The position numbers and the translations under genes were made by a program. Below are positions 1-64,000 of a stretch of DNA of 64,000 bases, in pieces. Below the pieces are notes generated by a model. That model was given only the letters and a program-made list of their open reading frames with translations. It ran no database searches and was not told the origin of the DNA. Source of the DNA: Vibrio harveyi NBRC 15634 = ATCC 14126 = KCTC 12724 (lineage in GTDB: Bacteria; Pseudomonadota; Gammaproteobacteria; Enterobacterales; Vibrionaceae); NCBI RefSeq assembly GCF_001591145.1, contig NZ_BCUF01000005.1:62001-126000 (forward strand). The letters are read 5' to 3'. The first letter of the stretch is position 1; every line of letters starts with the position of its first letter.

Positions 1-1292
1 TCAGCAATGATAGAAACCGCAGGGAAGCCGATCATTGTGCCAGTGTAATGGCTGTGCAGTTCCCATTTCGGCAAGATGCCACCGTCTTCGTATTTACGAA
101 TCAGGTCGTTGGCAAATTCTTCGGCACGTTCTGGGTCGATGATGGTTTTCAGTGGGTGCGCAGCGCGGAAGGTATCCCACATGGAGTACACAGAGTAGTT
201 TGGTGTGTCGCCCGCGTCTTTTTGAATGCGAGTACGCATCGCTGGGTATTGACCGTCGACATCTTGGAAAATCATTGGCGCGATAGAGGCGTGGTAAAGC
301 GCGGTGTAGAAGATCTCTTTCTGATCTTCCGTGCCGCCAGATACCATCATGCGGCTAAGCTCTTGGTGCCATGCATCGTTGGCTTGAGCACGCGCAGTAT
401 CAAATGACGCGTCTTTCGCTTCTGCTTCTAGGTTTTTCTCCGCTCCTTCTGTGCCTGTTGGTGACAAGCCTACCTGGATTTCTAGCGGTGTTGATGATGG
501 TGCGAATTCTAGGTAAGCGATGGTTTTCACTGCGTCGATGTTGTCGTTGTTTACATCGATTTCCGTTTCTGCGCCGTCAACTAAAGCAATGGCTTTGACG
601 ATAGGTTGGTTGAAGGTGGCGTAGAAGTACACGTGTTGGTTGTTCGCCCAACCGTTCGAGCTACGTAAACCGCGAATGGTGTAAGCGTCGATGAACTCCA
701 AATCACCCTTCATGGTGCGGTTGTTGAAGTGACCTTTATTGAGAGTGTGGTCTAAATCGACCTTGATGTGTGGCGTAGTGCCTTCTTTGAAGGTGTAGCG
801 GTGGAAGCCAACACGTTGCGTGGTAGTTAGCTCAGCTTTGATTTCGCCTTTGTTCAGTTCAACCGCGTAGTAGCCCGCTTCTGCGGTTTCGTTGTCTTTA
901 TCGAAGGTGTTGAAAACGGCGTTTTCTTTCTTGGTGAAAGGCAGAACTAAGATGTCACCAAGGTCGGTAATGCCTGTGCCAGAAAGGTGAGTGTGGGAAA
1001 AACCATACACTGGGATTTCAGTCAGCTTGCCGTGGTCGAAGTAACCGGCAGCAGAGCCCCAGCCTTCCATTTCGGTATCAGGAGAAAGTTGCACCAAACC
1101 GTAAGGCACAACCGCCCCAGGGAAGGTGTGACCATCTGCGCCTGTACCAATCAATGGATTGACGTATTGAGTTAGTGTGGTGTCGAGGGATGGAGTACCA
1201 GACTTGCTGTTGTCGTCATCACTGTTACAACCAGCAAGACCAAACATGGCAGCGAGAATAGCGGTAGAGATAAGGGTTCTTTTTAGTTTCAT
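1..1292 (-). CDS. GH92 alpha-1,2-mannosidase lipoprotein, partial (paralogue 1)
   Basis: The reading frame starts at 1292 and runs in frame off the left edge, so only the N-terminal half (about 430 residues) is present. It opens with MKLKRTLISTAILAAMFGLAGC, a signal peptide ending in a lipobox, so the mature protein should be a lipoprotein. The GH92 N-terminal signatures follow: a GHTFPGA / GLVQLSPDT segment and the GFSHTHLSGTG block. GH92 enzymes are calcium-dependent exo-alpha-mannosidases that trim mannans or N-glycans. It is the last of four same-strand GH92 genes, and its N-terminus is nearly the same as that of paralogue 2. The family is clear; the exact linkage specificity is not readable. 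Confidence 0.9.
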   Translation of the reverse strand, partial: MKLKRTLISTAILAAMFGLAGCNSDDDNSKSGTPSLDTTLTQYVNPLIGTGADGHTFPGAVVPYGLVQLSPDTEMEGWGSAAGYFDHGKLTEIPVYGFSHTHLSGTGITDLGDILVLPFTKKENAVFNTFDKDNETAEAGYYAVELNKGEIKAELTTTQRVGFHRYTFKEGTTPHIKVDLDHTLNKGHFNNRTMKGDLEFIDAYTIRGLRSSNGWANNQHVYFYATFNQPIVKAIALVDGAETEIDVNNDNIDAVKTIAYLEFAPSSTPLEIQVGLSPTGTEGAEKNLEAEAKDASFDTARAQANDAWHQELSRMMVSGGTEDQKEIFYTALYHASIAPMIFQDVDGQYPAMRTRIQKDAGDTPNYSVYSMWDTFRAAHPLKTIIDPERAEEFANDLIRKYEDGGILPKWELHSHYTGTMIGFPAVSIIA

Positions 1293-1332
1293 TTTTATGG
1301 TTCCACAGAAGTGAAGGTTCTACAGAAAATAA

Positions 1333-1364
1333 GGGGCGAGGGTGTACCCCTTTATCCCCGCCCC
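1333..1364 (-). terminator. Intercistronic GC-rich hairpin between GH92 paralogues 2 and 1
   Basis: GGGGCG at 1333-1338 pairs with CGCCCC at 1359-1364, with a nested GGG/CCC inside. On the minus strand the stem is followed by TTATTTTC. It looks like a terminator or partial attenuator inside the array. A perfect 10-bp palindrome, CGTTGCAACG, lies at 1371-1380. Confidence 0.5.
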
Positions 1365-1436
1365 ACTTGACGTTGCAACGATGTCGCCTAGTTACAACGC
1401 CAAGTAGTTTGGGGGTGTTATTTGAGTGGGTGTCAG

Positions 1437-4142
1437 CTACAGCGCTTTCATCGCTTCAGATTTGTCTGAAGTCATGACGAAATGCAGTTCACCACCGTCT
1501 TTCAAATCGCTGTGCGCGAAGCTGAAGTTGTCACTCAATTGTTTGCCGTTGATGGTCACCGACTTCACGTAGATGCTCTCTTGGCTGTTGTTTTCTGAGG
1601 TGATGGTGAATTTACCGTCCGCCACTGGAATCACGGCTTTGTCGAACAGAGGACGACCGATGGTGTAACTTGCTTCGCCCGGTGTGACTTGGTAGAAGCC
1701 CAATGCAGACATCACGTACCAGGCCGACATCTGACCGACGTCTTCGTTACCAATCAGACCTTCATGCGTTGGGTGGTAGAACTCGTTCATCGCTTGGTCG
1801 ACGATTTCTTGTGTCTTCCAAGGCTCTGCCGTCCAGTTGTAGAGGTAAGGCACGTGGTGATCAGGCTCGTTACCCATCACGAACTGACCGATGTAGCCAG
1901 ACATGTCGTGTGATTGGCTCGTATCAGCGTTGGAGTCCGCATTAAACAGCGCATTCAAGTTGGCTAAGAATGCCGCTTTGCCTTGTTCGGTTACGTCTTC
2001 AGGAAGAGAGAAGTCAGTACGGTCGATTTGCTCACCGCCCATCACGTTAGCCAGACCGTTCAAGTTGTGCGGTGCAAACCATGTCCATTGCCATGTATTG
2101 CCTTCGGTGAAGTCTTCACTACGGTGCTCGGCGCGGTAAGGCCAGAACACGTCACTTTCGTTGAGTGATTTGCGGTCTTTACACGCGTTGTAGTCCATAC
2201 CGTCTGGGATAGACAGCGCCATGTTCTCGTCCAAACATTCGGCTTTCAGGTTGTTTGCCCAAACCTTGCTGCCGCTGTTCATGTAAGCCGGACGCATAAA
2301 GCCCGTTGCACCCAATGCGTTGCCTTTGGTGTCTTGCAGTTTGCCGTATTGCTCTGGGTTGTAATCGAAGTAGTTCTTGAACGACTCTGAGCGAGCCATG
2401 TAGCGGTCGTACTGTTGGTCGTTGCCCGCAAGTTTAGCGATCTGGGCGATACACCAGTCGTAGTATGCGTTCTCAAGACCGTAAGACACAGACTCGTTCA
2501 CGAGCTCGTCGTATTTATCGACTTTTAAGCCTTCTACGTAACCCGGTTTGTCACCAGAATCCGGCGCCCATTTGGTGTTAGCTGGAATAAAGCCGACGTC
2601 TTCTTGGTAGTCGTTGTGACGCGTCATGACCGTGAAGCGTTTGTCACCGTTCCACGCGTCTTGGTAAGGCACCCAGCTTTCGGTTTTATCAAGGTTGAAG
2701 TTGACCGTTTCGTCAGCGGCTTTCAACGCCAAATCAAACTCGGCAGCAGTAAAGGCTTCTGGGTGTTTGACCATGATATCGGCGATAACTGAGACTGAAG
2801 GATGACCGACCATTTCACCAGTGTAATCCGAGTGCAGTTCCCATTTTGGCAGCACACCACCTGTTTGGTATTTGTTCAATAGATCGCGTGCGTGTTCAAT
2901 CGCGCGGTCTTTATCTATGATGGTTTTCAGTGGGTGTGCGGCGCGGAAGGTATCCCACATTGAGTACACTGAGTAGTTCACTAAGCCGTCTTCTGCTTGG
3001 TGCACTTTGCCATCCATGCCACGGTATTTGCCATCCACGTCTTGGTATAGGAATGGAGCAACGAACGTACGGTAGAGGGAGGTGTAGAACATGGTCTTGT
3101 CAGCTTTATTGCCGCCTTCCAGTTCAAACTCGCCAAGGATGTTTTCCCAAGCCACGCGGTTTTGTTGTACGACGTTGTCGAAATCCCAGCCGTTAGTGTC
3201 TGCTTCTAGGTTTTTCAATGCGCCGTCAACGCCAGTACCAGAAATCGCTACTTTGACCACTAATGGCTCATCGCTCTTACCAAAGTTCAAATGAGTCAGG
3301 ACATCGTTTGCGCGTTTTGCCAAACGTTCTGGGTCAGGTTCTGGTTCGCCCGGCATTGGTTTGTGCTCTGCGTAACCGCGGTAATCTTCTAAGCCGACTT
3401 CGGTAGCGTCAGTTGGAGTCAGTTTGCTCTCAGAAGCCAGCTTGGTGTACAGGTTCTCTTCAATGATTGGATCAGAGAATTCTGCCGCGAAGAACACGGT
3501 TTGCCATTGACCCCATTCGTTTGAGGTACGCGCACCTACGACTGTGGTGTCGTTAACGCGCTTGTAGTAGATGCTGCGAGAATGGTTGCCGTATTGTTCT
3601 AACAGTTCGTGTTGCAGGTCGATACGTACTTTGCGGTCTTCACCCGGTTTGAAAGTGTAACGTTGGAACGCCACGCGGTCGGTTGCTGAAAGCTCAGCTT
3701 TTACGCCAGTTTCTACAAGGTCAACCGAGTAGTAACCAACTTCTGCCACTTCCGAGCTTTTATCCATGGTCACGGCGTCGGTATTAAAGCCTGTGTATGG
3801 CAAGAAGGCGAAGTCGTTTAAGTCGCCTTTACCTGCGCCAGAAATGTGGGTCATTGAGAAGCCAGAAAGCAAGCTGTGCACAGGATCGTATTCAACAGGC
3901 GAGCCTTTGCCATTCCAACCGTTTGGATCGAAGTTATCTGGGGACGGTTGAATCATACCTTCTGGCATAACTGGAGACGGATTGACGTTGCCAAGACCTT
4001 TAGTGCCGATCAAGGTATCAACGAATTCCAAAGTAGGGGTAGAGATAACTGGAGTTTCTGGATCAGAGTCGCTGCCACAACCAGCAAGACCAAGCATGGC
4101 GGTTAACACTGCAGTAGAGAGTAGGGTTCTTTTTAGTTTCAT
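1437..4142 (-). CDS. GH92 alpha-mannosidase lipoprotein (paralogue 2, divergent)
   Basis: The protein has 901 aa from the start at 4142 (MKLKRTLLSTAVLTAML, then a GLAGC lipobox). A longer frame to 4190 adds 16 residues before the signal peptide and is unlikely. GH92 C-terminal signatures are intact: GNEPDHHVPYLYN and GNEDVGQMSAWY, which carry acidic catalytic-site residues in the family. The N-terminal signatures are unusual. The FSHTHLSG block reads FSMTHISG, and the usual GHTFPGA / MVQLSPD segment reads LGNVNPSPVMPEGMIQPSPD. It is probably still a mannosidase with altered specificity, which is inference. It lies between paralogues 1 and 3 on the same strand. Confidence 0.9.
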   Translation of the reverse strand: MKLKRTLLSTAVLTAMLGLAGCGSDSDPETPVISTPTLEFVDTLIGTKGLGNVNPSPVMPEGMIQPSPDNFDPNGWNGKGSPVEYDPVHSLLSGFSMTHISGAGKGDLNDFAFLPYTGFNTDAVTMDKSSEVAEVGYYSVDLVETGVKAELSATDRVAFQRYTFKPGEDRKVRIDLQHELLEQYGNHSRSIYYKRVNDTTVVGARTSNEWGQWQTVFFAAEFSDPIIEENLYTKLASESKLTPTDATEVGLEDYRGYAEHKPMPGEPEPDPERLAKRANDVLTHLNFGKSDEPLVVKVAISGTGVDGALKNLEADTNGWDFDNVVQQNRVAWENILGEFELEGGNKADKTMFYTSLYRTFVAPFLYQDVDGKYRGMDGKVHQAEDGLVNYSVYSMWDTFRAAHPLKTIIDKDRAIEHARDLLNKYQTGGVLPKWELHSDYTGEMVGHPSVSVIADIMVKHPEAFTAAEFDLALKAADETVNFNLDKTESWVPYQDAWNGDKRFTVMTRHNDYQEDVGFIPANTKWAPDSGDKPGYVEGLKVDKYDELVNESVSYGLENAYYDWCIAQIAKLAGNDQQYDRYMARSESFKNYFDYNPEQYGKLQDTKGNALGATGFMRPAYMNSGSKVWANNLKAECLDENMALSIPDGMDYNACKDRKSLNESDVFWPYRAEHRSEDFTEGNTWQWTWFAPHNLNGLANVMGGEQIDRTDFSLPEDVTEQGKAAFLANLNALFNADSNADTSQSHDMSGYIGQFVMGNEPDHHVPYLYNWTAEPWKTQEIVDQAMNEFYHPTHEGLIGNEDVGQMSAWYVMSALGFYQVTPGEASYTIGRPLFDKAVIPVADGKFTITSENNSQESIYVKSVTINGKQLSDNFSFAHSDLKDGGELHFVMTSDKSEAMKAL

Positions 4143-4163
4143 TGTTTTTATTCCACGAGAAAA

Positions 4164-4180
4164 GGGGACACGAGGTCCCC
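4164..4180 (-). terminator. Intercistronic hairpin between GH92 paralogues 3 and 2
   Basis: GGGGAC (4164-4169) and GTCCCC (4175-4180) form a perfect stem with a 5-nt loop, extendable by one A-T pair. On the minus strand it is followed by TTTTC. It lies about 10 bases after the stop of paralogue 3 and about 20 bases before the start of paralogue 2. Confidence 0.5.
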
Positions 4181-4189
4181 TCAAAATCA

Positions 4190-6610
4190 TTATTCGCCTA
4201 GGTTGGCTTGCATTGCTTCAGACTTGTCAGCTGTCATCACGAAGTGCAGTTCGCCGCCTGCTTTGAATTCGCTGTGCTGGAAGGTGTTGTACACATCCAG
4301 AGGCTTACCGTTTATGGTCACTTCTTTGATGTACATGTTGTCTGGACCGTTGTTCTCAGCCGTTACCGTGAACGTGCCAGAACCAATGTCTACCGTCGCT
4401 TTGTCGAAGATTGGACGACCGATGCTGTAGGTTGGATCGGTTGGCGAGATTTGGTAGAAGCCCAGTGCCGACATCAAGTACCACGCCGACATTTGACCCA
4501 CGTCTTCGTTACCGATGATGCCGTCTGGCGTCGGTTTGTAGAACTGGTCGTAAACTTGGTCTAGGTATTCCTGCGCCTTGTAAGACTCTTCAGTACGGTT
4601 GTACAAGTAGATGACGTGGTGCGAAGGTTCGTTACCGTGAATGTACTGACCGATGTAGCCTGTCATGTCTTGGTGCGCTTCGCCGCCATTTGGATCGGCA
4701 GTAAATAGGTTGTTCAGCTTGTCGTTCAGACCTTGCGTGCCGCCCATGATTTCAGTCAGCTTGTCTAAGTCTTGCATGAACGCCCATTGCCACTGCCACG
4801 CGTTACCTTCTGTGTAGTAGAACGCGTCAGATTTGTAAGGGTCGAAGTCAGTTGAAGCGTATTTCAGTGCACATGGGTCGCCTTCTTTCAGCTCTGTTGG
4901 TACGAAGAAGCCTGTGCCGTCTGAGTTACCTGCTTTTGCATCCCAGTGTTTCAAAGAGTTGTAAGAACGAGCTTTGAACTCTTCATACGCGTCCATATCG
5001 CCAGCGGCTTTTGCCATTTCTGCGATCGTCCAATCGTAGAATGAGAATTCTAACGAGTACGACACTGAGTTCCAGTTCGGGTAACGAACACACTGTTCTT
5101 TCTCGTGGTAATTCAGCTGACCTGCCATGAGTGAGCTTAGGATGTCGTCATGAATCTGTGGGTATTCATGCGGTGTGTAACGCGCTGATTTCACCGACGC
5201 CGTGTAAGCCTGCTCTGCATCAATCAAGCCTTTGGTTACCGCATCGCCCAGAATCGCTGCTGATGGGTAGCCGATCATGGTGCCGGTTTCTGAGCCGTGA
5301 CCTTCCCATTTCGGCAATAGACCAAACTCGTCGTTGGATTTACGGATCAAGTCTTTCACGTAAAGCTTTGCTTGATCTGGGTCGATGATGGTCCACATTG
5401 GGTGAACCGCGCGGAACGTATCCCACGTTGAGTAAATCGAGTAGTTTGGTGTGTCGCCATCTTTCAGTGTGCGCACCGTGCCAAGCATATCCACGTATTG
5501 ACCATCCACATCGTAGAACTCGATTGGTGCGATCATCATATGGTACATGCCAGTGTAGAAGTTGGTTTTCTCTGCGTCTGTGCCGCCTTCGACTTTGATT
5601 TTTGCAAGTTTCTCAGCCCACGCGTATTCTGCGTCTTCTTTTACTTTTGCTAGGTCGAAACTTGGTGCTTCTGCTTCTAAGTTTTTCTGTGCGCCTTGCC
5701 AGTTTACTGGAGAGATACCGACGCGGATTTCAATTGGCTCTTCGCCTGTGCCGAAGTTTAGGTAAGCGGTCAGTTCATCGCCTGAGTAAACCGCACCATT
5801 ACGCATTTCGCGCGTTGGTTCTAGATCTTGTTCACCCAACAGTGCTTTGGCGATTGGTTGGTTGAATTTCGCATAGAAGAAGATGTCTTGACCTTGGTGG
5901 TCTTGTCCTTGGAACCAGCCAGTTGAGGTTTTACGACCGCGAATGGTGTATTCGTCCACCACTTCAACTTTGTTCTTCAAAGACTTGCCGTTGTTGTTCA
6001 TCAGGGTATGACCCAAATCGAACTTCACGTTACGGTCTGCGCCATCAGCAAAGGTGTATTTGTGCAAACCAACGCGTTTGGTCGCACTCAGTTCTACTTC
6101 TATTTGACCTTGGTTTAGCTTGGTTTTGTAGTAGCCTGCGCTTGCTTCTTCATTGGCTTTGTCGAAAGAGTTCAGTTGTGTGTTCGCCATGTCTGCGTAT
6201 GGCAGAACCAAGATGTCGCCTAAGTCCGTTGCGCCTGTACCTGAAAGGTGAGTATGTGAGAAGCCGTACAGCGGAACGTCAGTGTTAACCACTTCGCCAG
6301 TTTCGTAGTTGGATGAATCCCAGTAGCCAGATGCCGAGTGCCAAGGGTTAAGTCCTGATTCATGGTCTGTGTTAGAACCGATGAAAGTATCTGGAGACAG
6401 TTGAACCATACCTGCCGGTACCGTCGCGCCCGGGAACGTATGACCTGAAGCTGCTGTGCCGATCATTGGATCGACGTATTTCAACACCGCAAGATCAACA
6501 ATTGGATCGCCAGGCAGTGAAGAGGAAGAATCGTTGTCGCTGTTACAGCCAGCCAAGCCACCCGTCAGACCAACCAGGATAGCCAAAGAGATAAGATTAC
6601 GTTTAAACAT
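4190..6610 (-). CDS. GH92 alpha-mannosidase lipoprotein (paralogue 3)
   Basis: The protein has 806 aa if it starts at 6610 (MFKRNLISLAILVGL). An ATG two codons upstream at 6616 is also possible, but the weak AACGG ribosome site fits 6610 better. The signal peptide ends in a GGLAGC lipobox. The GH92 signatures are canonical: GHTFPGATVP, GFSHTHLSGTGATDLGD, GNEPSHHVIYLYN and GNEDVGQMSAWYLMSALGFY. The enzyme would remove terminal alpha-mannose from glycans at the outer membrane or in the periplasm. It is the shortest complete member of the array. Its upstream region carries three 14-bp repeats. Confidence 0.92.
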   Translation of the reverse strand: MFKRNLISLAILVGLTGGLAGCNSDNDSSSSLPGDPIVDLAVLKYVDPMIGTAASGHTFPGATVPAGMVQLSPDTFIGSNTDHESGLNPWHSASGYWDSSNYETGEVVNTDVPLYGFSHTHLSGTGATDLGDILVLPYADMANTQLNSFDKANEEASAGYYKTKLNQGQIEVELSATKRVGLHKYTFADGADRNVKFDLGHTLMNNNGKSLKNKVEVVDEYTIRGRKTSTGWFQGQDHQGQDIFFYAKFNQPIAKALLGEQDLEPTREMRNGAVYSGDELTAYLNFGTGEEPIEIRVGISPVNWQGAQKNLEAEAPSFDLAKVKEDAEYAWAEKLAKIKVEGGTDAEKTNFYTGMYHMMIAPIEFYDVDGQYVDMLGTVRTLKDGDTPNYSIYSTWDTFRAVHPMWTIIDPDQAKLYVKDLIRKSNDEFGLLPKWEGHGSETGTMIGYPSAAILGDAVTKGLIDAEQAYTASVKSARYTPHEYPQIHDDILSSLMAGQLNYHEKEQCVRYPNWNSVSYSLEFSFYDWTIAEMAKAAGDMDAYEEFKARSYNSLKHWDAKAGNSDGTGFFVPTELKEGDPCALKYASTDFDPYKSDAFYYTEGNAWQWQWAFMQDLDKLTEIMGGTQGLNDKLNNLFTADPNGGEAHQDMTGYIGQYIHGNEPSHHVIYLYNRTEESYKAQEYLDQVYDQFYKPTPDGIIGNEDVGQMSAWYLMSALGFYQISPTDPTYSIGRPIFDKATVDIGSGTFTVTAENNGPDNMYIKEVTINGKPLDVYNTFQHSEFKAGGELHFVMTADKSEAMQANLGE

Positions 6611-6647
6611 GTGCATACCGTTTTGTCGTTATTCGTATATAAAAAGT

Positions 6648-6689
6648 GTTTATAAGAGCCTGTTTATAAAGGACTGCTTATAAAATTTT
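6648..6689. repeat. Three 14-bp tandem repeats upstream of GH92 paralogue 3
   Basis: GTTTATAAG at 6648, GTTTATAAA at 6662 and GCTTATAAA at 6676 head three imperfect repeats with a period of exactly 14 bp. They sit just upstream of paralogue 3 on the minus strand. They could be a regulator site or AT-rich filler. Confidence 0.45.
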
Positions 6690-6700
6690 CTTGTAGGGAT

Positions 6701-6725
6701 AGCCGGGAGATGCGCTCCCCCGGCT
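6701..6725 (-). terminator. Intercistronic GC-rich hairpin between GH92 paralogues 4 and 3
   Basis: AGCCGGGAG (6701-6709) pairs with CTCCCCCGGCT (6715-6725) if two bases bulge. The T-tract after it on the minus strand is poor, so a stability or processing element is as likely as a true terminator. Confidence 0.45.
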
Positions 6726-6743
6726 GAGTTGTCACTATTGGGA

Positions 6744-9575
6744 TTAACGAGAACCTGCTGGCATCTCGTCTTCATGCAAGAACTCACCGATGCCTTGTGC
6801 TGGTGGAAGATCTTGCTCTAGAGAGCCCCAACGTTGATTTGGTTTGTCGCCCATCACGAACTCCAAGTCACCGCCGTACATGATTTCGTCATGAGTCAGG
6901 TAAGTACGGTTGAAGTCTTTGCCGTTGTAGCGAGCCGATTGAATGAAGATGTTTTCGCGGCTAACGTTCTTCGCGGTCACCGTGAACTTCTGGTTGTTGC
7001 CGACATCGATAGACGCGCTTTCAAACAGCGGAGTACCGATTTCGTAGATGCCAGAAGAAGCGTTCACTGGGTAGAAGCCAAGCGCACGGAACACGAACCA
7101 CGCAGAGAGCGTACCGAAGTCATCGTTACCACAAATGCCGTCAGCGGTGTTCTTGTAGCAAATGTTGGTTGCTGCGGCGATGGCTGCCTGACCTTTCCAA
7201 GGTTGACCTACGTAGTTGTACAAGTACGGTACGTGGATATCTGGTTCGTTACCTTGAACGTGCTGACCAACGTTACCTGTGTTGAACACTGGGAATTGGT
7301 TGTCGCCAGCGTTGCGGTCTGGGTAGGTTGACCAGTACTCATCCAAGCGTGCTGCGAATAAGTCACCGCGTTCTGCTTCAGGGTTTTGTGTCTTGTCGAA
7401 GCGTGTCATCAGGTCAATCAAGCCATGAATGTCGTGCTGAACACTGAACGAGTATTGCCAGCCGTTCGACTCAGAGAATGCCCAGTTGAACATGTCTGGA
7501 CGCCAGTCTTTACCAACCGCGCGACCGGTGATTGGGTCTACCCAACCTGCATCGATAAACTCGCCATCGTAGTCACGGGCTTTGAACCAACCTTGGTATT
7601 GCTTACCACCGAAGTCGAATTGCGCTTGCCAGTTTTTAGAACGGTTAGCGAACTCGGTGTAGCGTGGGTCCTCTTCACCAAATACTTCTTTGATCGATTG
7701 CGCGATTGCCCAGTCGTTCATTGAGTATTCAAGCGAGTAAGATGCTGTCCAAGAGTCTTTAAATGGTGAGTGACCGCCGTAAGAATCTGGTGGAGTGTCG
7801 TGCAATTGCGCTGGCACGTAACCTTGTTCTTCGTACTCTTTGATCCATGCTACGCCTTGGCTCGTTGCGGCGCGCGCGTCAGTGATCATTGCTTCAACTA
7901 AGCGTTCTTTGACGTCTTTGCGCTCTGCTTCTGTGAAGCCAAGATCGATCATGCGTTTTTCTAGTGAGCCTTTCGACAACACATCATGAATCACAGGCGT
8001 TGAGTGCATGCCCATCATCATGCCGGTTTCGTTGCCTTTGAATGTCCACTCAGGCAGACGACCTTTGCGCACGTTGCCTTTGTCATCTACCCATTCTTCT
8101 TCGGCGTAAGACAGCATAGACAGCACCACGTCAGTTAGGCGATCTGGTTCAAGAATCGAAGACAGCGGTTGAACTGCGCGGTAGGTATCCCACAAAGAGA
8201 AAGTGTCGTAGCGCGTGAAGTCTGCTTTGCCATCTTTGTTGGCATCGGCAGTGCGGATTGACTCTTTCAGCGTATCGATCTTGTCGCCCCAAGGTGTGTT
8301 GCCATCTGGGTATGCATTGCGACCTTGGTGAACTTGGCGGTAGCGACCATCTAAGTCAGAGTGAATGGTTTGACCTAGGTACGAGTGGTACATCGCGGTG
8401 TAGAATGTCTGTTTGTAATCCTCGTCGCCAGAGACTTGGATCTTGCCGAGTTCGTCTTCCCATTTCTTCGTTGCCGCTTCGCGTACTTGATCGAAGTTCA
8501 TGCCCGCAACTTCTGTCATGTTAAGAGAAGCACCAGACTTGCCGTTCTCGCCGATCTCAACGTTTGATAGTGCCAATTTCGCTTCAACCGTTAAGCCGTC
8601 TTTGGATGTGTCGAATTCAACGTAAGCGCGCGCGTATTGGTACTTGCCGCGTGTCTCGTTACCGATTTCAGTGATGCCTTCTGGCACGTCCATGTAACGA
8701 CCTTGCTCTTTATCGTAGTAAGCAAAGCGAACGTTTTTGATTGGTTGGTCGAATTCCATCACGAAGAATTCTTTTTGGCTTGGTGCCCAACCATCAGAGA
8801 AACGGTGACCTTCAAGACGGTTATTGTCTTTGTCCCATTTCAAGTAAGAATCTGAGGTGTAGTCCCAGTTAATTTTGAAGCCAGTGTTCACGATGATTTC
8901 TGACTTCTCATCACGAGGGAAGGTGTAGCGGTGTACACCAACGCGATCAGACGCCGTCAATTCAGCTTTGATGTCGTAATCCAATAGATCGACTTTGTAG
9001 TAACCTGCTGTCGCTTGCTCGTCACGATGTTGGAAGCGAGACGCTTCTAGGTTTAGCGTTGCCGAACCTTCATCAATCATGTAATCCGAACGTGAGTTGA
9101 TTGGCATGACGAGAATGTCGTTCAAGTCGCCAGCACCTGCTCCGGAAAGGTGGGTATGAGAGAAACCGGAAGTACGTGCGTCGTGGTAGTAGTAGCCTGA
9201 AATGTATTCCCAGCCGTTAGAACCGTTGTTTGGAGAAAGCTGCACCATGCCGTGTGGTGTGGTTGCACCAGGGTAGGTGTTGCCTAGGTTACCTGTGCCG
9301 ATGAATGGGTTGACGTAGCGTGTTACGTCCATATCGGCGAAATCTACCGGGATGTGAACACCCATGTCGATTTCAGGTGTTTCTGGGTTTGGCTTGTCAT
9401 CACAGTCGCCATCGCCAACTGGAGGACATACTGGCTTGCCACCGTCAGGAATATCCGGCAGTGCAGGGTTGGTGTCACCGCCTTCATAAATGTTGGTTGT
9501 GTCGTCGTTACAGCCAGTCAGACCGACTAGACCACTGAGAACTGCGCAAGCGAGTAGGGAAGGTTTGAATTTCAT
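6744..9575 (-). CDS. GH92 alpha-mannosidase lipoprotein (paralogue 4)
   Basis: At 943 aa this is the longest member of the array. It starts MKFKPSLLACAVLSGLVGLTGC, a signal peptide with lipobox. A low-complexity linker rich in Asp, Pro and Gly follows (about residues 24-70), typical of a tether holding the catalytic domain away from the membrane. Signatures are GNLGNTYPGATTPHGMVQLSP, GFSHTHLSGAGAGDLND, GNEPDIHVPYLYN and GNDDFGTLSAWFVF, all GH92. It is the first GH92 gene after the PTS genes on this strand, 121 bp past the EIIC-B stop. Co-transcription with the PTS is plausible but a hairpin intervenes. Confidence 0.92.
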   Translation of the reverse strand: MKFKPSLLACAVLSGLVGLTGCNDDTTNIYEGGDTNPALPDIPDGGKPVCPPVGDGDCDDKPNPETPEIDMGVHIPVDFADMDVTRYVNPFIGTGNLGNTYPGATTPHGMVQLSPNNGSNGWEYISGYYYHDARTSGFSHTHLSGAGAGDLNDILVMPINSRSDYMIDEGSATLNLEASRFQHRDEQATAGYYKVDLLDYDIKAELTASDRVGVHRYTFPRDEKSEIIVNTGFKINWDYTSDSYLKWDKDNNRLEGHRFSDGWAPSQKEFFVMEFDQPIKNVRFAYYDKEQGRYMDVPEGITEIGNETRGKYQYARAYVEFDTSKDGLTVEAKLALSNVEIGENGKSGASLNMTEVAGMNFDQVREAATKKWEDELGKIQVSGDEDYKQTFYTAMYHSYLGQTIHSDLDGRYRQVHQGRNAYPDGNTPWGDKIDTLKESIRTADANKDGKADFTRYDTFSLWDTYRAVQPLSSILEPDRLTDVVLSMLSYAEEEWVDDKGNVRKGRLPEWTFKGNETGMMMGMHSTPVIHDVLSKGSLEKRMIDLGFTEAERKDVKERLVEAMITDARAATSQGVAWIKEYEEQGYVPAQLHDTPPDSYGGHSPFKDSWTASYSLEYSMNDWAIAQSIKEVFGEEDPRYTEFANRSKNWQAQFDFGGKQYQGWFKARDYDGEFIDAGWVDPITGRAVGKDWRPDMFNWAFSESNGWQYSFSVQHDIHGLIDLMTRFDKTQNPEAERGDLFAARLDEYWSTYPDRNAGDNQFPVFNTGNVGQHVQGNEPDIHVPYLYNYVGQPWKGQAAIAAATNICYKNTADGICGNDDFGTLSAWFVFRALGFYPVNASSGIYEIGTPLFESASIDVGNNQKFTVTAKNVSRENIFIQSARYNGKDFNRTYLTHDEIMYGGDLEFVMGDKPNQRWGSLEQDLPPAQGIGEFLHEDEMPAGSR

Positions 9576-9651
9576 TTTTAAAGCCTTGTGAATAGTAGGG
9601 TTATATAATTAAAAAAATCAGGGGTATTACTAAAACTTAAAAACTTGAAAT

Positions 9652-9676
9652 AGAGCCCTTTGGGGGAAAGGGCTCT
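9652..9676 (-). terminator. Hairpin between PTS EIIC-B and the GH92 array
   Basis: AGAGCCCTTT (9652-9661) and AAAGGGCTCT (9667-9676) form a perfect 10-bp stem with a 5-nt loop. On the minus strand the tail is ATTTCAAGTTTTT, an imperfect U-tract. It may be a terminator or an attenuator that lowers expression of the GH92 genes relative to the PTS. Confidence 0.6.
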
Positions 9677-9696
9677 TAGGGGGAGGAGCTTAAGGT

Positions 9697-11097
9697 TTAA
9701 GCTTTCACAAGAGTCGCTGCGTTACGCATCGCTTCTTTCGTTGAACACTCAACAACGTTTGCTTTTGCAAAGCGGTGAGCATCTTTTACTTGGATATCGT
9801 GAGCTAGAATAACCAGCTTCGCGTTTGCTACATCTAGGTCAGTGATGCGGTTCTGGATACCGTTTTGACCTTGAGTTTCTACTTTGATTTTCAGACCTGC
9901 TGCTGCACCTGCTTTCTCTAGTGCTTTCGCTGCCATGAATGTGTGTGCTACGCCAGATGGGCAACATGTTACTGCTACGATGTCGTACTCGCCTTCGCCT
10001 GCTGCTGGAGCCGCTTGAGCTTGTGCAGGTGCTGCTTCAACGATTTCGTCTTCTGCTTCTTCTTCAGCAACTGGTTTCCAGAAGCCAACGATAACTGCTG
10101 TTGTTAGAGAGCCAAGTGCGATACCCACAACGTACATTGGGATGTTGCTTGATACAGGTGCTGTGATTAGACCGCCCCATGGTGCGTGTAGCAGTACGTC
10201 TGTTAGGAAGCCGAACACACAGCCAACGATACCACCAGCAACGATTGAAGGAAGAACGCGTACAGGGTCGTTTGCTGCGAATGGGATAGCACCTTCAGAG
10301 ATACCGATAGAGCCCATGATTGCTGCTGCTTTACCTGCTTCTTGTTCTTGCTTAGTGAACTTCTTCTTGAATAGGAATGTTGCTAGTGCCATACCTAGAG
10401 GAGGTGTACAGATTGCGATACCAACACCACCCATTAGCCATGGTTGAGTATCAACTTGAGTTTGAGCGAATAGCGTTGCTACTTTGTTGATTGGACCGCC
10501 CATATCGAATGCAGTCATACCACCAAGAATCGTACCTAGAACCACTTTAGAAGCGCCAGCCATAGAAGCTAGGAATTCGTTCATAGACGCCATGAAGATC
10601 TTGATTGGCTCACCGATACCCCATAGAACGATACCTGCAGAGATAAGCGTACCTAGTAGAGGGTAGATGAAGTAAGCGCCCAACGCAGTCATGTTAGCAG
10701 AAAGAGGAATCTTCTTAAGTTGGAATACCACACCACCTGCGATGAAGCCCGCTACGATACAACCAAGGAAGCCGCCGCCCATATCAGCCATGATGCCAGA
10801 AGAGATCATCGCTGGCGCTAGAGCTGGTTTGTCTGCAATTGAGTAACCAATGAAGCCACCAAGAATAATTGGGAACAGCACCAGACCTTTAATACCGATA
10901 TTAGAAATATCAGCCAATAAACCGTCTGCTGGAACCGCACCTTTACCTGATGCCATTACCGCTAGCGCTAGTAGTACACCACCCGCAACGATAAATGGAA
11001 GCATGTGAGAAGTACCGAATAAAAGGTGACCTTTCATGGTACTTAGGATTTTTTTGAAATCGCTATTATTACTAGCTTGAGCTGTGATTGTACTCAT
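9697..11097 (-). CDS. PTS fructose-family EIIC-EIIB fusion
   Basis: The 466-aa protein has an N-terminal membrane EIIC domain (about residues 1-350, many hydrophobic segments), an Ala/Glu-rich linker and a C-terminal EIIB domain (about 370-466). The EIIB phosphocysteine lies in VTCCPSGVAHTFMAA. The C-B order differs from E. coli FruA, which has the B domains first. The protein transports and phosphorylates a sugar using phosphate from the adjacent EIIA. An AAGGCG ribosome site precedes the ATG. Because four GH92 mannosidases follow on the same strand, mannose or a mannoside is the favoured substrate; this is inference, since the fructose family covers several hexoses. Confidence 0.9.
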   Translation of the reverse strand: MSTITAQASNNSDFKKILSTMKGHLLFGTSHMLPFIVAGGVLLALAVMASGKGAVPADGLLADISNIGIKGLVLFPIILGGFIGYSIADKPALAPAMISSGIMADMGGGFLGCIVAGFIAGGVVFQLKKIPLSANMTALGAYFIYPLLGTLISAGIVLWGIGEPIKIFMASMNEFLASMAGASKVVLGTILGGMTAFDMGGPINKVATLFAQTQVDTQPWLMGGVGIAICTPPLGMALATFLFKKKFTKQEQEAGKAAAIMGSIGISEGAIPFAANDPVRVLPSIVAGGIVGCVFGFLTDVLLHAPWGGLITAPVSSNIPMYVVGIALGSLTTAVIVGFWKPVAEEEAEDEIVEAAPAQAQAAPAAGEGEYDIVAVTCCPSGVAHTFMAAKALEKAGAAAGLKIKVETQGQNGIQNRITDLDVANAKLVILAHDIQVKDAHRFAKANVVECSTKEAMRNAATLVKA

Positions 11098-11108
11098 AAT
11101 TTCACGCC

Positions 11109-11561
11109 TTATGAATTAATTAAAATATTTAGTATTTGGTTTTCGTCTTTTGCGTTATGAATATCTTCAATAAACTCTTCGCTAAATTTACCGAATAATT
11201 CTTGAAGAACATAAATATGGTGGTCGGCACCGTTATCTGGTGAGGCAATCATGAAGAATACGGTCGGTTTGACTCCCTCTTCGTCGCCATACTCGATGCC
11301 TTCGCGCTTTACGCCAACAGCGATTGCAGGCTCTGTAACCGCTTTGCTTTTTGCGTGTGGGTAAGCGATGCCGTCCATTGAAGTAACGCTTAATGCTTCA
11401 CGTGCTTCGATGTCGGTTAAAAAAGCCTCTTTGCTGTTGATTCGATTATTTTCGAATAGCATCTGTGCTAGCTCTTCAAAGACTTCTTTTTTATTATTTG
11501 CTTGAAGGTTGCCTTTAATTAAATTGACGTTTGTTAGTTCTGTAATCATTTTTTGACTCAT
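11109..11561 (-). CDS. PTS fructose-family EIIA component
   Basis: The 150-aa protein is one EIIA domain of the fructose/mannitol type. The phosphorylated histidine is in GIAYPHAKS (about residue 68). It carries phosphate from HPr to the EIIB domain of the next gene, which begins 11 bp downstream. The first ATG is used here. An ATG four codons later (11549) is also possible because neither has a strong ribosome site. The upstream region contains a CRP-like sequence. Confidence 0.9.
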   Translation of the reverse strand: MSQKMITELTNVNLIKGNLQANNKKEVFEELAQMLFENNRINSKEAFLTDIEAREALSVTSMDGIAYPHAKSKAVTEPAIAVGVKREGIEYGDEEGVKPTVFFMIASPDNGADHHIYVLQELFGKFSEEFIEDIHNAKDENQILNILINS

Positions 11562-11659
11562 TGGTACTGAAGTAATGAGGCAAATTTAATTAATGTTACG
11601 GTTTTCTGAAATAGTAAAAAAAAACCAATAACTATATTTTTGTATCACTGAGAGCTAAG

Positions 11660-11675
11660 TGTGATAGAAGTCATT
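11660..11675 (-). promoter_or_regulatory. Possible CRP site upstream of the PTS EIIA gene
   Basis: TGTGATAGAAGTCATT matches TGTGA-N6-TCACA at 8 of 10 conserved positions. It lies about 100 bp upstream of the EIIA start, a common place for CRP at a sugar operon. This is a visual match only. Confidence 0.4.
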
Positions 11676-11779
11676 AATATCAATGAGCTAGAAGGTAATT
11701 AGTATTGTGACTTATGTTCCATTTATTTTGAAATTAATAATGAAGCTTGAAAATAAACGAGAAGGGAATCAAATATTAA

Positions 11780-11817
11780 TTGAAAAAGCCGGAAGAACAT
11801 GACTGTTGCTTCCGGCT
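11780..11817 (-). terminator. Rho-independent terminator of the DeoR gene
   Basis: AGCCGGAAG (11787-11795) and CTTCCGGCT (11809-11817) form a 9-bp stem. On the minus strand TTTTTC follows. It lies just after the DeoR stop and separates that gene from the PTS/GH92 transcript. Confidence 0.8.
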
Positions 11818-11840
11818 GTTATGTCTATGGTAATACGTTG

Positions 11841-12617
11841 CTATACCGTAATTACTTGAACGCCAGCTTCTTCTAGTGCTTTAAGTGTTGTTTCATCGGC
11901 ACCTTGATCCGTAATTAGGGTATCAAGTTGAGAGGCAGAAGCCAGAAGCTTTCCGCCGTGTTTGCCTATCTTGCTACTATCGACTAATGCTACTAGACGA
12001 TCACCGTATTCCAATAGTTTCTTCTCAGCCATGTAAACCAAGAGATCAGAAGTGTACACGCCAGCTTTCGAAACACCGGTACCTGTGAAGAAAACGTAAC
12101 GACTTGAATAGTCGTCAGTATTTTCAGCATCTGGTGAGATGGTAATATGACGCTCTGGTAGATACTGCCCACCTAGAATGATCAAACTAGAATGTTTCTT
12201 CTGAATGAGTTGGTAAGCAAGTGGCATAAAGTTGGTCACTACTTGAATGTTGCTGCCAGCTAAATAGTCACCCAACAATAACGTTGTGTTACTGCCACTT
12301 ACCACCACACTATCACCTTCATCACACATTTCAGCGGCGGCTTGGGCAATCCGAGATTTAGCTGCAAAATTCTCAATGTCTTTTTCTGAAGGAATGAAAT
12401 GAGAAGCAACATGAGATTGTGTGGCTACTTGTTCTGATTTAATCACTTCCGCACCATTGCGGATCTTCGTGAGTTTCCCGTCTTCTGCGAGTTTTGTTAT
12501 GTCGCGTCGGGCTGTTGATAGAGAAATATCAAGCATCTCAACGTAGTCGCTCGTGCTGACATACGTGTGATTTTCTAGATACTCCAAAAGCCTTCTATGA
12601 CGCTGAGCTTCATTCAT
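11841..12617 (-). CDS. DeoR/GlpR-family sugar-phosphate-responsive repressor
   Basis: The protein has 258 aa from 12617 (MNEAQRHRRLLEYLENH), where AAGGA lies 7 bases before the ATG. A frame start at 12647 is not supported. The N-terminal DeoR helix-turn-helix (about residues 1-55, with the STARRDITKLAEDGKL recognition region) is followed by the DeoRC sensor domain. DeoRC senses phosphorylated sugars and typically releases DNA when bound. The gene diverges from the ten-gene operon at 12830-24615. The shared region carries an array of TGAC half-sites, so autoregulation and control of the divergent operon are likely. It may also control the PTS/GH92 genes. Confidence 0.9.
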   Translation of the reverse strand: MNEAQRHRRLLEYLENHTYVSTSDYVEMLDISLSTARRDITKLAEDGKLTKIRNGAEVIKSEQVATQSHVASHFIPSEKDIENFAAKSRIAQAAAEMCDEGDSVVVSGSNTTLLLGDYLAGSNIQVVTNFMPLAYQLIQKKHSSLIILGGQYLPERHITISPDAENTDDYSSRYVFFTGTGVSKAGVYTSDLLVYMAEKKLLEYGDRLVALVDSSKIGKHGGKLLASASQLDTLITDQGADETTLKALEEAGVQVITV

Positions 12618-12640
12618 AGTTAAGTCCTTGATTTTTGTTT

Positions 12641-12817
12641 TGACCAATTTTGACCGAATTTGACGTTTTGAGCAAATAAAAAATCAAAATGACGTTTTTT
12701 GAATTGTTTGTGACCGTTTTTTGTGATCTTTAGCCTGTTTTGAATCGTTTTAAGTCAAAAATGACTTTACGTGACGTCATTTGACCGTTTATAGTCATTT
12801 TGCGTCACAAAGAGTCA
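12641..12817. promoter_or_regulatory. Phased TGAC/GTCA operator array between deoR-type gene and catabolic operon
   Basis: Thirteen TGAC or GTCA tetramers lie in 177 bp. TGAC occurs at 12641, 12651, 12661, 12690, 12711, 12762, 12772 and 12782. GTCA occurs at 12754, 12776, 12794, 12804 and 12814. Three triplets have exact 10-bp spacing. The last two triplets are mirror images about 12789.5, giving three nested dyads. A TATAGT hexamer (12790-12795), a possible -10 box, sits at the dyad centre. This is most simply the cooperative operator of the DeoR-family repressor. Confidence 0.7.
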
Positions 12818-12829
12818 TTGGAGACCAAA

Positions 12830-13675
12830 ATGAAGTATCAAGCAATCATTATCGATTTAGATGGCACACTGTTAAATGACCATAATCAAATCAGTAGTAA
12901 CAATATCGAAGCGATCAAACTTGCGATTAGTGAAGGTTATAAAGTCACATTAGTAAGTGGTCGTCCACATAACCTGATGCTTCCTTTTGCCAAGCAGCTT
13001 GGCATTGAACTGCCGATGATTTGCTGTAATGGCGCCTACCAGTTTGACCATGTTCAAGGCAGCATTAACGATAGCCAAGTCATTGGTTCAAATGCACTCA
13101 ATGCATTACTCGACACTCTCAATATTGGTCAGTTTTACTTCACGCTTTACTGCGAAAACGGCATTTTTGCGACTCAACAATCTGAACACTTCTTAGGTCT
13201 TCAGCAACAGATGTTGGCACTGGGCGTTGAGGACAACATGAAAATTGTGCCGAGTGTTCGTTCACTACTTAATGAATGTGGTGATGTATATAAAGTCTTG
13301 GTCTCTAGCGAAGACAAAGTCGCTCTCTGTGAATTACGTGATGCGCTGATTCATCATCATGTACAAGCCGATCTTTCAACGCCGAACAAGCTTGATATCA
13401 CAGCGAAGGGAGCGAACAAAGGCACCGCAACTCTTCACCTACTTAATCAACTCAACCTGAATCCGAAATACACCATTGCTTTTGGTGACGGAGACAACGA
13501 TGCAGAAATGTTACGCGTTGTTGGGGAACCCGTAGCAATGGAAAACGCTAGTCCAGCCATTCGTGGGTTAGCGAACTTAATTGTCACAGATAACAACGGT
13601 TGCGGCATTGGGCAGTACCTCAGATTGATCGTGTCTGAAGGTCAGCATTCATGCCAACACTCTTACTTCTATTAA
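12830..13675 (+). CDS. Cof-type HAD-superfamily sugar phosphatase
   Basis: The protein has 281 aa from the ATG at 12830, which is preceded by GGAG. The longer frame from 12800 lies inside the operator array and lacks support. It has the HAD motif I DLDGTLLND near the N-terminus and motif IV GDGDNDAEML near residue 220. The size and the C2B cap fit the Cof/YidA group, which dephosphorylates sugar phosphates. It is the first gene of the operon. A role in relieving toxic accumulation of imported sugar phosphate, or in a pathway step, is inferred from context. Confidence 0.85.
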   Translation: MKYQAIIIDLDGTLLNDHNQISSNNIEAIKLAISEGYKVTLVSGRPHNLMLPFAKQLGIELPMICCNGAYQFDHVQGSINDSQVIGSNALNALLDTLNIGQFYFTLYCENGIFATQQSEHFLGLQQQMLALGVEDNMKIVPSVRSLLNECGDVYKVLVSSEDKVALCELRDALIHHHVQADLSTPNKLDITAKGANKGTATLHLLNQLNLNPKYTIAFGDGDNDAEMLRVVGEPVAMENASPAIRGLANLIVTDNNGCGIGQYLRLIVSEGQHSCQHSYFY

Positions 13676-13684
13676 GGAAACACA

Positions 13685-14395
13685 ATGAAAAAAGTAAAAA
13701 TCGCAGCAGGTCTTGCACACGTAGATTACGGCCACATCGCAGATATCGTAAAAGAAGTGTCTGACGCGGGTGCGGATTACATTCACTGTGATGCTGCTGA
13801 TATGCATGATTTGAAAAACATGCAGCTTATGGGTGGTCATCAAATCGTTGAAGGTATTCGTCAGTACACGGATAAGCCAATCGAAGTCCACGCTTACTTT
13901 AAAGATTGTGATCGTCTATTTGTAGAAAAGATTGCTAAAGCTGGCGCAGACATGCTGATTCTTCCAGCAGAGAACTTCTTGGGTGCGCCATTGGCGTACA
14001 TGATGAAGTACTGCCGTGACTACAACATGAAGTTTGGTCTAACCGTTGGCTGTTTTACTCCTGTCTCTTTCGTTAAAGAAGCAATTTACTACCTAGACCG
14101 ACTTCACATTGTTATTCATGGCGTGAACAACGATGAATGGTTATGGCGTGAGTCTGCGATTGAAATGATTCGCGAAGCGCGTCAGCTAATTAACGAGCGT
14201 AACCCTAACTGTGAATTGTGTGTTGACGGTGGTATCCGTAACCACAACCTAGAGCCGCTGTTGAAAGAAGACATTGATGTGATGGTGGCATCAACCAACA
14301 TCTTCGGTCACAAAGAAGGCATTACAGCTGGCGTAAAAGATTTCCGTGCTGCACTGAATGCTGCTGAAGAAGCCGTTGCCGCTGAACTAGCTTAA
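13685..14395 (+). CDS. Ribulose-phosphate 3-epimerase-like TIM-barrel protein (SgcE-like)
   Basis: The 236-aa protein starts 10 bp after the HAD gene with AAGGAA before its ATG. It follows the RPE barrel pattern: an N-terminal Ala/Asp strand, DAGADYIHCDAADMHD (metal-binding Asp region), IEVHAYFKDCDRL, then CVDGGIRNHNL near the C-terminus. Sequence style is closer to SgcE and other PTS-linked epimerases than to housekeeping Rpe. The canonical HxMV segment is replaced by EVHAYF. Epimerization of a ketopentose or ketohexose phosphate at C3 is expected. The substrate is not known. Confidence 0.8.
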   Translation: MKKVKIAAGLAHVDYGHIADIVKEVSDAGADYIHCDAADMHDLKNMQLMGGHQIVEGIRQYTDKPIEVHAYFKDCDRLFVEKIAKAGADMLILPAENFLGAPLAYMMKYCRDYNMKFGLTVGCFTPVSFVKEAIYYLDRLHIVIHGVNNDEWLWRESAIEMIREARQLINERNPNCELCVDGGIRNHNLEPLLKEDIDVMVASTNIFGHKEGITAGVKDFRAALNAAEEAVAAELA

Positions 14396-14466
14396 TTAGA
14401 GTTAATGGTGTCGGGCTGAACTTCCCCCTCGAAATGCTCCGGCTCGACACCAACCAAGGAATTGCC

Positions 14467-15624
14467 ATGACACATTTTAATCACTACCAACCGACTAAGC
14501 TGAGCTTTGGCCCGGGCAATGTGAGCCAAATTGGTCATATGATTGCCAAATACGGTCGACGCTGTTTGATTGTCTCTGAACCGATATTTGAAGCAGTTAA
14601 ACCAGCTTATGAGCGTATTTTTGCTTTGCTTGCCGAACAAGATATTCATGTAACGCACTTCGATGGCGTTGTACCTAATCCGCCAACGACGGTTGTTGAG
14701 CTTGGACGACAAGTTGGTATCGAAGCTGACTGTAACGTTGTACTTGCCATTGGCGGTGGTTCATCGATCGATACCGCGAAGATCATCGCAGCAACCATGA
14801 AGGTTGACACAATTGATTGGGCACACTGGTTTAATAATTATGATTCGCCTTTTGGTGATATTAAGGCGCTGCCAGCATCAACTGTGCCTTTGATTGCAAT
14901 ACCAACAACATCTGGAACGGGCTCTCAGGTTACTCATGCAGCGGTTATTACTGATCTTGATAGCCACTCAAAACTGACATTGTTCCATCCTGATTTTTAT
15001 CCATGTGAAGCCATTATTGATCCTGAATTAATGCTGACCTTACCACCTCGTATGACAGCGATGACTGGTTTTGATGCGTTTTCACATGCGTTTGAGTCGT
15101 ACACCGGCACAAAGCCTTCACCATTAGTTGATAGTTTGGCGCTAGAAGCCATGAAGCTGGTGGTAGAAAACTTGCCTGCTGTTGTGAAGAACGGCTCCGA
15201 TATCGAAGGTCGTTGTCGATTGGCAAGCGCTGATACGTTGGCTGGGATCTCCTTGGCTAATGGTGGCGCAGGCGCACCGCATCCTCTAGGGGAAATCTTA
15301 GGTAGTAGAAAAACGAATTTACCTCATGGTTTGACACTAGCGGTGGTTTATCCCGCTTATGTTCAACTGCAATGGCGTAAACAACCAGAACGTTACGCAA
15401 AAGTTGCTGAGCTATTTGGTGCCGTGGGAAGCACTGAAGAAAAAGCGCAATCGCTAGCAACGCACTTAGTCACGTTTTTAGGGCAAATTGGTTTAGAGCA
15501 CAACCTAACGCAGGTAGGAGTCACAGAGGAAGACGTAAAGGCATTAGAACCAGCGTTTTGCTTCAACCTACCTTTGACAACAGGCGAAGAGATGAAAACG
15601 ATTCTGCACGCCAGCTTGGTATAG
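14467..15624 (+). CDS. Iron-containing alcohol dehydrogenase family oxidoreductase
   Basis: The protein has 385 aa from the ATG at 14467, with AAGGAA upstream. It has the nucleotide-binding motif GGGSSIDTAK (about residues 95-105). The metal-ligand segments are GFDAFSHAFES, GAPHPLGE and LPHGL, the pattern of Fe/Zn group III dehydrogenases. These enzymes interconvert alcohols, polyols or phosphonates with aldehydes or ketones using NAD(P)H. Between an epimerase and pentose-phosphate enzymes, a sugar-alcohol phosphate or short aldehyde is the likely substrate (inference). Confidence 0.88.
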   Translation: MTHFNHYQPTKLSFGPGNVSQIGHMIAKYGRRCLIVSEPIFEAVKPAYERIFALLAEQDIHVTHFDGVVPNPPTTVVELGRQVGIEADCNVVLAIGGGSSIDTAKIIAATMKVDTIDWAHWFNNYDSPFGDIKALPASTVPLIAIPTTSGTGSQVTHAAVITDLDSHSKLTLFHPDFYPCEAIIDPELMLTLPPRMTAMTGFDAFSHAFESYTGTKPSPLVDSLALEAMKLVVENLPAVVKNGSDIEGRCRLASADTLAGISLANGGAGAPHPLGEILGSRKTNLPHGLTLAVVYPAYVQLQWRKQPERYAKVAELFGAVGSTEEKAQSLATHLVTFLGQIGLEHNLTQVGVTEEDVKALEPAFCFNLPLTTGEEMKTILHASLV

Positions 15625-15647
15625 CAGAACAAAAAGGGGTTGAGAAC

Positions 15648-16382
15648 ATGGGAAACGAAGTAAAAACAATGAAATTTGCAGCGTTGAATGTGGATAGAGA
15701 GGACATCAAACGTCGTGATATTCAAGCGTTAATCTTCGATTTCGATGGTCTACTCGTCGATACAGAAACCTGTTTGTTTAGGGCCTGGGAAGCTCTAATG
15801 AAGCCATTCGGGATTGATGTTTCGCCACTCCAGGTTGCTGGTCTAGTTGGGAGCTCAGTACCAGCAACCTCTCTTTGTGACCTTTATCGATATCATTCAA
15901 AGCAAGTGTTATCTGATGATGAAATCAGACAACAAGTCTTTAGTCATGCTTATCGACTGATTGCACTTCAAACAGAACGAAAAGGTGTTCGCTGCTATCT
16001 AGACACAGCAAAGCAAATGGAGCTTAAGATGGCGTTAGCAACAAGTTCTGAATACGAGCATTACATGCCGATTCTGAAGCGCCTGAATTTAGAACATTAC
16101 TTTGACTGTTTCACCGGAGCAGAAGAAATCTCGATTGAACGTCGTAAGCCATCTCCGGACGTTTATCTCACTAGCCTAGAAAAACTCGGAGTTTCTGCCA
16201 GTCAAGCCATTGCCTTTGAGGACTCTCCTCCAGGAGTTACAGCGGCTCGAGCGGCAGGTATTTCAACAGTTGCGGTAACCAATTACCTGACTCAGCACTT
16301 AGATGTCTCGCATGCAGACATTGTTTTATCGTCAATGAGTCAAATTTCGCTAGCGCAATTGATTATCAACTTATCGAGATAG
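15648..16382 (+). CDS. HAD-IA hydrolase, beta-phosphoglucomutase-like
   Basis: The protein has 244 aa from the ATG at 15648, with AGGGG eight bases upstream. An extended frame from 15558 would overlap the dehydrogenase. Motif I is [11 protein letters not shown], motif [11 protein letters not shown], motif [17 protein letters not shown], all typical of the phosphoglucomutase/phosphatase clade. A 25-residue N-terminal extension precedes motif I. It may be a sugar phosphatase or mutase acting on an intermediate. It is the second HAD protein in the operon, from a different subfamily than the first. Confidence 0.85.
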
Positions 16383-16386
16383 AGTT

Positions 16387-17340
16387 ATGAACAAATTAGA
16401 ACAATTGAAAAAATACACAACGGTTGTTGCTGATACTGGTGACATTGATGCGATTGCTGCATTCCAGCCTCAAGATGCGACGACAAACCCTTCATTAGTG
16501 CTTAAAGCGGCAGAGATGCCTCAATACGATCACTTGATTGTAGATGCGATTGAATGGGCGAAAAAACAAAGCGCAGATAGAGCACAGCAGATCATCGATG
16601 CAAGCGATAAATTGGCGGTCAACATCGGCGTGGAAATCTTAAAAACCGTACCAGGGCGTATCTCTACTGAAGTTGATGCTCGCTTATCATTTGATAAAGA
16701 ATCCAGTTTGGTGAAAGCGCGAAAATTGATCGCCATGTACCAAGAAGCTGGCATTGAGAAAGCGCGCATTTTGATCAAGCTGGCGTCAACATGGGAAGGC
16801 ATTCGTGCAGCAGAAGTACTCGAAAAAGAAGGCATTAACTGTAACCTAACGCTGCTGTTTAACTTTGCTCAGGCAAAAGCGTGTGCAGAAGCGGGGGCAT
16901 TCCTTATCTCTCCATTTGTTGGTCGTATCTTAGATTGGTACAAAAACAATACTGATCAAAAAGAATACCTTCCACATGAAGACCCGGGAGTTGTCTCGGT
17001 TTCTAAGATTTACAACTACTACAAAGATCATGGCTACAACACTGTGGTTATGGGTGCTAGCTTCCGTAATGCTGACGAAGTGCTCGCTCTAGCTGGCTGT
17101 GATCGTCTAACGATTGGTCCTGCAATCTTAGATCAACTTGCAGCGCAAGAGGGTGAGGTTGAACCAAAGCTTTATGCTCAACGCACGAATGTGAACCCTG
17201 CGCCAACGGCAATGACTGAAGCTGAGTTCCGTTGGGAAATGAACCAAGATCCAATGGCGACAGAGAAGTTGTCTGAGGGTATTCGTAACTTTGCCGTAGA
17301 CCAAGGCAAACTAGAAGCAATGATTGAAGCACGTCTGTAA
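16387..17340 (+). CDS. tal: Transaldolase
   Basis: The 317-aa protein is TalB-type. The N-terminal [10 protein letters not shown] motif and the Schiff-base lysine in [12 protein letters not shown] (about residue 132) are intact, as are NLTLLF and the [10 protein letters not shown] phosphate-binding segment. It transfers dihydroxyacetone between sedoheptulose-7-P and glyceraldehyde-3-P. It lies 5 bp after the HAD gene and before transketolase. A dedicated copy inside a sugar operon, in addition to the usual housekeeping gene expected elsewhere in the genome, suggests flux through the pentose phosphate pathway. Confidence 0.95.
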
Positions 17341-17352
17341 GGAGCAGTGAAG

Positions 17353-19350
17353 ATGATCTCTCGAAATAAACTTGCAGACACGATTCGTGTATTGAGTATG
17401 GATGCGGTGCAAAAAGCTGGCTCTGGTCACCCTGGTGCACCGATGGGCATGGCGGATATTGCGGAAGTTCTGTGGCGTGATTTTCTAAAACATAATCCCA
17501 CCAACCCTAATTGGCCGGATCGTGACCGTTTCATTCTTTCTAACGGTCATGGCTCTATGCTGATTTACAGCTTATTGCATTTGTCTGGCTATGATTTGAC
17601 GATGGCAGATATTCAATCTTTCCGTCAGTTGCATGCTAAGACTGCGGGACATCCAGAATATGGTTATGCACCGGGGATTGAAACAACGACTGGTCCGCTA
17701 GGTCAAGGCATTACCAATGGTGTTGGTATGGCACTCGCTGAGAAGGTATTAGCTGATCAGTTTAACCGTCCAGGTCATGATATCGTTGACCACCACACTT
17801 ATGTGTTTATGGGTGATGGCTGCATGATGGAAGGCATTTCCCACGAAGCTTGTTCGTTAGCTGGCACATTAGGTTTAGGCAAGCTGATTGCGTTTTGGGA
17901 TGACAATGGCATCTCAATTGATGGCGAGGTTGAGGGATGGTTTTCGGATGATACGCCTAAACGTTTTGAAGCATATGGTTGGCACGTCATTGCGGATGTT
18001 GATGGTCATAACGCTCAATCAATTCGCCAAGCGATTCTAGAGGCTCAGGCAGAAACCAGTAAGCCAACGTTAATTTGCTGTAAAACTATTATTGGCTTTG
18101 GATCGCCAAACAAATCAGCAAGCCACGATTGTCATGGAGCACCGTTAGGTGAAGAAGAGGTAGCGCTAGTACGTCAAAACCTAGGTTGGGAATACGCCCC
18201 GTTTGAAATCCCGCATGAAATCTATCAAGCGTGGGATGCCAAAGTTGCAGGTAAAGATGCGGAAGCACAATGGGCGAATCGCTTTGTGGAATATGAATCG
18301 GCATACCCAGATCTGGCAGCAGAGTTTAATCGTCGAGTAAAGGGCGACCTACCAGAAAACTGGACTCAAATCAGTGAAGATGTGATTAAAACTTTGCAAG
18401 CCAACCCTGCGACTATCGCGACTCGCAAAGCATCGCAAAACGCGATTGAGGCCTTTGGCGCGCACTTACCTGAATTCCTAGGTGGCTCGGCAGATCTAAC
18501 TCCATCAAACCTAACGAATTGGTCTGGTTCAAAAGCGATTACCGCTCAGGATGCTTCAGGTAATTACCTTAGTTACGGAGTTCGTGAGTTTGCCATGTCA
18601 GCCATGATGAATGGCATTGCTCTCCACGGCGGTTTTATTCCTTATGGCGGCACATTCTTAATGTTTATGGAATACGCACGTAATGCATTGCGTATGGCCG
18701 CATTGATGAAGCAACGCAGCATCTTTGTCTACACGCATGATTCAATTGGTTTGGGTGAAGATGGTCCAACGCATCAACCTGTGGAACAAATCGCATCACT
18801 GCGTTTAACGCCAAACATGAGCACATGGCGTCCTTGTGACCAAGTCGAGACCGCAGTCGCTTGGAAAGCCGCTGTCGAGAGAACGGATGGTCCAACTTCA
18901 CTGATTTTCTCGCGCCAGAATCTTGTTCAATTTGAGCGTGATGAGGAGACATTAGAAAACATCGCGAAAGGTGGTTACATCTTGTCCGACTGTGACGGTG
19001 AACCTGAGCTTATTCTCATTGCCACGGGTTCTGAAGTTGCTCTTGCTATGGAAGCAAAGGCGCAGTTGAACAATGTTCGCTGTCGTGTGGTTTCGATGCC
19101 TGCAACCGACGTGTTTGACGCGCAGAGTGCACAATACCAACAACACGTTCTCCCAACCAATGTGACCAAGCGTATCGCGATTGAAGCTGGTATTCGAGAT
19201 TATTGGTTTAAGTACGCTGGCTTACAAGGAGAGATCATCGGTATGACGAGCTTTGGTGAGTCTGCACCAGCTGATCAGCTCTTTGAAATGTACGGCTTTA
19301 CTGTGGCAAACGTTGTTGATACTGCCAAGCGTATGATGGAGAACGCGTAA
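17353..19350 (+). CDS. tkt: Transketolase
   Basis: The protein has 665 aa. The ATG at 17353 is preferred because TAAGGAG lies eight bases upstream; a GTG at 17347 is too close. The thiamine diphosphate motif begins [13 protein letters not shown] and ends in the conserved Asn of DDNGISIDG. The [13 protein letters not shown] and [17 protein letters not shown] signatures are canonical. It transfers two-carbon ketol units between sugar phosphates. The transaldolase stop overlaps its ribosome site, indicating tight coupling. Confidence 0.96.
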
Positions 19351-20045
19351 TGGAAACTTTCATCACAAATACGGTGGATGAATGTGTAAGAGTCAAGGCT
19401 GCGAAAGCAGCCTTGGACCACATTCTACAAAATGTCACTCCAGATACGGTTATTGGAATTGGTACAGGTGCAACAGCAGAAGTATTTGTCCAATTATTGG
19501 CAGCTAGTGGCGTGGCGTTTGCTCACTGTGTATCAAGTTCAGAACGCTCTTCTAAAGCCATCCAGAGTTCAGGTTTGAAAGAAATCCCTCTCGCAGACTG
19601 CTTGTACGTGGATTATTACGTTGATGGCATTGATGAAGGGTTAACAAACGGCATCACAATCAAAGGTGGAGGCGCGGCTTTAGGGCGTGAAAAAGTCATT
19701 GCCTCTATGACTAAGTGCTTTATCACCATCTCAGATGAAGGACGTTTAGTGGAGACGCTGGGGAAATTCCCTCTGCCAATTGAAGTCCTCCCAGCGGCGA
19801 AAATGCCAGTTATTCTCGCCTTAAAATCCCTTGGTGGTCGTCCTTTGCAACGCCCTGATTGCGTTACTGATAATGGCAATATCATTTTGGATGTTTCTGG
19901 TCTAGATATGAGTGAGCCAACCGAATTAGAACAGCGACTGAACTCCCTTTCAGGTGTGGTTGAGAATGGCATATTTTCTCAATGCCGTGCGCACTATATG
20001 GCGTTTTCAAATACACAAGGCGTTCGTTGGTTATCGGTAAATTGA
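19350..20045 (+). CDS. rpiA: Ribose-5-phosphate isomerase A
   Basis: The 231-aa protein overlaps the transketolase stop by one base (TAATG), indicating translational coupling. It has the phosphate loop GIGTGATAEVF, SSERSSKAIQ, the active-site DGIDEG and KGGGAALGREK. It interconverts ribose-5-P and ribulose-5-P. With tal, tkt and an epimerase-like gene it completes a private non-oxidative pentose phosphate set. Confidence 0.95.
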   Translation: METFITNTVDECVRVKAAKAALDHILQNVTPDTVIGIGTGATAEVFVQLLAASGVAFAHCVSSSERSSKAIQSSGLKEIPLADCLYVDYYVDGIDEGLTNGITIKGGGAALGREKVIASMTKCFITISDEGRLVETLGKFPLPIEVLPAAKMPVILALKSLGGRPLQRPDCVTDNGNIILDVSGLDMSEPTELEQRLNSLSGVVENGIFSQCRAHYMAFSNTQGVRWLSVN

Positions 20046-20104
20046 GAGCCTGATAACAAGTTTATTAATAACCTCTTCTTGGCTAGGGATTTAAGGGATT
20101 AAAC

Positions 20105-21511
20105 ATGATGGAAAGCAAGTTTTCGACAGAAGCAATCGAGTATCTTGAACAGCATATTGATGAGTTACTTAACGATTTATCTGAGCTAGTTGCTATTCCA
20201 TCAGTACGTGATTTGACGACACAAACAGAGAATGCTCCGTTTGGTTATCAAATTAGACAAGCGTTTGATTACTTAATCAAATTTGCTGAAAGAGAAGGTT
20301 TAGAAGTGCGTGATCACCAAGGTTATGCTTTGGATATAAGCTTTGGGCAAGGTGATCAAGAAATCGCTCTGCTGCACCATGTTGATGTGGTGCCAGCAGG
20401 GGATGAGACGCTATGGCGAACGCCGCCATACCGCATGACTAAAATTGATAACAAGGTTTTTGGACGAGGCGTAACAGACAACAAAGGTCCACTGATTGCT
20501 AGCTTGTACATCCTCAAGTTGTTTAAACAACTTACTGTCCCTCTCAATAAGAAAATAAGAGTCATTATTGGTGGTGCAGAAGAGACAACTTGGGAATGTG
20601 TAGAGCATTACTTTCAACACAATCCGCAGCCAGAATATGGCTTTTCTCCAGATGGCGACTTCCCAATCGTCAACGGTGAAAAGGGTATTTTGTATGCGTC
20701 ATTGGGGAAGCAATTTTCTGCCAGAAGCAGTGATAGCGCATGCCAAATTAGACGCATCGAGAGTGAACGAGATAGAACATCCACTTGTCACTTTTTGGTG
20801 CTTGAATTGGCAGGCTCTAGTGCTGAAAAAGTAGCGCATCAGTTTGCTGCTTTTGCTGATGTGATTGACTGTCAGTCACATTACCGCGTTGAGATTTCAA
20901 CGCCGTGGGAGAAATCCCGCAACCCGCATAAAGTTGATAACTGCATGGACAAGTTCGTCAACATTATGCGTCATGTGGAAGGATTAGATCCAAACTCTGC
21001 CAGCTTGGTCCACTTGCTTGATTCCCACTTTGCAAATGACTACGTCGGGCATAAGTTAGGTCTATACCATAACGATGATGAGATGGGATACACAACGCGT
21101 TGTGTTTCTGCCATCAACATGGATTCGCATGGCTACAATTTGGATTTTGATTTTCGGTTTCCTAAAGGACTGAGTATCGAGAGAGTTCGTTCCCAATTAC
21201 TGGCTTTATCCCAACAAGCTGGTGTGAACTTTGTCGAACATCAGTACTTACCTCTATCCTACCTCTCTCCCGAAAGTGCCCTTATCCAAGCGATGGGGAA
21301 AGCTTATTCCGATGTTACTGGAACGGATGCAAATTGCTTTAGTAAAGGCGCGGCTTCGTACGCGCGTGCATTGGAGCATGGAGTAGCTTTTGGACCAACT
21401 TTCCCTGAAGAAGTGACCTTTGTGCACGAGCCAAATGAACAGCTCAACCTAGAGTCACTAATAAAAGCAATAACGATATACGTGAAAGTTCTCATATCAC
21501 TTCAGGAGTAA
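20105..21511 (+). CDS. M20-family metallopeptidase, PepV/Sapep-like
   Basis: The 468-aa protein has AAGGG upstream of its ATG. Zinc-site motifs are LLHHVDVVPAG, GRGVTDNKGP and GGAEETTWE, and FPIVNGEKG is typical of PepV-like dipeptidases. No signal peptide is visible, so it is cytosolic. Peptidases recur in cryptic PTS operons (SgcX and FrvX are M42 relatives), where they may cleave an amide or amino-acid conjugate. In this operon that would mean the transported sugar carries an amino acid or acyl group. This is a hypothesis. Confidence 0.85.
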   Translation: MMESKFSTEAIEYLEQHIDELLNDLSELVAIPSVRDLTTQTENAPFGYQIRQAFDYLIKFAEREGLEVRDHQGYALDISFGQGDQEIALLHHVDVVPAGDETLWRTPPYRMTKIDNKVFGRGVTDNKGPLIASLYILKLFKQLTVPLNKKIRVIIGGAEETTWECVEHYFQHNPQPEYGFSPDGDFPIVNGEKGILYASLGKQFSARSSDSACQIRRIESERDRTSTCHFLVLELAGSSAEKVAHQFAAFADVIDCQSHYRVEISTPWEKSRNPHKVDNCMDKFVNIMRHVEGLDPNSASLVHLLDSHFANDYVGHKLGLYHNDDEMGYTTRCVSAINMDSHGYNLDFDFRFPKGLSIERVRSQLLALSQQAGVNFVEHQYLPLSYLSPESALIQAMGKAYSDVTGTDANCFSKGAASYARALEHGVAFGPTFPEEVTFVHEPNEQLNLESLIKAITIYVKVLISLQE

Positions 21512-21514
21512 ATT

Positions 21515-23101
21515 ATGAGAGATAAGGTTCAAGCACTTGCCGGCGGTATGATGGTTTCCATCATTGTACTGGTCATTGCAGGTATTTTTATAGGGATAGG
21601 TGCTGGCGTTGTAAACCAAATGTCAGCTCAAGACTCTGTCATTTTTGCGTTCTTCAAACTGATGCTCGATCTTGGTTTGATGGTAATGCGAAACCTACCA
21701 CCATTCTTTGCGATTGGTTTAGCCTTTGCCTTGTCAAAATCTGAAAAAGGTTGGGCAGCATTTACAGGCTTTACCATGTTTATGTGTTTCAACGTCGCGA
21801 TTGGTTCCATTGCCGCTTTTAACGGCTGGACACCGGAAACGACCAGTGTTGATTACCTTGTTAACAACATGGGTTACGACAAAGTTGCCGCACAAAATTT
21901 CAATTCACTATGGGGTGAAAACCTAGGCGTATTCTCATACAACATGGGGATCTTTAGCGGGATCATTGTGGGCTGTATCACAGCGGCACTGCACAACCGT
22001 TTCTACAAATTTGAAATGCCAGCAATGCTGAGCTTCTTCTCTGGTCCACGTGCTGTCGTAATCTTTGCTTATCTTGCGATTATGCCGATCAGCTTTGTCG
22101 CTTATCATGCTTGGCCACCGATCGCTGGTGGGCTGCAATCTATCACGACGCTTATTACTAGCTCGGGTATCTTTGGCTCTTTCCTATTCGGCGTGTTTGA
22201 TAAGGGGTTACTGCCATTTGGTCTCCACCATCTCATCGCCTTCCCAATTGAATACACTCGTGTGGGTGGGGTAATGGAAATTGATGGCGTTGTGTACGAA
22301 GGCGTACGTAATATCATGAATGGTCAAATGAGCTCCCCTGAGGCAACTGGTTACATCACACATAACTTTACTAGTGGTCGTATTCCAATTCAGATTGGTG
22401 GTCTTACAGGTGCGGCTTATGCGATGTATGTCACCGCGAAACCACAAAACAAAAAGAAAGTCGCTGCGATTATGATCCCTGCCGTATTTACTGCAGCAGT
22501 TATCGGGATCACAGAGCCACTTGAATACACTTTCTTGTTTGTTCAACCATTCTTGTTCTTTGCTGTGCACGTGCCATTAAATGGTTTGGCTTATGTCATT
22601 ACTGAGATGTTTGGCGTCTCTATTCATGGTAACCAACTGTTGTTTATGGTGCCAAACCTACTACAGCCAGAGAAGGTACATGCTTGGGCGTTGCTATGGA
22701 TTATCCCACTGTACTTCGTTGTTTACTTCTACACATTTAAGTACGTGATTCTGAAGTTCAACTCTAAAACACCAGGTCGTGAAGAGGACGATGATGCAGA
22801 TATCGCTCTTTACTCAAAAGCAGACTTCAAGAAGAGAAAAGAGCAGAACTCTGCAGGTCTTCCAGTCGAAATTATTAAAGCGCTGGGTGGTGCTGAGAAC
22901 ATCGATAACGTTTCAAACTGCGCCACACGCTTAAGGGTTTCCCTACATGATGAAACGTTAGCGGCAGCAGATGATGTCTGGAAAAAACAACTGAATGCAA
23001 TTGGCGTGGTGAGAATGCCAAAAGGAATTCAGGTCATCTACGGTGCGAACGTTATTACCATTGCGTCAGGTATTAAAGAAGCGCTGGGCGTCGACTCTTA
23101 A
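21515..23101 (+). CDS. PTS glucose/maltose-family EIICB
   Basis: The 528-aa protein starts 3 bp after the peptidase, with CAGGAG before the ATG. The EIIC domain (about residues 1-420) has many membrane segments and the ITEPLEYTFLF sugar-site motif. The C-terminal EIIB has its phosphocysteine in NCATRLRVSL. No EIIA is fused, so EIIA-Glc (Crr) encoded elsewhere is the likely donor. It resembles MalX, also present here at 27880, but is a distinct paralogue. It is the likely importer of the substrate of this operon. Confidence 0.9.
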   Translation: MRDKVQALAGGMMVSIIVLVIAGIFIGIGAGVVNQMSAQDSVIFAFFKLMLDLGLMVMRNLPPFFAIGLAFALSKSEKGWAAFTGFTMFMCFNVAIGSIAAFNGWTPETTSVDYLVNNMGYDKVAAQNFNSLWGENLGVFSYNMGIFSGIIVGCITAALHNRFYKFEMPAMLSFFSGPRAVVIFAYLAIMPISFVAYHAWPPIAGGLQSITTLITSSGIFGSFLFGVFDKGLLPFGLHHLIAFPIEYTRVGGVMEIDGVVYEGVRNIMNGQMSSPEATGYITHNFTSGRIPIQIGGLTGAAYAMYVTAKPQNKKKVAAIMIPAVFTAAVIGITEPLEYTFLFVQPFLFFAVHVPLNGLAYVITEMFGVSIHGNQLLFMVPNLLQPEKVHAWALLWIIPLYFVVYFYTFKYVILKFNSKTPGREEDDDADIALYSKADFKKRKEQNSAGLPVEIIKALGGAENIDNVSNCATRLRVSLHDETLAAADDVWKKQLNAIGVVRMPKGIQVIYGANVITIASGIKEALGVDS

Positions 23102-23144
23102 TCATTCCCCCCTACAAATAAAAAACCAATAACAAGTGAACCCT

Positions 23145-23165
23145 CCTGTGGTGCGAGCACCACGG
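23145..23165 (+). promoter_or_regulatory. Stem-loop in the leader of the porin gene
   Basis: GTGGTG (23148-23153) and CACCAC (23158-23163) pair around a CGAG loop, with flanking CC/GG. There is no U-tract. It may be a stability or processing element that sets porin expression apart from the PTS gene, or a target for a regulatory RNA. Confidence 0.45.
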
Positions 23166-23202
23166 GTAGGGATTTCTGTACCCAAAATATGGAAATATAA
23201 TT

Positions 23203-24615
23203 ATGAAAAATATAACAAAAGTGTCCCTAACCTTGCTTGCAGTGAGTATTTCTGGTGCGCTACACGCAACCGAAGCCCCTACATGGTCTGAAAGAAACCC
23301 AATCGTGTTTTGGGGTGATCGTGCAAATGAAGATTGGAGCTACGTAGACAATCTTGCGGAGAGCGAAAAGAGCTTTTCAGAGAAGTTAAAACGCCTTGAT
23401 ATTACTGATGATGGAGAGTGGAAAGTTTCATTTAGCGGTAACATTAAAGCGGCTTTTGATAATCGTTGGAATCATATGTATGACTCTGATGTACGTAAGA
23501 AAAATGAGTTCCGTAGCCGAATGCAGTTTGCTACTGATGTGACATACCAAGATTGGGCTCGAATCTACGGTGAAATCCGCACCAACTACACCAACTTAGA
23601 TAACCCTGGTCCGGTAGATGATGCTGGTACTGACTTCCACCAACTATTCACAGAGTTCAAGCTGCTCGATGATGGTGAACAGTATTTGAGCACACGTTTA
23701 GGACGCCAAGAGATCTACCTCAATGAATGGCAAATGATGAACCGAGAACCAACACCCGTGCAATCGAGTTGGAATGCGGCGAGTGCCAAATACAGAGTGA
23801 ATGGCATCAACTTTGATGTTTATTACGGTGAAGAAGTCTTCCCATTGCGCAAAGATGGCAGTTGGAGTGGGAACTGGGATGACAAAACCAACGGAAAAAC
23901 CTCCACAGGTATCTTTGCGAATTGGCGCACGGACTATGGCGCAATGCAGGCTTATTTCATGAGCAATGACGTGACCAACAGTTCATTCGTTAATGCTCCG
24001 GATGGGGATGTGGATATTCAAGTGCTGGGCTTGCACGCACATGATTTTGTTCGTGAAGGCTTCGGGTACATGGTTGATGGTGTTTATCAGTTTGGTGACC
24101 ATGCTGGCAAAGATATTTCAGCGTATATGGCTTATGCAGATCTGAACTACAACTGGAGTGCAGATTGGAATGTACGTGCAGGTTTAAACCTTCATTATGC
24201 ATCGGGAACAAGCAAGGATAGCGATAAAGTGAACACGTTCAACCCACTATGGACGGGGGATCCTCTAGGTTTTGCTCATGACGGGGCTTACGGTAACGCG
24301 ATGCAGGTTGGCGGTTATTCAGTTATTGAGTACATGCCAAAACAGAGCATTATCACTGGCTTTATGTCAACGTGGCGCGCCGATACAGACGATGCGATTT
24401 ATACCTTAAATCAGGATATTTTGTTCGGTGAAAACTCTGATGAAAAATACGCTTACACTCAATTTTATCTGCAGTTCCACAACTACATTACGGGCAACCT
24501 AAAAACGGAGTTGAACCTGTACTATGCGTTGGATAGTGACTATACGCGTGATGTTGTCGGTCCTCAAAGCGATAACATTACTCGTGCCGAAATCGCAGTG
24601 ATCTACAACTTCTAG
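23203..24615 (+). CDS. Alginate-export-family (AlgE-like) outer-membrane beta-barrel
   Basis: The 470-aa protein starts MKNITKVSLTLLAVSISGALHA, a signal peptide. It then alternates aromatic and polar residues as beta-barrels do, and ends in Phe (IAVIYNF), the usual outer-membrane assembly signal. The STRLGRQEIYLNEW and WNAASAKYRVNGINFDVYYG segments match the alginate-export fold, which also covers general substrate porins. It is last in the operon, 101 bp after the PTS gene. It would bring the substrate across the outer membrane. Related barrels favour anionic ligands. Confidence 0.8.
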   Translation: MKNITKVSLTLLAVSISGALHATEAPTWSERNPIVFWGDRANEDWSYVDNLAESEKSFSEKLKRLDITDDGEWKVSFSGNIKAAFDNRWNHMYDSDVRKKNEFRSRMQFATDVTYQDWARIYGEIRTNYTNLDNPGPVDDAGTDFHQLFTEFKLLDDGEQYLSTRLGRQEIYLNEWQMMNREPTPVQSSWNAASAKYRVNGINFDVYYGEEVFPLRKDGSWSGNWDDKTNGKTSTGIFANWRTDYGAMQAYFMSNDVTNSSFVNAPDGDVDIQVLGLHAHDFVREGFGYMVDGVYQFGDHAGKDISAYMAYADLNYNWSADWNVRAGLNLHYASGTSKDSDKVNTFNPLWTGDPLGFAHDGAYGNAMQVGGYSVIEYMPKQSIITGFMSTWRADTDDAIYTLNQDILFGENSDEKYAYTQFYLQFHNYITGNLKTELNLYYALDSDYTRDVVGPQSDNITRAEIAVIYNF

Positions 24616-24708
24616 TATTGCGATAGACGATAAATATCCAAGCATACTGCTTTTATCTGTCCTATTTGCCTTGATTAAGGCACGTCATGTTTTTTAAGCA
24701 GCAATTTT

Positions 24709-24736
24709 GCCCAGTCGACATGCTGGGCTTTTTTAT
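24709..24736 (+). terminator. Terminator of the catabolic operon
   Basis: GCCCAG (24709-24714) and CTGGGC (24723-24728) form a stem followed by TTTTTTATTT. It lies about 95 bp after the porin stop and ends the plus-strand operon. Confidence 0.8.
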
Positions 24737-24767
24737 TTGAAAATTGGGAAGTGCTCAGTGGATACCA

Positions 24768-25244
24768 TTAGTTTTGCTTGTACTTATGCAGCAAATCTAA
24801 CGGGATATGGCAGTAGTCGTTTGGAAACCGCGTGAGTCGGTCTTGATGCTCATCATCACTTGGCACGTAGTTCGTGAGTGGCAGCACTTCTACGGCGATC
24901 TTATCGGCATCTGGTCTGGCTGCGATAAACGCTTTAGCAATCGCTAGGTGTTGTTCGTTTTGGCTATAGACACCAGTACGGTACTTCTCACCTACGTCTT
25001 CACCTTGCTTGTTAACACTGTGCGGGTCGATGATCTCAAACAGATACCCCATTAAAGTTTCAACCGACACTTGTTCAGGGTCGAACTGGGTTTTCACGCA
25101 TTCCGCGTAGCCATCGTATTCGGTTTGAGTGTTGTCCGTCGTGCCATTTGCTCGTCCTGCTTCGGTGCTGATTACGCCCGGAAGGTGACGCATAAATTCT
25201 TGAACGCCCCAAAGGCAGCCGCCTGCGAAGTAAATCTCTTCCAT
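24768..25244 (-). CDS. msrA: Peptide-methionine (S)-S-oxide reductase MsrA
   Basis: The protein has 158 aa from the second of two adjacent ATGs (25244), which is better placed after AGGA; the first is at 25247. The active-site motif is FAGGCLWGVQEF (GCFWG in most members, with Leu for Phe here). EYDGYAECVKTQFDPE and KYRTGVY are the usual downstream signatures. It reduces methionine-S-sulfoxide in proteins. This short form lacks an N-terminal extension. It is a single gene, convergent with the catabolic operon. Confidence 0.9.
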   Translation of the reverse strand: MEEIYFAGGCLWGVQEFMRHLPGVISTEAGRANGTTDNTQTEYDGYAECVKTQFDPEQVSVETLMGYLFEIIDPHSVNKQGEDVGEKYRTGVYSQNEQHLAIAKAFIAARPDADKIAVEVLPLTNYVPSDDEHQDRLTRFPNDYCHIPLDLLHKYKQN

Positions 25245-25401
25245 CATTCTGTCCTGAAAAACTTTGCGTCATTATGGGCATCACTTTCGCTCAAACACAA
25301 CTCCAACCATAAAACAGGAACAACTCAGAAGTGATTTGCTCTCTTTTTTGTGCTGCGTTTCCTCGTTAGATTGAGCGCAGTTAAGAGCTAGGGGAATCCT
25401 A

Positions 25402-25791
25402 ATGAAAATTGAACATATCGCGATTTGGACTGAACGTTTGGAAGAGCTTAAAGCCTTCTATGAGAAATACTTTAACGCGGTGTCTAACGATAAATATCAC
25501 AATCCAACTAAGCAATTTTCATCTTACTTTCTTTCGTTTGAAAGTGGCGCACGATTGGAGTTAATGTCGATGGAAGGTGTGACCGCCTGTGAAAAATCTC
25601 ATGCAATGCAGGTCACAGGGTTGGCACACTTTGCCTTCGCCTTAGGATCAGAGCAGGCGGTGGACCAACTAACCAAAACCTTAGTAGATGATGGCTACCA
25701 ATGGGTCGACGGTCCGAGACAAACAGGTGATGGTTATTATGAAAGCTGCATCTTAGATCCGGATGGCAACCGTCTTGAGCTTACGGTGTAA
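25402..25791 (+). CDS. VOC-family (glyoxalase/bleomycin-resistance fold) protein
   Basis: The 129-aa protein has the paired beta-alpha-beta-beta-beta pattern. It begins MKIEHIAIWTERLEELKAFY, has GLAHFAFALGS in the middle and ends ILDPDGNRLELT. His and Glu at these positions are typical metal ligands. The substrate cannot be read from sequence. GGGGAAT precedes the ATG. It stands alone, 92 bp before a DeoR-type regulator on the same strand. Confidence 0.8.
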   Translation: MKIEHIAIWTERLEELKAFYEKYFNAVSNDKYHNPTKQFSSYFLSFESGARLELMSMEGVTACEKSHAMQVTGLAHFAFALGSEQAVDQLTKTLVDDGYQWVDGPRQTGDGYYESCILDPDGNRLELTV

Positions 25792-25882
25792 CGCAGCTTA
25801 GCTTACTTCCATCGTTCACAGGCTGCTTTCATATGAAAGTGTTCGGGCGTATACTGCAAGCTCATCAAAAAGGAGCGAGCCT

Positions 25883-26623
25883 GTGAACTCAAGACAAAAT
25901 GAAATCCTGCAATTGGTTAATGACCGCAAACGCGTTCAAGTGACGGAGCTTTCTGACATCATTGGCGTGTCGGGCGTGACCATCAGGCAGGATTTGAACT
26001 TCCTTGAGCAACAAGGCTACTTAAAGCGCGTACACGGCGCTGCGACGGCGCTACAAAGTGACGATATTGATACGCGACTCGAAGTGCGTTTCGACATCAA
26101 ACAAGCGTTAGCCAACAAAGCGGCAGATTTGGTATCACCAAACGAAACCGTGTTAATCGAAGGCGGCAGTGCTAATGCGCTTTTAGCTCGCACATTGGCT
26201 GAACGTGGTGACGTCACCATCATTACCCCATCGGCGTACATCGCCCACCTCATCCGAAACACTTCAGCCAACATCATCTTGCTTGGTGGTGTGTATCAGC
26301 ATCAAGGCGAGAGCTTGGTTGGACCGCTGACTAAGCTGTGTATTGAGAACATTCACTTCAGCACGGCTTTTTTAGGTATTGACGGTTTCCATCAAGACAC
26401 AGGCTTTACTAGCCGAGACATGATGCGTGCAGAAATCGCTGAAACCATCATTGCGAAAAAGCGCCGTAATATCGTGCTGACGGACTCAAGCAAGTTTGGG
26501 CAAATCTACCCATCTTCGATTGGTAAAACGAGTGAAATCTCTGTGTTGTTAACCGACAAAGCCGCTCCGAAAAGCGACCTCGAACAGTTGAGAAAGCAAG
26601 GCGTGGAAGTGGTGTTGGGTTAA
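25883..26623 (+). CDS. DeoR/GlpR-family transcriptional regulator
   Basis: The 246-aa protein starts at a GTG with AAGGAG eight bases upstream. The DeoR helix-turn-helix (VQVTELSDIIGVSGVTIRQDLNFLEQQGYLKRVHGAA) is followed by a sensor domain with VLIEGGSANALLARTL, AFLGIDGF and VLTDSSKFG. Its targets are unclear. It converges on malI, and the two stop codons overlap within TTAA (26620-26623). It is separate from the DeoR regulator at 11841. Confidence 0.88.
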   Translation: MNSRQNEILQLVNDRKRVQVTELSDIIGVSGVTIRQDLNFLEQQGYLKRVHGAATALQSDDIDTRLEVRFDIKQALANKAADLVSPNETVLIEGGSANALLARTLAERGDVTIITPSAYIAHLIRNTSANIILLGGVYQHQGESLVGPLTKLCIENIHFSTAFLGIDGFHQDTGFTSRDMMRAEIAETIIAKKRRNIVLTDSSKFGQIYPSSIGKTSEISVLLTDKAAPKSDLEQLRKQGVEVVLG

Positions 26624-27642
26624 GCCGACTCACGAACAATGAGTTTGGGAGGCAGGATCAAGCTGTAAGGTTCGCTGTCTTCTTGCTTGAGTTGATTGAT
26701 CAATCGTTTTGCCGCTTGTCTTCCCATCTCTCGTGCATTGGAATTAACGAAGGTGAGCGGTGGTTCAATTAACTCTGCTTCTTCAACGTCATCAAAACCA
26801 ATCACCGATACTTGCTCGCCGATAAACTGATCTTTACCGATGGATCGCCCTGCTCGATGTATGCCATAAACCGCGCCTAGTGCCGTCGAGGAATGGTGAC
26901 AAAGAACCGCGGTAATCTGTGGATGTTCCAACAACAATTGCTGCACAGTTTGAGCGGCAGACGCTTGGCTTTTCTCACACTCGACCACCCACTCTGGTTT
27001 GAAAGGCAAACCAAACTGCATCAGAGTTGAACAATACCCACCAATACGCTCAGCACGACACAAAGAACTGCTCGCACCGCCGACATAAGCGATTCTGCGA
27101 TGACCTTGCTTAACCAGATGCTCCGTCGCCAACTTGGCAGCGTACATGTTGTCTGGTCCCACGTAGTCGATTTGCTTATCCACCGAAGCGCGTGAAATGC
27201 ACACCATTGGCAGATTGTGCTGCTTGAGGTTTTCGACGTTGAACTGCTGGCTTTCACCAATCGGGCAAAAGGCAATCCCACCGACACCTTGGCGTGCCAT
27301 GGTTAATACGCACTTCTCAAACTTTTCTTGGCTATCCCCACTTTGAGCCAGAAACAGCATGTAACCTTGCTGCTCGATTTCTTCGCTCAGTCCTGCCGCG
27401 ACTTCCGCGTAATAGGGATCGCTGATGTCTTTGAGGATCAGTCCAATGATTTCACTGGAGTTGGAGCGCAAGTTGGCAGCGGCACGGTTACGGATATAGC
27501 CAAGCTCTTCAACCGCAGCGTTGACCTTTTCTATTGTGTCTGGAGAGATCCGCCCTTTATTCCCCAACACCATAGAGACGGTGGTAACTGACACGCCAGC
27601 ATGTTTAGCGACTTCTGTAATGGTCACTTTTTTTGACGACAT
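26620..27642 (-). CDS. malI: LacI-family repressor MalI
   Basis: The 340-aa LacI/GalR protein begins with the helix-turn-helix VTITEVAKHAGVSVTTVSMVLGNKGRIS. A periplasmic-binding-like ligand domain follows. Identity as MalI rests on its length, on the divergent malX-malY arrangement (the E. coli malI context) and on two near-perfect copies of the MalI operator between the genes. In E. coli it represses malXY and itself. The inducer is not established. Confidence 0.9.
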   Translation of the reverse strand: MSSKKVTITEVAKHAGVSVTTVSMVLGNKGRISPDTIEKVNAAVEELGYIRNRAAANLRSNSSEIIGLILKDISDPYYAEVAAGLSEEIEQQGYMLFLAQSGDSQEKFEKCVLTMARQGVGGIAFCPIGESQQFNVENLKQHNLPMVCISRASVDKQIDYVGPDNMYAAKLATEHLVKQGHRRIAYVGGASSSLCRAERIGGYCSTLMQFGLPFKPEWVVECEKSQASAAQTVQQLLLEHPQITAVLCHHSSTALGAVYGIHRAGRSIGKDQFIGEQVSVIGFDDVEEAELIEPPLTFVNSNAREMGRQAAKRLINQLKQEDSEPYSLILPPKLIVRESA

Positions 27643-27660
27643 AGATTCACTTTATGGATT

Positions 27661-27676
27661 AGAAAAACGTTTTATC
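27661..27676. promoter_or_regulatory. MalI operator O1 (malI-proximal)
   Basis: AGAAAAACGTTTTATC matches the known E. coli MalI operator GATAAAACGTTTTATC at 13 of 16 positions. It lies 19 bp upstream of the malI start, suited to autorepression. Confidence 0.75.
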
Positions 27677-27760
27677 ATCAAACTGTAACCCTATTAGGTT
27701 GATTTTAAAAGCCCTAGACAGTTTGTGGAAAAAGATATCTAACTCGATCACAGAATTTTT

Positions 27761-27776
27761 GGTAAAACGTTTTATC
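27761..27776. promoter_or_regulatory. MalI operator O2 (malX-proximal)
   Basis: GGTAAAACGTTTTATC matches the MalI operator at 15 of 16 positions. It is exactly 100 bp from the malI-proximal copy and about 100 bp before the malX start. A CRP-like half-site, TCACA, lies at 27748-27752. Confidence 0.85.
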
Positions 27777-27879
27777 AAAATTTTTAGCAGCGTATATTGA
27801 GTGCATAAAAACAACACTTCATGCGCACATAATGTGATGTGTATGAGCCCTACAAGTTCTCAAATTCCGGAGACAAACT

Positions 27880-29451
27880 ATGTCTAAAAGCAATAAATCG
27901 ACCATGTGGGAGTTCTTGCAAAGCCTCGGCAAGACCTTCATGTTGCCAGTCGCGCTGCTGGCATTCTCAGGTATTCTTCTTGGTGTCGGCAGCTCGTTTT
28001 CTAGCGCTGCTATCAAAGAAGCCATCCCATTTTTAGACAACACCCCTTTGCAATACCTGTTTATGTGGATGACCAAAATCGGTCTTGTCGCATTCATTTA
28101 CTTACCTGTAATGTTCGCAGTCGCTATCCCGCTTGGGTTAGCGCGTGAAGAGAAAGGCGTGGCAGGTTTCGCGGGTTTCGTTGGCTATGCTGCGTTCAAC
28201 CTTGCGATCAACTTCTTCCTAACCGTCGCTGGTGTACTAGACAGTGAAGCGGAACGTGCCGCCTACGGTGTGAAAAGCATCATCGGCATTGAATCGATTG
28301 ATACTGGTATCCTTGGCGCGGTAATCGTTGGTGTGATTGTTGCGAAACTTCACCAGCGCTTTTACACCTTCAAAATGCCAGATGCGCTAGCGTTCTTTGG
28401 TGGTGCTCGTTTTGTTCCAATCATTTCTGCATTGGTACTGGGCGTTGTCGGTGTATTTATCCCATTCGTATGGCCTTACTTTGCTGCAGGCATCAATGGT
28501 ATCGGTCATGTGATTGAAGGCGCGGGTGATTTCGGTCCAATGCTGTTTGGTACAGGCGAACGTTTATTGCTGCCAATCGGTCTTCACCATATCTTGGTTG
28601 CGCTGATTCGATTCACTGAAGCAGGCGGTACTATGGACGTCTGTGGTCAAACCGTGTCTGGCGCATTAAACATCTTCTACTCTGAATTGTCTTGTCCTGA
28701 CACAACGGCATTTACACCGGAAATCACGGCATTCTTGTCTCAAGGTAAAATGCCAACTTTCCTAGGCGGTTTACCGGGTGCAGCTCTTGCGATGTACCAC
28801 TGTGCTCGCCCTGAGAACCGCTCAAAAATTAAAGCACTGCTTATCTCTGGCGTCGTAGCTTGTGTGGTAGGCGGTATCACTGAGCCGCTTGAATTCTTGT
28901 TCCTATTCGTTGCACCAGTGCTTTACTTCGTCCATGCGATTCTGACTGGTCTGGGCTTTATGGTGATGGGCTTGCTTGATGTCACCATCGGTAACACAGA
29001 CGGCAACCTGATTGACTTCTTGGTGTTTGGTATCCTGCAAGGCACGGCAACGAAATGGTACTTAGTACCGCTGGTGGCGGGTGTTTGGTTCGTGGTTTAT
29101 TACTCAGTATTTAAGTTTGCGATCACTAAGTTCAACCTAAAAACACCAGGTCGTGAAGTCGATACGGCGGAAGTGGACAAAGAACTTGAAGCGGCATTCA
29201 TCAACGAATCTGGCAAAGGTGCCGCAGTATTGGCAGCCCTTGGTGGCAAAGAGAACATCACGGCTTTGGATAACTGCATCACTCGTCTTCGCTTGTCTGT
29301 TAACGATATGAGTTTGGTCGACGATGCAAAGTTGAAAGCCAACGGTGCGCTGGGTGTAGTGAAGCTTGATGAGCACAACCTGCAAGTCGTGATTGGCACG
29401 CAAGTTCACCTAGTGAAGAATGAAATGCAAGCCATCATGTCTGCTAGCTAA
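27880..29451 (+). CDS. malX: PTS glucose/maltose-family EIICB, MalX
   Basis: The 523-aa protein has an EIIC domain with many hydrophobic segments, a GERLLLPIGLHH segment, the GGITEPLEFLFLF motif, and a C-terminal EIIB with its phosphocysteine in NCITRLRLSV. It lacks an EIIA domain, as E. coli MalX does. MalX can transport glucose and maltose in E. coli, but its natural substrate is unclear. Here it forms an operon with malY and manA, so a mannose-type or mannose-6-phosphate-yielding substrate is worth considering. CGGAGA precedes the ATG. Confidence 0.92.
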   Translation: MSKSNKSTMWEFLQSLGKTFMLPVALLAFSGILLGVGSSFSSAAIKEAIPFLDNTPLQYLFMWMTKIGLVAFIYLPVMFAVAIPLGLAREEKGVAGFAGFVGYAAFNLAINFFLTVAGVLDSEAERAAYGVKSIIGIESIDTGILGAVIVGVIVAKLHQRFYTFKMPDALAFFGGARFVPIISALVLGVVGVFIPFVWPYFAAGINGIGHVIEGAGDFGPMLFGTGERLLLPIGLHHILVALIRFTEAGGTMDVCGQTVSGALNIFYSELSCPDTTAFTPEITAFLSQGKMPTFLGGLPGAALAMYHCARPENRSKIKALLISGVVACVVGGITEPLEFLFLFVAPVLYFVHAILTGLGFMVMGLLDVTIGNTDGNLIDFLVFGILQGTATKWYLVPLVAGVWFVVYYSVFKFAITKFNLKTPGREVDTAEVDKELEAAFINESGKGAAVLAALGGKENITALDNCITRLRLSVNDMSLVDDAKLKANGALGVVKLDEHNLQVVIGTQVHLVKNEMQAIMSAS

Positions 29452-29473
29452 TCATTGCCTTGATAGATGCTCC

Positions 29474-29521
29474 CCCTCGGCACAATCTCCATCCTCCCCC
29501 CCAATGAGATTGTGACGAGGG
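29474..29521 (+). promoter_or_regulatory. Long hairpin in the malX-malY spacer
   Basis: Positions 29474-29489 (CCCTCG, G, CACAATCTC) pair with 29506-29521 (GAGATTGTG, A, CGAGGG). This gives 15 base pairs with one mismatch around a 16-nt C-rich loop. There is no U-tract, so an mRNA stability or processing element is likelier than a terminator. The loop contains CCTCC, an anti-Shine-Dalgarno-like run. Confidence 0.65.
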
Positions 29522-29543
29522 ACCTTAATATTGGAATATTCGT

Positions 29544-30722
29544 ATGACTCAGAATTTCGACTTTGATACACCGATTGATCGCACTGGCACTTACTGCACG
29601 CAGTGGGACTATGTTCAGGATAGATTTGGTAAAGCGGGTCTGCTCCCGTTTACTATTTCAGATATGGATTTTGCTGCCCCAGAGCCTGTAATGAATGTGC
29701 TTAAACAACGTTTAGAGCATCCGGTATTAGGTTATAGCCGCTGGAATCATGAGGATTTTAAGTCCGCGATTCGCTACTGGTATCAAACTCGTTTTGACTG
29801 CGAAATCGACACTCAGCAAGTGGTGTACGGACCATCGGTTATCTACATTGTGTCAAAACTGATTGAGCAATGGAGTCAGCCGGGACAGGGCGTGGTGTTC
29901 CATACGCCAGCTTATGATGCGTTCGACAAAATGATTGAAGGACAAGGTCGTGCGTGCGTTCGCAGTCCGCTCATCAAACAGCAGGGTCGATTTGAAATTG
30001 ACTGGCAAGATCTGGAAACCAAACTCGCTGACCAGAACAACACTGTGCTGTTGTTGTGCAGCCCTCACAACCCAACAGGGCGAGTGTGGAGCCAAAGCGA
30101 ATTGGAAAAGATGGCGGAGCTTTGTAACCAACACCAAGTTAAAGTGATTTCGGATGAGATCCACATGGATGTGTGCTTTAAGCGTCACATCCCTTACGTG
30201 GGGGTTGGTCGTTCACAAGATTGGGCTATGGTTACATCGGCGTCTAAATCATTCAATATTCCAGCTTTGAATGGCGCGTATGCGTTGATCGCGGATTCAC
30301 CAACTCGCGAACGTTACCTGCATAAACTCAAAGAGGTGGATGGTCTTTCATCGCCTTCTATCATGGGCGTGCTTGGTACGATGGCGGCTTATCGTCACGG
30401 AGAGCATTGGTTAAAGGCACTCAACGAGTATGTATTGGCTAACCATCAATACGTGAAAGAAGCACTTGAAAGTGCCTTTCCTGAAGTGAGTTACCTTATC
30501 CCAGACGCGACCTATTTAGCTTGGATTGACTTATCTGTTTTGAATCTAGATATGACGCTGCTTAATCAGGCGTTAATTGAACAATTCAATGTCGCCATCA
30601 TGTCTGGAGATGTTTATGGCGATTCCGGTAAAGGTTATCTCAGACTCAATCTGGGTTGCCCGAGAAGCAAAGTCGAGCAGGGCGTTTCAGCCTTGATTCA
30701 AGCTATCGAATTGCAGCGTTAA
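29544..30722 (+). CDS. malY: PLP-dependent C-S lyase MalY
   Basis: The 392-aa protein is a fold-type I aminotransferase-like enzyme of the MalY/PatB group. The PLP lysine lies in TSASKSFNIPALNGAYA (about residue 235), with the SPHNPTGRVWS and VISDEIHMDV motifs. In E. coli, MalY is a cystathionine beta-lyase that also antagonizes the maltose activator MalT. It follows malX after a long hairpin, and manA begins 21 bp downstream. Confidence 0.92.
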   Translation: MTQNFDFDTPIDRTGTYCTQWDYVQDRFGKAGLLPFTISDMDFAAPEPVMNVLKQRLEHPVLGYSRWNHEDFKSAIRYWYQTRFDCEIDTQQVVYGPSVIYIVSKLIEQWSQPGQGVVFHTPAYDAFDKMIEGQGRACVRSPLIKQQGRFEIDWQDLETKLADQNNTVLLLCSPHNPTGRVWSQSELEKMAELCNQHQVKVISDEIHMDVCFKRHIPYVGVGRSQDWAMVTSASKSFNIPALNGAYALIADSPTRERYLHKLKEVDGLSSPSIMGVLGTMAAYRHGEHWLKALNEYVLANHQYVKEALESAFPEVSYLIPDATYLAWIDLSVLNLDMTLLNQALIEQFNVAIMSGDVYGDSGKGYLRLNLGCPRSKVEQGVSALIQAIELQR

Positions 30723-30743
30723 AACACCGCAGGAGAGTGTGAG

Positions 30744-31931
30744 ATGTCACTGTTCAAGCTAGATAACGTGATTCAAAACTACGCTTGGGGAAGCAAAGAG
30801 TCGATTTCTAAACTATTTGGCATCGACAATGCGAAACATCAACCTCAAGCTGAAATTTGGATGGGAGCGCACCCTAATGGTTGCTCGCGCCTCGCAGCAA
30901 CCGGTGAGTTATTATCTGATGTGATTGCGAGAGACAAAGCAAGCATGTTTGGTGATTACACCATGATGCGTTTCGGTGAACTTCCGTACCTATTCAAAGT
31001 GCTTGCGGCGGATTCTCCGCTCTCGATTCAAGTTCATCCTAACAAGCGTAAAGCTGAACTTGGTTTTGCACGAGAGAATGAACAAGGCATTCCACTTGAT
31101 GCTCCTAATCGCAACTACAAAGACGCCAATCACAAGCCAGAGTTAGTCTATGCGCTGACTTTCTACAAGGCGATGAATGGCTTTCGTCCGATAGAACAAA
31201 TACTGACTCTGTTCCGCCAATTCGGCATATGCAGTTTAGACAGCGAGGTGACCGCGTTAGCCGAGCACCCAAATCAAGAAGGGTTGAAAGGTTTCTTCAC
31301 GGCGATCATGACGTTGAACGAAACTCATAAAATTCAAGCCTTGGCAGAATTGGACGCGGCATTAGAGCGTGGTCCAAAGACGGCATTGGAAAGAGAAGTG
31401 CTCAGTTATGTGGCTGAGTTTCAAAAGCATTACCCGAAAGACATTGGATTGCTGTCTCCGTTGATGTTGAACACGATAGAACTTGCACCTGGTGAAGCGA
31501 TGTTTCTCCATGCCGAAACGCCTCATGCGTATGTGCAAGGTACAGCGTTGGAAATCATGGCGAATTCTGACAACGTGCTTAGAGCTGGGTTAACGCCCAA
31601 GTACATTGATGTGGATGAGCTTATCTCAAATACGGCATTTCACACCACGCAACCGGAACTGATTAAGCTGCCGCCAATTCATAAAGAGGGCAAGTTGAGC
31701 TATCCAATTCCGGTAGATGATTTTGGTTTTGACATTCTCTCTTCCGATGGTGAATGCAAACAACAGTTTGTGCGTGGTGCAGAGATTGTTTTTTGTGTTG
31801 AAGGCGAAGTTGAGATCATGACACTAGAGACAAGTCTGACCCTTAAAGCCGGAGAATCTGCATTTATCACTAACGATTGTAAGTTTTACCAATATCGAGG
31901 GAGTGGCTTGCTAGCAAGAGCGTATAACTGA
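30744..31931 (+). CDS. manA: Mannose-6-phosphate isomerase, class I
   Basis: The 395-aa protein has the type I cupin zinc-site signatures: LSIQVHPNKRKAE, NYKDANHKPELVYAL and MFLHAETPHAYVQG. It interconverts mannose-6-P and fructose-6-P, linking mannose to glycolysis. It is 21 bp after malY with GGAGAG before the ATG, so it belongs to the malX operon. That linkage is not part of the E. coli malXY arrangement. It fits with the GH92 mannosidases at the start of the window. Confidence 0.95.
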   Translation: MSLFKLDNVIQNYAWGSKESISKLFGIDNAKHQPQAEIWMGAHPNGCSRLAATGELLSDVIARDKASMFGDYTMMRFGELPYLFKVLAADSPLSIQVHPNKRKAELGFARENEQGIPLDAPNRNYKDANHKPELVYALTFYKAMNGFRPIEQILTLFRQFGICSLDSEVTALAEHPNQEGLKGFFTAIMTLNETHKIQALAELDAALERGPKTALEREVLSYVAEFQKHYPKDIGLLSPLMLNTIELAPGEAMFLHAETPHAYVQGTALEIMANSDNVLRAGLTPKYIDVDELISNTAFHTTQPELIKLPPIHKEGKLSYPIPVDDFGFDILSSDGECKQQFVRGAEIVFCVEGEVEIMTLETSLTLKAGESAFITNDCKFYQYRGSGLLARAYN

Positions 31932-31954
31932 GTGCTTTGTCTATCTCATACACT

Positions 31955-31977
31955 GAGACCGCTATTCCCGCGGTCTC
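31955..31977 (+). terminator. Hairpin after manA
   Basis: GAGACCGC (31955-31962) and GCGGTCTC (31970-31977) form a perfect 8-bp stem. Only AAATGG follows, so it is a weak terminator or end-protecting hairpin between manA and the convergent EamA gene. Confidence 0.55.
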
Positions 31978-32032
31978 AAATGGTTTGATGTTACTTGGGC
32001 ATAAATAAAGTGACTGTGTACTACAACGGTCG

Positions 32033-32926
32033 TTATGCCACTCTTTGTTTTCGCTTTGCCAGCATTGCAACAGGTGAGAAACCTGTCACCAACATGGTTC
32101 CGCCTAACACCAAAATTGTCCCTATGATGGTGTTAAAACCGACAGGTTCATCCAGAATCAAGTAACCCCATAAAATACCGAAAACGGGAACAAGGAAAGT
32201 GACGGTCAAGGCAGAAGCAGGACCAATATCCGAAACTAAGCGGAAGTAGAGTAAATAAGCGAAACCGGTACACACAACGCCAAGAGCGATGACGGAGCTC
32301 CATTCAAAACTGCTCGGTTCAGCGCGCATTGGTAGAAAAGGTAATAACGGTAGAACCCAAATAACCGCTGCCCACATACTGCCGTGTGCATTGTCGAAAG
32401 CTGGAACTTGCGGAGCATTTTTAGTGTAGTTGGTTGCAATCCCATAGCTGAAAGAAGCCATTAGGCTTGCCCCGATGGGGAAGATAGCCTCTCTGCCGAT
32501 GGTTGAAGAATCCAAGCCGACAAGTACAGCCACACCACCAATACCAATCATCATACCTAGAATGGCTTTTGCCGTTAAAGGACTGCGATACCAAACAAAA
32601 CCAATTAACGCGCCCCATATCGGTGCGGTTGAGTTGAGAATGGCTAAGGTCGACGCATTTAGTGTTTGAGCAGCGTAAGCAAAAAGCAGAAAGGGCACGG
32701 CGCTATTAAACAAGCCAATAATGAAAAAGTGCTTAATGTGTTTTGTGAAGGCAAGTTTCTTTTTGAGATAGAAAGCTATCAAGAGCAATGCTATTGCCGC
32801 AAATGCAACACGAAACTCGATTAAGTAAGCCGGTCCGAACGTATTAGCGGCGACTCGCATAAACAGAAACGAGCCACCCCAAATAGCAGCGAGACAAAGT
32901 AAGCGAAAAAAACTGGCTGCAGTCAT
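32033..32926 (-). CDS. EamA/DMT-superfamily transporter
   Basis: The 297-aa protein has ten predicted membrane helices in two EamA repeats (about residues 5-135 and 150-285). The start MTAASFFRLLCLAAIWGGSFLFMRVAA is typical of the RhaT/YdcZ-like exporters. The substrate (often an amino acid or metabolite) cannot be told. Its AAGGA Shine-Dalgarno (ACCAAGGATG) is perfectly complementary to a segment 48 bases further upstream in the leader, so expression may be controlled by RNA folding. Confidence 0.88.
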   Translation of the reverse strand: MTAASFFRLLCLAAIWGGSFLFMRVAANTFGPAYLIEFRVAFAAIALLLIAFYLKKKLAFTKHIKHFFIIGLFNSAVPFLLFAYAAQTLNASTLAILNSTAPIWGALIGFVWYRSPLTAKAILGMMIGIGGVAVLVGLDSSTIGREAIFPIGASLMASFSYGIATNYTKNAPQVPAFDNAHGSMWAAVIWVLPLLPFLPMRAEPSSFEWSSVIALGVVCTGFAYLLYFRLVSDIGPASALTVTFLVPVFGILWGYLILDEPVGFNTIIGTILVLGGTMLVTGFSPVAMLAKRKQRVA

Positions 32927-32930
32927 GATA

Positions 32931-32998
32931 CATCCTTGGTCGAGGTCTAGCGCCCCATTGATTAATTGTTGCGCTAACAGTGGATTAAACCAAGGATG
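32931..32998 (-). promoter_or_regulatory. Structured leader able to mask the Shine-Dalgarno of the EamA gene
   Basis: On the minus strand CATCCTTGGT (32998-32989) pairs with ACCAAGGATG (32940-32931), a 10-bp helix that includes the ribosome site. Inside it TAGCGC pairs with GCGCTA (about 32949-32976). An asymmetric internal loop of 12 and 7 nt separates the helices. The structure resembles a translational on/off switch. I do not recognise it as a named riboswitch class. Confidence 0.55.
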
Positions 32999-33060
32999 AG
33001 ATCAACCAGAAATGCAATGTCAGTTCCGAATCTGGCTACCACTGACTTATTTTGATGGTC

Positions 33061-33864
33061 TTAAATTTCTTCTTTTGGAAACAAGATTGGTAGACTGTCT
33101 CTGTAGGTGTGGTACCACATCTTCCCGTGATCTAATTTTTTGTACTCGATGAGCGGTGGCAAATTAAAACCCATGTAGCCCTTCGATTGGATATGTTTAT
33201 AGAAAGCATCAACCGATGGATGATTTCCGATGTTTGTTGAGCTCAATATAGCGGTGGCTTCTAACCATGGTGAAGCCTCGTAACGTTGCTCCTCCAAAGA
33301 ATAGATGGTGTCATCAATGCGCCAAAATGACCCGTCAGAGATGATGAAATTTTTGAAGAATTCGACGCCGATGTCTTCCGTTAGCATGATATAGGCAGTT
33401 TTTGCGCCTCCAAATGAATGTCCAGCCAGTGTGCGTTCATTTGGATCAATATCATATTCGGCTTCAACAATTGGGATGAGTTCTTGGGTTAAGAAAAGGT
33501 AGAAGTCATCGACGCCTGGTGGCAAATAATCAATGTTTCTGCGTCCAGGAGGACCTTCATGAATGGCGATTAGGATGACATCGAGTTCGGCATTGGCGAT
33601 GAGGTTACCAAACCCCTGACCTGTCCCATTACCGTCGGAAACGTAGATGACGGGCAAAGATGTCGTGCGCTCATCATAGTTTTCTGGCAAGTAGATGTCG
33701 TAGGGATAACTAACGCCAGTGATATTGGAAAAAATATTGTCTTGTATTTTTTCCGCAGGAACATATGCGGAGCTGCTGTCTACAGAGGAGCCATCTCCCC
33801 CGCCACATGCCGATAATACAACCCCTATTGAAAGGGCGATGAACCAACGCTTCAAAACTTCCAT
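33061..33864 (-). CDS. Alpha/beta-hydrolase esterase lipoprotein
   Basis: The 267-aa protein starts MEVLKRWFIALSIGVVLSAC, a signal peptide with lipobox followed by a Gly/Ser linker. The esterase D-like fold shows YPYDIYLPENYDE, LPVIYVSDGNG (oxyanion region) and the nucleophile elbow AGHSFGGAKTAY. The catalytic His is probably in KLDHGKMW near the C-terminus. Members hydrolyse acyl esters or siderophore esters. Nothing nearby fixes the substrate. AAAGG precedes the ATG. Confidence 0.82.
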   Translation of the reverse strand: MEVLKRWFIALSIGVVLSACGGGDGSSVDSSSAYVPAEKIQDNIFSNITGVSYPYDIYLPENYDERTTSLPVIYVSDGNGTGQGFGNLIANAELDVILIAIHEGPPGRRNIDYLPPGVDDFYLFLTQELIPIVEAEYDIDPNERTLAGHSFGGAKTAYIMLTEDIGVEFFKNFIISDGSFWRIDDTIYSLEEQRYEASPWLEATAILSSTNIGNHPSVDAFYKHIQSKGYMGFNLPPLIEYKKLDHGKMWYHTYRDSLPILFPKEEI

Positions 33865-34011
33865 GTTTTACCTTTGCTTTTGTATTTAAAGAACAAAAAC
33901 AACTGTATAAGATTTAACCGCTCTAAAAGCCCCGCGTTATCAATAAATGAGAAGGCGAGGCGAGCTGGTTTGTAACTCTTCGAGTCAATTATCGAATGTA
34001 ATGGTACGTTG

Positions 34012-34055
34012 TTGTTTTACTTGTCATTAATTATTGTTTTGCTTGTTATTAATTA
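34012..34055. repeat. Two 22-bp direct repeats at the end of the VOC gene
   Basis: 34012-34033 and 34034-34055 are adjacent copies identical at 20 of 22 positions (TTGTTTTRCTTGTYATTAAT core). The second copy ends in the stop codon of the VOC gene. This looks like a local slippage duplication. Confidence 0.7.
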
Positions 34056-34409
34056 ATGGTTTTTAGACCAGACCGCGAATTCATTGCCACCTGGTTCGGT
34101 GAAATGGAAACGACAACCGCCGGGAAATTCGAAGATCGGACGAATTACTTGACCTCCAAACTGCTCGACTTTAGCTAACGTAGCGTGAATATCTGAACTA
34201 TAGAACACCAGTAGTGCCGCCCCATTTGTTGTTTGGCTCACTTGCTCTGCTGCAAAAAAGCCACCGTCTAAACCTTGATCTGAAAAGGCGCTGTACTCTG
34301 GACCATAATCAACGAAGCCCCATCCAAAGGCTTGCTCGAAAAACTGTTTAGTCGCATTGATGTCTCGCGTGCCAAACTCAACGTAATTTAACTTTTCATC
34401 TTGGTGCAT
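34053..34409 (-). CDS. VOC-family protein
   Basis: The 118-aa protein has one glyoxalase-like fold with YVEFGTRDINATKQFFEQAFGW at the N-terminus and FHFTEPGGNEFAVWS at the end. Its GFVDYGPEYSAF and GLDGGFF segments are typical of small VOC proteins annotated as glyoxalases. AAGGACACC precedes the ATG. The function is unassigned. It is divergent from the catalase gene, with about 260 bp between them. Confidence 0.8.
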   Translation of the reverse strand: MHQDEKLNYVEFGTRDINATKQFFEQAFGWGFVDYGPEYSAFSDQGLDGGFFAAEQVSQTTNGAALLVFYSSDIHATLAKVEQFGGQVIRPIFEFPGGCRFHFTEPGGNEFAVWSKNH

Positions 34410-34668
34410 TCTGGTGTCCTTTTCATCGCTGTGCTTTTCTGTCAGTGTATTAACTCTTCCGTCGAGTTTCTCAGCCCGAGTCTAGGTTTTATTAATCAAA
34501 CCGATAAAACCTCAAAAATTTCATTGGTTCTCCCTATTAAATCTATCGTTATTTCCCATTAAACAAATGTAATTGTTGAAGATATATTCTCGGTGGGCAG
34601 AAAAGAGCTTTTGAGTATCCATTGACCACTCGACTGGTCAAATGGTTAGCACGCATTGGAGAGCAACC

Positions 34669-36183
34669 ATGCAGATGTCAAAAAGCTTTTTATTAATTAC
34701 AGTTGGCTTAGCCAGCACATCTCTACAGGCGCAAACCCTGACAAGAGACAATGGTGCACCAGTTGGTGACAACCAGAATTCAATCACAGCAGGTGAAAAT
34801 GGCAGCGTATTACTGCAAGACGTTCACCTGATCCAAAAATTGCAGCGTTTTGCTAGAGAGCGAATTCCTGAGCGTGTTGTGCATGCTCGTGGTACAGGTG
34901 CTCACGGTGAGTTTGTTGCATCGGGTGATTTTAGTGACTTAACGGTTTCCGCTCCTTTTACTAACAAAGGAAAGGTAACTCCTGTTTTCGTACGTTTTTC
35001 GACCGTTATTCACTCAAAAGGATCACCAGAGACACTTCGCGATCCTCGTGGTTTCGCCACTAAATTTTATACTGAACAGGGTAACTGGGATCTGGTAGGG
35101 AACAACCTGCCTGTGTTCTTCATCCGTGATTCGATTAAGTTCCCGGATATGGTGCACTCTCTCAAACCGTCTCCAGTTAACAACGTTCAGGATCCAAACC
35201 GATTCTTTGATTTCTTCAGTCATGAGCCGAGTGCGACCAACATGCTGACTTGGGTTTATAGCAACTTAGGCACGCCAGCAAGCTATCGCACGATGGATGG
35301 CTTTGGTGTGCACGCTTACAAGTGGATCAATAAGCAAGGCGATGTGAACTACGTGAAGTTCCAATGGAAGAGCCAACAAGGTATTGAAAGCCTTCGTCCT
35401 GATGAAGTAACTGCGATGCAGGGTAAGGACTTCAACCATTTAACCAATGATCTGTACAAAGAAATTGGACGCGGTAACTACCCTAAGTGGGATCTCTACG
35501 TGAAAGTGCTGTCACCAGAAGCTCTGAGCAAACTGGATTACAACGGGTTGGATGCAACCAAAGTATGGCTGAATGTACCGGATCAAAAAGTCGGCACTAT
35601 GACGTTGAATCGCCTACCAGAAAATTTCTTTTTAGACACTGAACAGTCGGCATTTGCGCCTTCGAATCTGATTCCTGGTATCGAACCATCGGAAGACCGT
35701 TTGCTACAAGGTCGTTTGTTCGCTTATGCAGATACACAGTTGTACCGTTTGGGTGTGAACTTGTTCCAACTGCCAGTAAACCGTCCGTTAGCATCAGTGA
35801 ATAACCATAACCAAGATGGATTGAGCAACAACGCGAAGCAAGGCAATGGTGATGTGAACTACGAACCAAGCCGTAAACTGGCGCTGGCAGAAGACACGCA
35901 GTTTAAAGCAGTTGAAACCAAGTTGGTTGGCACTGTTCAACAAAAAGCGATCAGCAATCCTCGTAACTTCTACCAAGCGGGTGTGTTGTTCCGCAGCATG
36001 AACAAGCAAGACCAGAGTGATTTGATTGCCAACTTAGCGGGTGACCTGAACAAGGTGATGGATAAAGACGTTAAGGAAACCATGGTGAGCTATTTCTACC
36101 GCGCAGACAAAGAGTACGGTACGCGTCTGGCTGAGGCGACAGATACCAATCTCAAGCAAGTGAAAAACAAAGCGATGATGTAA
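34669..36183 (+). CDS. Monofunctional haem catalase with signal peptide
   Basis: The protein has 504 aa from the ATG at 34669, with GGAGAG upstream; an earlier in-frame ATG at 34642 would spoil the signal peptide. The signal peptide is MQMSKSFLLITVGLASTSLQAQ. The catalytic His lies in VVHARGTGAHGEF and the proximal haem Tyr in RLFAYADTQLYRLG. It degrades hydrogen peroxide, here probably in the periplasm. An ankyrin gene and a secreted SOD follow. The context matches the katB-ankB pair known in Pseudomonas. Confidence 0.93.
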   Translation: MQMSKSFLLITVGLASTSLQAQTLTRDNGAPVGDNQNSITAGENGSVLLQDVHLIQKLQRFARERIPERVVHARGTGAHGEFVASGDFSDLTVSAPFTNKGKVTPVFVRFSTVIHSKGSPETLRDPRGFATKFYTEQGNWDLVGNNLPVFFIRDSIKFPDMVHSLKPSPVNNVQDPNRFFDFFSHEPSATNMLTWVYSNLGTPASYRTMDGFGVHAYKWINKQGDVNYVKFQWKSQQGIESLRPDEVTAMQGKDFNHLTNDLYKEIGRGNYPKWDLYVKVLSPEALSKLDYNGLDATKVWLNVPDQKVGTMTLNRLPENFFLDTEQSAFAPSNLIPGIEPSEDRLLQGRLFAYADTQLYRLGVNLFQLPVNRPLASVNNHNQDGLSNNAKQGNGDVNYEPSRKLALAEDTQFKAVETKLVGTVQQKAISNPRNFYQAGVLFRSMNKQDQSDLIANLAGDLNKVMDKDVKETMVSYFYRADKEYGTRLAEATDTNLKQVKNKAMM

Positions 36184-36283
36184 GCAATAAGTTTTGACCT
36201 GCGGGAGATTTATCTGCTCTTTTCTGCCCGAAAATCAGGGCTCCCGTGGGTCATTCTCCAATTTTGTTAATGAGGGTGAGTAA

Positions 36284-36748
36284 ATGAAAACCGTGTTTTT
36301 GCTCAGTGCCGTTCTGTTCTCTTTGAGCTTTTCGCTGAGCTTATTGGCCGCCGAAGACAAGCTGGAAGAGGAATACCAATCTCTGGTTGAACTGTTCTTC
36401 GATGCTGCGCGAATTGGTAATAACGAAGTGGTCGATACATTTGTTTCTCAAGGCTTCCCAATCGACCAACGCAATAACCAAAGTTATACCGCATTGATGG
36501 TGGCCGCATATCAAGGACATAGAGAAACCGTTCGCTTGCTGCTCGACTCCGGAGCCAACGCCTGCCTACAAGATAAGCGTGGTAACACTGCATTAATGGG
36601 GGCACTCATCAAACGTGAAATAGGCATAGCTAAAGACCTCTATCAAGCGGATTGTTCACCAGAGCTGCGCAATAAAGCTGGGCTAAATTTGAAAGAATTT
36701 GCCGAGATCTATGGTCAATCCAATGTGTTGAAATCGCTTCAACACTGA
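36284..36748 (+). CDS. Ankyrin-repeat protein, AnkB-like
   Basis: The 154-aa protein has an N-terminal signal peptide (MKTVFLLSAVLFSLSFSLSLLAA) and then two clear ankyrin repeats (SYTALMVAAYQGHRETVRLL; GNTALMGALIKRE) plus weaker flanking ones. In Pseudomonas, AnkB is needed for full activity of the adjacent periplasmic catalase. The same order here suggests a helper or antioxidant-scaffold role. It lies 100 bp after the catalase. Confidence 0.85.
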   Translation: MKTVFLLSAVLFSLSFSLSLLAAEDKLEEEYQSLVELFFDAARIGNNEVVDTFVSQGFPIDQRNNQSYTALMVAAYQGHRETVRLLLDSGANACLQDKRGNTALMGALIKREIGIAKDLYQADCSPELRNKAGLNLKEFAEIYGQSNVLKSLQH

Positions 36749-36775
36749 TAAATAACAATAAATAGGACCCACAGT

Positions 36776-37288
36776 ATGAATAAAACAACATGGCTTGCTG
36801 CACTAACGCTTCTCTCTTCTCCAACTTTTGCCGAGACAGTAAGCGTAGAAATGATTGACCTTGGCTCTGGGCAATCAACTGGTACCGTGATGATCAGCGA
36901 CAGTGATTACGGCACCGTTTTTACCCCGAAACTACAGGGTTTACCCGCTGGTACGCATGGCTTCCATTTACACGCTAACGGCTCGTGTGACAGCATTACC
37001 AAAGAAGGTAAAACCATTCTTGGCGGTGCTGCTGGAGGGCATTATGACCCAGAAAAAACAGGCAAGCATGGCTTCCCTTGGACGGACGACAATCATCTTG
37101 GCGATTTACCGGCGCTTTACGTGAATGCTCATGGAATGGCGGATCAGCCAGTATTGGCACCACGAGTGAAACTTGATGACGTAAAAGGTCGTGCTTTGAT
37201 GGTTCATGCTGGTGGTGATAACCACTCTGACCATCCGGCGAAACTTGGCGGCGGCGGTGCTCGCATTGTGTGTGGTGTGATTAAGTAA
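36776..37288 (+). CDS. sodC: Periplasmic Cu/Zn superoxide dismutase
   Basis: The 170-aa protein starts [19 protein letters not shown], a signal peptide. Metal-ligand motifs are [26 protein letters not shown] and [33 protein letters not shown] closes the domain with the disulfide Cys. It converts superoxide to peroxide, which the catalase two genes upstream can remove. It lies 27 bp after the ankyrin gene. Confidence 0.95.
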
Positions 37289-37313
37289 TCCCCTTCTTAG
37301 ACGCCACAAACAA

Positions 37314-37348
37314 AAAACGGTCCAGATAAGCTGGACCGTTTTCTTTTT
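37314..37348 (+). terminator. Terminator of the catalase-ank-sodC group
   Basis: AAAACGGTCCAG (37314-37325) pairs with CTGGACCGTTTT (37331-37342) around a 5-nt loop, followed by CTTTTT. The symmetric A and T tracts may also serve the convergent nicotinamidase gene. Confidence 0.9.
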
Positions 37349-37387
37349 AAGCAAAAGCTGATGGGCTTAGATTTAAATCGACATATA

Positions 37388-38041
37388 TTACGCGAAGTTC
37401 TCAACGATGATGTCATCCGCCTTGTCGACAAATATCGCACCTTTCTCTTTCATCTCTGCAATCACCGCATCGACGGTATCTGGCAAGACCGCACGGCTAG
37501 AAGCTAGGTTCACAATTACTTTGAAGCCTAAGTCGAGTGCTTGAGTGACGGATTTTTTTACACAAAAATCGAGCGCTAAGCCGCCGACAACAACTGTATC
37601 GATGTTGTTGAACTTGAGGAACTCATTCGCACCTGTGGTTTTGGTATCAGCCACGTCGTGGAAAAAGATACCGTAAGGATGTGCGTCTGGGTCCATGCCT
37701 TTGTTCACTTGGAAATCGTACTCCAGAACAGGAGGTAGGCCGTCCAACAGTTCAACGCCCGTAGTGCCAAGCACACAATGGCGGTTCCACTTAATATCCA
37801 CGTTAGGTAAGCCTACTGGTTCAAGCATATTCGCTGGTGTTTCTGCGTCCCACGCCGCTTTTGGTGGATGCAAATCACGGCTGACGAGCTTTAAGCGACC
37901 TTTCGCGTGGTTCTTTAGTAGTTCTGGAACGATTTCTAATGCGCCAGTGACTGGCAGTTCGTCAGGGCAAAGTTCGGTGAAACCTTTCTCAGGATCCACG
38001 TCGATCACTGCTGTGGTTTGGTAATTAACTCGAACTGTCAT
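37388..38041 (-). CDS. pncA: Nicotinamidase (isochorismatase-fold cysteine hydrolase)
   Basis: The protein has 217 aa from the ATG at 38041, with AAGGAGT upstream; an earlier in-frame start at 38080 lacks a site. Active-site residues are Asp in VIDVDPEKGF, Lys in QVNKGMD and the nucleophile in GLALDFCVKKS. Metal ligands are in SRDLHPPKAAWD and WNRHCVLG. It deamidates nicotinamide to nicotinate, which PncB (39189) then uses. It is 31 bp downstream of nrtR, forming an operon. Confidence 0.88.
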   Translation of the reverse strand: MTVRVNYQTTAVIDVDPEKGFTELCPDELPVTGALEIVPELLKNHAKGRLKLVSRDLHPPKAAWDAETPANMLEPVGLPNVDIKWNRHCVLGTTGVELLDGLPPVLEYDFQVNKGMDPDAHPYGIFFHDVADTKTTGANEFLKFNNIDTVVVGGLALDFCVKKSVTQALDLGFKVIVNLASSRAVLPDTVDAVIAEMKEKGAIFVDKADDIIVENFA

Positions 38042-38072
38042 GGCAGACTCCTTGTCTGTCTTTATGCTTGCG

Positions 38073-38798
38073 TTAGCCACGCAAACAGTTTTGGAAAAAG
38101 GTTACTTCGTCGCTTGCTAGGGTGTAGACCATCGCAGGTTTGCCGCCTTTACCTTTGTTAGTGGAAGCGACTTTGTTGGTTGGCTTGAGTACACCTGAAT
38201 CAATCAAGCGTCGTTTGATCGTCATGCGACTGATGTCGATACCGAACTCTTGATAGGCGGCAATGATGTCGGCAACCAGAAACTCTTTATCAAGTGCGAA
38301 CAATAGGACCGAGGTGTATTCGATAGAGGCGCGCAACTTCTGCCATGCCTTTTCAATCATCTTTTGGTGATCAAAAGCGAGGGTCTCTTCGCCATCAAGG
38401 ATTGCTTGTAGTGGGAACCACTTTAGATGACATTCTGGAACGCCAGCGTTGTCGATTTGCTCTTTGTTGTTACGGTCAACCAAGGCGTAGTGAGTGATGT
38501 TCAGACTCCAATCTTCAGGATCGCGTTTTGGGTCGCCATCGACAAAGGCTTCACTAAAGTGACGAGGGTAGGTATGGATTTTTTCGCGGCAGATACGGCG
38601 TCGTGCTGCTTCAAAGTTCTCGTCCGCCGGGCGTCCACCTTCGTGGGTCAAGTCTTTATCAAACACAAACCCGCCGGGTAGGGCCCATACACCGTGGTAC
38701 GGACGTTCCGGGTTCGAACGCTTGATCAGCAACACTTCCAACCCCTTATCGGCGCAGCCAGATAGTCTGAATGGAATAATGTCGACGGTTACGATCAT
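38073..38798 (-). CDS. nrtR: NrtR-type Nudix transcriptional regulator of NAD metabolism
   Basis: The protein has 241 aa from the ATG at 38798, with AGGACC upstream. An N-terminal Nudix-like domain has GVWALPGGFV, followed by a degenerate Nudix box (EAARRRICREK lacks the canonical REXXEE pattern), so it probably binds rather than hydrolyses ADP-ribose compounds. A C-terminal winged-helix domain (about residues 155-230) has the ISRMTIKRRLIDSGVLKP recognition region. NrtR proteins repress NAD salvage genes and respond to ADP-ribose. It lies between pncA and the divergent pncB. Confidence 0.92.
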   Translation of the reverse strand: MIVTVDIIPFRLSGCADKGLEVLLIKRSNPERPYHGVWALPGGFVFDKDLTHEGGRPADENFEAARRRICREKIHTYPRHFSEAFVDGDPKRDPEDWSLNITHYALVDRNNKEQIDNAGVPECHLKWFPLQAILDGEETLAFDHQKMIEKAWQKLRASIEYTSVLLFALDKEFLVADIIAAYQEFGIDISRMTIKRRLIDSGVLKPTNKVASTNKGKGGKPAMVYTLASDEVTFFQNCLRG

Positions 38799-38991
38799 GA
38801 TTTGGTCCTGAGAATAATTTGTAAGTAATCTAGCGCATAACAAGTAGTCAATCAATGGGTAAGTAACCGATTGTTAGAAACGTGTTCATTGTTGTCTAGC
38901 GTTCCTCTTTAAGCAAAGGTGTGCTTATCTGCTCAGGTTATCCACAATAACTGTCCGAATTTTGTGCGTAAAAACCTTATAAAAATGAGTG

Positions 38992-39000
38992 GTTAGTAAC
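38992..39000. promoter_or_regulatory. Candidate NrtR half-operator 1
   Basis: GTTAGTAAC is a palindrome about its central G. It lies five bases before the -35 box of the pncB promoter. A second identical copy lies 55 bp downstream. I have not matched it to a published NrtR consensus. Confidence 0.5.
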
Positions 39001-39005
39001 AAAAG

Positions 39006-39034
39006 TTGACAAACCCTAAGTGGGTGTTTATTGT
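39006..39034 (+). promoter_or_regulatory. Sigma-70 promoter upstream of pncB
   Basis: TTGACA (39006-39011) is followed after 17 bp by TATTGT (39029-39034). It is flanked on each side by a GTTAGTAAC site, which suits repression. Confidence 0.65.
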
Positions 39035-39046
39035 TTACGCAATTAA

Positions 39047-39055
39047 GTTAGTAAC
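39047..39055. promoter_or_regulatory. Candidate NrtR half-operator 2
   Basis: This is the second GTTAGTAAC copy, just downstream of the expected transcription start of pncB, positioned to block elongation or promoter clearance. Confidence 0.5.
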
Positions 39056-39064
39056 AACAAGTTA

Positions 39065-39158
39065 TATACCCAAGTTTGCCTTGTTGAGAACTTTCCCCCA
39101 ACTTTGTCGGGAAAACAATAAGATGCGGTTTGTACCGTGCTGAGGGAATTTGGGTATA
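39065..39158. repeat. 94-bp element with 9-bp terminal inverted repeats in the pncB leader
   Basis: TATACCCAA (39065-39073) is the inverse of TTGGGTATA (39150-39158). The element fills most of the pncB leader and ends 30 bp before its start. Termini of the TTATACCCAA type recall short mobile repeats in vibrio intergenic regions, but a leader RNA stem is equally possible. Confidence 0.4.
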
Positions 39159-39188
39159 AACGAAAAAGGGCGTGTAGAAGGGCTCCGA

Positions 39189-40499
39189 ATGACCACCAAT
39201 TTATTTTCGTCTCGCATCATCCAAAGTGCGTTAGATTTTGACGTATACAAAGTGAACATGATGAGTGCTGTTGCAGCGCTTTATCCCGATGCGATGGTGT
39301 CTTATAAATTCATCGTGCGCAGTGAAGAAGACCTATCTGAATTGCTGCCAGAGGTGAAAGCTGAAGTACTTAAACTGCAAGATATTACCTTCTCTGCAGA
39401 AGAAATTGAGTACATGAAAGGTGTTGCGCCTTATCTAAGTCCTGAGTTTGTTGATGCACTGCATGCGTTTCGTTTTAACCCTCAACGCGATGTTTCTTTC
39501 AATACGAAAACCATGGCTGATGGCACAAGCCAATTACGTATTACCATCAATGGTCTTTGGAAAGAAACCATTCTTTACGAAACCATCATCATGAGTATTG
39601 TGTCCGAAGTGCGTAGCCGTGCACGTTGGGCAGAGATCCCAGTCGAGCAGTTCCAATCGGTTTTAGAAGAGAAGGTTCGTCTCCTTAAAGCAGAGCTGAA
39701 ACGTCGTAATATCACCAACTTTAAGTTTGCTGATATGTCGACTCGTCGTCGTTTCTCGTTCCAAGCTCAGCGATCAATGTTGCAGTATCTGAGCGAAGAG
39801 TTGCCTGACAGTCTAACTGGAACCAGTAACTACCATTTGGCGAAAGAGCTCGATCTCACGCCAATCGGTACAGTGGCACACGAATGGTTTATGGGGCACC
39901 AAGCGCTCGTGAATGTTCGTGATTCACAAAAGGTAGCACTGCAGCGTTGGCAAAAGATGTTTAATGGCGCGTTAGGCATTGCATTAACGGACACCATTGG
40001 TATTGATGCGTTCTTAAAAGACTTTGATGAAGAACTCAGTAATGCTTATGTGGGAGTGCGTCATGATAGTGGCTGCCCTTACACATGGGGCGAAAAGATG
40101 ATTATGCATTATCAATCGCTTGGCATCGATCCAATGACGAAAACCTTGGTGTTTACCGATGGTTTGAACTTCGATCAAGCGCTAGATATTTGTGAGCACT
40201 TCCAAGGTCGTGTTCAAGTGAGTTTTGGCATTGGTACGTCGCTTGCGAACGATATGGGTGATTACGTGAACGCACAAGGTGTTGCGTACAAACCTTTGTC
40301 TATCGTTATTAAAATGGTGTCATGCAACGGCTCACCTGTTGCGAAAATCAGCGATGAGCCAGAGAAAGCGATGTGCGAAGACATCTTCTTTTTGATGAAT
40401 TTGAAGCGTCGTTTTGAGCAGCCGCTTGATCTCGATGAGTGTCGCGTACTGATCGATCGCCTAGAAAACGAAGGCGATAACTACCTTATTGACGCGTAG
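39189..40499 (+). CDS. pncB: Nicotinate phosphoribosyltransferase
   Basis: The protein has 436 aa from the ATG at 39189, preceded by GAAGGG. The longer frame from 39150 begins inside the inverted repeat. Signatures are LDFDVYKVNMMSAV, TSNYHLAKELDLTPIGTVAHEWFMGHQAL (phosphorylated-His region) and GVRHDSGCPYTWGEK. It makes nicotinate mononucleotide from nicotinate and PRPP. It diverges from nrtR-pncA, so the three genes form one NAD-salvage unit. Confidence 0.95.
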   Translation: MTTNLFSSRIIQSALDFDVYKVNMMSAVAALYPDAMVSYKFIVRSEEDLSELLPEVKAEVLKLQDITFSAEEIEYMKGVAPYLSPEFVDALHAFRFNPQRDVSFNTKTMADGTSQLRITINGLWKETILYETIIMSIVSEVRSRARWAEIPVEQFQSVLEEKVRLLKAELKRRNITNFKFADMSTRRRFSFQAQRSMLQYLSEELPDSLTGTSNYHLAKELDLTPIGTVAHEWFMGHQALVNVRDSQKVALQRWQKMFNGALGIALTDTIGIDAFLKDFDEELSNAYVGVRHDSGCPYTWGEKMIMHYQSLGIDPMTKTLVFTDGLNFDQALDICEHFQGRVQVSFGIGTSLANDMGDYVNAQGVAYKPLSIVIKMVSCNGSPVAKISDEPEKAMCEDIFFLMNLKRRFEQPLDLDECRVLIDRLENEGDNYLIDA

Positions 40500-40564
40500 T
40501 CCGGTAAGAACGGTGTTTATCGGCGGTAAAGTTGAAATACTGAGAAAAGGGTGGTGCAGAATCA

Positions 40565-40747
40565 TCACTCTTTTTGACTGTCGCACACTTCGTTGTACTT
40601 GATTTCACACAGTGCGCCACACTTCGTTCGATATGGGAGTCTCTTACTGCCTGTATTCGCTCGTATTCTTTTAACAATAAGCCCTTCTAAGTTGGCACTC
40701 TTTAAGTGCTTTTCACGAACCTTCTTCCAATAGTCATCAAAAGCCAT
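40565..40747 (-). CDS. Small hypothetical protein
   Basis: The 60-aa frame starts MAFDDYWKKVREKHLKSANLEGLIVKRIRA with AAGGTG six bases upstream. The N-terminal half looks like a real soluble, basic protein. The C-terminal part is Cys-containing and irregular, so the gene may be a degraded or frameshifted remnant. I recognise no domain. It converges on pncB. Confidence 0.4.
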   Translation of the reverse strand: MAFDDYWKKVREKHLKSANLEGLIVKRIRANTGSKRLPYRTKCGALCEIKYNEVCDSQKE

Positions 40748-40974
40748 ACGTCACCTTATTGTTGTCGTTATTTTTATAAATATGACGCCATTCTATGCAA
40801 CAGAAGTTGTTTTATATTGTCAGAAAAATCCTAAAATTCGTTAAGGAAAAGGCGAATTGTTGTAAAGCTCCCGTTTCTTGATTTTTATCTTCTATGGTTT
40901 CGACAAATTAAAATCGGCAAACCGAGAAGGCGATTTGGTTATAGTACAAACAAAGGTCAACTCGGGAATGAGCG

Positions 40975-41334
40975 ATGAATTTGGTTGTGCATTTACAGAA
41001 AAAAGCGATTAACAAACACGGTTATGAGTGGGCAACGCGCCAAGCATGGAAGTGCGGAATAAAAGCGAACCTTGTTAAACGTGTAATTGGCATTTTTAAA
41101 GGGCAAATCGTCTGTGTGGTTGAAGGATGCCGCGCTGAATTGTCGACACCAATCAATAACCCTTTGCATGATGATGAAAAGCAAGGCCGCTACGTTTTCG
41201 TGGGTGGCATCTTCTGGGAGCCAAACAACGTCATTGCTCCAGGTTTTCCTGACTTTATGTTTATGCACTTACGCAGTCTAAGCCATCGTCATAAATATCT
41301 GACAGATGATGAGCTGTTTTTGAGTTTAGCTTAG
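40975..41334 (+). CDS. Hypothetical protein, 119 aa
   Basis: The frame starts MNLVVHLQKKAINKHGYEW and has balanced, soluble composition with a hydrophobic strand at FKGQIVCVVEGCRAEL and an aromatic GGIFWEPNNVIAPGF segment. There is no signal peptide or membrane helix. I recognise no family. It lies 18 bp before a GlpM-like gene on the same strand, so co-transcription is likely. A stretch of about 230 bp before it has no other gene. Confidence 0.7.
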   Translation: MNLVVHLQKKAINKHGYEWATRQAWKCGIKANLVKRVIGIFKGQIVCVVEGCRAELSTPINNPLHDDEKQGRYVFVGGIFWEPNNVIAPGFPDFMFMHLRSLSHRHKYLTDDELFLSLA

Positions 41335-41352
41335 ACGGTTTGATAGATATTG

Positions 41353-41700
41353 ATGACCAGTCTTTTTCTCAAATCGTTACTCGGTGCGGTGGCAGTACTC
41401 GTCATTGCCATGCTCTCTAAATCAAAAAGCTTCTATATTGCAGGTTTGGTGCCTTTGTTTCCGACCTTCGCATTGATTGCGCACTTTATTGTGGGCAGCG
41501 AGCGAGATATGGAGGCACTGCGTCAAACCGCACTGTTCGGTATCTACTCTCTAATACCTTATGCGGCGTATCTGATCTCTGTCTTTTACTTTAGCTACCG
41601 CTTGAGCTTGGTGGGTACACTGACAGCCGCGACGCTGGTTTGGGTCATGTTCGCATCGATTTTGCTCGCCTTTTGGACTCGATGGACGGTGGTTGCTTAA
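41353..41700 (+). CDS. GlpM-family membrane protein
   Basis: The protein has 115 aa from the ATG at 41353; a TTG three bases upstream is unlikely. It has four hydrophobic segments and the conserved KSFYIAGLVPLFPTFALIAHFIVGSER block typical of GlpM. GlpM was linked to alginate production in Pseudomonas, but its activity is not known. The last helices end ILLAFWTRWTVVA. Confidence 0.85.
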   Translation: MTSLFLKSLLGAVAVLVIAMLSKSKSFYIAGLVPLFPTFALIAHFIVGSERDMEALRQTALFGIYSLIPYAAYLISVFYFSYRLSLVGTLTAATLVWVMFASILLAFWTRWTVVA

Positions 41701-41920
41701 AGTTTGCTCAATCTGACTTAGTAGTTGCTGGGCGATTCATAGTCAGCATTGATGTGATCTGGCTCCGATTGACCTTTTCAAGATTACCTCCTGACATTCC
41801 GTTTATAAAACGCCGTTTTTTAACCTGCTAATGACCTCGGGCTTGTTTTTACCTGATGTGAATTCCAGTTCACGATTTACTATACCGCCAATCAAAGATA
41901 ACTGTACTGGGAAGTAATCC

Positions 41921-42439
41921 ATGAATATGAAATCTATCGCAATCGCGACGGCAGTGGTTGCTGTACTGGCAGGCTGTAAAGACAAAACGCCACCTGCACC
42001 AACTGAAGCAAACATTACGCTTGTTGAAGCGGTAACTGAAACCGTGAAGAACCCACATCAAGTGTGTAAAGATGTTGTAGTGACGCACCAAGTTGCACCT
42101 AAAGACAACAACAAGATCCTTGGCACGGTTGGCGGTGCGGCGGCGGGTGCTGCACTAGGTAACCAAATCGGTGGTGGTTCAGGCAAAGTGATTGCAACGG
42201 CGGCAGGAACCATCGCCGGTGCAATGGCGGGGCGTGAAATTCAAGACAATGTGCAGAAGGGCGATGTTGTGACTTCAACAGAGAAACAATGTCACACTGA
42301 ATACACCACTTCAGAAAAAGTAGTAGGTTACGATGTCACTTATGAAGTTGCAGGTGCACCAACGACTGTGCGCATGAAGAGCAAACCTGCAGGCAAAACT
42401 TTCCCAATTCAAGATGGTAAAGTGGTTCTACCGCAATAA
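41921..42439 (+). CDS. Glycine-zipper outer-membrane lipoprotein (SlyB-like)
   Basis: The 172-aa protein starts MNMKSIAIATAVVAVLAGC, a signal peptide with lipobox. The glycine-zipper region, about residues 67-110 (GTVGGAAAGAALGNQIGGGSG and AGTIAGAMAGREI), matches the 17-kDa antigen/SlyB family. The C-terminal part carries conserved Cys and a YDVTYEV strand. It is likely an envelope-integrity protein. A second ATG follows immediately (MKSIA, 41927) and could be the true start. Confidence 0.88.
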   Translation: MNMKSIAIATAVVAVLAGCKDKTPPAPTEANITLVEAVTETVKNPHQVCKDVVVTHQVAPKDNNKILGTVGGAAAGAALGNQIGGGSGKVIATAAGTIAGAMAGREIQDNVQKGDVVTSTEKQCHTEYTTSEKVVGYDVTYEVAGAPTTVRMKSKPAGKTFPIQDGKVVLPQ

Positions 42440-42461
42440 TCGCCAACTAGATTGAATACAT

Positions 42462-42500
42462 AAGCCCATTTGTTCATTGAACTTAAGGGCTTTTTTCGTT
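42462..42500 (+). terminator. Terminator after the glycine-zipper lipoprotein
   Basis: AAGCCC (42462-42467) pairs with GGGCTT (42487-42492), with GTTCA/TGAAC inside the loop. TTTTTTCGTTTT follows. Confidence 0.75.
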
Positions 42501-42520
42501 TTAGAAGATAGTGGTGAATA

Positions 42521-43612
42521 CTACTTGTCTGCGAAATAGTCGACCAACGTTTTACGCCACTTTCGTGATTCACGGATTTGTAACAGCGCGCGGTTAATCT
42601 CTTCCTCATAACGGTTGTTCTCTGTGATGATGAAGCCGTAGTTCTGTTTTTCTAGTTGGTACGGCAACACTTCTAAATCCTCAAATTGCCCAGATAGTCT
42701 GCTGCTGCCAATCATGTATTTGAGCACAACATCATCCGCGACAATCGCCTCGACTTCACCTTTGTCTAAGGCAGTTAAAAGCGCCGTCATGTCTGCATAG
42801 TCTTTGTGGCGAATGCCAAAGCTAGTGAGTAACAAGGAAGAGGTGGTGGCCGTTTTGGTACCGACTTCAACATTGGCAAGATCATTGATACCTTTGATTT
42901 GTGAATAACCTTGGCTAAGGGTGAGTTTGCTAGCCAAAACTGCAGTAATACTGGCGATAAAAAGCATGCTGAAAACACCAATGAATACCGTCACAATTCG
43001 CCCAGTTAAGCTTTTAAATTCAAAGTAGTTAAACGGTCCTCGGGTAATAAACAGCAAGCCAAGAATAAAGCTTTCAACCCAGCGACCGCTTCTGTTTTTC
43101 ATTGAATATAGCTTTTCGTTTTTCCCTTCTTCTAACGCATAGAAAAATGCTCCGACTAAGCCAGCTACCAATATGATGGCACCAACGATGAGCCACAAAG
43201 CCGGGTTTAAAAAGATAGATTGCAAGGTATGCAGATAGCCTTGGTTTTTTACCGCAATCGCGAGATGGGTTTCGTAGAAAGAATGAGAAAAATCAGCGAA
43301 CAGTTCGCGTTCTGGAGTTATAGAAATACATGAAACACCTATATCTATTTGTTCTGTTTCTATCGCGTTGAGTAGATCGTCTAAAGGTTGGTTTTCAAAA
43401 CGAAACTCGACGCTCATTTCTTTGGCAATTTGCTCCCATAATTCAATGCTGAGACCGTTCAAATCACTGTCAACAGAACCAATAACAAAAGGAGGACATG
43501 GGTAAGTCCCGACCTTAAGCGGAGAAGCGTTAGAGGAACTAGTCAGTAAAGAAAGAAGCAAAAATGTTGTAATTACAAGGAATTGAAGTGTCGTTTTCAA
43601 ACCAATTTGCAT
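42521..43612 (-). CDS. Ionotropic-glutamate-receptor-like protein (SBP_bac_3 with embedded pore)
   Basis: The protein has 363 aa from 43612 (GAGGG seven bases upstream); the longer frame adds a non-signal extension. A signal peptide is followed by half of a type-3 solute-binding domain (LKVGTYPCPPF; ELWEQIAKEM), a membrane segment (ALWLIVGAIILVAGLVGAFF), a pore-like re-entrant region, a second membrane segment with LTGRIVTVFIGVFS and FIASITAVLASKL, then the second half of the binding domain. This is the iGluR plan (GluR0-like). The position of the TVGYG potassium filter reads ITRGPFN instead. Ligand and ion are unknown. Confidence 0.85.
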   Translation of the reverse strand: MQIGLKTTLQFLVITTFLLLSLLTSSSNASPLKVGTYPCPPFVIGSVDSDLNGLSIELWEQIAKEMSVEFRFENQPLDDLLNAIETEQIDIGVSCISITPERELFADFSHSFYETHLAIAVKNQGYLHTLQSIFLNPALWLIVGAIILVAGLVGAFFYALEEGKNEKLYSMKNRSGRWVESFILGLLFITRGPFNYFEFKSLTGRIVTVFIGVFSMLFIASITAVLASKLTLSQGYSQIKGINDLANVEVGTKTATTSSLLLTSFGIRHKDYADMTALLTALDKGEVEAIVADDVVLKYMIGSSRLSGQFEDLEVLPYQLEKQNYGFIITENNRYEEEINRALLQIRESRKWRKTLVDYFADK

Positions 43613-43907
43613 GCGCAGACCCTCAAAAAAGTGGCAGCGCTGAATTGAATCAAGAGCGATTTCTTGCACAAAAAAGCCCGAGTGTTGAGAGTTTCCGAGA
43701 GGTAATGATGAATTCAATGCTGCCTTAATTTTGTTATTTACTGTTTTAACTATAGCAGGCAACGCTTCATTGAATTTCAAGTTCGATGACGTTAACAGCG
43801 AGACGAGCGTTGGGAGAGTCTGTAAGCGTATGTAAGCATCGATAGAAGAGGCTGTTTTTTTGTTTAAAATTTGTCTCTTTATTGAATGATGTTTTATTGG
43901 AGTAGTG

Positions 43908-44567
43908 ATGAAGAAACAAACATTGACGATGATTATTTTGATTGCGTTGACAGGCTGTGGTATCGAAGGACAAAGCCATTCTTCTACTCCAGCTAATGCA
44001 CCTAATTTGTTTGTATCACAATGTGGAGATCAACTGTTTCCAGATGAACCTAGTCTGTCCTTTGCAGTTAAGGGGGATGTGGCAGAATTACAAGGGGTCA
44101 TTTGTAAAGGGTCACCTGCTGCATTTGAACGTATGATGAAAAAGCACCCAGAGATTAAACTACTTAAGTTTATTAGTATTGATGGCTCTGCTGATGATGA
44201 TGCAAACCTAGAGCTCGCTTACCAAGTACGTGCAAGCCAATTAGATTCTTACATTGCTGCTGATGGAGAAATAGCCTCTGGTGGTACAGATTTGTTTGTA
44301 GCTGGCGTGAATAGAACGATAGAAAGTGGGGCGACGATCGGAGTGCATTCTTGGGGAGCTGGGGATGACATTGCCACAGACTTTCCTGTTGGTCACGAAT
44401 ATCATCAGCCATACATTGATTACTACAGAAAAATGGGATTACCCGACCCAGAAGGCTTTTACTACTTCACTATAAACGCAGCATCGGCTGACAATATCTA
44501 CAATATGAATGAGCGAGAAATCACGCTGTACGGGCTAGGTAAGATCACCTCTTCTACAAGTAATTAA
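43908..44567 (+). CDS. Lipoprotein with ClpP/crotonase-like fold (COG3904-like)
   Basis: The protein has 219 aa from the ATG at 43908, with TTGGAG five bases upstream. The signal peptide ends in an ALTGC lipobox. The segment ADGEIASGGTDLFVAGVNRTIESGATIGVHSWG resembles periplasmic ClpP-like proteins, with a Ser at the expected nucleophile position (ASGG). The C-terminal AASADNIYNMNEREITLYGL fits that fold. Proteolytic activity is not certain. It diverges from the receptor-like gene, with about 295 bp between them. Confidence 0.6.
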   Translation: MKKQTLTMIILIALTGCGIEGQSHSSTPANAPNLFVSQCGDQLFPDEPSLSFAVKGDVAELQGVICKGSPAAFERMMKKHPEIKLLKFISIDGSADDDANLELAYQVRASQLDSYIAADGEIASGGTDLFVAGVNRTIESGATIGVHSWGAGDDIATDFPVGHEYHQPYIDYYRKMGLPDPEGFYYFTINAASADNIYNMNEREITLYGLGKITSSTSN

Positions 44568-44652
44568 GGGCAACGACAATTCGGGTGTTGTGTTGATGTC
44601 TGCGCATAGAGTGAGTTTCAGAAGCGAGCATGAATATCGGATACTAAAATAC

Positions 44653-44683
44653 AAAAGCCGAGCGATGAACGCTCGGCTTTTTA
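44653..44683. terminator. Bidirectional terminator
   Basis: AAAAGCCGAGCG (44653-44664) and CGCTCGGCTTTT (44670-44681) form a 12-bp stem around a 5-nt loop, with A and T tracts on each side. It serves both the ClpP-like gene (+) and the EamA gene (-). Confidence 0.9.
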
Positions 44684-44688
44684 AATAC

Positions 44689-45594
44689 TTACGCTGCAGG
44701 GGCTCGGTGATGTTGCTCTTCTGCGAGTTTGGCGGCTTGTGCTTGCTTTTGTTTGCGGCGTTCTCGTTTTGATAGCCAAATCAGAGGCACGACAATCATT
44801 ACTGTACCAATTGCCATAAAAATATCTGGCACTTCACCGAACCAAATCAAACCAACGATCACGGCACCAATCAAGCCGCTGTATTCTGCGCTAGCAATTT
44901 TGTTGCTATCGATAGAGCGATAAGCCAACACGCAGGTTGCTGCATAAATCATGATGAATAAGCTTGAACCTGCTGCTACAGGGAATGAGCTCCAATCCCA
45001 TGCTTCGCCCTCGATAAACACCAACAAGAGTGATACAGGCATACCGGCTAGATTCGTCATCAAAAGTGTGTGTGGTACGGATTGGTTCTTCGGTAACTTC
45101 CGAATTAGCAGGTTGTTGATCGCCAAAGTGACTGCGACAACCAATGCCGATAGCGCCGCCCAATCAATCTGATCAGGGCGAATAATCACAAGTACACCTG
45201 CAAATCCCATCACTGCTGCCGCAATAGATTGTGCAGAAAGCTTCTCTCCAAAGAAGATGGCTGCCAGTGGCAACATGATTAAAGGTGCGGCATAGAAGAT
45301 CGCATTCGCGGTCGCGAGTGGCATTGATGAGATGGCAAACACCATAAAAATCGCACCAGTTAACCAAACGTGCGCACGAACCGCATGCCATTTAAAGCCT
45401 TCCATTAATGGGGCATGTTTAGTGAGTAGGTACACGGGTAATAACATCATCACAGCTGACAATTGTCGGTAAAACACAAACTGAAAAACCGGCACCTCAT
45501 TACCGACGCTTTTGATCAAAGCGTCTGAGAGCACCGCAATTAGGTTGCCAACAATTAATAGCAGCATGGCTGCGCCGACAGATGTGACTTTCAC
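44689..45594 (-). CDS. EamA/DMT-superfamily transporter
   Basis: The protein has 301 aa from a GTG at 45594, which is preceded by GAGGAGAGG. The frame extended to a TTG at 45621 has no ribosome site. About ten membrane helices form two EamA repeats, and the C-terminal tail is basic then Ala/Glu-rich (KRERRKQKQAQAAKLAEE). The substrate is unknown. It diverges from a LysR regulator across 94 bp, which probably controls it. Confidence 0.88.
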   Translation of the reverse strand: MKVTSVGAAMLLLIVGNLIAVLSDALIKSVGNEVPVFQFVFYRQLSAVMMLLPVYLLTKHAPLMEGFKWHAVRAHVWLTGAIFMVFAISSMPLATANAIFYAAPLIMLPLAAIFFGEKLSAQSIAAAVMGFAGVLVIIRPDQIDWAALSALVVAVTLAINNLLIRKLPKNQSVPHTLLMTNLAGMPVSLLLVFIEGEAWDWSSFPVAAGSSLFIMIYAATCVLAYRSIDSNKIASAEYSGLIGAVIVGLIWFGEVPDIFMAIGTVMIVVPLIWLSKRERRKQKQAQAAKLAEEQHHRAPAA

Positions 45595-45688
45595 GTTATT
45601 CCTCTCCTCATTCTTTGCCAAAGAGTAGGTGATGTCATAGGATGAAGTGAAATGATATTTATTAGTTTAAGTATGAGATTTTTAGATA

Positions 45689-46573
45689 ATGAAATTGCCA
45701 CCTCTTAGAGCGGTCCACTGTTTTGAATCCGTTGCTCGTAATTTGAGCTTTTCCCTTGCAGCAGAGGAGCTCAACGTGACGCAAAGTGCGGTGAGTCATC
45801 AGATTCGTATATTAGAAGACTACCTTGGTGAAGCCCTGTTCATTCGTCAGGGGCGTAAGTTATCGCTCTCGGATACTGGCTTTCGTTATCTTGAAGATAT
45901 CAGTCCTGCTATTAGTGCCATTGCGATGGCGAGTCAAAAAGTGCGTGAAGGCGAAAAGGGCAGTCTACGCTTGGCAATTTACAGCTCGCTGGCGGTGAAA
46001 TGGTTAATCCCACGATTGGCGGACTTCAAGCGTCAGCATCCGGAAATTGATCTTACGCTCAACATGGTTGCAGGAGATCCAGAACAAACCGACAGCGTTG
46101 GTGACTGTTTTATCACAGTGCAGAAGCCTAAGCGTAATTACGTGGCTGTGCGTTTATATGATGAGACTTTGTATCCGGTATGTAGCCTCAATATCTGGAA
46201 AGAAATTCAAGACCAACCAATGCCGAATGCACTCTGGCACTATCCGATCCTTTCGACCGACTCTATCTATCGTGAGCGCGGTAAAGATTGGTCAGAGTGG
46301 TGCAAAGCCGGTGGGTTTGAGTTGCCAAAAGATATTGATATGCAGCACTTCAGTCACATGCTGCTGGCTATCGAAGCTGCTCGCTATGACCAAGGCATTA
46401 CGTTTGCCAATGACTTTATGTTGAATGAACGGGATAAGGCTCAAGACTTGGTTTATATCCCCTCTCACGGCTTAGAAACTGGGGATAGCTTTTACTTTGT
46501 ACATAAGAAGAATCGTGCTCGTCAGCCTGAAATCATCAAGTTGACTAACTGGCTTAAACAGCAGTGCTTATAG
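45689..46573 (+). CDS. LysR-family regulator, GcvA-like
   Basis: The 294-aa protein begins LPPLRAVHCFESVARNLSFSLAAEELNVTQSAVSHQIRILEDYLGEALFIRQGRKLSLSDTG, a GcvA-type helix-turn-helix. The C-terminal ligand domain shows LRLAIYSSLAVKWLIPRL. It is divergent from the EamA transporter, the standard LysR target arrangement. The inducer is unknown. Confidence 0.9.
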   Translation: MKLPPLRAVHCFESVARNLSFSLAAEELNVTQSAVSHQIRILEDYLGEALFIRQGRKLSLSDTGFRYLEDISPAISAIAMASQKVREGEKGSLRLAIYSSLAVKWLIPRLADFKRQHPEIDLTLNMVAGDPEQTDSVGDCFITVQKPKRNYVAVRLYDETLYPVCSLNIWKEIQDQPMPNALWHYPILSTDSIYRERGKDWSEWCKAGGFELPKDIDMQHFSHMLLAIEAARYDQGITFANDFMLNERDKAQDLVYIPSHGLETGDSFYFVHKKNRARQPEIIKLTNWLKQQCL

Positions 46574-46649
46574 CGCAGATTGTGTGATTGCTTCGTGGTA
46601 TTCCTTGTGATGCTAGACTTAATTTAGGCAGGTCAGTTGGGAGAGTATC

Positions 46650-47036
46650 ATGAGCTACGCGCACATTTTGGTGGCAGTTGATTTATCAGATTCGAGTCGA
46701 GTAGTGATCGACAAAGCTATTGCGATGGCAAGAGATGCAAACAGTAAGGTGTCTTTTGTTTTTGTTGATCACGATAGGGTCGCGCTGGAATCGAAGGACG
46801 AGCAAAAGCTAATGCAAGAACTTGATGCTTTAGCTAAGCAGAGTGATTATCCAATTAGCGAGTCCATGGTGGTGGTGGGGGATCTACATATTAAGTTGGC
46901 TGGTATAGCGAAGGAAAATGACATCGATTTGGTGGTGTGTGGTCACCATCATAAGTTTATGAGCCGCTTGTTCTCTTCTATTCCCAAGCTCGCCAATGCT
47001 ATTGAGGCAGACTTGCTCGTCGTATATTTGGACTGA
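46650..47036 (+). CDS. uspA: Universal stress protein, UspA type
   Basis: The 128-aa protein starts YAHILVAVDLSDSSRVVIDKAI and ends ADLLVVYLD. The C-terminal segment VVCGHHHKFMSRLFSSIPKLANAI matches UspA rather than the ATP-binding type, since the G-2x-G-9x-G pattern is absent. It is slightly shorter than E. coli UspA. It is a single gene with its own terminator. The E. coli protein is induced by starvation and stress. Confidence 0.88.
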   Translation: MSYAHILVAVDLSDSSRVVIDKAIAMARDANSKVSFVFVDHDRVALESKDEQKLMQELDALAKQSDYPISESMVVVGDLHIKLAGIAKENDIDLVVCGHHHKFMSRLFSSIPKLANAIEADLLVVYLD

Positions 47037-47060
47037 GCCCTCACTCAAGATTACAAAGTA

Positions 47061-47088
47061 AAAGGGAGGCTTTGCTAAGCCTCCCTTT
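47061..47088. terminator. Bidirectional terminator between uspA-like and nucleosidase genes
   Basis: AAAGGGAGGCTT (47061-47072) and AAGCCTCCCTTT (47077-47088) form a perfect 12-bp stem around a 4-nt loop. Confidence 0.88.
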
Positions 47089-47104
47089 ATGATTCTAAAA
47101 GCGA

Positions 47105-47917
47105 CTATTGCTTTTTGATCAGCGCTTTAATCACATCAATCGTGTATAGCTGACAATCGACCGCGGTTTGCGGATCGAAGTCTTGCTTGTGTTGATCTGT
47201 GTTCGAAAGTATACGGATACCAACGAAAGGCACTTGGTAAGCTTGAGCAACCAATGCCGCAGAGGAAGTCTCCATTTCTTCAACAGACGTACCGTATGTT
47301 TCATGGAACCAGTTGATACGATCCACTTCGCGGTTCCATTCGTCCGCTGAGCCAATCAAGCCTCTCACGACTTTGCCTTTTTTGTATTCTTCAGACAAAG
47401 AAAGAGCGGTTTCAACCAGTGCCGGATCCGCTTTAAATTGTTTGTGTTCAACAAACTCGCCGTTTTCACGTAGACGCATGGTTACGTCGAAGTTCTGCCA
47501 CTTCGTTGGGTCGATGCCTTTGCCTTTTTTAGCAAACTCAGACTTGTAAGCGCCCATGTTGAAACTCGCTTCGCCAACCACAATGTCACCGCGGTATAAC
47601 TTAGGATCGTGACCACCAGATGTACCTTGGTTGATAATATACTTTGGATTGAAGTGTTCAATCGCAATAGTGGTAGAGGCTGCAGCGTTCGCCAAGCCAA
47701 CTTCGGTACGAGAAACCACGACTGGATAGCCATCTATATCACCTTGCCAGAAGGTCCAAGAACCAATGGTGGTTTGTTTGGCATCATCCAATGCTTCAAC
47801 TAGGGTGCTGGTTTCAATATCCATCGCGCCTTGCACAAGGATTGGTTGAGTTTGAGCGAAAACAGAGAAAGAAAGTACTGCAGGAAAAAGTGCAGCGAAA
47901 CGTTTAAAGATTTGCAT
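47105..47917 (-). CDS. Exported MTA/SAH nucleosidase-family protein
   Basis: The 270-aa protein has a signal peptide ([23 protein letters not shown]). The PNP/UDP phosphorylase-like fold shows [38 protein letters not shown], the purine-binding [15 protein letters not shown] and ILSNTDQ. Its Asp in the last motif fits the catalytic acid of MTA/SAH nucleosidases. The usual enzyme is cytosolic and about 230 aa; an exported copy would act on nucleosides in the periplasm. Whether it cleaves SAH, MTA or another nucleoside is not known. Confidence 0.85.
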
Positions 47918-48043
47918 ACGACATACTTACAAATGAGAAAGATGGCGAAATCTACCAATAGCAATCGTTTGCGTCAATTGGTTGAATTGTTATTTTTCTT
48001 AATAAATGAAAATTCTTGATTGTCGTTCTAAATAACAAGAATG

Positions 48044-48073
48044 AAAAAATCCGAGCGGGGGAGGCTCGGATTT
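48044..48073 (-). terminator. Terminator of the NlpE-like gene
   Basis: AAATCCGAGC (48047-48056) and GCTCGGATTT (48064-48073) pair around a G-rich loop. On the minus strand the stem is followed by a run of T (TTTTTTC). Confidence 0.85.
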
Positions 48074-48110
48074 GGCCTTTATCAGGACTAGATTAAATGG
48101 TTATACCGTA

Positions 48111-48620
48111 TTAAGGCATCTTGCTCAGGTTGTAAAATGAAGCCAGTTCGCCAGTCGCTTTTTCGCCGTTCATATCCAACTTCATTAGCATGTTTTCACC
48201 AACGAAGTACTGGTTTGGACCAGACTCATCAACCAATGTAATGGTGTTGCCTGATTCATTCCAAGTGAACTTACCTTCTGATTTGATAGGGTTGCCTTCT
48301 TTGCCTTCATACAGCTCTACTAATGTATAAGTGCCGTCTTCGTTAAGGGTTAACGTTGTATCGATACCCGCGCAATCTGCACAAGGAAGTTTGCCTTTGT
48401 AAATGCCGTTCCAATCCAACGAATTTTGCGCATTGTGACCAGAATCTACAAAGGTATCTGTCGTGATCATTTGCTCTTCTTCAATCGGTGTTGCATCAAC
48501 GGTGCTTTCAACTTCTGAGGCCTGAGGAATGTCAACCGCAGTTGTCTCTGCTGGTTTCTCATCCTGACAGCCTGCTAGAATAACGACCGCACCAGTGAGT
48601 GCTAATAGTGTCTTTTTCAT
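48111..48620 (-). CDS. NlpE-like copper-homeostasis/adhesion lipoprotein
   Basis: The protein has 169 aa from the ATG at 48620, with AGAGAGG upstream. The signal peptide ends AVVILAGC, a lipobox. An acidic linker follows and then the NlpE N-domain WNGIYKGKLPCADCAGIDTTLTLNEDGTY with its CxxC motif. E. coli NlpE signals envelope stress to Cpx and senses copper or surface contact. The second NlpE domain is absent, so this is a short form. Confidence 0.85.
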   Translation of the reverse strand: MKKTLLALTGAVVILAGCQDEKPAETTAVDIPQASEVESTVDATPIEEEQMITTDTFVDSGHNAQNSLDWNGIYKGKLPCADCAGIDTTLTLNEDGTYTLVELYEGKEGNPIKSEGKFTWNESGNTITLVDESGPNQYFVGENMLMKLDMNGEKATGELASFYNLSKMP

Positions 48621-48818
48621 TTTATTCCTCTCTAAATCAACAAGTTGATATACCAAAGTAATCTCGTTGCATGTATGCTAAGGTCACTTAGGTATACCGT
48701 GATAATAATAGACTTGTTTCCTAAACCTGCGTCAGAACAAAGCAAACCATTGAACGGCCTCTGTAAGAAAAAATCTTTAACGTCAGTGATTTGCAAATAA
48801 AAGGGATAGGAGAAGAAA

Positions 48819-49034
48819 ATGGAAGAATTGGTTACAGTCGTTCTTCGAGCAATTGTTCGTTCTATTATTATAGAAATTTTCCTGTGGAGATTGAGTTATT
48901 GCACCGGTTATATCGGGCTGTCGATTATTACTTTAGGCAAGCGTCCGCACAAACCAATGTCGAAAGCGATGCGAATACGCATCAGCTATTTTGGTATTTT
49001 TCTGTTGGTTGTGTTCCTTGTGTTTATGTTTTGA
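48819..49034 (+). CDS. Small membrane protein, 71 aa
   Basis: AGGAGAAG lies six bases before the ATG. The protein starts MEELVTVVLRAIVRSIIIEI and has two hydrophobic segments (about residues 6-38 and 50-71). A 115-aa frame in another register overlaps it but lacks this ribosome site. The function is unknown. It may be part of an uncharacterised vibrio family. Confidence 0.65.
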   Translation: MEELVTVVLRAIVRSIIIEIFLWRLSYCTGYIGLSIITLGKRPHKPMSKAMRIRISYFGIFLLVVFLVFMF

Positions 49035-49070
49035 CTTTCGTAGCGCAATTTTTAAACCGCCACCAGATAA

Positions 49071-49098
49071 AAAAGGCTCATCAGATGATGAGCCTTTT
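49071..49098. terminator. Bidirectional terminator before proV
   Basis: AAAAGGCTCATCA (49071-49083) and TGATGAGCCTTTT (49086-49098) form a long near-perfect stem. It ends the small-protein transcript (+) and the proXWV transcript (-). Confidence 0.88.
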
Positions 49099-49103
49099 GC
49101 GTA

Positions 49104-50345
49104 TTAGGATGCTTTATCCATTGCGGGTGGTGTTTTGACCTCCTTTGACGGAGACTCCTCTTCGGTATTATCAGTAAAGATTTCAGCCACGGCGCTACGT
49201 TCTAGTTCACCTTGCAGATTACCTTCGTCATCCACAACCGGCAGTGAGTAGTCACAAGACATGGTGTCTGGAAGTACTTCTTCAATTACGGAATCAGGAG
49301 AGACAACAGGCACTTCTTCGTAGATCTCTTCTGCCAGCTCTTGTGCTGCATCGGTTTTCGCAGCATCTAGCAAGCTCTCTTTGGTAACCACTCCTTGATA
49401 GCCATCATCGGTCACGTGGTACGCGTAGTCTTGTTTCACGCGTTTCATCTCAACAAGGGCTTCTTCAATGGTTGTTGCTGCAATGCGATACGCTGGTGGC
49501 TGCATCACGGTTTCAACCGTCAGAGCGCGTGCTCGGTTTACGTCCTTCACGAAGGCCTCTACATATTCATCGGCAGGGTGGAGCAGAATCTCGTCTGGAG
49601 AACCTTGTTGTACTAATTCGCCATCTTTCAAAATAGCGATACGGTCACCCAAGCGAAGCGCTTCATCCAAATCGTGAGTGATAAAGATAATGGTCTTATG
49701 TAGCTTCTCTTGCAGTTCAATCAGCTGATCTTGCATTTCGCTACGGATCAGAGGATCGAGTGCCGAGAACGCTTCATCCATCAATAGGATCTCGGCGTCA
49801 GTCGCCAGTGCACGAGCCAAGCCTACACGTTGTTGCTGACCACCAGAAAGCTGCGCAGGGTATTGGTTCTCGTAACCTTTCAGACCAACTGTCTCCAACC
49901 ATTCATTGGCTTTCGCAAGACGCGCTTCTTTTTTGATGCCTTGGATTTCCAAGCCGTAAGCTACGTTGTCAACCACAGTACGATGGGGCAAAAGACCGAA
50001 GCGTTGAAATACCATCGACATTTTATGGCGGCGAAACTCTTCTAGCTCTTTTGGTGACAGCTGCATTACGTCGACGCCTTCAACTAAGATTTGCCCCATG
50101 GTTGGGTCAATTAAACGGTTGAAGTGGCGAATCATGGTCGACTTACCAGAGCCAGATAGCCCCATAATAACGAAGATTTCGCCTTTGTTAATTTGCAGAT
50201 TGATGTCTTTTAAACCAACGGTATGACCCGTATCAGCCAGAATTTGGTCTTTGCTCTGGCCTTGTTTTACTCGCTCAATCACTGTTTTTGGCTTTGGTCC
50301 GAAGATCTTATACAGCCCGCTAATTTCAATAAGTGGCTTAGTCAT
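49104..50345 (-). CDS. proV: Glycine betaine/proline ABC transporter ATP-binding protein ProV
   Basis: The 413-aa protein has Walker A GLSGSGKST (about residue 62), ABC signature LSGGQQQR, Walker B ILLMDEAFSALDP, and a C-terminal region with tandem CBS domains (about residues 275-395). CBS domains sense ionic strength in related OpuA transporters. It overlaps proW by 8 bp. It energises uptake of osmoprotectants. The last 20 residues are Glu/Lys-rich. Confidence 0.95.
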   Translation of the reverse strand: MTKPLIEISGLYKIFGPKPKTVIERVKQGQSKDQILADTGHTVGLKDINLQINKGEIFVIMGLSGSGKSTMIRHFNRLIDPTMGQILVEGVDVMQLSPKELEEFRRHKMSMVFQRFGLLPHRTVVDNVAYGLEIQGIKKEARLAKANEWLETVGLKGYENQYPAQLSGGQQQRVGLARALATDAEILLMDEAFSALDPLIRSEMQDQLIELQEKLHKTIIFITHDLDEALRLGDRIAILKDGELVQQGSPDEILLHPADEYVEAFVKDVNRARALTVETVMQPPAYRIAATTIEEALVEMKRVKQDYAYHVTDDGYQGVVTKESLLDAAKTDAAQELAEEIYEEVPVVSPDSVIEEVLPDTMSCDYSLPVVDDEGNLQGELERSAVAEIFTDNTEEESPSKEVKTPPAMDKAS

Positions 50346-51237
50346 GTTTCAGATCTCCTAAGTGTGCTTGGGTTCGCTTCGCGTAAGCTTGCGACGCTCG
50401 GTCAAACAGAATCGCCAGTGCCACAATTGCTAGCCCGTTAAGCAGACCAAGGGTGAAATACTGGTTGGTAATTGATTTTAATACTGGCTGACCTAAGCCT
50501 TTAACGCCAATCATAGAAGCGATAACAACCATAGAAAGTGCCATCATGATGGTTTGGTTGATACCAGCCATAATGGTTGGCATTGCCAAAGGTAATTGTA
50601 CGCCGACTAAGCGTTGCTTGTTACTTGCACCAAAGGCGGTGGCGGCTTCAAGAACTTCCTTATCTACGAGTCGAATGCCTAAGTTGGTTAAACGAATGAC
50701 TGGTGGAATCGCGTAGATCACAACAGCAATCAAACCTGGGATCTTACCGATACCAAGGAGCATAACGACCGGAATCAGATAGACGAACGCGGGCATGGTT
50801 TGCATCACGTCGAGCAGTGGTGTCACGACGGATTGCACGCGATTGGAGCGTGCCATGGCAATACCGATAGGAATGCCGAGCGCAATGGCGAGCATGGTAC
50901 ACACCGTGATGATGCTGAGCGTCCGCATCGTGTCTTCCCACATGCCAAAGTACCCAATCAGGATTAATGACACGAAACACGCGACAGCCAGTTTCCACGA
51001 TCGGCTTGCGGCATAAACCAACGCGGTACACACACCAAGGATGATCATCCATGGTGTAGAAATGAGGAGTTTTTCGAACCAAACGAGAAATGAGAGAAGA
51101 GGATCGAAGAATGATTCAATAAGGTCGCCGTATTCGCGAGAGAAATCGCGGTAGGCACCATCTAGGGTTTTGCGGATAGCTCTGAGATCTGAGCGATCCA
51201 TTTCTGGGAATTCGCTAAGCCAATTCGAGTCAGACAT
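50338..51237 (-). CDS. proW: Glycine betaine/proline ABC transporter permease ProW
   Basis: The 299-aa protein has a long N-terminal cytosolic part and six to seven membrane helices. The permease EAA-type loop EAATAFGASNKQRLVGVQLPLAMPTIMAGINQ is intact. It forms the channel for ProX-delivered betaine. Gene order is proX-proW-proV, the reverse of E. coli proVWX. Confidence 0.95.
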   Translation of the reverse strand: MSDSNWLSEFPEMDRSDLRAIRKTLDGAYRDFSREYGDLIESFFDPLLSFLVWFEKLLISTPWMIILGVCTALVYAASRSWKLAVACFVSLILIGYFGMWEDTMRTLSIITVCTMLAIALGIPIGIAMARSNRVQSVVTPLLDVMQTMPAFVYLIPVVMLLGIGKIPGLIAVVIYAIPPVIRLTNLGIRLVDKEVLEAATAFGASNKQRLVGVQLPLAMPTIMAGINQTIMMALSMVVIASMIGVKGLGQPVLKSITNQYFTLGLLNGLAIVALAILFDRASQAYAKRTQAHLGDLKHD

Positions 51238-51325
51238 GTTTACTTCCTTTTCTTGCCGAGACCCAAGTGAGCCTCGGCATACAACAATTTTGGTATTCCT
51301 ATACCATTTACGAAACGTCTAAGTC

Positions 51326-52318
51326 TTACAGTGCACCTTGCACTTTTTTAGCTACGTCTTGAGGAACCCATGCGGTCCAGATCTGTGGGTAGTTTTCTAG
51401 GAAATGGAACATGGTTTCTTCACCGTCCGCTTGGTTGTCTTCCATCCAAGCCAGCAATTGGTTCATGTCTGCATTGGTGAAACCACGTTTAGTGAAGTAG
51501 TTGTATGCAGCCGGAGAGCGTGAAGCAAACTCTTCAGTCGTAATGGTGTGAACCGGTGAAGGTGGGTACATGGTTGGTTTTGGATTTTCGCAATCAGCTT
51601 GTGTCGTACAGCTGACAAATTCTTTCTCATCAACGCCGCTACCGAAATCCACTTTCACCATATCGTACTTACCGAGAACTGCAGTTGGTGCCCAGTAGTA
51701 ACCAAACCAGGCTTCTTCACGTTCGTAGGCTTTTGCTATTGAGCCAGACAGACCTGCACTTGACCCTGGGTCGATAATATCAAAGCCTGATCCGGCAAGG
51801 TCCATCGCTTTGAAAAGGTTACCGGCGCTGATTTGACAGTTCCAACCAGCTGGGCAGCTGTAAAATGCCGATTTTGCTTTGTCTTCTGGATGAGAGAACA
51901 GCTTCGCGTGTTTTTTCACACCTTCGATGGTTTTCATTTCAGGGTATTGTTTAACAAGGTAGGCAGGGATCCAGAAACCTTCTTCACCGCCATCGACGAG
52001 TGCTTTACCAGCATAGCGTAGGCGCTTTTCTTCAACACCTTTATCTAGTGCATCTTTAAGGCTGTTACTCCAAAGCTCTGGTGCCACATCGGGCTGTCCT
52101 TTTTCGATCATTGAGGTGCCAGTTGGCATGGTGTCGCCAGGGATGAGTTCGGCATCACAGCCGTAGCCGTGCTCAAGAATAAAACGGTCCACGTTGGCAA
52201 TCAGTGTTGCAGAGTTCCAGTTCATATCTGCAATGGTAACCGTTCCACACTCACTTGCGTTTGCGTTGGTCGCTGCTAGCGCACCAATCGCTAGTAGTAA
52301 GGGAGTTTTGTACGTCAT
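51326..52318 (-). CDS. proX: Glycine betaine-binding periplasmic protein ProX
   Basis: The 330-aa protein starts MTYKTPLLLAIGALAATNANA, a signal peptide. The OpuAC-type binding domain shows VTIADMNWNSATLIANVDRFIL, where Trp forms part of the quaternary-ammonium cage, and WFGYYWAPTAVLGKYD. It is the first gene of the operon. No bet genes lie next to it, unlike the betIBA-proXWV operon of some vibrios. Confidence 0.95.
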   Translation of the reverse strand: MTYKTPLLLAIGALAATNANASECGTVTIADMNWNSATLIANVDRFILEHGYGCDAELIPGDTMPTGTSMIEKGQPDVAPELWSNSLKDALDKGVEEKRLRYAGKALVDGGEEGFWIPAYLVKQYPEMKTIEGVKKHAKLFSHPEDKAKSAFYSCPAGWNCQISAGNLFKAMDLAGSGFDIIDPGSSAGLSGSIAKAYEREEAWFGYYWAPTAVLGKYDMVKVDFGSGVDEKEFVSCTTQADCENPKPTMYPPSPVHTITTEEFASRSPAAYNYFTKRGFTNADMNQLLAWMEDNQADGEETMFHFLENYPQIWTAWVPQDVAKKVQGAL

Positions 52319-52355
52319 ATTGAGTTTCCTTTCTCTAAATTGCTCACTTAGGGTA

Positions 52356-52372
52356 ACTAATTAATCATTAGT
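52356..52372. promoter_or_regulatory. Inverted repeat upstream of proX
   Basis: ACTAAT (52356-52361) and ATTAGT (52367-52372) are arms around 5 bp, centred about 45 bp before the proX start. ACTAAT recurs at 52379. It could bind a MarR-type or osmotic regulator; no consensus was tested. Positions 52319-52582 hold no gene. Confidence 0.35.
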
Positions 52373-52582
52373 GTTCAAACTAATGTGTTAGGTGAATTAT
52401 AGCTTTGTTTATTAATGAGCGTGAAAGTGTTGGTGAATTTTTGATGAAAATAGCCACAGAAATGAAAGGTTTTTTATCGACTCATGTCAATGAATCGTAT
52501 GGTGGTTTGTATGTACTGTTGCATTATTATTAGATGTCTAACGAATATTTCGCTATGAATACGATTTTTGCAAACTAAGATA

Positions 52583-52618
52583 TTGGCATATGCTAAAAAC
52601 TATAATTGGCATATGCCA
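52583..52618. promoter_or_regulatory. Two GGCATATGC(C) palindromes 23 bp apart upstream of the DUF134 gene
   Basis: TTGGCATATGC at 52583-52593 and TTGGCATATGCC at 52606-52617 share position and phase, about two helical turns apart. Each core is palindromic. The DUF134 protein is a likely binder (autoregulation). Confidence 0.6.
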
Positions 52619-52659
52619 TAAACGAGCGTAAGGTTAAGGCGTTTTGTAGAGAGGATGTG

Positions 52660-52950
52660 ATGGCGAGACCAAAAATAGAAAGACGCATATGTGGACGTGC
52701 AGCACACCATTGTTTTAAGCCCAATGGCGTACCGTTTTATGAGCTGGAGAAAGTCAACATATTGCCAGAAGAACTAGAGGCATTGCGATTAGCCGATCTG
52801 GAAGGATTGAGCCAGCAGCAAGCTGCCGACCAAATGGGAGTCTCTCGCCAGACCTTTGGTAATACGGTTAAAAGCGCGCGTTTTAAAGTCGCGAAAAGCC
52901 TAGTTGAGGGTCATGCACTTGTTTTTCCTGACCAGGAGTCAAACTCATGA
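52660..52950 (+). CDS. DUF134 (UPF0251) helix-turn-helix protein
   Basis: The protein has 96 aa from the ATG at 52660 (GAGAGGATGTG upstream); the longer frame crosses the palindromes. It starts MARPKIERRICGRAAHHCFKPNGV, with conserved Cys, then the helix-turn-helix region EGLSQQQAADQMGVSRQTFGNTVKSARFKVA. DUF134 genes are often paired with NifX/NifB-like proteins, as here. It is likely a redox- or metal-responsive regulator of the following genes. Confidence 0.88.
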   Translation: MARPKIERRICGRAAHHCFKPNGVPFYELEKVNILPEELEALRLADLEGLSQQQAADQMGVSRQTFGNTVKSARFKVAKSLVEGHALVFPDQESNS

Positions 52951-53444
52951 TTTACGCTATTCCGAATGACGGCGAACGCGTCGCCAATCATTTTGTTAAA
53001 GCCCCATACATTGCGATTTATTCCGACACGGAAGGGCTGTTGAAAAACCTAGCTAATATTGCTTCTATGCCACAAGCTGGCTGTAAAGCAAAATCTCAAC
53101 TTATTCAATCTTTGCAAGAATATCATGTGGATGCAGTGTTGGTTCGCAACATTGGGGAACGTGCGCTTGGTAAGCTTTTGAGCAGTGGTAAAAAAGTCTT
53201 TAAGCTATCGACTCGCAGCTCACTGGATGATGTAATGGGTGTGCCTCGATCGCCATTAACGGTTGCGACGCAAGGTCGCCCTTCGACCAATCACGTCAAA
53301 AAAGGTGGTTGCGGTGGCTGTGGTAGCAAAAAAGCGCCTTCGCTATTGATCAATCCTCAATCTCAATCAAAAAACACACTCATGACGTTGCGCCCAACTA
53401 AACTTAAAGCATTGGTTTCTTCTTACGTGAAAGAGGTGAAGTAA
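52947..53444 (+). CDS. NifX/NifB-type dinitrogenase cofactor-like domain protein
   Basis: The 165-aa protein overlaps the DUF134 gene by 4 bp (ATGA). It has the NifX-like fold: MIYAIPNDGERVANHFVKAPYIAIY, LIQSLQEYHVDAVLVRNIGERALGKLL. A Cys-rich GGCGGCGSKK segment (about residue 127) and a basic tail follow. In nitrogen fixers the domain carries iron-sulfur clusters. No nif gene is nearby, so an Fe-S or iron delivery role is inferred. Confidence 0.82.
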   Translation: MIYAIPNDGERVANHFVKAPYIAIYSDTEGLLKNLANIASMPQAGCKAKSQLIQSLQEYHVDAVLVRNIGERALGKLLSSGKKVFKLSTRSSLDDVMGVPRSPLTVATQGRPSTNHVKKGGCGGCGSKKAPSLLINPQSQSKNTLMTLRPTKLKALVSSYVKEVK

Positions 53445-53650
53445 TGGTTTGGTTGTTCACTTTTCTTGGGTTCTTAGCCATCATTTTGTTGATGTCACTG
53501 GGTGTGATCTTTCACAATAAACGCATTCAAGGCAGTTGCGGCGGCTTGAATAACGTCGGCGTTGACAAAGTGTGTAACTGTGAGACTACTTGCGCAGAGA
53601 ATGAACGCCGCCTCTATCAGATCCAAGAGCCAAGTTCGAAAGGTCAATAG
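53444..53650 (+). CDS. NqrM-like Na+-NQR maturation protein
   Basis: The 68-aa protein overlaps the previous gene by one base. One membrane helix (WLFTFLGFLAIILLMSLGVIF) is followed by GSCGGLNNVGVDKVCNCETTC, the NqrM Cys motif. NqrM is needed to insert iron into the Na+-pumping NADH:quinone reductase. In vibrios it usually follows the nqr genes. This copy is in a DUF134-NifX operon, suggesting a paralogue that delivers iron elsewhere. Confidence 0.82.
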   Translation: MVWLFTFLGFLAIILLMSLGVIFHNKRIQGSCGGLNNVGVDKVCNCETTCAENERRLYQIQEPSSKGQ

Positions 53651-53751
53651 ATCCTAATATTGTCTAGAAGATCAAATTTTTAATGATGAGTTTTTGCGCA
53701 TTTTTTGTTCAGTTCTACGCTTAAGATTCGTCTTAATAAAGGAGAACCAAA

Positions 53752-53946
53752 ATGGCATTTATGAAGCAGGATATCCCAAACCGTGTAACGGTGTACCATG
53801 ACAATGTCGATCAGGAACAAGAACTCAAGAATGCGATGTTGCCAGAGAAGCCACGCTATTTTAACGGTTCTCCTACCTATAAAGCCGACAGTGTTGAACA
53901 GTTCCAATCCAAGCTTGAACATATTGGTATGTCGTTAGACAAATAG
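53752..53946 (+). CDS. Small hypothetical protein, 64 aa
   Basis: AAAGGAGAACC precedes the ATG, an excellent ribosome site. The soluble, charged protein starts MAFMKQDIPNRVTVYHDNVDQ and ends EHIGMSLDK. No domain is recognised. It has its own terminator right after the stop. A role is not evident. Confidence 0.7.
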   Translation: MAFMKQDIPNRVTVYHDNVDQEQELKNAMLPEKPRYFNGSPTYKADSVEQFQSKLEHIGMSLDK

Positions 53947-53964
53947 ACCTCAACTGAATACAAC

Positions 53965-53994
53965 AACGCCCTCAAGTTTTGAGGGCGTTTTTTG
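53965..53994 (+). terminator. Terminator after the 64-aa protein gene
   Basis: AACGCCCTCAA (53965-53975) and TTGAGGGCGTT (53979-53989) form an 11-bp stem followed by a run of T. Confidence 0.9.
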
Positions 53995-54019
53995 TTAGTG
54001 AGGTTAAACGTATTAAGCC

Positions 54020-56044
54020 TTAGCTTTGCTGCGTCGCTTCGTTGCAGACCTGTTTTTGCACAGCTGGTGGCGCTGGTTCGTAGTGGCTGAGTGTCATGTT
54101 AAAGCTACCTTCACCGCCAGTAATTGAGCGCAGACGACGAGCATAATCTTGCAGTTCGTTGACTGGAGACTTGGCTCTTAACATGGTGAAGTTTGCGTCG
54201 ATAGGCTCTGTTCCTTCAATTAGCCCGCGATTACCGGATAAGTCGCCGGATACATCACCCACGTTTGCGGTTGGAATATGAAGCTCCATTTGTACAATCG
54301 GTTCGAGCACTATCGGGTCTGCATTGTTGATCGCATCTAAGAAGGCTTTCTTACCTGCGATGACAAACGCGATTTCTTTCGAGTCAACCGAGTGGTATTT
54401 ACCATCGTAAACGGTCACTTCGACATCTTTGATTGGGTTGCCAGAAATCGCCCCTTCTTCCAATGCCTGAACAATGCCTTTTTCCACTGCAGGGATGAGT
54501 GCAGTAGGAATCGCGCCGCCAACCACTTTATTAATGAACTTGAAGCCCGCACCGCGTTCGAGTGGGCGTACTTTTAATTGCACCTCACCAAATTGACCCG
54601 CGCCGCCGCTTTGTTTCTTATGACGATAGTGGCCTTCTGCTGGTTTGGTTATGGTCTCAAAGTATTCGACGCTTGGCTGGCTGGTTTCCACTTCCAGTTT
54701 GTAGACTGCAGACATTTTCTCAAGCGCTACTTTGAGGTGGAATTCACCCTGACCGCTGATGATGGTTTCATTGGTGCGTGCACGATGTTCGATTCGAAGA
54801 GAAGGATCTTCGCTGGCGATTTTATTCAGCACATCCCCAAGCTTTTGCTCGTCGCCACGCTTAACGGGCTTGAGGCACAGTGAGTACATCGAATCTGGGA
54901 AGTTGAGGGTTTTGAGTTGTACGCCATCTTCTTCATGAGAGTCATGAACAATGGAATCAAATTCCAACTCATCCACTTTGGCGAGCACACAGAAATCGCC
55001 GGCAAGCGCCCTTGGGATCTCCGTTCTGTCTTTGCCTTGCAACTGGTAAAGATGACCAACTTTGAACGCTTTGTTGCTTTCACCAATGTAGAGTTGGCTG
55101 CCTGCGTTGATTTCACTTTGGTAAACACGCAAATAGGCGAGTTTACCCATGTAAGGATCGACGCTGATCTTGTACACATGCGCCACGCTGTGCTCAAGTG
55201 CTTCACAGTTTACTTTGACCTTCTTGCCGTTTTTCTCCAACAGCGGTGGGTTGCCTTCATTTGGCATCGGCATGATTTCCGCTAGGGTTCTCAGCAGTAG
55301 TTCTACCCCCGCGCCTGTTTTGGATGACACAAAGCAGATTGGAATTACGTGTCCGGTTCTCAATGCTTCTTCAAACGGATCATGCAGCTGTTCTGCTGTC
55401 AGTTCTGAGCCTTGTTCGAGATACAGTTCCATCAGCTCTTCATCGACTTCAATCACTTGGTCTATCAAGGTTTCATGCGCTTCTTCGACTTTGGCGAGCA
55501 AGGTGTCGCGTTCGATCTCTGGTTCGAAATAGCAATCCACCACCGATTGAGCATCGGCTGAAGGTAAGTTGATTGGTAAGCAATTATCACCAAAGTGTTC
55601 GATGATATTTTCCATCACGGCTTCAAGTTGGTTGCCGTGATTGTCGAGCTTGTTGATGATGATCATCTGGCACTTTTGCTGCTCTTTAGCAAAGGCGAAC
55701 AAGCGGTCAGAAGTTTGGTTGATGGGCATTTGTGGGTCGATGATCAACGCAGAAGTTTCGACGGCAGGGAACACGCTGAGTGTGCGCCCGAGTAATTCAC
55801 TTTGTCCGGGAGTGTCGATGATATTGAGGCGGTGTTTGTTCCAACTGAGGGCGACTGGTGTGGCTTCGATACTGTGTTGATATTGGATGGATTGTTGGTC
55901 GAAATCGGTCACCGTATCGCCTTTTTCCACACACCCTAAATGGCTAGTGGCTTGGCAGGTGTAGAGCAGTTTTTCTATCAGTGTGGTTTTGCCGGTACCC
56001 GTTTGACCGACAAAGGCGACGTTGCGGATCTTATTGATAGGCAT
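54020..56044 (-). CDS. Elongation factor G-like translational GTPase
   Basis: The protein has 674 aa from the ATG at 56044, with AAGGAGG six bases upstream; a TTG at 56059 is unlikely. G1 is GQTGTGKTT instead of the EF-G AHxDxGKT, G3 is DTPGQ instead of DTPGH, and G4 is NKLD. Domains II to V follow, including HYRHKKQSGGAGQFGEV and GDLSGNRGLIEG. The missing catalytic His in G3 suggests slow GTP hydrolysis. It belongs to the EF-G-like paralogues outside the standard FusA. Its target is not known. Confidence 0.9.
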   Translation of the reverse strand: MPINKIRNVAFVGQTGTGKTTLIEKLLYTCQATSHLGCVEKGDTVTDFDQQSIQYQHSIEATPVALSWNKHRLNIIDTPGQSELLGRTLSVFPAVETSALIIDPQMPINQTSDRLFAFAKEQQKCQMIIINKLDNHGNQLEAVMENIIEHFGDNCLPINLPSADAQSVVDCYFEPEIERDTLLAKVEEAHETLIDQVIEVDEELMELYLEQGSELTAEQLHDPFEEALRTGHVIPICFVSSKTGAGVELLLRTLAEIMPMPNEGNPPLLEKNGKKVKVNCEALEHSVAHVYKISVDPYMGKLAYLRVYQSEINAGSQLYIGESNKAFKVGHLYQLQGKDRTEIPRALAGDFCVLAKVDELEFDSIVHDSHEEDGVQLKTLNFPDSMYSLCLKPVKRGDEQKLGDVLNKIASEDPSLRIEHRARTNETIISGQGEFHLKVALEKMSAVYKLEVETSQPSVEYFETITKPAEGHYRHKKQSGGAGQFGEVQLKVRPLERGAGFKFINKVVGGAIPTALIPAVEKGIVQALEEGAISGNPIKDVEVTVYDGKYHSVDSKEIAFVIAGKKAFLDAINNADPIVLEPIVQMELHIPTANVGDVSGDLSGNRGLIEGTEPIDANFTMLRAKSPVNELQDYARRLRSITGGEGSFNMTLSHYEPAPPAVQKQVCNEATQQS

Positions 56045-56353
56045 AGAGCCTCCTTGCAAATGACGTGCGAAACCGAGTGAGCCGTTATCGGCAAATCAAC
56101 GGTTCCAAAGCAAACCTGATATCAGGTACGAACTGCATTGGAGTAGGGCGGGTTTACCGCCTGTTCGTCTTCCATGTCATTTTTCGGATGACTCTATACA
56201 TACAACCACCACCTTGCTGAAAAAGCGCATTAGAGGTTACTACCGTGTTAGCATGCCGTAATAACCTCGTAATTTATGTGACTTATTTCATGCTGATGGT
56301 GTTTGTTTTTTAATCTAGGTCATGAAATCGGTGATGGGGTTATCATCGCTTCT
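56045..56353. other. Intergenic region between EF-G-like gene and dgcA
   Basis: No gene is visible in these 309 bp. It holds a perfect 14-bp palindrome (ACCTGATATCAGGT at 56114-56127) and a small GGCGG/CCGCC hairpin at 56147-56161. The EF-G-like promoter must lie here on the minus strand. Confidence 0.7.
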
Positions 56354-57340
56354 TTACAGAACGATTTCTCCTTCTCGATATACCAAAGCGGGCTCAATAT
56401 CCTGACCCAGTAAAATCGGACCATCTAAATCAACCACTTTCGATTGGACCGCGATGGGTAGCGCTGCACGCATAGACAATGAAGTGCCTAACATGCAACC
56501 GGACATCAAGGTAAAACCAAGGTGTTTCGCTTCTTCTGCAAGCAATAAGGCTTCGGTAAGACCACCTGTCTTGTCGAGTTTGATGTTGACCATTTCGTAT
56601 TTGCCTACCAATTCATGCAATTGTTGGCGTGTATGGCAACTTTCATCGGCACAAAGTGGAATTGGGTGCGAAATGTCTTTTATCTTATCATCGTCATTCG
56701 AGGGTAAAGGCTGCTCAATCATCGCAATATTCAGTGGCGTTAACGCGGCAAACGTGGCGTCTAAATCCAGCTCTTGCCATGCTTCGTTTGCATCCAGCAC
56801 GATCATCGCATCGCCTGCCGCCTCACGAACAGCGCGAACGCGTTCAATCACTTGTTCGCCATCGAGCTTCACTTTAAGTAGTTTTGCGCCTTGTTCGATG
56901 TAGTTGCGGGTCTGGTTTGCCATTGCCTCTGGCGTGTTAATCGACACGGTCATCGCAGTAACAATCGATGTTGGCAATTCAAATAGATCTTGGGCATGTT
57001 GCTTGCCTGCGAGTTTGGCTTGTAAGTTCCACATCGCGCAGTCGAGCGCATTACGTGCCGCACCGGCAGGGAGAAGAGTTTGTAGTTTTTCTCTGAGGGA
57101 GACTATGTTCGCGTCACCTTTGGCAAACAAACCTTGCAGTTCATGAGCGGCTTGAGAAATGGCTTTGATTACCGATTCCACCGACTCGCCGTAACGAGGG
57201 TAAGGCGTACATTCACCTTGGGCACTGATGCCATTTTGTTCTACGGTTACGCGCACCACGTGACATTCGGTTCGGCTGCCACGGGATATACGGAAAGGCG
57301 TCGCCATTGCAATGGTGACGGGCTCTACATGAATTTTCAT
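56354..57340 (-). CDS. dgcA: N-acetyl-D-glutamate racemase DgcA (dipeptide-epimerase-like enolase family)
   Basis: The protein has 328 aa from the ATG at 57340; the longer frame to 57460 overlaps dgcN. It is an enolase-superfamily enzyme: KVKLD (base Lys pair), metal ligands in VLDANEAWQ, IEQPLPS and CADESCH, and a further Lys in NIKLDKTGG. On sequence alone it could be an L-Ala-D/L-Glu epimerase. Its link with DUF1611 dgcN supports the D-glutamate pathway of marine bacteria, where DgcN acetylates D-Glu and DgcA racemizes the product. Confidence 0.8.
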   Translation of the reverse strand: MKIHVEPVTIAMATPFRISRGSRTECHVVRVTVEQNGISAQGECTPYPRYGESVESVIKAISQAAHELQGLFAKGDANIVSLREKLQTLLPAGAARNALDCAMWNLQAKLAGKQHAQDLFELPTSIVTAMTVSINTPEAMANQTRNYIEQGAKLLKVKLDGEQVIERVRAVREAAGDAMIVLDANEAWQELDLDATFAALTPLNIAMIEQPLPSNDDDKIKDISHPIPLCADESCHTRQQLHELVGKYEMVNIKLDKTGGLTEALLLAEEAKHLGFTLMSGCMLGTSLSMRAALPIAVQSKVVDLDGPILLGQDIEPALVYREGEIVL

Positions 57341-57366
57341 CGCGTCTACAATCCTTAAATCGCAAC

Positions 57367-58371
57367 TTAACTCGCAATAATCTGTTGAGCAATTTGCTCT
57401 ACGCCAAAACGCACAGGATCGGTTACGGACACTTGGTATTTCTCCGTCCATTCTTGGCAAAGCTGTGCGGCATCATCTTCACTGATTGCAGAGGTATTCA
57501 AGCAGATTCCAACAAGTTGTGTGTCAGGGTTTGTTAAACGTGCTGCTTGTAAATTTGCCTCGATGGTTTGTTCAATCGTTGGCAATTTCGCATGGGGAAG
57601 GTTGCGAATGTGTGGGCGACCGATCTCGTGACACAATACCAAAGCGTCCGCTTGTGCGCCGTGAAGCAAGCCTAAACTCACGCCCGCAAAAGAAGGATTG
57701 AACAACGAGCCTTGTCCTTCAATGATGTCCCATTCATGGTCTGTGAACTCAGGGCTGATGGCTTCCACCGCACCAGAGATAAAGTCCGCGACAACAGCAT
57801 CAATCGAAATACCACTGCCCGCGACTAAGATGCCCGTTTGACCTGTGGCTTTGAACTCAGCGTTACAACCAGATTGCTGTAAAGCTTTCTCAATCGCGAG
57901 GGCAGAGAACATCTTGCCAACCGAGCAGTCGGTGCCAACCGTTAGTAAGCGTTTCCCCGAGCGCGCTTTACCATTGCCCACTTTGAGCGAGGCATCGTAA
58001 TGGCGTACATCGTGTAACTTGGCTAAGCCACGTTGTTGTAAGTCATCTAAAGGAGCGAATTCAGAAAGACGTTGGTGCATACCTGAGGCGATTTCAAACC
58101 CCATTTCCGCCGCTTCTAGTAACGTCGCTTGCCATGATTCAGGAATAACACCACCAGGGTTTGCTGTGCCGATGACGAGCGTTTTTGCGCCTTGCTGCTG
58201 AGCCTGTTGCAGCGTCATATCGGTTAAACCTAATGAAACGGTTTCTGACGTAAGACGAAGCTGCCCTAAGCAAATCTCTGGGCGCCATTGATGGATACCG
58301 CGTGCAGTTTTTGCGGCTAATGGATCGGTGACGTCACCAAGAAAAAGTAAGTAAGGTTGAGCAATTTGCAT
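57367..58371 (-). CDS. dgcN: D-glutamate N-acetyltransferase DgcN (DUF1611)
   Basis: The protein has 334 aa from the ATG at 58371, with GAGGGA upstream. DUF1611 features are an N-terminal Rossmann-like half and a P-loop-like VGTDCSVGKMFSALAIEKAL (about residues 148-168), then EWDIIEGQGSLFNP. It is 26 bp upstream of dgcA. The family has been shown to acetylate D-glutamate in marine proteobacteria. The identity rests on domain and gene pair. Confidence 0.82.
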   Translation of the reverse strand: MQIAQPYLLFLGDVTDPLAAKTARGIHQWRPEICLGQLRLTSETVSLGLTDMTLQQAQQQGAKTLVIGTANPGGVIPESWQATLLEAAEMGFEIASGMHQRLSEFAPLDDLQQRGLAKLHDVRHYDASLKVGNGKARSGKRLLTVGTDCSVGKMFSALAIEKALQQSGCNAEFKATGQTGILVAGSGISIDAVVADFISGAVEAISPEFTDHEWDIIEGQGSLFNPSFAGVSLGLLHGAQADALVLCHEIGRPHIRNLPHAKLPTIEQTIEANLQAARLTNPDTQLVGICLNTSAISEDDAAQLCQEWTEKYQVSVTDPVRFGVEQIAQQIIAS

Positions 58372-58396
58372 GATGGTTCCCTCTGTCATTCTGTAT

Positions 58397-58470
58397 GTTT
58401 TTAAACAGTACGTTTTCAAACAAGACGTTTTTAACCAATACGTTCAAGTAATGGCGTTTTCAAACAATGT
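58397..58470. repeat. Tandem 15-bp repeats upstream of dgcN
   Basis: GTTTTTAAAC at 58397, GTTTTCAAAC at 58412, GTTTTTAACC at 58427, a degenerate GTTCAAG at 58442 and GTTTTCAAAC at 58456 follow a 15, 15, 15, 14-bp spacing. Each unit is a GTTT-N2-AAAC dyad. They lie between the LysR gene and dgcN. A CTATAAC/GTTATAG inverted repeat lies further upstream at 58514-58532. Confidence 0.7.
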
Positions 58471-58550
58471 AGCCAGTTTGAAGAGGGAAGCCGAATGCCT
58501 ATTTGTTGTGCGTCTATAACTTGAGGTTATAGGGTAAGGTGAGTGCTAAC

Positions 58551-59435
58551 TTACTGATTCACATGTCGCTTAAGTGAATCAATAAAAAGCTTGGTCGAAA
58601 TGGATTGCGGTGTATGTTCCGCAAACATGATAGAGATTGAAAATGACAGTGCAGGAGAAAGTGAGCGCACGCTTACCGATTCATCATTTTGATACTGTTT
58701 TGCTGTCCATGGATCGACAATCGCAAAGCCGGCATGGTGTTTGACCAGTTCAGCAGCAGCGGCGTAACTGCGTACTATGATTGCGTGGTGATAATGTTCG
58801 TCGCGTGCCGAGAGTGTTTGATGAAGCAACAAACCGAGTGGGTCTCGACTGTCCAAGCCGATGATTGGCAATTCGTGCTGAATCAAATCATCAAACGATA
58901 CCGAGTCCTCAGTTGAACTGAGCGCTTCTTTTGGCGCAATCAGAACAAGTTGTTGCTTGAGTAACACCTCACTCAAAATTGCGGGTGGCGCTTCTTCACC
59001 GAAGGCAATCGCCACATCCAATTCGTGCTTAAGTAAGCCTGAACACAGCTCATCACGGTTTGCCGTTAATAGTTCAAATGAGATGCCTTGTTGCTTCGAC
59101 AGTGCAGCAACCGTTGGAGCAAGCAGTTGGGAAGCTAAGACAGGAGGTGCTCCGACTCTCAAGTGCTGAGTGCCTTGTTTCACTTTACTGGTGAGGGAAC
59201 GAAATTGCCCAAGCTGTTGGTAGACTTTCTCGGCTTCTGGTAATAGGGCTTTGGCTTCTTGGGTCGGTACTAAGCGGCCTTTGACGCGCTCAAACAGGGC
59301 AAAGCTAAGTTGTTGTTCCGTGTGGGCAAGTACCCGAGTGACATTGGGTTGCGATACATGCAATAAGCGCGCGGCACCAGAAACGGTTCCGGTTTGCATG
59401 ATGGCGTAAAAGACTTCCAATTGTCTTAAATTCAC
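58551..59435 (-). CDS. LysR-family regulator of the dgc genes (DgcR-like)
   Basis: The 294-aa protein has the helix-turn-helix MNLRQLEVFYAIMQTGTVSGAARLLHVSQPNVTRVLAHTEQQL and a C-terminal ligand domain with LRVGAPPVLASQLLAP and HHAGFAIVDPW. It is upstream of dgcN-dgcA on the same strand, unlike the usual divergent layout. By position it should control those genes; the ligand may be D-glutamate or its acetyl derivative (inference). Confidence 0.85.
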   Translation of the reverse strand: MNLRQLEVFYAIMQTGTVSGAARLLHVSQPNVTRVLAHTEQQLSFALFERVKGRLVPTQEAKALLPEAEKVYQQLGQFRSLTSKVKQGTQHLRVGAPPVLASQLLAPTVAALSKQQGISFELLTANRDELCSGLLKHELDVAIAFGEEAPPAILSEVLLKQQLVLIAPKEALSSTEDSVSFDDLIQHELPIIGLDSRDPLGLLLHQTLSARDEHYHHAIIVRSYAAAAELVKHHAGFAIVDPWTAKQYQNDESVSVRSLSPALSFSISIMFAEHTPQSISTKLFIDSLKRHVNQ

Positions 59436-59524
59436 TGCGCTGTCCTTTTCATTCGCTTGAGCTAGAAGCTAGCTTATCCAATTCCTACACTTTTTAACAA
59501 TAGTTGCTCGAACTTGCCCTATAG

Positions 59525-59559
59525 ATAAAAAGAAAGCCCCAGCATAACGTCCGGGGCTT
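59525..59559 (-). terminator. Terminator of the MscS-type gene
   Basis: AAGCCCC (59534-59540) and GGGGCTT (59553-59559) form a stem. On the minus strand the T-rich tail TTTCTTTTT follows. It separates the channel gene from the LysR gene. Confidence 0.8.
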
Positions 59560-59606
59560 GGTCCTTATTTGATAAGCCATCGTTAGATGATGGCAGTCTG
59601 CAATCG

Positions 59607-60710
59607 CTAGTAGCCTTGATCTTCTTGCGCTTGTGCTTTCGCCATTTGAATTGGATCGAGTTTGAGCGTTTGAGTTGGGAATGCGATGTCCGCTTCGTGT
59701 TCTTTAATGATCGCCATTACTTGCAGTAACACATCTTGCTTCACTTCATGGTAACGCACCCAGTTCACCGTTTTAGTGAAGGTATAAATGAAGAAGTTCA
59801 GTGAGGAAGCTCCAAACGAATCAAAGTTCACAATCAGCGTTTGACGCGTATCAATATCTTTGTGGTTTTGTAGCATTTCACGTACCGCATCGATGATGAC
59901 GGGGACTTTTTCTGCATCATCATAACGTAATCCTATCGTTTCAAAGATGCGTCGGTTTAGCATGCGCGATGGGTTTTCTACGACGATATTGCTGAACACT
60001 GAGTTTGGTACATAGAGCGGTCTTTTATCGAAAGTACGGATACTGGTCATGCGCCATCCAATACGTTCAACAGTGCCTTCGATTTTACGATCTGGCGAGC
60101 GAATCCAATCGCCAACTTTAAATGGGCGATCGAAGTAAATCATTAAGCCGCCAAAGAAGTTGGACAGTAAGTCTTTTGCTGCTAAACCGACAATCAAACC
60201 ACCGACGCCACCAAAGGTTAGCAAACCAGAAAGGCTAAGCCCGAATGCTTGCATGACGGTAAGCACACCAATCACGATGAAGAACAGGCGCGCGACTTTG
60301 GCGATCGCTTGCACCGTGGTTTCATCACGAGTTTTCTGTTCCAGCACATAGTCCTCAACATTAGTGATAAGACGCATCACTATCCAAACTAATATGCTGA
60401 TCACTAGGATGAGTTTGAGTGTGCTAAGCCAGTTGAACTCGTTGCCTAACTCACTTTGCAGAACAATGCCGATTGATACCGTAGCGGGCCAACACCAAAT
60501 GAGTGTGCTGACGGGGGTTTTTAACGCTTCTAATAAAAGGTCATCCCAATGGAAGGGGGTTTTCTCTACAAGAATCGCGAGGCGCGAATGCAAGACACGC
60601 CAAGCAATCCAAGCAAAGAAGCTGGCTATCGTGATAAATAAAACGCTGCTGCTCCAATCTTGGTGGTTAGCCATGACGTAAGTTTGAAGTTCTGTAAACC
60701 ACTGTGGCAT
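59607..60710 (-). CDS. MscS-family mechanosensitive channel (YnaI-like)
   Basis: The 367-aa protein has about five membrane helices. The pore and beta-domain signature runs [22 protein letters not shown] and then [15 protein letters not shown] beta-rich cytosolic domain follows with [20 protein letters not shown]. Extra helices before the MscS core fit the YnaI/MscM type. It likely releases solutes on hypo-osmotic shock, complementing the proXWV uptake system here. Confidence 0.92.
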
Positions 60711-61059
60711 AAGTAAAGTTTCTTTTTATAGAACAATGGGGGAAAGGTAGCAGAATTTACCAATTCGCCCTAGAAAAATGATGAGGCGGAACGAAAGTGA
60801 CAAAGTCTCGTTGTGTTGTAACAGGGATGTTTTGCTGTTTACATTGCCATTAATGACTTTTATATTAATTCAAGATGATGATAGGTATGACGAAATGTAA
60901 AGTATGAGTAAATCAACCTATGAGATGTGATAGAACTCGTAGATTGAAAGATAAGCACTACCATACGAACCATCAATTGTAGGTTCTTTGACTCATCGCT
61001 AACATTTATCACATTTAAATATGAGACTTTAAGGTCACTTTGAAATGCGGAGATGAACC
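60711..61059. other. Gene-free region between the MscS-type and XRE-type genes
   Basis: These 349 bp are AT-rich and contain no coding frame that I can support. The promoters of the two divergent genes must lie here. I see no strong palindrome or repeat. Confidence 0.6.
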
Positions 61060-61407
61060 ATGGAATTTACAGAGCTAGACCGAAATGCGCTCTACGACAT
61101 TTGGATGTCGCAAAAAGCAAAAATGCACCTTACCCAAATGGAGATGGCAAAACGTCTAGGTTTAAGTCTACATGAGTTCTCTTCGTTGTTACGCGGTAAC
61201 GCACCGTTAACTTTGGGCTTTGTTAAGCAGTTATGTGAGCAATTGCACGTTCGTCCCGGACAAGTTATCCCATCAATGACCGAACGCGATGTATCGGGTT
61301 CTGGTTCGGTTTACTTACAAAACAGAGTGACCGTAGACGGCGACATTCGTAACGTTTTTATTGAAGGCAACCAAGTGGTGATTGAATACGAACATCACGT
61401 CCGCTAA
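61060..61407 (+). CDS. Small XRE-type helix-turn-helix protein
   Basis: The 115-aa protein has a Cro/CI-type helix-turn-helix (about residues 20-70: LTQMEMAKRLGLSLHEFSSLLRG, LTLGFVKQLCEQLHVRPGQV). A C-terminal beta-rich region (VYLQNRVTVDGDIRNVFIEGNQVVIEYEHHV) may form a dimer or ligand domain. GGAG precedes the ATG. The target is not known. It converges on lldD. Confidence 0.8.
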   Translation: MEFTELDRNALYDIWMSQKAKMHLTQMEMAKRLGLSLHEFSSLLRGNAPLTLGFVKQLCEQLHVRPGQVIPSMTERDVSGSGSVYLQNRVTVDGDIRNVFIEGNQVVIEYEHHVR

Positions 61408-61418
61408 TTCAAATTTCT

Positions 61419-61449
61419 AAAAAAGCGAGCTTATTGAGCTCGCTTTTTT
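61419..61449. terminator. Bidirectional terminator between the XRE-type gene and lldD
   Basis: AAAAAAGCGAGC (61419-61430) and GCTCGCTTTTTT (61438-61449) form a 12-bp stem with A and T tracts on both sides. Confidence 0.9.
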
Positions 61450-61472
61450 ATTAGGGGGAGAGTCGGCAAGGT

Positions 61473-62612
61473 CTATGGAATCTTCACCAAAGAATCACGC
61501 GACAGATCGGCGATAGTTTTTGCGCCAGTGAGTGTCATCGCTACGCGCATCTCTTTGTCATACAAATCAAGCAAGTTTTCAACACCCGCACCGCCTTGTG
61601 CCGCTAGAGCGTAAACAAAAGAGCGACCAAGCAACGTACAGTCAGCACCAAGCGCCAACATACGAACGACATCCAGACCAGTGCGGATACCGGAGTCGAC
61701 GAAAATCTTCAGGTCGCCTTTTACTGCATCTGCGATGCTAGGCAGAGCTTTCGCTGTCGAAAGGACACCGTCAAGTTGACGCCCACCGTGGTTGGATACA
61801 ACGATACCGTCTGCACCGAAGCGAACTGCGTCTTTTGCATCTTCTTCGTCTAGGATGCCTTTGATGACCATTGGTCCGTCCCAAAAGTCACGAATCCACT
61901 CTAGATCTTTCCAAGAAATCGAAGGATCAAAGTTTGCACCGAGCCAGCCAATGTAATCTTCCAGCTTCGTTGGTTCGCCACGGTAAGTAGAAATGTTCCC
62001 TAAGTCGTGAGGTTTACCTAATACACCGACATCCAGTGCCCAGCTTGGATGGCGCATGGCTTGGAATACTCGGCGCATCGCTGCATTTGGACCACTCATA
62101 CCAGAGTGCATGTCACGGTAACGAGCACCTGGAACTGGCATATCTACGGTGAAAACCAGTGTCGTTACACCTGCCGCTTTCGCGCGCTCAAGTACGTTCT
62201 TCATAAAGCCTCGGTCTTTTAGAACATACAGTTGGAACCACATTGGGCGTTCGATCGCAGGTGCGACTTCTTCAATAGGACAAACGGATACCGTTGACAT
62301 GGTGAAAGGAATGCCTTTCTTTTCTGCGGCTTTCGCGGCTTGTACTTCGCCACGTCTTGCGTACATACCAGTAAGACCAACAGGAGCAAGTGCGATTGGC
62401 ATAGCAAGTTTCTCACCGAAGATCTCAGTCTCTAGGCTTAGATCGCTCATGTCACGCAGAACACGTTGTCGCAACGCAACATCACCTAAATCATCGGTGT
62501 TGCGTTTCAGCGTGCGCTCGTCGTATGAACCACCATCAATGTAATGGAAAAGAAATGGAGGCAGCTTGGCTTTCGCAGCAGCGCGGTAATCTGTAGAAGC
62601 AGAGATAATCAT
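61473..62612 (-). CDS. lldD: L-lactate dehydrogenase (FMN-dependent) LldD
   Basis: The 379-aa protein is an FMN-dependent alpha-hydroxy-acid oxidase-family enzyme. Catalytic His is in [14 protein letters not shown], and the flavin site is in [26 protein letters not shown] is the usual N-terminal signature. It oxidises L-lactate to pyruvate and passes electrons to the respiratory chain at the inner membrane. It follows lldP, about 291 bp downstream on the same strand. Confidence 0.95.
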
Positions 62613-62790
62613 AATAGTGTGTCCTGGCTGTTATTCTAAGATTGCGTCCTGAGTCAATGAGCACCTGCTCTGTCAGTGTTCCACTGACTGCCATCCTTTC
62701 GGCAGTCGACGTCAGAATAGAGTATAGATAAGTGATTGAGCTGTGGTGGATTCCATACACTGAACAATCAATTATCTGCACTGAAAAAGA

Positions 62791-62867
62791 CTGGTACACC
62801 GGTCGGGGGATTGATGCAGCAAGCCACACCAAAAGTGTCGGGGTAGTAGTGCAGACCGATGTACCAG
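62791..62867. repeat. 14-bp inverted repeat in the lldP-lldD spacer
   Basis: CTGGTACACCGGTC (62791-62804) and GACCGATGTACCAG (62854-62867) are inverted copies with one mismatch, which becomes a G-U pair in minus-strand RNA. The loop is 49 nt. A large mRNA hairpin or a regulator dyad is possible. Confidence 0.6.
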
Positions 62868-62874
62868 AGAAAGA

Positions 62875-62895
62875 GCAGGGCGGGGGAAGCCCTGC
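62875..62895 (-). terminator. Hairpin after lldP
   Basis: GCAGGGC (62875-62881) and GCCCTGC (62889-62895) form a 7-bp stem, followed on the minus strand by TCTTTCTC. It may partly terminate lldP transcription before lldD. Confidence 0.55.
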
Positions 62896-62903
62896 ATTTA
62901 TTA

Positions 62904-63647
62904 TTAATTCATTAAAGCGTCGGTGATTTGGAAACCGTAAATTAGAATCAGACCGATGATGCCAGTTACCACGAGGTAATAGAACGTTGGAATGACCGTC
63001 TTACGTAGCGTTGCACCTTCGCGTCCTAACAGGCCAACGGTTGCGGATGCAGCAACCACGTTGTGGATAGCAATCATGTTACCCGCAGCTGCGCCTACCG
63101 CTTGTAGAGCCACGACAATGGCACTTGAGATGGTCAGTGTCTGTGCTACTTCGAACTGGAATTGGCTGAACATCATGTTCGACACTGTGTTAGAGCCGGC
63201 GATGAATGCACCAAGGGCACCAACGGTAGCACTCAACGCCGGGAATGCTGAGCCAACTAGGTCTGCTGCGAAGTTTGCCGTGGTTACTGGCATACTTGCG
63301 AGATCTGCACCGTTGACACCTGAGTTAATGAAGATGCGAACCATAGGAATGGTGAACACAAGAACAAAACCTGCACCAATTAACGTCTTACTCGATTCGC
63401 CAAACGCTTTACCCAATGATTTCGCACCACCACCTTGTAGAAGAACCGCAAGGAATGCTACGAAGACTAGGATGCCACCAGGAAGGTATAGAGGTTGAAT
63501 CGCTGTGCTGATGCCTGTCTCGCCAAGAATATTACCAAACGAAAGGCTTACGCTCTTAAGTAGACCTTTGAACTCAGGGCTAACACGGCTTGCAACAAGG
63601 ATAATCGCTAGTAGTACGTATGGAGCCCATGCTTTGGTCAGACTCAT
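62904..63647 (-). pseudogene. lldP: L-lactate permease LldP, C-terminal fragment of a frameshifted gene
   Basis: This 247-aa frame is the C-terminal half of LldP: MSLTKAWAPYVLLAIILVASR, then membrane helices with FIAGSNTVSNMMFSQFQ and AVGAAAGNMIAIHNVVAASATVG, both LldP signatures. It starts only because an ATG happens to overlap the stop of the preceding fragment (ATGA). In intact LldP the two parts are one protein. A one-base loss in the CCAATG junction (AACC instead of AACCC) would explain the split. Either the gene is broken, or the base is a sequencing error. Confidence 0.85.
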
Positions 63648-64000
63648 TGGTTTGCCGGGTTGTCATCCAGATTGATCTTTAGAGAGCCGAGCCATTCTGC
63701 TGGCCATTTATCTTCGCTTTCGAAATCCCATTTTGTTTTTGGAACAAGGAAGCCTTTCTTCGCCGCGGTAACCACAATGGCTAGACCCACTAGACCACCA
63801 ATGAGTGATGGGAACTCTGCACCCAAGAACACGCCTGTAAGTGCGTAAGGAACGGTGAAAGCAACACCAGCAAATAGTGCAAATGGCAGAATGTCTAGAC
63901 CTTCGCTCCAGCTCTTGTTTTTACCGAAGAAGCGAGTCAGCATCATTGCCATTAGTACAGGAATTAGCGTGCCAACGGTCGCGTGAATCATTGCCACACT
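63644..64000 (-). pseudogene. lldP: L-lactate permease LldP, upstream fragment, cut by the window edge
   Basis: This frame continues past the right edge, so its start is not seen. The visible 117 residues include GTLIPVLMAMMLTRFFGKNKSW and a conserved cytosolic loop ending LGSLKINLDDNPANQ, where an early stop interrupts LldP. The next frame begins 4 bp before the stop is complete. Lactate permease imports L-lactate with protons for LldD. The two halves together would make a protein of normal content. Confidence 0.85.

Follow-up and report, generated by a model that had tools for sequence, protein, structure and literature searches.

A phased TGAC array as a likely shared operator of a UlaR-subfamily repressor in Vibrio harveyi

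The locus and its genes

The window considered here, a 64-kb stretch of the Vibrio harveyi genome, encodes a DeoR-family repressor and, in divergent orientation, a series of sugar-phosphate genes (Table 1). The start codons of deoR and of the first divergent gene (HAD) are separated by 212 bp. The ORF tool proposed a longer reading of deoR from a TTG start at 12647, which would extend it into arm A of the half-site array described below. Fructose-type PTS genes were found downstream of deoR on the same strand.

Table 1. Coordinates of the repressor gene, the half-site array and its surroundings. Conservation refers to the number of orthologous loci, out of 21, that kept the TGA or TCA core (arms, one value per half-site) or the bases indicated.
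Feature	Position	Strand	Description	Conservation
DeoR-family repressor gene	11841..12617	-	258 aa; ATG at 12617	
Arm A	12641..12664	+	TGAC 12641, 12651, 12661; upstream of the deoR ATG	16, 21, 21
Arm B	12690..12714	+	TGAC 12690, TGAA 12700, TGAC 12711	19, 20, 8 (last: 18 with a one-base shift allowed)
CRP-like site	12722..12737	+	strong left half TGTGA, weak right half; between B and C	TGTGA, 20
Arm C'	12744..12757	-	GTCA 12754; position 12744 is ATCG here	15, 17
Arm C	12762..12785	+	TGAC 12762, 12772, 12782	20, 21, 16
Promoter-like pair of the divergent operon	12766..12795	+	-35 TTTACG 12766-12771, 18-bp spacer, -10 TATAGT 12790-12795	TTTAC, 20; TAT, 21
Arm D	12794..12817	-	GTCA 12794, 12804, 12814; mirror of arm C about 12789.5	15, 19, 20
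All plus-strand TGAC		+	12641, 12651, 12661, 12690, 12711, 12762, 12772, 12782	
All minus-strand TGAC (GTCA)		-	12754, 12776, 12794, 12804, 12814	
Divergent genes	12830..20045	+	Cof-type HAD, ribulose-phosphate-epimerase-like, Fe-alcohol dehydrogenase, HAD, transaldolase, transketolase, RpiA	

The gene order from HAD to transketolase beside the deoR orthologue was kept in all nine named relatives. The closest of those found was Vibrio jasicida (repressor identity given as 100 %), and it was the only one of the nine in whose fetched DNA the PTS genes, as well as the large protein encoded at 6744-9575, adjoined the repressor. In the other eight, the fetched sequence lacked the fructose-type PTS genes (9697-11561); locus L042 comprised less than 0.5 kb on the PTS side and is uninformative for their presence. 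Judging from these gene contents, the transporter seems to vary while regulator and enzymes stay. A second operator in front of the PTS IIA gene was considered and rejected, as the segment 11562-11840 displayed no same-strand TGA/TCA pair 10 or 11 bp apart among the listed positions.

The window harbors a second DeoR-family regulator (25883-26623), whose upstream 300 bp were devoid of a 10-bp array. Upstream regions were surveyed for five out of seven DeoR-family genes of the genome (those of L108 and L109 being left out), and 10-bp arrays were encountered in front of only two, both of the UlaR type.

The repressor and its relatives

Both Pfam models HTH_DeoR (N-terminal) and DeoRC (C-terminal) matched the repressor above their cut-offs, which assigns it to the DeoR family. 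Within this family it belongs to the UlaR subfamily, with 327.2 bits against NCBIfam UlaR (PRK13509; cut-off 244) and 96 bits for the next family; identity to E. coli UlaR was 43 %. Its gene neighbourhood is not that of the ascorbate regulator, which adjoins ulaG and ulaABCDEF: the adjacent genes encode fructose-type PTS, HAD, epimerase, Fe-alcohol dehydrogenase, transaldolase, transketolase and RpiA proteins, and the ulaG match of this genome adjoins a repressor paralogue of 42 % identity on contig C7.

A search with the repressor protein returned matches in 87 out of 296 Vibrionaceae genomes. These were split between an orthologous group of 21 loci (L005-L025, 65-100 % identity, including the window and hereafter called the window group) and a group mostly near 42 %, which includes genuine UlaR.

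The AlphaFold2 model of the repressor displayed a mean pLDDT of 81.5, with segments 61-72 and 150-170 below 50. Its best PDB fold match was E. coli DeoR (7l6l, chains of ~180 residues), followed by CggR and RpiA folds, while a PDB sequence search gave no match at E 0.001. In this model the recognition helix covers residues 33-45, residues 33 and 34 lying at its start. These are Leu-Ser in all 21 window-group proteins, versus Pro-Ala in E. coli UlaR and in the nine paralogues that were read.

Anatomy of the control region

An earlier note on this DNA had announced 13 TGAC/GTCA tetramers between 12641 and 12817, and every one was located; the whole 212-bp gap contained the same 13 words. Dinucleotide shuffles of the gap gave a mean of 2.27 words, and none out of 20,000 reached 13. 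Same-strand pairs exactly 10 bp apart numbered six, against a shuffle mean of 0.013, and again none of the 20,000 shuffles attained this value. Elsewhere in the window (12400-13000 excluded), the next densest stretch of 177 bp held seven words.

The half-sites are arranged in five arms. A, B and C are forward triplets, D is a reverse triplet, and C', also reverse, comprises one half-site here versus two in many relatives. Arm A corresponds to the further TGAC triplet that the note had placed before the DeoR gene. In arm B, the degenerate TGAA at 12700 restores the 10-bp step, and the third half-site (12711) sits one base earlier in several relatives. The exact dyad described between the TGAC words of C and the GTCA words of D was recovered as well, all three mirror pairs sharing a single centre. 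With up to three mismatches allowed, this six-half-site palindrome occurred only once in the 5.58-Mb genome. GTCA at 12776 is probably incidental, because among the 21 orthologous loci it was confined to the row of the window.

The claim that all half-sites lie on one face of the DNA was not supported as such. With 10.5 bp per turn, it holds only within arms and across C and D, whose phases agree to within ~0.14 turn. Arm A is out of phase with them by about half a turn, the distance from A to C being a non-integer ~11.5 turns, so that a single flat face cannot join all arms.

The -35-like TTTACG occupies the gap that separates the first half-site of C from the second, and the -10-like TATAGT is placed at the C/D centre; the pair is a consensus match only, and shuffles of the region yielded a mean of 1.4 such sites. 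Since C and D thereby bracket a conserved promoter-like element, the arrangement fits direct repression. An origin of the TGAC words themselves from sigma-70 -35 boxes was also considered and was rejected, two of the five arms being inverted and the words being phased.

The CRP-like site matched six of the ten scored bases of the CRP consensus in the window, and nine out of ten in L022 and L025. With a transcription start near 12802, its centre would fall near -72. The tetramer GCAA (12672-12675), which closely follows arm A and is no half-site, was invariant in all 21 loci and may belong to the deoR promoter.

Conservation among orthologous loci

Apart from L006 (99 %), the aligned regions of the other 20 loci were 58-83 % identical to the window. 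TGA cores occupied 10 to 14 of the 14 half-site positions in 19 out of 21 loci, the lowest counts being seven (L021) and eight (L022). Only one of the three cores of arm D was left in L021, L022 and L025, and the full palindrome is therefore not universal. Mean identity was 0.85 in half-site columns versus 0.72 elsewhere (one-sided rank test, p = 5e-5), in a comparison whose columns are not independent and whose half-sites 12700 and 12744 were picked after viewing the alignment. It was restricted to 15 non-redundant loci by exclusion of six near-duplicates, while the core counts of Table 1 use all 21 loci, which are related sequences.

The distance from A to B measured 49 bp in all 21 loci, A to C 121 bp in 20 (110 bp in L023, that is 11 bp or about one helix turn less) and C to D 32 bp in 20 (33 bp in L025). 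The leader between the deoR start and A was variable (23-30 bp). A pattern search through 227 genomes of the genus, with 29 gap values allowed, retrieved 20 genomes. Nineteen of these matches were the known orthologous loci, 18 with unchanged spacing and one 11 bp shorter; the last one (G295), whose genome was not listed among those with a repressor match, was taken as chance. A loss of the spacing in relatives keeping the operon, which would have spoken against the earlier note, was not encountered, spacing being nearly invariant in the 21 loci; and the alignment that it had proposed displayed phased half-sites at all of them, with D mostly lost in three.

This alignment also bears on readings in which the words have no regulatory role of their own. 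A recent, functionless local duplication would generate a tandem repeat with regular spacing, as is seen here. Yet the half-sites are separated by spacers that are not alike, and their phased arrangement persists in loci at 58-83 % identity; this reading is contradicted by cross-species conservation and deserves virtually no credit. The 10-bp period could otherwise stem mainly from DNA bending by T/A tracts in phase, with TGAC as an incidental feature. The gap is indeed rich in T (40 %), runs of T precede several half-sites, and near 12651 conservation of the adjacent T columns equals that of TGA. At most half-sites, however, TGA surpasses the neighbouring T columns in conservation, two of the five arms are inverted, and dinucleotide shuffles, which retain the T richness, yield no array, which makes bending a very improbable explanation.

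Comparison with ula control regions

Genuine UlaR could be recognized at L028, where the repressor gene lies between a gene matching the model of the L-ascorbate 6-phosphate lactonase UlaG and a divergent gene matching two ascorbate-PTS models, these matches being above cut-off; L030 and L033 displayed, by reading, the same frames. The Vibrio ulaR-ulaA control region carried four tandem TGATT at 10-11 bp in seven aligned loci (L028-L034), which is perhaps the general design of UlaR operators in Vibrio. These seven were retained out of nine fetched paralogue loci of 42-44 % identity, L026 (which has other neighbours) and L027 being dropped. In E. coli and in eight loci of one other family, TGAT/ATCA words of the ulaG-ulaA region formed conserved pairs with a 10-bp step, arranged as inverted groups. 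The latter nine (L035 and L046-L053) are referred to as enterobacterial, UlaG of the eight loci being 87-96 % identical to that of E. coli; L054, which has such TGAT runs, was placed in no comparison group.

Same-strand TGA/TCA pairs at a lag of 10 bp amounted to 152 in the window group (7.1 expected, with a maximum of 14 in 200 shuffles), 26 in Vibrio ula regions (3.7 expected) and 41 in enterobacterial ula regions (4.1 expected), the latter two also above the maximum of 200 shuffles. Upstream regions of 21 more distant ulaG genes, which may not hold the operator, showed no excess (six pairs against 5.0 expected). The groups differed in the base following TGA: with related sequences counted separately, it was C in 200 out of 265 half-sites of window-group arrays, versus T in 52 out of 67 and 61 out of 85 for Vibrio and enterobacterial ula regions, respectively. 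We propose that the pair Leu-Ser versus Pro-Ala at the start of the recognition helix may set this choice between TGAC and TGAT.

The array thus possesses the 10-11-bp tandem TGA half-sites and the inverted groups of a UlaR-type operator, as defined here from the ula regions and not from a published definition. Since Vibrio and enterobacterial ula regions carry 10-11-bp phased TGA half-sites, the array is, judged by its sequence, an enlarged, TGAC-reading variant of the UlaR-type operator and no new kind. The earlier note had held it denser than the operators of this family, which is accurate as a matter of degree and not of kind, as ula regions hold up to four tandem TGA half-sites at 10-11 bp.

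The sharing of this design by UlaR relatives, with TGAT, also argues against the possibility that the half-sites bind another regulator and that the DeoR gene is merely adjacent. Other proteins may act in the region, given its CRP-like half-site. The array was nevertheless found beside a deoR orthologue in 21 out of 21 loci, and the uniqueness of the palindrome in the genome makes a regulator with many such targets unlikely. Altogether, we regard another regulator as unlikely. The exact three-TGAC pattern was also used to look for additional targets in the 5.58 Mb; it had one further match (C50), near what are presumably LysE- and AraC-like reading frames, which chance can explain and which was not retained.

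Proposed mechanism

The array is likely the shared operator of the UlaR-subfamily repressor, serving both deoR itself and the divergently oriented sugar-phosphate operon by the mechanism outlined below. The region appears to behave, as the earlier note had suggested, like the operator region of the adjacent gene, phased half-sites being present at 21 orthologous loci. Each winged-helix domain would read one TGAC, and adjacent subunits of an oligomer would occupy tandem half-sites, at a distance of one helix turn. Occupation of C and D would cover the operon promoter, with its -35 inside C and its -10 at the dyad centre, and exclude RNA polymerase, while arm A, just upstream of the deoR start, could provide autoregulation. 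The repressor would be released when a sugar phosphate binds to its RpiA-like sensor domain; an inducer of this type is suited both to the fold, which resembles DeoR and, in part, RpiA, and to the pentose-phosphate enzymes that the operon encodes. Once the repressor is released, CRP may help activation from the conserved TGTGA.

Repression by UlaR is attributed to a homotetramer that acts on four operator sequences and is released as a dimer by L-ascorbate 6-phosphate (PMC3219644), and tetramer or octamer states are described for UlaR, AgaR and DeoR (PMC10991401). Oligomeric binding is plausible here by analogy with the UlaR tetramer on its four operators (PMC3219644). One repressor assembly would moreover bridge the arms; such bridging is probable, being suggested by the rigid A-B-C spacing and by analogy with the same tetramer on its four E. 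coli operators. The same operator could also work without it, the arms being bound separately and their distances set by constraints from the promoter, CRP or the leader. The promoter-like pair falls in the strictly spaced C-D interval, and A to C is not a whole number of turns, which keeps this version a reasonable, if not the favoured, possibility. It accounts less well for the distances A to B (49 bp in 21 out of 21) and A to C, which are kept outside the operon promoter, and for the sole A-to-C exception, a single event, being shorter by 11 bp or about one turn.

A bolder extension of the bridged operator is that its five arms and ~14 half-sites nucleate an assembly beyond one tetramer over 177 bp, in a UlaR branch with a matched Leu-Ser/TGAC change. 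This we put forward tentatively and hold to be rather doubtful.

Relation to known systems

The E. coli ulaG-ulaABCDEF system resembles the present locus by its NCBIfam UlaR equivalog, its divergent control region, its TGA half-sites at 10-11 bp and its inverted groups. It differs in that the present locus displays mostly TGAC instead of TGAT, mostly triplet arms instead of pairs, and non-ula genes. The Vibrio ulaR-ulaA region, from the same genus, likewise has tandem half-sites at 10-11 bp beside a UlaR gene, but with TGAT, another arrangement and ula neighbours. FruR of Lactococcus lactis is reportedly a DeoR-family repressor requiring four adjacent 10-bp direct repeats; this is its point of resemblance to the array, whereas an inverted arm of the type described here does not belong to that account.

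For the DeoR-family regulator RhaR, two imperfect direct repeats with a 10-11-bp periodicity are reported in four taxonomic groups (PMC3870299). The periodicity is that of the array, whereas five arms are present here, and sequences and pathway are different. A tandem-repeat site was predicted for another DeoR regulator (PMC8579813). With repeats of 10-11 bp published for RhaR and a tandem site predicted for that regulator, the design as such has precedents. What sets this variant apart is its arms of three half-sites, the exactness of the palindrome that spans the promoter, TGAC as the half-site word and a tightly kept spacing. No paper on this particular operator was found in the open-licence literature, subscription literature being mostly outside the search.

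Implications

DNA reading by DeoR-family repressors seems poorly resolved, as the repressor had no PDB sequence match at the above threshold and its nearest fold was E. coli DeoR. In the array, half-sites recur once per helix turn, in direct and inverted order and at near-fixed spacing across species, and this layout lends itself readily to testing in what register subunits bind, how large the oligomer is and whether arms are bridged. Sister branches within one genus, with TGAT and TGAC arrays, constitute a natural pair for finding specificity residues. If the extended reading were true, this branch would represent a natural specificity switch, in which a change in the protein (Leu-Ser for Pro-Ala) is matched by one in the DNA (TGAC for TGAT).
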